A DNA stretch of 15,365 bases from Chloroflexia bacterium (GTDB taxonomy: Bacteria > Chloroflexota > Chloroflexia > Thermomicrobiales > UBA6265): positions 1-15,365 of the forward strand of contig JACCYK010000133.1 of the NCBI GenBank assembly GCA_013696525.1, written 5' to 3'. Below are positions 1-15,365 of this stretch, piece by piece. The translations under genes and the position numbers were made by a program. How positions within the stretch are numbered: position 1 is the first letter of the stretch; every line of letters begins with the position of its first letter. The notes below the pieces were generated by a model that did not search any database, had not been told where the DNA came from, and worked only from the letters and a program-made list of their open reading frames with translations.

Positions 1-2
1 TG

Positions 3-314
3 GCAGCCATGATGACCGATCAAACCCTGGGTGCCCCCGGCGGCGTCGAAAGCGGTCGCGTCGCTTGGGATGTCGCGCATTGGGGTTTAGGCTGGGAGGT
101 CAAGGGCACGAAGCGCCGGCACTGGACCGGAGACCTGACCTCAGCCCGGACGATCTGTCACTTCGGCCACGCCGGCACGCTCCTCTGGGCGGACCCGGAG
201 CGGGATTTGGCGCTCGCGGTCTTTTGCAACCGCACCGTGACCCGGATGTGGACCTTCATCCTGCCGCGCTGGGCCCGGCTCAGCAACGCGGTTGTGGCCG
301 CGGCAACGCGGTAG
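3..314 (+). CDS. Serine hydrolase, beta-lactamase (class C / PBP4*) family, C-terminal fragment
   Basis: The frame is open to the left edge, so the gene starts outside the window and only about 100 C-terminal residues are visible. They read GLGWEV, then a short divergent stretch, then FGHAGTLLWADPERDLALAV and a CNRT segment. This is the usual end of the beta-lactamase fold (PF00144): the GHxG motif stands in for the KTG triad, followed by the DPxxxLxxxxxxNR strand. Known members are penicillin-binding-like esterases, D-aminopeptidases and class C beta-lactamases. The substrate cannot be judged without the SxxK and YxN motifs, which lie upstream of the window. The gene ends at TAG 312-314, just before a hairpin, and converges on the cold-shock gene. 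An in-frame ATG pair at position 9 is probably internal. Confidence 0.75.
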   Translation, partial: AAMMTDQTLGAPGGVESGRVAWDVAHWGLGWEVKGTKRRHWTGDLTSARTICHFGHAGTLLWADPERDLALAVFCNRTVTRMWTFILPRWARLSNAVVAAATR

Positions 315-319
315 CCCAT

Positions 320-344
320 GTCGCGCGGCACGGAGCCGCGCGAT
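320..344. terminator. GC-rich hairpin between convergent genes
   Basis: CGCGCGGC (322-329) pairs perfectly with GCCGCGCG (335-342) around a 5-nt loop. The flanking T321/A343 pair extends the stem to 9 bp. On the plus strand ATTTCG follows, a weak T-run. The hairpin sits 7 bases after the hydrolase stop codon and before the end of the leftward cold-shock gene, so it may serve both directions. The lack of a real T-tract lowers confidence. Confidence 0.5.
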
Positions 345-377
345 TTCGCGTGATGGTGGCGGCGGAGCCTGGTCCGC

Positions 378-629
378 TCAGCTTTCGGCCGCAATCGGCT
401 CGGGCGCCGGCTCGACGGCGAGTGGCCGCACGTTGATGGCCGCCGTCCCCTTCGGGCGCTGCCCGAGCTGGTACTCGACCCGCTGGCCTTGTTCGAGCTT
501 TGGCGCTCGACCTGCTTCCGCCGATTCGATGCCGCTCTTGTGGACATAGACCCGCGCCCCGCCGCTGTCCGGCCGAATCCAGCCGCTGCCGCGTCCGGCG
601 GACCATACGTGAACCGTGCCGCTTGCCAT
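378..629 (-). CDS. Cold-shock-domain protein (CspA family), divergent
   Basis: This is an 83-aa single cold-shock domain, an OB-fold that binds single-stranded RNA or DNA and acts as an RNA chaperone. The N-terminal MASGTVHVW matches the CspA start (M-x-x-G-x-V-x-W). RNP1 is reduced to RGSGWIRP (residues 13-20), where KGFGFI is usual. RNP2 reads VYVHKSGI (27-34), close to VFVHFS. The loss of Phe in RNP1 and a charged loop (35-50) make it a divergent member. The tail after residue 70 is Pro/Glu/Ala-rich. The ATG at 629 was chosen because TTGGAG lies about 8 bases upstream and translation then begins at the conserved domain start. An in-frame TTG at 641 overlaps that ribosome site. It lies downstream of cdd in the same direction but has its own promoter. 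Confidence 0.85.
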   Translation of the reverse strand: MASGTVHVWSAGRGSGWIRPDSGGARVYVHKSGIESAEAGRAPKLEQGQRVEYQLGQRPKGTAAINVRPLAVEPAPEPIAAES

Positions 630-724
630 TGCTCGCTCCAATACTCGCGCGGCCCGCTCGAAACGCGGACCGTGAACATCCTTTGCCGTCCACGCGGCCG
701 GTTGGGCCGTATGGCAAACGTCGA

Positions 725-733
725 ATCATACCA
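725..733 (-). promoter_or_regulatory. Extended -10 promoter of the cold-shock gene
   Basis: Read on the minus strand, TGGTATGAT fits an extended -10 element (TGn plus TATGAT, 5/6 to consensus). No convincing -35 is present, which is common for extended -10 promoters. The predicted start near 718 would give a leader of about 90 nt before the ATG at 629. Long leaders are typical of cold-shock mRNAs. This is inferred from sequence only. Confidence 0.45.
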
Positions 734-752
734 GGAACGGGCGATCCACGAG

Positions 753-1169
753 TTAGGGCGACGCCAAGTCGCGCGGCCCGAAGGCGTGAGGCAACAACGC
801 GGCAAGCGTGGTTTGCTCCGGTTTGCCGTCGCGCTCGAGGACGACGATGAGCTCGCCGTCCGGCGGGACGAACTCGTTGAGCACTTGGCGGCAGGCGCCG
901 CAAGGGGTGACGCCGTCGATATCGGCGGCAACTACCGCGATCGCGACCACCGCCCGTGCCCCGTTCGCGACCGCGTTGAAGACCGCGACTCGTTCCGCGC
1001 AGACAGTCAGGCCGTAGCTCGCGTTCTCGATATTGCAGCCCATGCTGGTCGTGCCGTCCGTTGTCAGCAAGGCGGCGCCGACGGGAAAGCGTGAGTAGGG
1101 GACGTAGGCACGCGCGGCGGCGGCATGCGCGTCCCGTAGCAACCTGGCAGCGGTTTCCTGATCGAGCAT
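753..1169 (-). CDS. cdd: Cytidine deaminase
   Basis: This 138-aa cytosolic enzyme converts cytidine and deoxycytidine to uridine and deoxyuridine in pyrimidine salvage. The length matches the small tetrameric bacterial form. Visible motifs are the substrate loop PYSRFPVGAAL (24-34), CNIENASYG (45-53), the catalytic TVCAERVA (55-62, with zinc ligand Cys57 and proton-shuttle Glu59) and TPCGACRQVLNEF (88-100, with zinc ligands Cys90 and Cys93). The ATG at 1169 is preferred because GGAG lies about 9 bases upstream. An ATG at 1193 would add eight residues (MRPYGAGP) without a clear ribosome site. The gene is divergent from the unknown gene at 1267 and is followed at 123 bp by the cold-shock gene, which has its own promoter. 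Confidence 0.95.
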   Translation of the reverse strand: MLDQETAARLLRDAHAAAARAYVPYSRFPVGAALLTTDGTTSMGCNIENASYGLTVCAERVAVFNAVANGARAVVAIAVVAADIDGVTPCGACRQVLNEFVPPDGELIVVLERDGKPEQTTLAALLPHAFGPRDLASP

Positions 1170-1266
1170 CGGTCCGGCTCCGTACGGTCGCATTCGTGGC
1201 GAACCCGACCGTCAGGATACACTCGACGGCGCTGATCGGAGCGGTCCGCGGTAGGGACGGAGCAAG

Positions 1267-1902
1267 ATGACGAACGACGATCACAATAGCGAGGCCAGGC
1301 GAGCAGCATCGATCTTGATTGAAGTGCTCGATCTGCCGGACAATGCGGCGACGGTCGGGCAGGAGCTGAGCCTGATCGATCGCGACCAGGTGCTTACCGT
1401 GTTTGCCGCTGAGTTCGAGTCGACGGCCGGCCCTGCCGCCTTTTTAGTCTACGTCTATCGCCTCGACCAGACTGGCGACGATGGTCGTCGCGGCCATGAT
1501 CGGTTCCGTGACGACCTGGAGACGTTGGAGACCGCCGCCCGGCTCGATACGCCGGGGCCACGCACCGTCAGCCATGCTCAGGCGGGGGACCATGCGCTCA
1601 TCGTGGCGACGACCCCGGCCGTCTGGCGGGCCCTGCGCGGTGAACCAGACGGGGCGGCGGTGGCGGACCCCGCGCTATCCGAGAAGGAGCGGGGCGAGCA
1701 GGCGCTTGCGTTGCTGGGCCACCTGCGTGCCGCCGAGGATGCCGCCGAACGGTGGCTGGCCGTCACCGATGCGTCGGGTCGTCATAACCTGACGCCGGAA
1801 GAGACGGAGCTATCGCTTTTCCTAAACGACGAACGGTCCATCAAGAACCTGCTTCAAGCCTTGAACCAAGTCCTGGCGGCGTCGCGGCCGCCGCGTCTCT
1901 AG
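1267..1902 (+). CDS. Conserved-looking hypothetical protein, 211 aa
   Basis: I do not recognise a family. The start is well supported: GGAG sits about 6 bases before the ATG. The protein is acidic and predicted soluble, with no signal peptide, membrane segment or cysteine. The first ~60 residues look like an alpha/beta segment, with alternating hydrophobic positions around DQVLTVFAAEFES and AAFLVYVYRLDQ. The middle (about 65-130) is charged, with a second hydrophobic strand at DHALIVATTPAVW. From about 135 to the end it is helical, with ALSEKERGEQALALLGHLRA and a C-terminal NDERSIKNLLQALNQVLAA helix. Base composition matches its neighbours, so there is no sign of recent transfer. It stands alone between divergent cdd and the E1 gene, which has its own candidate promoter, so context gives no function. 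Confidence 0.7.
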   Translation: MTNDDHNSEARRAASILIEVLDLPDNAATVGQELSLIDRDQVLTVFAAEFESTAGPAAFLVYVYRLDQTGDDGRRGHDRFRDDLETLETAARLDTPGPRTVSHAQAGDHALIVATTPAVWRALRGEPDGAAVADPALSEKERGEQALALLGHLRAAEDAAERWLAVTDASGRHNLTPEETELSLFLNDERSIKNLLQALNQVLAASRPPRL

Positions 1903-1927
1903 CGGGCGGATCAACAACGCGGCGAGA

Positions 1928-1956
1928 TTGCCGGCGCGGCCGATTTCGAGTAATCT
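1928..1956 (+). promoter_or_regulatory. Candidate promoter of the rhodanese-E1 gene
   Basis: TTGCCG (1928-1933) and TAATCT (1951-1956) are separated by 17 bp. Each is a partial match to the sigma-70-type consensus. A locally AT-rich patch follows in an otherwise GC-rich region. Transcription would start near 1963 and leave a leader of about 40 nt, with GGAG ahead of the ATG at 2006. Confidence 0.35.
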
Positions 1957-2005
1957 TTACTAGAAACTTAGGAATCTTCTCGACCACCCCCGGTTGGAGT
2001 GACCC

Positions 2006-3190
2006 ATGGCCAAGACCTTTCGCGATTTACTGAATGAAACCAAAGCCTCGATCCGTGAGATCGACGTCCAGACGGCCGACCACCTGCGGCGCGAAGGCGC
2101 CCTGCTCGTCGACGTGCGGGAGCAGGACGAGGTCGATCAGGGGATGGTGCCGGAGGCGCTTCATATCCCCCGCGGCTACCTGGAGCTGCAAATTGAGGAG
2201 AAGGCGCCCGGTCGTGACCGACCAATCGCGATTTACTGCGCCGGCGGGACCCGCTCCGCCTTTGCCGCCAAGGCGCTGCAAGACCTCGGCTATACCGATG
2301 TCACCTCGGTCAGCGGCGGCTTCACCGCCTGGAAGAACGCCAACTTGCCGTGGGGCGTCCCGCGGAGCCTGAGCCCGGACCAGCGCCGCCGCTACAGCCG
2401 GCATCTGCTCATTCCCGAGGTCGGTGAGGCGGGGCAACAGAAGCTGCTCGATGCCAAGGTGCTCCTAGTCGGCGCCGGCGGCCTGGGCTCACCGGCCGCC
2501 TTCTACCTGGCCGCGGCCGGGGTTGGCACCCTGGGCGTGCTCGATGCCGACACGGTCGATGATTCCAACTTACAACGGCAGATCCTGCACACCACCGATC
2601 GCCTGGGCGTGGCGAAGGTCGATTCGGCCAGGACGGCGATCGAAAGCCTGAACCCGGATGTGCGAGTGATCGGGCACAACACGCGGCTGCACAAGGAAAA
2701 CGTCCTCGACATCTTCTCCGGCTACGACATCATTCTCGACGGCACGGACAACTTCGCGACGCGCTATCTCATCAACGACGCCTGCGTCCTGCTCAACAAG
2801 CCCAATATTCACGGCAGCATCTTCCGCTTCGAGGGTCAGGCGACGACGTTCATCGCGGGCCAGGGGCCGTGCTACCGTTGCCTCTTTCCAACGCCGCCGC
2901 CGCCGGAGCTGGCGCCGAGCTGTGCCGAGGCCGGGGTCCTCGGCGTGCTGCCGGGAACAATCGGCCTGTTGCAGGCGACCGAGGTCATCAAGCTGATCTT
3001 GGGCATCGGCGACCCGCTCGTGGGTCGACTCTTAACCTATGATGCGTTGACCACCGAGTTTCGCGCGCTTCGCCTCAGCCGGGACCCGCATTGCCCAATG
3101 TGTGGTCCCGACGCCCCGACCTCGCTGGACGATATCGAATACACGGACGTGGCCTGCGCCATTCCGGCATATGCGCTCGCGAGTCGATAA
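2006..3190 (+). CDS. moeB: Rhodanese-MoeB/ThiF-type E1 adenylyltransferase (sulfur-carrier activation)
   Basis: This 394-aa fusion has two parts. Residues about 15-116 are a rhodanese domain: VDVRE, IPRG, and the active loop IYCAGGTRS with persulfide-forming Cys78. Residues about 120-370 are an E1-like domain: YSRHLLIPEVG entry, nucleotide loop GAGGLGS (156-162), DSNLQRQ (186-192), DGTDNF (245-250), zinc pairs CYRC (289-292) and CPMC (363-366), and Cys306 in PSCAEAGVLG. Cys306 corresponds to the loop cysteine of MOCS3/Uba4. Family members adenylate the C-terminal Gly-Gly of MoaD, ThiS or CysO-like carriers so that sulfur can be loaded for molybdopterin, thiamine or cysteine synthesis. Which carrier is served is unknown, since none is adjacent. 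The domain order is reversed relative to MoeZ/MOCS3, where the rhodanese domain is C-terminal. The start has GGAG about 8 bases upstream. A strong hairpin follows the stop, so it is probably monocistronic. Confidence 0.9.
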   Translation: MAKTFRDLLNETKASIREIDVQTADHLRREGALLVDVREQDEVDQGMVPEALHIPRGYLELQIEEKAPGRDRPIAIYCAGGTRSAFAAKALQDLGYTDVTSVSGGFTAWKNANLPWGVPRSLSPDQRRRYSRHLLIPEVGEAGQQKLLDAKVLLVGAGGLGSPAAFYLAAAGVGTLGVLDADTVDDSNLQRQILHTTDRLGVAKVDSARTAIESLNPDVRVIGHNTRLHKENVLDIFSGYDIILDGTDNFATRYLINDACVLLNKPNIHGSIFRFEGQATTFIAGQGPCYRCLFPTPPPPELAPSCAEAGVLGVLPGTIGLLQATEVIKLILGIGDPLVGRLLTYDALTTEFRALRLSRDPHCPMCGPDAPTSLDDIEYTDVACAIPAYALASR

Positions 3191-3222
3191 ACCGCCGCCT
3201 GAATCAGATTTCTGGATAAGGG

Positions 3223-3266
3223 GAGAGACCGAGCGACTAGGCGCGAGCCTGGTTGCTTGGTCTTTC
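3223..3266 (+). terminator. Long GNRA-capped hairpin downstream of the E1 gene
   Basis: GAGAGACCGAGC (3223-3234) pairs with GCTTGGTCTTTC (3255-3266) over 12 positions, including two G-U pairs. A 2x2 internal loop (GA/TT) leads to a 6-bp upper stem, CTAGGC/GCCTGG with one G-U, closed by a GCGA tetraloop. It begins 32 bases after the E1 stop codon, so termination or 3'-end protection is the simplest role. No T-tract follows, so a factor-dependent terminator or an RNA element are alternatives. Confidence 0.45.
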
Positions 3267-3382
3267 GATGGATTGCGACTCCTCCCGGTGGAGATGAGCG
3301 GGGCAGCCCGTCCATCCGTTCACGACGACCATCCGTGATGGTAGCGATCGCTCGACGAAAGGCGAAGTTGGCGGCGGTCCGC

Positions 3383-3411
3383 TTGCGCGATCTCACGGGA
3401 CGGGTTAGGAT
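3383..3411 (+). promoter_or_regulatory. Candidate promoter of the metal-binding-protein gene
   Basis: TTGCGC (3383-3388) and TAGGAT (3406-3411) are spaced by 17 bp. The predicted start near 3418 places the TTTAGC/GCTAAA dyad at about +9 to +24, a sensible position for a repressor. A second possible -10, TAAAAT at 3439-3444, lies inside the dyad but has no matching -35. The region 3267-3382 upstream shows only minor features: a 6-bp ACCATC/GATGGT hairpin and an AGCGATCGCT palindrome. Confidence 0.35.
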
Positions 3412-3426
3412 ACGCGGAGGTTCAGA

Positions 3427-3442
3427 TTTAGCTAAGGCTAAA
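3427..3442. promoter_or_regulatory. Putative DtxR/MntR-family operator
   Basis: This is a perfect dyad, TTTAGC-TAAG-GCTAAA, lying 24 bases before the start codon of the binding-protein gene and just before its ribosome site. The TTAG/CTAA half-sites resemble those of DtxR-family operators, although the 6-4-6 spacing is not the classical 19-bp iron box. The DtxR-family gene encoded four genes downstream is the obvious candidate ligand-responsive repressor. Assignment is by pattern and context. Confidence 0.55.
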
Positions 3443-3466
3443 ATACCCCTGAGGAGGAAGCTACGG

Positions 3467-4423
3467 ATGAGACGGACGTGGACAGCACCGCCCGCGCCAA
3501 CGGTGATCGCGGCGATGGCGATGATTGCCCTCATGGTGGGCCTGGGGCGGTCTCCGGTCGCGGTGGCCCAGGACGAACCGGTTCAAGTGGTGACGACCAT
3601 CGGCCAAATCGCCGATATCGCGCGGAACATCGGCGGCGACCTGGTCGAGGCCCAAGCCTTGATGGGACCCGGCATCGACCCGCACTTGTACCAAGCGACC
3701 GAGGGGGACATCAACACCCTGCTCGAGGCCGACCTCATCCTGTACAACGGGCTGAACCTGGAAGGGCGAATGGCGGACATCCTCGTCCAACTGGCGGGCG
3801 ACCGGGCGGTCGTCGCGGTAACCGATACCATTCCAGAAGACTTGCTGCTCGAGCCCGCGGAGTTCGAGGGCCAGTACGACCCGCATGTCTGGTTCGATCC
3901 GACGCTCTGGGCCTACACCGTCGAGCGGACCGCGGCGGCGCTGTCGGAGCTCGATCCGGACAATGCCGAGACGTACGCGGCGAATGCCGAGGCGTACCTG
4001 GGCGAGCTGGCGGGGTACGACGAGGAATGGTTGGCGAAGCTGGCGACGATCCCGGAAGCGAACCGGACGCTCGTCACCGCCCATGATGCGTTCAACTACT
4101 TTGGCGGCCACTTTGGGCTCGAGGTCGCCGGCCTGCAAGGCATCAGCACCGAGAGCGAAGCCGGCGTCGGCGACGTGCAGGCCATTGTTGACCAGATCAT
4201 CGAGGCTGGGATTCCCGCCATCTTCGTCGAATCCAGCGTCTCACCCCGAACGATCGAAGCGGTGCAGGCGGCGGTGCGAGACGCCGGCACGGAGGTCGAG
4301 ATCGGGGGCGAGCTGTTCTCCGACGCCATGGGCGACGCCGGCACGCCGGAGGGGACCTACATCGGCATGGTTGACCATAACGTCAACACCATTACCGCCG
4401 CCCTCGGCGGCACCGTCGACTGA
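3467..4423 (+). CDS. Metal ABC transporter substrate-binding protein (TroA/ZnuA/MntA family, cluster A-I)
   Basis: This is a 318-aa secreted binding protein that captures a divalent metal, most likely Mn or Zn, and delivers it to the permeases encoded downstream. Residues 1-34 form a Sec signal peptide (RR start, hydrophobic core around 12-26, AVA cleavage before QDE). The family signature DPHVWFDP is at 138-145. The four predicted ligands are His73 (GIDPHLYQ), His140, His206 (TAHDAFNYFG) and Asp286 (GGELFSDAMGD). The His at the third position matches TroA and ZnuA, whereas PsaA/MntC manganese proteins have Glu there. No His-rich loop of the kind common in ZnuA is present. There is no lipobox cysteine, and I see no Cys in the whole protein. 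GAGGAGG lies 9 bases before the ATG. An in-frame extension back to 3257 is rejected because it would bury the promoter, dyad and ribosome site. Confidence 0.92.
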   Translation: MRRTWTAPPAPTVIAAMAMIALMVGLGRSPVAVAQDEPVQVVTTIGQIADIARNIGGDLVEAQALMGPGIDPHLYQATEGDINTLLEADLILYNGLNLEGRMADILVQLAGDRAVVAVTDTIPEDLLLEPAEFEGQYDPHVWFDPTLWAYTVERTAAALSELDPDNAETYAANAEAYLGELAGYDEEWLAKLATIPEANRTLVTAHDAFNYFGGHFGLEVAGLQGISTESEAGVGDVQAIVDQIIEAGIPAIFVESSVSPRTIEAVQAAVRDAGTEVEIGGELFSDAMGDAGTPEGTYIGMVDHNVNTITAALGGTVD

Positions 4424-4430
4424 GTGGTGA

Positions 4431-4488
4431 CGCCCGAACGTTGCCTGATCGGCAGTTCCTCGGTGGGAAGCCTGGCAACGTCTGGGCG
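4431..4488 (+). other. Folded intercistronic RNA element in the metal-uptake locus
   Basis: CGCCC (4431-4435) pairs with GGGCG (4484-4488), and ACGTTGCC (4438-4445) pairs perfectly with GGCAACGT (4474-4481), separated by a 2x2 internal loop. The apical part folds again as GGC-AG-TTCC with GGAA-GCC. The whole 58-nt segment therefore forms one long interrupted hairpin starting 7 bases after the stop codon of the binding-protein gene. I recognise no known riboswitch in it; the yybP-ykoY manganese motif is not evident. Possible roles are 3'-end stabilisation, attenuation or an uncharacterised regulatory RNA. Confidence 0.4.
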
Positions 4489-4499
4489 CCAATGTGTGG

Positions 4500-4532
4500 G
4501 ACTGAACGCGGTGCTTATCACCGCGTTCAGTC
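4500..4532 (+). terminator. Perfect 14-bp hairpin between binding-protein and ATPase genes
   Basis: GACTGAACGCGGTG (4500-4513) and its exact reverse complement (4519-4532) enclose the loop CTTAT. This is the strongest inverted repeat I found in the window. It is followed by ATGTTCG rather than a T-run, so it may be a partial terminator or an RNase-blocking stem that keeps binding-protein mRNA more abundant than transporter mRNA. A fresh candidate promoter follows it. Confidence 0.55.
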
Positions 4533-4566
4533 ATGTTCGAAGGCGCCATGGTAAGCACGGGGCACG

Positions 4567-4608
4567 TTGGCATCGTGCCACCTGTAGTAGGATAGTGGTA
4601 GCTAAAAT
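4567..4608 (+). promoter_or_regulatory. Second candidate promoter with operator-like half-site before the ATPase gene
   Basis: TTGGCA (4567-4572, 5/6 to TTGACA) is followed at 18 bp by GATAGT (4591-4596), or at 15 bp by TAGGAT (4588-4593). Immediately after comes TAGCTAAAAT (4599-4608), which shares TAGCTAA and GCTAAAAT with the dyad at 3427-3442 but lacks a good left arm. A small hairpin, GGCACG/CGTGCC (4561-4566 / 4574-4579), overlaps the -35. This would give the ATPase-permease-regulator genes their own metal-responsive start. Confidence 0.3.
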
Positions 4609-4635
4609 TGAATTCGGATGAAGGCTAGAATCGAT

Positions 4636-5502
4636 ATGAGTACCGTGCAAACAAGCGATTTGGGAGTGATCCCGGCCACGCTGGTGGAATCGCAACGGCG
4701 CCGGTCCGCCGCTCCGACCGGGGACGAAACGGTAGCGACGGGACCGCCCCCGGTCGAGATCCGCGATTTGACGGTCGCCTATCACGAGCGCCCGGTCCTC
4801 TGGGATGTTGATCTTACGGTGCGTCCGGGGAAGCTGACGGCGATCGTGGGTCCCAATGGGGCGGGCAAGAGCACGCTGATCAAGGCCGCCTTGGGGTTGG
4901 TGCCGGTGGCCGCCGGGTGGGTGAAGATCTTTGGCGAGCCGTTCGCGGAGCAACGCCGCTTGGTTGCCTATATCCCCCAACGCGGCTCGGTCGATTGGGA
5001 TTTCCCGACCGATGCCCTCGATGTGGTGACGATGGGCCGCTACGGCACCCTCGGCTGGTTCCGGCGACCGGGGAAGCGCGAGCGCCAGATCGCGATGGAC
5101 AAGCTACGGCAAGTTGGGATGGCCGATTTCGCCCGCCGCCAGATCAGTGAGCTGTCGGGTGGTCAACAACAGCGGGTCTTCTTGGCGCGGGCCCTGGCCC
5201 AGGAAGCCGACTTGTACTTCATGGATGAGCCCTTCGCCGGCGTCGATGCCACGACCGAGCGGGCCATTGTCGAGTTGCTGCAAGAGCTGCGGAGCCAAGG
5301 GAAGACCGTGGTGGCGGTCCACCACGATCTCAACACCGTTGATGACTACTTTGACGATGTGGCGTTGCTCAACGTGCGCCTCGTCGCCTATGGACCCGTG
5401 GATGACGTGTTCACGCATGCCAATCTGCACGCCACGTATGGCGGCCGGATCGGCTTCCTCAGCGGCGGTCCCGCCGAGACCAGCGCGGCGGTCGCGGACT
5501 AA
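4636..5502 (+). CDS. Metal ABC transporter ATP-binding protein (TroB/ZnuC/MntB family)
   Basis: This 288-aa cytoplasmic ATPase powers import through the two permeases that follow. In order: Walker A GPNGAGKST (72-80), Q-loop IPQRGSVDWDFP (Gln115) with the VDWDFP segment typical of Mn/Zn/Fe importers of this family, signature LSGGQQQR (173-180), Walker B LYFMDEP (193-199), D-loop at GVDA and switch His in AVHHDL (227-232). About 40 poorly conserved residues precede the ABC domain. I chose the ATG at 4636 because GAAGG lies 11 bases upstream. The ATG at 4618 has no ribosome site and adds six residues. The stop is 3 bases before the first permease start, so translation is probably coupled. Confidence 0.93.
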   Translation: MSTVQTSDLGVIPATLVESQRRRSAAPTGDETVATGPPPVEIRDLTVAYHERPVLWDVDLTVRPGKLTAIVGPNGAGKSTLIKAALGLVPVAAGWVKIFGEPFAEQRRLVAYIPQRGSVDWDFPTDALDVVTMGRYGTLGWFRRPGKRERQIAMDKLRQVGMADFARRQISELSGGQQQRVFLARALAQEADLYFMDEPFAGVDATTERAIVELLQELRSQGKTVVAVHHDLNTVDDYFDDVALLNVRLVAYGPVDDVFTHANLHATYGGRIGFLSGGPAETSAAVAD

Positions 5503-5505
5503 CGC

Positions 5506-6888
5506 ATGATGATGGTGGAGCTCGGCGTTTCTAGTCCGCTTGCCGCCGTCGTTGCGGTGCTTGGCCTGGAGTGGAGCTATACCCTGCGCAATGTCGTCGC
5601 CGGCGCGGCGGTACTTGGCGTGGTCGGCGGGGTGCTGGGCTCGTTCGCCACGCTGCGACGGCAAAGCCTGCTGGGCGACACGCTGGCCCACGCGGCGCTG
5701 CCCGGCGTCTGTATCGCCTACATCATCACCGGGTCGCGGGAGTCGCTGCCGCTGATGATCGGCGCCGGCCTTTCCGGGTTGGTCGGGACCCTGTTCTACC
5801 TGCTCATCACCCGCACCACGCGGATCAAAGACGACGCCGGGCTCGGCATCGTCCTGTCGACGGGCTTTGGCCTGGGTCTCCTGCTGCTGACGTACGTGCA
5901 GAACACCGGCGGCAGCGGCCAGAGTGGGCTCGATCGTTTCCTCTTTGGGCAGGCGGCCTCACTGGTTCGCAACGACGTGATCACCATGAGCATCTTGGGC
6001 GCGATCGCCCTAGCGACGGTCGTCCTGCTCTTCAAGGAGTTCAAGCTCCTCAGCTTCGACCCGGATTTTGCCGCGAGCATCGGCTATCCAACGACAATGC
6101 TCACCATTCTGATAACCGCCTTGCTGATCGTGGCCGTGGTCATTGGGTTGCAGGCGGTGGGCGTCATCCTCGTCGTCGCGATCCTGATCGCGCCCGCGTC
6201 GGCGGCCCGGCAATGGACGGACCAGTTGAGCACGATGCTGGTGCTCTCGGGCCTTTTTGGCGCGGTGTCGGGGGCGATCGGGGCCATCTTGAGCAGCCAG
6301 ATCACCGACCTGCCGACCGGTCCCGCGGTCGTCCTGATCGCGACCACGCTGACCGCCATCTCGCTTCTGGCGGCTCCCCGGCGGGGGTTGCTCTGGGCCG
6401 CTATCAGCCGCCGGCGCCATCGCCAGCGGGTTCAGCTGGCGTCCATCCTTCATGACCTGGCCGATGCCGCCGCTGGTGAGGCGGGCGCCGTGATCCCGCT
6501 GACCGACCTCCAAGCGAAGCGTGGCGTGCCGGGCAGGCTGATGACCCGGCAGCTGGCGATGTTAGCGAGCCGTGGCTTGGTGGCACGGTCGATCAATGGA
6601 CGCGAAGGCTGGAGTTTGACCGCCGCCGGGGCCGAGGCGACGGCGGAAGCGTCACGCCGGGAACGGGTCTGGAAGCAGTACATGGCCCGGCAGATGGATT
6701 TGCCGGTGGATGCCATCCACTATGACGCCACCGAGATCGAACGCGTGTTGCCGCCCGAGGCGCTGGCAATGATCGAGGCCGAGCTGCGGGCGGAAGATGC
6801 CGCCGCGATCGGTCGCGCCTCCGATGTCGTCGCCGGCCCGCCGCGCCGGCCATCGCGCCCGACCGCACGGCCGGGGCAAGCGCCATGA
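5506..6888 (+). CDS. Metal ABC transporter permease with C-terminal DtxR-like extension (TroC/MntC-like)
   Basis: This 460-aa protein is far longer than the usual ~280-300 aa of the family. Residues about 20-295 are an ABC-3 (PF00950) membrane domain with roughly eight hydrophobic segments. They include the conserved LRRQSLLGDTLAHAALPGV region (50-68), LFKEFKLLSFDPDFA (175-189) and VGVILVVAILIAPAS (218-232). After a basic linker, residues about 308-380 look like a winged helix (ASILHDLA, QLAMLASRGLV, WSLTAAG). Residues 383-428 align without gaps to the dimerisation/metal domain of the DtxR-family protein encoded downstream. Of the metal ligands there, only His405 and Glu412 remain; the equivalents of MntR His77, Glu99 and His103 are Glu, Thr and Arg. 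A Pro/Arg-rich tail follows. Three consecutive ATGs start the gene with no ribosome site, consistent with coupling to the ATPase. Its stop overlaps the next start (ATGA). Confidence 0.9.
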   Translation: MMMVELGVSSPLAAVVAVLGLEWSYTLRNVVAGAAVLGVVGGVLGSFATLRRQSLLGDTLAHAALPGVCIAYIITGSRESLPLMIGAGLSGLVGTLFYLLITRTTRIKDDAGLGIVLSTGFGLGLLLLTYVQNTGGSGQSGLDRFLFGQAASLVRNDVITMSILGAIALATVVLLFKEFKLLSFDPDFAASIGYPTTMLTILITALLIVAVVIGLQAVGVILVVAILIAPASAARQWTDQLSTMLVLSGLFGAVSGAIGAILSSQITDLPTGPAVVLIATTLTAISLLAAPRRGLLWAAISRRRHRQRVQLASILHDLADAAAGEAGAVIPLTDLQAKRGVPGRLMTRQLAMLASRGLVARSINGREGWSLTAAGAEATAEASRRERVWKQYMARQMDLPVDAIHYDATEIERVLPPEALAMIEAELRAEDAAAIGRASDVVAGPPRRPSRPTARPGQAP

Positions 6889-7976
6889 GCATCGCCCTGG
6901 TGATTATGATCACGGGCGCGTTGGTTGGCGCGTCCTGCGCGATCGTCGGCACGTTCCTCGTCCTACGGCGGATGTCGATGATGGGCGACGCGATCAGCCA
7001 CTCCGTCCTGCTCGGCATCGTGGCCGTCTTTTTCTTCACCGGGTCGCGGTCGCCGATCCTGGCGGTGCTCGGTGCCGGGGCCGTCGGCTTGTTGACCGTG
7101 TCCTTGGTCGAGCTGATCTATCGCACTGGCCGGGTCAAAGAGGATGCCGCGATCGGGCTCGTGTTTCCGGCGCTCTTCTCCATTGGGGTCATCCTCGTCT
7201 CTCGCTTTCCCTCGGCCGTGCATATTGATGTCGATCATGTCCTCTACGGGGAGATCACGTTCGTCGCCTTTGATCGGCTGACGCTCTTCGGCGTCGATGC
7301 GGGTTACCGGTCGTTTTGGCTCCTGGGGGCGATGACCATCGTCAATGCTCTTTTCGTCCTGCTGTTCTTCAAAGAGTTGAAGTTGGCCACCTTTGACCGG
7401 GGGTTCGCCGCCGCGCTGGGATTCGCCCCGACCGTCATCCACTATGCGCTGATGGCGCTCGTGTCCGCCACCACCGTGGTGGCCTTCGACAGCGTCGGCG
7501 CGATCCTGGTCGTGGCGATGCTGATCGTGCCGGCCGCCGCCGCCTATCTCCTCACCGACCGGTTGTTGGTGATGCTCGGGCTCGCGGTCGCGATCGGGAG
7601 CGGGTCGGCCATCGGCGGGTACTGGCTGGCACGCTGGATTGATGGTTCGATCGCGGCGGCGATGGCCGTCGTCGCCGGTGTAGTCTTTGTGGCATGCTTC
7701 CTCTTCGCGCCAAGACATGGCCTGGTCGCCAGGTATGTTCAGCTCTTCACCGTGCGTCGCGCGTTTGCTCGGAGCCTGCTGCTTTCCCACCTCCGGCTCC
7801 ATCCGGGAGGAGTTTCGATGGAAACGATCGGCGAGCGGTTCTTGTGGAGTCGCCGGATGACCTCGAACGTCGTCACGGCGGCGGTCCAAGACGGGTTGGT
7901 GACGGATAGTCCGGCGCGCCGCCTGACGCTGACCAAGCTTGGCAGCGTCCAAGCCCAACAGGTGCCGGGGCATTGA
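6885..7976 (+). CDS. Metal ABC transporter permease with C-terminal winged-helix extension (TroD/MntD-like)
   Basis: This 363-aa protein is the second ABC-3 family permease and presumably forms a heterodimeric channel with the product of 5506-6888. The membrane domain spans residues 1-280, with LRRMSMMGDAISHSVLLGI (27-45), FFKELKLATFDRGFA (161-175) and SVGAILVVAMLIVPAAAA (203-220) matching the family. Residues about 290-356 form a short cytoplasmic winged-helix-like domain (ARSLLLSHL, MTSNVVTAAVQDGLV, RRLTLTKLG), without the dimerisation/metal domain seen in the first permease. The start overlaps the preceding stop by 4 bases. The stop TGA overlaps a possible TTG start of the regulator gene. 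All of this points to one tightly coupled operon. Confidence 0.9.
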   Translation: MSIALVIMITGALVGASCAIVGTFLVLRRMSMMGDAISHSVLLGIVAVFFFTGSRSPILAVLGAGAVGLLTVSLVELIYRTGRVKEDAAIGLVFPALFSIGVILVSRFPSAVHIDVDHVLYGEITFVAFDRLTLFGVDAGYRSFWLLGAMTIVNALFVLLFFKELKLATFDRGFAAALGFAPTVIHYALMALVSATTVVAFDSVGAILVVAMLIVPAAAAYLLTDRLLVMLGLAVAIGSGSAIGGYWLARWIDGSIAAAMAVVAGVVFVACFLFAPRHGLVARYVQLFTVRRAFARSLLLSHLRLHPGGVSMETIGERFLWSRRMTSNVVTAAVQDGLVTDSPARRLTLTKLGSVQAQQVPGH

Positions 7977-8014
7977 ATCAGTCAGGCGCAACGGGCCGCG
8001 GCCAGGGGCCGGGA

Positions 8015-8725
8015 ATGCCAGAAGCCGCCGGATCGCCCGTGATCACGCCGGCGATGGAAGACTATTTAAAGCGCATCTACCGGCTTCAAGCCGACGGTCC
8101 GGATGTGGCGACCCAGCGCCTGGCGGACGAGATCGGGTTCTCCGGTCCCTCGGTGACGAATATGGTGAAGCGACTGCATGAGCTGCGGCTGGTGGCGCAC
8201 ACGCCGTATCACGGGGTCCGGCTGACTCCTGCCGGCGAGCGGGTGGCGCTGGAGGTGATCCGGCACCACCGGCTGCTGGAGCTGTACTTGGCGGAAACGC
8301 TTGGCTACGGTTGGGATCAGGTCCATGAAGAAGCGGAACGGCTCGAACATCATGTCTCCGACGAGCTAGAGGCGCGGATGGACTCGGCGCTCGGCTTTCC
8401 CACCCACGATCCCCACGGGGATCCGATCCCCTCCCCGTCCGGCCAAATGCCCCGGATTTCCAACTTGCGGCTGCTCGACCTGGAGCCCGGCATCGCGGCG
8501 GTCGTCGTTCGCGTCTCCGACCGCGACCCGGAGCAGTTGCGGTTCCTGGGCGGTCTCGGCGTCCGGCCCGGCGTCACCGTCGCGCTCATCGAACGCTTGC
8601 CATTTGACGGGCCGCTGCGGATCACCGTCGATGGCGCGGAACATGTCATTGGGCAGCCGCTCGCGATGAGCGTCAACGTGCGGACCCCGTTGCAGGAATT
8701 GCTTGACGACTCGGGCGGTCGTTAG
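8015..8725 (+). CDS. DtxR-family metalloregulator with MntR-type ligands and FeoA-like C-terminal domain
   Basis: This 236-aa protein is a metal-dependent repressor, presumed to control the uptake genes upstream. The N-terminal winged helix (about 12-74) contains MEDYLKRIYRLQ and the recognition segment GFSGPSVTNMVKRLHEL. The dimerisation/metal domain (about 76-125) contains RHHRLLELYL and VHEEAERLEHHVSDELE. An FeoA/SH3-like domain (about 155-225) reads PEQLRFLGGLGVRPGV. Aligned by eye, Asp16 replaces DtxR Met10 and Glu108 replaces DtxR Cys102, as in MntR. His85, Glu89, His104, Glu111 and His112 are conserved, and the MntR Glu11 position is Lys19. This favours Mn(II) sensing within a DtxR/IdeR body. 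The ATG at 8015 has AGGGG 6 bases upstream. A TTG at 7973 overlapping the permease stop would add 14 unconserved residues. The stop lies in a palindrome shared with trpS. Confidence 0.92.
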   Translation: MPEAAGSPVITPAMEDYLKRIYRLQADGPDVATQRLADEIGFSGPSVTNMVKRLHELRLVAHTPYHGVRLTPAGERVALEVIRHHRLLELYLAETLGYGWDQVHEEAERLEHHVSDELEARMDSALGFPTHDPHGDPIPSPSGQMPRISNLRLLDLEPGIAAVVVRVSDRDPEQLRFLGGLGVRPGVTVALIERLPFDGPLRITVDGAEHVIGQPLAMSVNVRTPLQELLDDSGGR

Positions 8726-8736
8726 CCTCAGGCTAA
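8722..8736. repeat. Perfect palindrome spanning two convergent stop codons
   Basis: TTAGCCT-C-AGGCTAA is a 7-1-7 inverted repeat. It contains the regulator's TAG stop (8723-8725) and, on the other strand, the trpS TGA stop (8730-8728). Its TTAGC/GCTAA arms repeat those of the dyad at 3427-3442, with 5 instead of 4 bases between them. It could be a regulator-binding site or a very short bidirectional hairpin. Part of the symmetry is forced by the two stop codons. Confidence 0.4.
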
Positions 8737-9783
8737 GGTCAGGCCGATTCGCTCGCGGACGATAGCCATCTTCGCCGCCGCGTATTCGCGGGCGCGATCA
8801 GCCCCGTTCGCCATCGCCGCGATGGCGATGCCGGGATCAGCTTCGAGCTCCGTCAGCCTGATCTGGATGGGTGCCAGGGCGTCGACGATGAGCTCGGCGA
8901 GGTCGGTCTTGAACGCGCCATACCCTTTGCCGGCGTACGTCGCCTCGACCGCGGGGATCGGCTCACCGGAGAAGAGGCTGTAGATCGTGAGGAGATTGGT
9001 CAGCGCCGGCTTGTCGGGACCCGCCGTGACCTCCGAGCCGGAGTCCGTCACCGCCCGCTTGATCTTGCGCCGGATATCGTCGGCGGGATCGGTTAAAGCG
9101 ATCGCCGACATCGGCGTTGCATCGCTCTTGCTCATCTTCTTGGCCGGGTTGTCGAGGGCCATGATCCGGGCGCCGGCCGCCTTGATGTCGGGCTCGGGGA
9201 GCACGAAGGTCTCCCCGTACCGGGCGTTGAAGCGGGTGGCGAGGTCGCGGGTGATCTCGACGTGCTGCTTCTGATCGTCACCAACCGGCACCAGGTTCGT
9301 GTCGTAGAGCAGGATGTCGGCCGCCTGTAGCACCGGGTAGGTGAAGAGGGCGGCTGAAACGTTCTCATCCCTGCCGGCGGATTTGTCCTTGAACTGCGTC
9401 ATCCGGCGCAATTCCCCGAATTGAGTCACCGAGGTCAACAGCCAGCAGAGCTCGCTGTGCTCGCGGACATCCGACTGCACAAAGATGATCGACTCAGCCG
9501 GATCGAGGCCGCAGGCGAGCAGGGTGTTTGCTAAGTCTTGCGTGTTCGCCCGCAGTGAATCGCGTGTTGTCGGCAGCGACAAGGCGTGCAAATTGACGAT
9601 GCAGAAGACGTTGTCGTACAAGGATTGCTGCGCGACCCAGTTGTTGATGGCCCCGAGCAGGTTGCCGATATGGAAGTTGCCGGAAGGTTGAATCCCAGAA
9701 AAGACGCGCTGGCGGGCGGCGGACGTGGTCCGAGTATGAGGCGCCGCATTGGGCTCCAGCTGTCTTGTGACCGTGGTCGACAT
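8728..9783 (-). CDS. trpS: Tryptophanyl-tRNA synthetase
   Basis: This 351-aa class Ic cytoplasmic enzyme charges tRNA-Trp with tryptophan. It shows SGIQPSGNFHIGNLLGAINNW (29-49) containing the HIGH-equivalent HIGN, the VGDDQKQHVE tryptophan/ATP site (167-176), and the KMSKS loop (216-220, in NPAKKMSKSDA). Length is slightly above the usual 320-340 residues because of about 25 extra N-terminal residues. The ATG at 9783 was chosen: AAGGA lies about 12 bases upstream and a TATAAT box about 65 bases upstream. The longer open frame, reaching 10023, runs over the HxlR gene in another frame and is rejected. It converges on the metal regulator, with only 2 bases between the stop codons. Confidence 0.96.
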   Translation of the reverse strand: MSTTVTRQLEPNAAPHTRTTSAARQRVFSGIQPSGNFHIGNLLGAINNWVAQQSLYDNVFCIVNLHALSLPTTRDSLRANTQDLANTLLACGLDPAESIIFVQSDVREHSELCWLLTSVTQFGELRRMTQFKDKSAGRDENVSAALFTYPVLQAADILLYDTNLVPVGDDQKQHVEITRDLATRFNARYGETFVLPEPDIKAAGARIMALDNPAKKMSKSDATPMSAIALTDPADDIRRKIKRAVTDSGSEVTAGPDKPALTNLLTIYSLFSGEPIPAVEATYAGKGYGAFKTDLAELIVDALAPIQIRLTELEADPGIAIAAMANGADRAREYAAAKMAIVRERIGLTLA

Positions 9784-9847
9784 CAGTGAGGCGTATCCTT
9801 CCCGTGGGATCACTGGCGATATGCTGCCCACCATGAGCGACGCCGCG

Positions 9848-9853
9848 ATTATA
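9848..9853 (-). promoter_or_regulatory. -10 element of the trpS promoter
   Basis: A perfect TATAAT is read on the minus strand in the 115-bp gap between the HxlR stop and the trpS start. No clear TTGACA-like -35 is present at 16-18 bp. The transcription start would be near 9841, giving a leader of about 58 nt. I see no T-box or Trp-codon leader peptide in it. Confidence 0.5.
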
Positions 9854-9898
9854 CCCAACGGCCCCCGTCGAGCTGAGCGATTGCTGGATTCCTGATGG

Positions 9899-10279
9899 TT
9901 AGGAGATGGCCGCCGCGGCGCCAGGGCTGACCGGAACCGGCGGTTCGTCGACCTCGCACGATTCGGTGGCGAGCCAGGTGATGCCGAACGCGCGCATGCT
10001 CTCGATGACCGGGAGCAGGGCATGTCCTTTGCCGGTCAATGAGTATTCGACCCGGGGCGGCACTTCGGCGAAGCAAGCCCGCGCGATCACCTCCGCTTCT
10101 TCGAGCCGCTTCAAGCGTTCCGAAAGCGTCTTTGGGCTAATCCCGGCCAGGGAACGCTCGAGCTCACCAAAACGGCGGCAGCCGCGCGCCAGGTCGCGAA
10201 CGATCAGCGGCGTCCATTTGTTCCCGATGATCTCGGCGGTCCGGGCAACCGGGCAACCGAGCGTGGCTGGCGTGTCCAT
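9899..10279 (-). CDS. HxlR-family transcriptional regulator
   Basis: This 126-aa winged-helix DNA-binding protein covers the whole HxlR domain: GCPVARTAEIIGNKWTPLIV (8-27), RFGELERSL, the recognition segment ISPKTLSERLKRLEEAEVI (47-65), PPRVEYSLTGKG (wing) and the C-terminal dimer helix PVIESMRAFG. Cys9 is at the N-terminal position used for thiol redox sensing by YodB, HypR and QorR, so an oxidant or electrophile signal is plausible but unproven. The start ATG has GAGG about 9 bases upstream. It is divergent from the MBL-hydrolase gene and upstream of trpS, which has its own -10. By the usual rule for such regulators it may control itself and the divergent gene. Confidence 0.92.
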   Translation of the reverse strand: MDTPATLGCPVARTAEIIGNKWTPLIVRDLARGCRRFGELERSLAGISPKTLSERLKRLEEAEVIARACFAEVPPRVEYSLTGKGHALLPVIESMRAFGITWLATESCEVDEPPVPVSPGAAAAIS

Positions 10280-10330
10280 GTAGATGCCTCGTCCTGTCGT
10301 CGCCCTCGCGATCGAGTCGCGGTGCGGCGT

Positions 10331-10361
10331 ACCAATCCGTAAAGCTACCGTCAGGACTGGT
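10331..10361. promoter_or_regulatory. Imperfect dyad upstream of the HxlR gene
   Basis: ACCAATCC (10331-10338) and GGACTGGT (10354-10361) are reverse complements at 7 of 8 positions, separated by 15 bp. The dyad lies about 50-80 bp upstream of the HxlR start, in the 223-bp divergent gap. The dyad and an AT-rich stretch just beyond it (TTACTAGGAAAATGATAG, which contains TATCAT on the minus strand at 10377-10372) are the only candidates I see for the HxlR promoter/operator. Confidence 0.25.
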
Positions 10362-10443
10362 TACTAGGAAAATGATAGCATGGCACCCTCAACAACCTTC
10401 GCCCCGGCGCTCTTTCCGACGGGAGTGGACGGCCGGCGCGCCG

Positions 10444-10449
10444 TATAAT
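10444..10449 (+). promoter_or_regulatory. -10 element of the MBL-hydrolase gene
   Basis: A perfect TATAAT lies 53 bases before the ATG at 10503, within a GC-rich surround. The -35 position (about 10421) is GGGAGT, which does not match consensus, so the promoter may be weak, activator-dependent or under HxlR control. Confidence 0.45.
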
Positions 10450-10502
10450 TTGACCTCGCCAAGGTGGCGCGAACCGGGGCGCGCGGATGGGATTGACCGG
10501 GG

Positions 10503-11339
10503 ATGGACGCACGTAACTCGAATGGGAGCTGGTTCCGCACCGCGGAGCTGGAGCCCGGTGTTTTTGTGATCGAGGAGCCATGGCACGATGAACGGGTAAA
10601 GTCCTATCTCATCACCGGCTCGACGGGGGCGGTGCTGCTTGATACCGGAACCGGGGTTGGTGACCTACGTTCGGAGATCCAGGGGCTGACGAATCTCCCG
10701 CTCACGGTCGTCCTCAGCCACGCGCACTGGGATCACATCGGGAGCACGCACCAGTTCGCCGGGGAGGCGGAGATCCTGATTCATCCCGACGCCGCGGACG
10801 AGCTTCGGGCCGGGGTGAGCCAGAAGCGTCTGCGCCGGTATCTCGCGCCCGCGCACCTCTCGGGGCCGTTTGCGGGCGCCGATCTGTCGCGGTCGCTGGC
10901 CATCCCAGGGGTCGAGCCGACGGGCTTCGTCGAGGCCGGCCAAACGTTTGGCCTCGGTGATCGGACGCTGGAGGTCTTGGACACGCCTGGGCATACAGCC
11001 GGCCTGATCGCGCTTTGGGAGCGGGCGACCGCGACGCTCTTCAGCACCGATTCCGCCTACGACGGCGCCCTGTATGCCCAAATGGACGACTCGGACCTCC
11101 CGGCGTACCACGCGACGCTCGACCTGTTGGCAAGCCTGGAACCGCGTCCCCGGCTGGTCTTGCCGGCGCACGGGAATAGTCCGATGGACCCGCGTTTGCT
11201 GCCCAGGATGCGGGAGGCGATGGCGAGCCTGCGCCACGGCCAGCAGCCGTCCTCCGTCGCGGATGACGTTGCGACATTCGACCATGGCGAGTTCAGCATC
11301 CTCGTGGCGTGGCCGCTGGCGGGAGCGGCCGGGGCGTGA
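10503..11339 (+). CDS. MBL-fold metallo-hydrolase (glyoxalase II-like)
   Basis: This 278-aa predicted cytoplasmic metallo-beta-lactamase-fold hydrolase probably has a dinuclear metal site. Visible ligands are HAHWDH (73-78), His164 in DTPGHTAG, Asp183 in FSTDSAYDG and His223 in LPAHGNS. The N-terminus (SYLITGSTGAVLLDTGTG, 34-51) is the standard beta-hairpin before the metal site. The substrate is not indicated; the family includes glyoxalase II, lactonases and nucleases. No arm typical of RNase J is present. The start is the only reasonable ATG, but its ribosome site is weak (GGGG directly before it). The stop overlaps the GTG of the next gene by 4 bases (GTGA). Confidence 0.88.
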   Translation: MDARNSNGSWFRTAELEPGVFVIEEPWHDERVKSYLITGSTGAVLLDTGTGVGDLRSEIQGLTNLPLTVVLSHAHWDHIGSTHQFAGEAEILIHPDAADELRAGVSQKRLRRYLAPAHLSGPFAGADLSRSLAIPGVEPTGFVEAGQTFGLGDRTLEVLDTPGHTAGLIALWERATATLFSTDSAYDGALYAQMDDSDLPAYHATLDLLASLEPRPRLVLPAHGNSPMDPRLLPRMREAMASLRHGQQPSSVADDVATFDHGEFSILVAWPLAGAAGA

Positions 11340-11713
11340 TCGTTCGCGTTGTTGCCTACATGCTGGCAACCTGCGTCGCGGCGCTGCTCGTCGGCACTAT
11401 CTCGGAGCAACGGCTGGTCGCCTACGAGACGCGAACCGCCTTGTTCGTCTTTGCCGCATTGCTGGGGATCATCAACGCCGCCATCAGGCCGGTCCTCGTC
11501 ATGTTGACCCTGCCGGTCGGCTGTCTCGCCTTTGGCCTCACTGCCCTCGGCCTCAACGCCGGCTTGTTCGCGCTGGCGGCGTGGCTCACCCCCGGCCTCC
11601 GGGTCACTCCTGCCGGCGCCGTGATCGGCGCGATCGCCACCAGCATCGCCAGCGGGATCATCTATTCGCTGCTGGACGAGGTTGCCTCGAGCCGGACCCC
11701 GGAGCGGGTGTAG
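11336..11713 (+). CDS. Small membrane protein, phage-holin-4 family (PF04020-like)
   Basis: This 125-aa protein has four hydrophobic segments, at about 5-22, 34-56, 60-84 and 92-113. The conserved signature IINAAIRPVLVMLTLPVG (45-62) followed by GLTALGLNAGL is typical of PF04020. That family is widespread in bacteria, is called holin-like, and mostly has no proven function. Despite the name it need not be viral, and nothing else here is phage-like. The GTG at 11336 is preferred: GGGAG lies about 10 bases upstream and the GTGA overlap couples it to the hydrolase. A GTG at 11309 would add nine residues (MAAGGSGRG). It is followed 4 bases later by the phosphodiesterase gene. Confidence 0.85.
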   Translation: MIVRVVAYMLATCVAALLVGTISEQRLVAYETRTALFVFAALLGIINAAIRPVLVMLTLPVGCLAFGLTALGLNAGLFALAAWLTPGLRVTPAGAVIGAIATSIASGIIYSLLDEVASSRTPERV

Positions 11714-11717
11714 CGTC

Positions 11718-12455
11718 GTGGCCGACCTGGAGCGCACGTTCGCGGTCCCCCTGACAATCGGCGTGGTTTCGGACACGCATATGTACGAACGCGGTCGCCG
11801 CCAACTACCGATTGAAGTCCTGGAGGTGTTCGAGCGGGCCGGCGTGGGCCTCATCGTGCATGCCGGCGATCTCAATGACCGGACGGTCCTGAGCGAGCTG
11901 GAAGCAATCGCTCCAGTGCTGGCGGTGCATGGGAATAACGACACGCCTGACCTGCTCGACCAGCTTCCCGCCGTCATGAGGTTTGGCGCCGGCCGGTTCA
12001 CGTTTGTGCTCGTTCATGGACATCAGGGCCGGACCGCTCGTGCCGTGGCGCGAACGTTCGCGGGGTCGGCCGACCTCGTCATTTACGGTCACAGTCATAT
12101 CCCGAAAATCGAACGGGTCGCGGACACGATCTTGTTCAATCCGGGATCCCCCACCGACCGCCGGTGGGGGCCACATTTTGGGATCGGCCTGATCCGGGTC
12201 ACGGCCGAGCAATTCCAGCCGGAGCTGCTCCTCTTCGCGGACCCGCGACACCTCACCGCCATCGACATCGCGCCGACCCCCTATACTGTCCACGGTAGCC
12301 GTCAGGAGGATACCGCCGCCACGTCCTCGACCGAGACCAGGAGCGATCCACGCGATGCCAGTGAACTTCCGGCTGCCGGGTCCGACGCCATTGCCGCCGG
12401 CGGTGCTCGCCGCCATGCAGCGGGAGATGATCCCGCATCGGGGCCCGGAGTTTAA
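11718..12455 (+). CDS. YfcE/MJ0936-type metallophosphoesterase
   Basis: This is a 245-aa calcineurin-like phosphodiesterase. Metal-binding motifs are SDTH (18-21), HAGDLND (48-54), HGNND (71-75), VHGHQG (99-104) and GHSH (124-127), followed by NPGSPTDRR. The family cleaves phosphodiester bonds with two divalent metals; natural substrates are mostly unknown. The core ends near residue 190, close to the usual 160-180 aa. The remaining ~55 residues are low-complexity and rich in Ala/Ser/Asp. The last 101 bases run over the aminotransferase gene in another frame, which suggests loss of the original stop codon. The TAG at 12295-12297 in the adjacent frame is a candidate for it. The start is GTG 11718, 4 bases after the membrane-protein stop. 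Upstream codons to 11682 overlap that gene and are rejected. Confidence 0.88.
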   Translation: MADLERTFAVPLTIGVVSDTHMYERGRRQLPIEVLEVFERAGVGLIVHAGDLNDRTVLSELEAIAPVLAVHGNNDTPDLLDQLPAVMRFGAGRFTFVLVHGHQGRTARAVARTFAGSADLVIYGHSHIPKIERVADTILFNPGSPTDRRWGPHFGIGLIRVTAEQFQPELLLFADPRHLTAIDIAPTPYTVHGSRQEDTAATSSTETRSDPRDASELPAAGSDAIAAGGARRHAAGDDPASGPGV

Positions 12456-13461
12456 GGCGTTCTTTGGCGAGCTGCTCGAGAAATCGCGCGCCGTCCATCG
12501 CACCGAGGGTGACGTCTTGATCTGGCCGGGCAGCGGGTCGGCCGGGTGGGAGATCGCGATCGTCAACCTCTTCTCGCCGGGTGATCCGGTGCTGGCCACC
12601 GTGGCGGGCAGCTTTGGCGAGCGTTTCGCGCACGTCGCGACCCGGTTTGGCTTAGACGTCCGGGTGCTCGAGGTCCCGTGGGGCCGGCCGATCACCGCCG
12701 ATGCCGTGGGTGAGGCACTGGAACGAAATCCCGACGTGAAGGCGGTCTTGATCGCGCACAACGAGACATCGACCGGGGTGACCAACCCGCTGCCGGAGCT
12801 GGCGCGGGTGGTCCGCCAGCATGGCGCGCTGGTGATCGTGGATGCGGTCAGCTCCGCCGGTGGAATTCCGCTCGAGATCGACGCCTGGGATCTCGATTTC
12901 GTCTTTTCCGGCTCGCAAAAGGCCTGGATGTGCCCGCCGGGGCTGGTGATCGCCACCGTCAGCGAGCGTGCCTGGGCCGCCCACCGGACCGCGAGCTTTC
13001 CGCGCTTCTTCTGGGATCTCGAGACCGCCCGGCAAGCCGCGCGGGACGGCGTCACGCCAACGACGTCGCCGCTGACCATGCTCTATGGCTACAACGCCGC
13101 GCTGGACCTGATCCTGGCTGAAGGACTGGAAAACGTGTGGGCCCGGCACCGCGCCCTGGGCGCGCTCACCCGATCCGAAATCGTACGGGCCAACCTGACA
13201 CTGTTTGCCGATCCTTGCTATGCTTCCGACACGGTCACCGCCTTCTTGCCCCCGGCTGGAGTAACGGCTTCCGACTTTCTCAGCGTCCTCCGGCGGGAGT
13301 ATGGGGTCGAAGCCCAGACCGGCCAGGGTGCGTATACAGAGACCCTGGTGCGGCTCGGTCACATGGGCTGGGCCCATGAGCCGGACCTGGTGCAGGCGCT
13401 GAGCGCCGTCGCCTCGGCTACGAGCAAGGTGGGCCGAGGGATGTTGCCCGCGATTGGCTAA
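12355..13461 (+). CDS. Class-V PLP aminotransferase (serine/alanine-glyoxylate type)
   Basis: This 368-aa fold-type I enzyme is related to serine-glyoxylate and alanine-glyoxylate aminotransferases and to the archaeal-type phosphoserine aminotransferase. The N-terminal FRLPGPTPLPPAVLAAMQ (5-22) and MIPHRGPEF (25-33) are typical of the group. PGSGSAGWE (58-66) forms the phosphate site, HNETSTGV (135-142) and VDAVSSAGG (162-170, with Asp163) contact the cofactor, and Lys189 in SGSQKAWMCPPG forms the Schiff base. The exact amino donor cannot be read from sequence, and serine/glycine metabolism is the likely setting. AGGAG lies about 11 bases before the ATG. A TATACT box at 12282-12287, inside the preceding gene, might give it its own promoter. 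A short hairpin follows the stop. Confidence 0.9.
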   Translation: MPVNFRLPGPTPLPPAVLAAMQREMIPHRGPEFKAFFGELLEKSRAVHRTEGDVLIWPGSGSAGWEIAIVNLFSPGDPVLATVAGSFGERFAHVATRFGLDVRVLEVPWGRPITADAVGEALERNPDVKAVLIAHNETSTGVTNPLPELARVVRQHGALVIVDAVSSAGGIPLEIDAWDLDFVFSGSQKAWMCPPGLVIATVSERAWAAHRTASFPRFFWDLETARQAARDGVTPTTSPLTMLYGYNAALDLILAEGLENVWARHRALGALTRSEIVRANLTLFADPCYASDTVTAFLPPAGVTASDFLSVLRREYGVEAQTGQGAYTETLVRLGHMGWAHEPDLVQALSAVASATSKVGRGMLPAIG

Positions 13462-13485
13462 TGGGCAGCGATCGGCCGTAAATTT

Positions 13486-13518
13486 GGCAGCAATGAAGCC
13501 ATAACAAATGGCTTTGCC
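13486..13518 (+). terminator. Hairpin after the aminotransferase gene
   Basis: AAGCCAT (13496-13502) and ATGGCTT (13508-13514) are perfect complements around AACAA. An outer GGCA/TGCC helix (13486-13489 / 13515-13518) closes the structure with a 6-nt bulge. No T-run follows beyond TTT inside the stem end, so this is a weak or factor-assisted terminator between the aminotransferase and rpsA. Confidence 0.4.
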
Positions 13519-13531
13519 GTGCTTTGCGCGG

Positions 13532-13560
13532 TTGCGTCGCGCGGAGGGCGCGGCTATACT
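13532..13560 (+). promoter_or_regulatory. rpsA promoter
   Basis: TTGCGT (13532-13537) and TATACT (13555-13560, 5/6) are spaced by exactly 17 bp. The start near 13567 gives a leader of about 86 nt before the ATG, rich in G and C and able to form several helices. That leaves room for the autogenous control known for S1 in other bacteria. It is the best-formed promoter in the window. Confidence 0.6.
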
Positions 13561-13652
13561 GACACCCGCGGCTTTCCAGTCTCGGTCGGCGGCCCCACGG
13601 GCGCGGCTCAGGTGGGACGGCGCACCGTGTTTCTCAGGCTTAGGGAAGGTTT

Positions 13653-15365
13653 ATGGACGGTATCGAGGTGAGCGAACTGACTAACGTGGCAACCGACGAA
13701 GACGTGGCGAGCAACGGCACCGCGCCGCCGGCCGAAGAGTTGGCGAGCATTGGCGCCGCGCTGCCGGCCGAAGAGGTGGCGAGCATTGACTCCGCGCCGC
13801 CGGCCGCGTTGGATCAAGCAGTCGCCGAGGCTGAGCCGGCCGCCGAAAGCGTGGCCTTATCGCCAGACGAGAGCGAGCTTGATGCCGCTTCGCTCATGGA
13901 GCAATTCCTGAGCGATCCCAGCCATGACTACAAGAGCCTGAAGTATGGTGACGTGATGGATGGCGTCATCATGCATGTTGATCGGGAAGAGCTCCTAGTC
14001 GATATCGGCTCGAAGTCGGAGGGCGTGGTCCCGTCGCGGGAATACTCCAGCCTGAGCCAGGATGAGAAGCAGGCGCTCGCCATTGGGGATCACATCCTCG
14101 TCTTCGTCGTCCAGCCCGAGAACCAAGAAGGGCACGCGGTCGTCAGTATCGATCGCGCCCGCCAGGAGAAGAGCTGGCGGCGGCTGCAAGAGATCTTCGA
14201 GGCGAACGAGGTCATCGAGGCTGAAGTCACCAACTACAACAAAGGCGGGCTGCTGGTCAATCTCGATGGGGTCCGCGGCTTTGTTCCGGCCTCCCAAGTC
14301 ACCGAGATTCGCGGCGGCGACGAGGCGAGCAAGCAAGCCGATATGGCGCGCTTGATCGGGACCGGGTTGCCGTTGAAGGTGATCGAGATCAATCGCCATC
14401 GCAACCGGCTGATCCTGTCGGAGCGCCAGGCCGTCCAAGAGCGGCGTGACGTGATGAAGGAACGGCTGATCGAGGAATTGAAAGAGGGCGAGGTCCGGCG
14501 TGGCCGGGTCTCCTCCATCTGCGACTTCGGCGCCTTCGTCGACATCGGCGGCGCCGACGGGCTGGTCCACCTTTCGGAGCTGTCGTGGAGCCGGGTCCGG
14601 CATCCGAGCGAAGTGCTCAAGGTCGGTCAGGAAGTCGACGTCCACGTCCTGGGCATTAATGCCCAAGAGAAGAAGATCGCCCTTTCCATCAAACGGACAC
14701 AGGCCGAGCCCTGGAGCCGGGTGGCGACCAAGTACGAGGTCGGCCAGTTGGTTCGCGGCACCGTCACTCAACTCGCCAATTTCGGCGCCTTCGCCCGGAT
14801 CGAGGATGGGATCGAAGGTCTGATCCACGTCTCCGAGCTGGTCGATGACCGGGTGACACATCCGAAGCAGGTCGTGAGCGAGAACCAGGAACTGTTGCTC
14901 CGGATCATTCGGATCGATCCCCAACGGCGCCGGATGGGCCTCAGCCTGCGGCGGGCGCTTGATACGCCCGACGGCGACTTGATCGGCGTCTTCGGCGAAG
15001 AGATCCTCGAAGAGCGCGACGCGCTGGCGCACCGGATCCGCGAGCGGCTTGAGGCGGAAGGCCTCGATAGCTCCGTCTCCGTCGGCACCGGCACCGTCGT
15101 CGATATCGAACCGGGTGAGAGCCCGGGTGGCGCCATGACCGAAACAACGCCAGTCGCGGCCGACGCGGCATCGCTCGACGTGGCCGCGTCGTCCGACGTG
15201 CAACCAGCGGCGACTAGTGCTGGTGAGACCGGAATGGCGGCGGTGGAGCCCGCGCGAGCGCCGAGCCCGCCGAAGCAACGCGCCCAACAACCACCGGCCC
15301 GCCCGGCCGTGGAGCTGCCGGAAGATATCGATGGTGAGCTCTCGGCGATGGCGATGGCCTTTGCG
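13653..15365 (+). CDS. rpsA: 30S ribosomal protein S1, 5' part (runs off the window)
   Basis: The frame is open from ATG 13653 to the right edge (571 codons seen), with AGGGAAGG a few bases before the start. S1 binds mRNA at the 30S platform and helps load structured or weak-ribosome-site messages. After an acidic Ala/Pro/Glu-rich leader of about 90 residues come four S1 (OB-fold) domains: about 95-165 (GDVMDGVIMHVDREELLVDIG), 183-255 (VTNYNKGGLLVNLDGVRGFV), 276-350 (RRGRVSSICDFGAFVDIGG) and 361-435 (VRGTVTQLANFGAFARIEDG). Domains 3 and 4 are closest to consensus (DFGAFVDI, GLVHLSELS). A charged helix and another Ala/Pro-rich tail follow and continue beyond the window. The N-terminal leader contains a 36-bp tandem repeat. 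A large open frame on the opposite strand is a compositional shadow. Confidence 0.93.
   Translation, partial: MDGIEVSELTNVATDEDVASNGTAPPAEELASIGAALPAEEVASIDSAPPAALDQAVAEAEPAAESVALSPDESELDAASLMEQFLSDPSHDYKSLKYGDVMDGVIMHVDREELLVDIGSKSEGVVPSREYSSLSQDEKQALAIGDHILVFVVQPENQEGHAVVSIDRARQEKSWRRLQEIFEANEVIEAEVTNYNKGGLLVNLDGVRGFVPASQVTEIRGGDEASKQADMARLIGTGLPLKVIEINRHRNRLILSERQAVQERRDVMKERLIEELKEGEVRRGRVSSICDFGAFVDIGGADGLVHLSELSWSRVRHPSEVLKVGQEVDVHVLGINAQEKKIALSIKRTQAEPWSRVATKYEVGQLVRGTVTQLANFGAFARIEDGIEGLIHVSELVDDRVTHPKQVVSENQELLLRIIRIDPQRRRMGLSLRRALDTPDGDLIGVFGEEILEERDALAHRIRERLEAEGLDSSVSVGTGTVVDIEPGESPGGAMTETTPVAADAASLDVAASSDVQPAATSAGETGMAAVEPARAPSPPKQRAQQPPARPAVELPEDIDGELSAMAMAFA
13698..13805 (+). 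repeat. Three in-frame 36-bp tandem repeats in rpsA
   Basis: Units at 13698-13733, 13734-13769 and 13770-13805 encode EDVASNGTAPPA, EELASIGAALPA and EEVASIDSAPPA. The 12-codon length keeps the frame, and the units differ by only a few bases. They form residues 16-51 of S1, an unstructured acidic segment that could vary in copy number between strains. Confidence 0.85.

Follow-up and report, generated by a model that had tools for sequence, protein, structure and literature searches.

A DtxR-type tail with replaced metal ligands on an ABC-3 permease of a Chloroflexia metal-importer operon

The window, that is the whole stretch of 15,365 nucleotides that was analysed (Chloroflexia bacterium, contig JACCYK010000133.1), belongs to a 3.6 Mb assembly with a completeness of 78.6% and carries the genes of a metal importer, all of them on the forward strand. 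The first one encodes the solute-binding protein, of the ZnuA family (3467..4423; PF01297, E 1.6e-81); its start was set by the author at ATG 3467, with the SD-like GAGGAGGAA ahead of it, the ORF listing giving TTG 3257. There follow the ATP-binding subunit (4618..5502; PF00005, E 2e-27), permease 1 of 460 residues (5506..6888), permease 2 (6885..7976; PF00950, E 3.9e-50), the start of which overlaps the end of permease 1, and a stand-alone regulator of the MntR/DtxR type with a FeoA domain (8015..8725; PF01325, PF02742 with E 1.8e-31, and PF04023), in which all six metal ligands are present (HEHEEH). Binding protein, ATPase, two permeases and DtxR-type regulator lie together as in operons of the tro type; the likeness to Treponema troABCDR, whose importer genes are accompanied by the DtxR-like regulator troR in the accessible part of its description (PMC2628430), is one of gene content. 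The same assembly encodes a third ABC-3 permease (L004, G000:C50), on which a DtxR-type tail was not detected.

The ABC-3 membrane domain of permease 1 spans residues 26-288 and is followed by an extra tail, residues 289-460, of about 172 residues rather than the about 150 given in an earlier note on this DNA. The membrane domain resembles that of solved ABC-3 permeases (the manganese permease of PDB 7kyo/7kyp and the ZnuB of 9oko; profile of the ligand-replaced relatives defined below, E 6.1e-47 to 1e-18), yet those chains, of 260-290 residues, are matched by the membrane domain over their full length and the tail is absent from them. In the full permease the match of the tail to the dimerisation family PF02742 (residues 372-427, E 5.5e-6) reaches 26.7 bits, just below the cut-off of 27; with the tail scanned alone it rises to 29 bits (E 1.1e-6), and in a whole-genome search to 30.4 bits, both over the cut-off. 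PF01325, the N-terminal winged-helix family, matches neither permease 1 nor the tail alone at E up to 1, so that the profile search proposed in the earlier note succeeds for one of the two families and fails for the other. The winged helix, which had also been suspected there, is nevertheless supported, because two profile comparisons span the region: a profile of 32 relatives matches solved chains of the DtxR family over about positions 312-425 of 448 (best E 2.6e-10), and when 33 tails of the window's own group (class C below) are aligned by hhalign to 56 stand-alone DtxR proteins, the match extends over 123 columns (E 1.9e-16). The profile score of the window's tail is likewise significant, at 37.1 bits, shuffled tails (1528 scored of 2000) giving no more than 5.5 bits. 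It is true, as previously noted, that residues 383-428 align without gaps to the regulator encoded at 8015..8725; the 11 identities in 46 positions, however, were reached or exceeded by 172 of 5000 shuffles, and raw pairwise identity was rejected as a proof of homology in favour of profiles. Judged from these profiles, the tail is a DtxR-type winged helix (about residues 311-376, at 6436..6633) with a dimerisation hairpin (about residues 381-428, at 6646..6789), translated in one reading frame with an ABC permease and most likely located on the cytosolic side of the membrane.

As a fusion of permease and DtxR-like domain, this architecture is already known and has a function. In the accessible parts of two papers (PMC5599777, PMC7755916), YtgCR of Chlamydia trachomatis (CT069), encoded in an importer operon, is described as an ABC permease with a C-terminal DtxR-like domain which keeps conserved metal-coordinating residues and is cleaved off as an iron-dependent repressor, such fusions being found in 11 phyla. 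The earlier view that tails of this kind have no established function therefore does not hold. Compared by description, the window differs from YtgCR in that its tail has lost ligands and a separate regulator follows.

Relatives of permease 1 were sorted by their tails into class A (dimerisation domain with the last ligand histidine), class C (dimerisation domain without that histidine), class B (winged helix only) and class N (tail absent). Ligands were counted in 206 tailed permeases, namely the window and 205 matches listed, with P0002, the window's own protein, left out; in two of the searches the matches listed are the best 120 of 571 and the best 120 of 4530. In the window, four ligands are replaced (His by E386, Glu by K390, Glu by T409 and His by R413) and two, H405 and E412, are kept, precisely as had been read before. 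Among the 206 listed, 173 belong to class A, all with six ligands (HEHEEH in 158, HEHDEH in 15), and 33, the window included, to class C, where the set is mostly E/Q-K/R/Q-H-x-E-R. This survey, earlier suggested as a check, revealed no intermediate between the intact and the replaced sets among these best 120 of 571 and best 120 of 4530; since the counts rest on such best matches, rarer states may exist. The conserved metal-coordinating residues are replaced in 33/33 class C tails, which fits the idea of a module devoid of its metal site.

The replaced set is itself orderly. In the 33 class C tails, residue 386 is E in 25, Q in seven and R in one; residue 390 is K in 20, Q in seven and R in six, hence K or R in 26; residue 405 is invariably H; residue 409 varies (D9, A8, T5, G5, S3 and three singles); residue 412 is E, and residue 413 is R, in 31 each. 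Positions 386 and 390 are paired, E or R going with K or R and Q with Q, a pairing which covers few independent changes because the QQ tails form one clade. The ligands of P0153, the alignment of which is unsure, read RRHTSR in one alignment and HRHTSR in another. At the N-terminal ligand position, 34 of 37 stand-alone regulators have Asp and 60 of 61 class A tails Asn; class C tails mostly have Ala, His or Gly there. A set that is conserved and partly reversed in charge is unlike free decay, and from its residues I infer that it may represent a replacement of the cation. Such a clean, clade-wide ligand replacement looks new; in the accessible parts of open-licence papers, neither tails with replaced ligands nor permease pairs that both carry a winged helix were seen to be described.

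The DNA-recognition helix was compared at four positions, which among 37 stand-alone regulators are S in 32, V in 30, T in 33 and M in 34. The class A proteins used were those with a motif requiring the E-H ligand pair (171 proteins, thinned to 61), found mostly from P0009 and including many Acidobacteriota, YtgCR lying outside this sample; P0008, P0139, P0144 and P0153 were left out of the joint alignment. The stand-alone residues are kept neither in the 61 class A nor in the 29 class C tails, so that in the 29 class C tails compared a DNA-reading winged helix is not apparent from the residues. Class A tails have a conserved stretch of their own, G-x-R-G, just before the recognition-helix positions, and to judge by its conservation this region may have some other role, even the recognition of a different DNA site. 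In comparison with the DtxR, IdeR and MntR regulators (PDB 8pvt, 5zr4 and 1b1b), with which it shares winged helix and dimerisation domain by profile, the window's tail stands apart by its fusion to a permease and by the absence of four of the six ligands and of the recognition residues.

Conservation within class C is unevenly spread: 0.69 in the membrane domain, 0.596 in the hairpin (381-428), 0.438 in the whole winged helix, 0.379 in its recognition part and 0.237 in the tail end. Moreover, the class C protein P0144 (left out of alignments A4 and A5) has lost the winged helix and kept the dimerisation hairpin with the histidine, and P0008, in which part of the winged helix is missing, has kept the hairpin too. 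That the tail is cut off and acts as a transcription factor, in the manner of the Chlamydia protein with which it has its architecture in common (PMC5599777, PMC7755916, as far as accessible), is extremely unlikely in view of the lost metal ligands, the recognition residues that are not kept, the absence of a winged helix in P0144 and the soluble regulator in the operon.

The invariant H405 (33/33) and the nearly invariant E412 (31/33) point towards a different possibility, namely a weak hold on cytosolic metal by the two residues, perhaps with residue 409 and a group of another subunit, through which the importer would be slowed (trans-inhibition). That the intact relatives keep the ligands and not the recognition residues of DtxR would fit an ancestral role in gating the transporter; such a low-affinity gate is nonetheless unlikely in class C, where four of six ligands are replaced, a positive residue being the usual substitute at two of these positions, and the N-terminal ligand is lost as well (mostly Ala, His or Gly).

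When 65 membrane domains are placed in a careful tree with permease 2 as the root, classes B, C and N form a clade (98/95) that excludes class A. Ligand loss is therefore derived, whether it took place once or more often; tails with intact ligands branch at the base, and both the window's group and its relatives with only a winged helix are derived. One clade (100/99) unites 18 class C rows and a second (100/99) the four QQ rows, P0153 being placed with L061; two changes are needed for class C. The same picture comes from a quick tree of 132 rows, in which 35 class C rows are united at 94. That the ligands were lost only once is not supported, given the two changes on the careful tree, where the 18-row and the four-row clades are not firmly joined. 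In two operons (L050 and L058) both permeases bear complete DtxR-type tails with all six ligands, and the starting point may have been a two-fold DtxR-like pair under a two-fold transporter. The tail of G497, a genome of the same family as the host, is the same in sequence as that of L036. A search of plasmids returned 153 records, one of them covering 80% of the query, and an ABC-3 search over the phylum (336 of 400 genomes) served as background only.

An operator-like palindrome, TTTAGCTAAGGCTAAA, lies at 3427..3442, without strand assignment, 24 nt before the likely start of the first gene (ATG 3467). Exact copies numbered zero in 200 block shuffles; in the assembly there are one exact site and one with a single mismatch, and as the reversed control pattern is commoner (nine sites), it is only the position that speaks for the palindrome. 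Fifteen loci were scanned at up to one mismatch: two near copies precede the operon of L054, and in the other 14, L036 included, the palindrome was not found. Metal-dependent transcription would fall to the soluble MntR-like regulator that the operon encodes, the palindrome being a putative operator.

Four class C genomes were identified in the matches listed for 158 genomes, and in each of the four a match of stand-alone size occurs 1.2-1.4 kb further on the same strand. A dock, in which the hairpin would bind the soluble MntR-like protein and so tie its DNA binding to the importer, draws on this neighbour and on the homologous dimer surfaces within one operon, and is very unlikely all the same. 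The contrast between the four class C and the class A loci (a same-strand downstream regulator in 4/4 against 0/8, Fisher p 0.002) was set aside, as it opposes one clade to others and the loci L040 and L070 stop a short way past the permeases. Among class B or N genomes, 17 of 19 have a PF02742 match elsewhere than in the permeases, as have six of eight class A genomes; since soluble regulators also stand beside intact tails, ligand loss is not accounted for by the presence of a regulator alone. The idea that intact tails occur only where another regulator is missing was accordingly rejected: the fused match is the only one in two of the eight genomes (G511 and G512), and six have more. Strong fused matches (E under 1e-50) number four in 119 genomes of the phylum of G511, three of them with another match in the genome.

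The same counts weigh upon the possibility of a fading remnant, i.e. that the sensor became redundant once a soluble regulator served the operon and that the tail is now being lost. Relatives with a short permease 1 tail or without one, the winged helix lost in P0144 and cut in P0008, and the poor conservation of the winged-helix part would all agree with it. A hairpin whose conservation is close to that of much of the protein and a single replacement set shared by 33 sequences would not, nor would intact tails beside other DtxR-type genes in six of eight genomes, where a regulator alone has caused no decay; the possibility is decidedly unlikely.

Permease 2 of the window, too, ends in a tail resembling a winged helix (7728..7973), which matches MarR_2 at E 3.9e-5, below the Pfam cut-off, and which had escaped the earlier note. 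Among the best 80 of 305 related loci, hence near relatives, tails of at least 55 residues without a dimerisation domain are borne by 61 first and 69 second permeases, the two being told apart by the ARQW motif. In profile comparison, these tails of first and of second permeases match one another at E 2.9e-8; against the winged helix of stand-alone DtxR proteins they reach E 9e-7 and 2.8e-7, respectively, and against class C tails E 2e-15 and 1.8e-8.

In class B loci (L036-L115), histidine columns are filled in 55, 36 and 60 of 61 first-permease tails and in 64, 56, 55 and 49 of 69 second-permease tails, 60 of these 69 having a conserved Glu as well; two of the four second-permease histidines are present in the window. 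By their conservation, the histidines of both tails in class B are a candidate cytosolic metal site of another kind. A dependence of the permease 2 histidines on the permease 1 tail was not clean: among 11 rows without that tail, six have none or one and five have three.

Taken together, the evidence tentatively favours, with a likelihood somewhat short of even, a tail that would be a metal-blind part by which the transporter dimerises or is braced, and which would neither sense metal nor bind DNA. It is preferred because of the DtxR homology, the all-or-none replacement and a hairpin conserved above the recognition part, and also because P0144 and P0008 keep the hairpin, ligand loss is derived and the regulator downstream has all its ligands; the conserved hairpin and the lost recognition residues suit the scaffold option of the earlier note. 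The tail would descend from a cytosolic metal-sensing domain, in which, in class C, Lys and Arg side chains would stand in for the bound cation, with putative salt bridges between E386 and K390 on one helix and between R413 and the nearby E412. The dimerisation hairpin would then keep its paired form at any metal level, and the tail might pair or brace importers by way of the permease 1 tail of a neighbour or of the permease 2 tail. Against a purely structural part speaks the invariance of H405, which such a part need not require; bracing is not needed everywhere, since class N lacks the permease 1 tail and class B the hairpin; and, the hairpin being on permease 1 only, there is no equal partner within one importer, which counts against pairing.

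A broader reading joins the classes, and may be entertained as a possibility on the unlikely side. A DtxR module would have been built in under the membrane as a post-translational metal gate, the intact versions binding metal without DtxR-style reading of DNA; in the window's group the cation would have been replaced by Lys/Arg salt bridges and the gate frozen, and in the sister branch the dimerisation domain would have been dropped, the histidines of both permease tails forming another cytosolic metal site. Feedback on bacterial metal importers has mostly been described at the gene level. If the tails act directly on transport, one family would offer a natural series of variants, with an intact sensor, with a cation-replaced one, with a winged helix that bears histidines and without a tail, in which to test the control of a metal importer by cytosolic domains. 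Meanwhile, a DtxR domain on a permease should not always be named a repressor.

Elsewhere in the operon, between the genes of the binding protein and the ATPase (window 4500-4532), lies a perfect 14-bp inverted repeat with a loop of 5 nt, which as an RNA hairpin has a folding energy of -26.3 kcal/mol (z -4.7); a T-run is absent downstream of it, and it is therefore perhaps an element of mRNA stability or attenuation.
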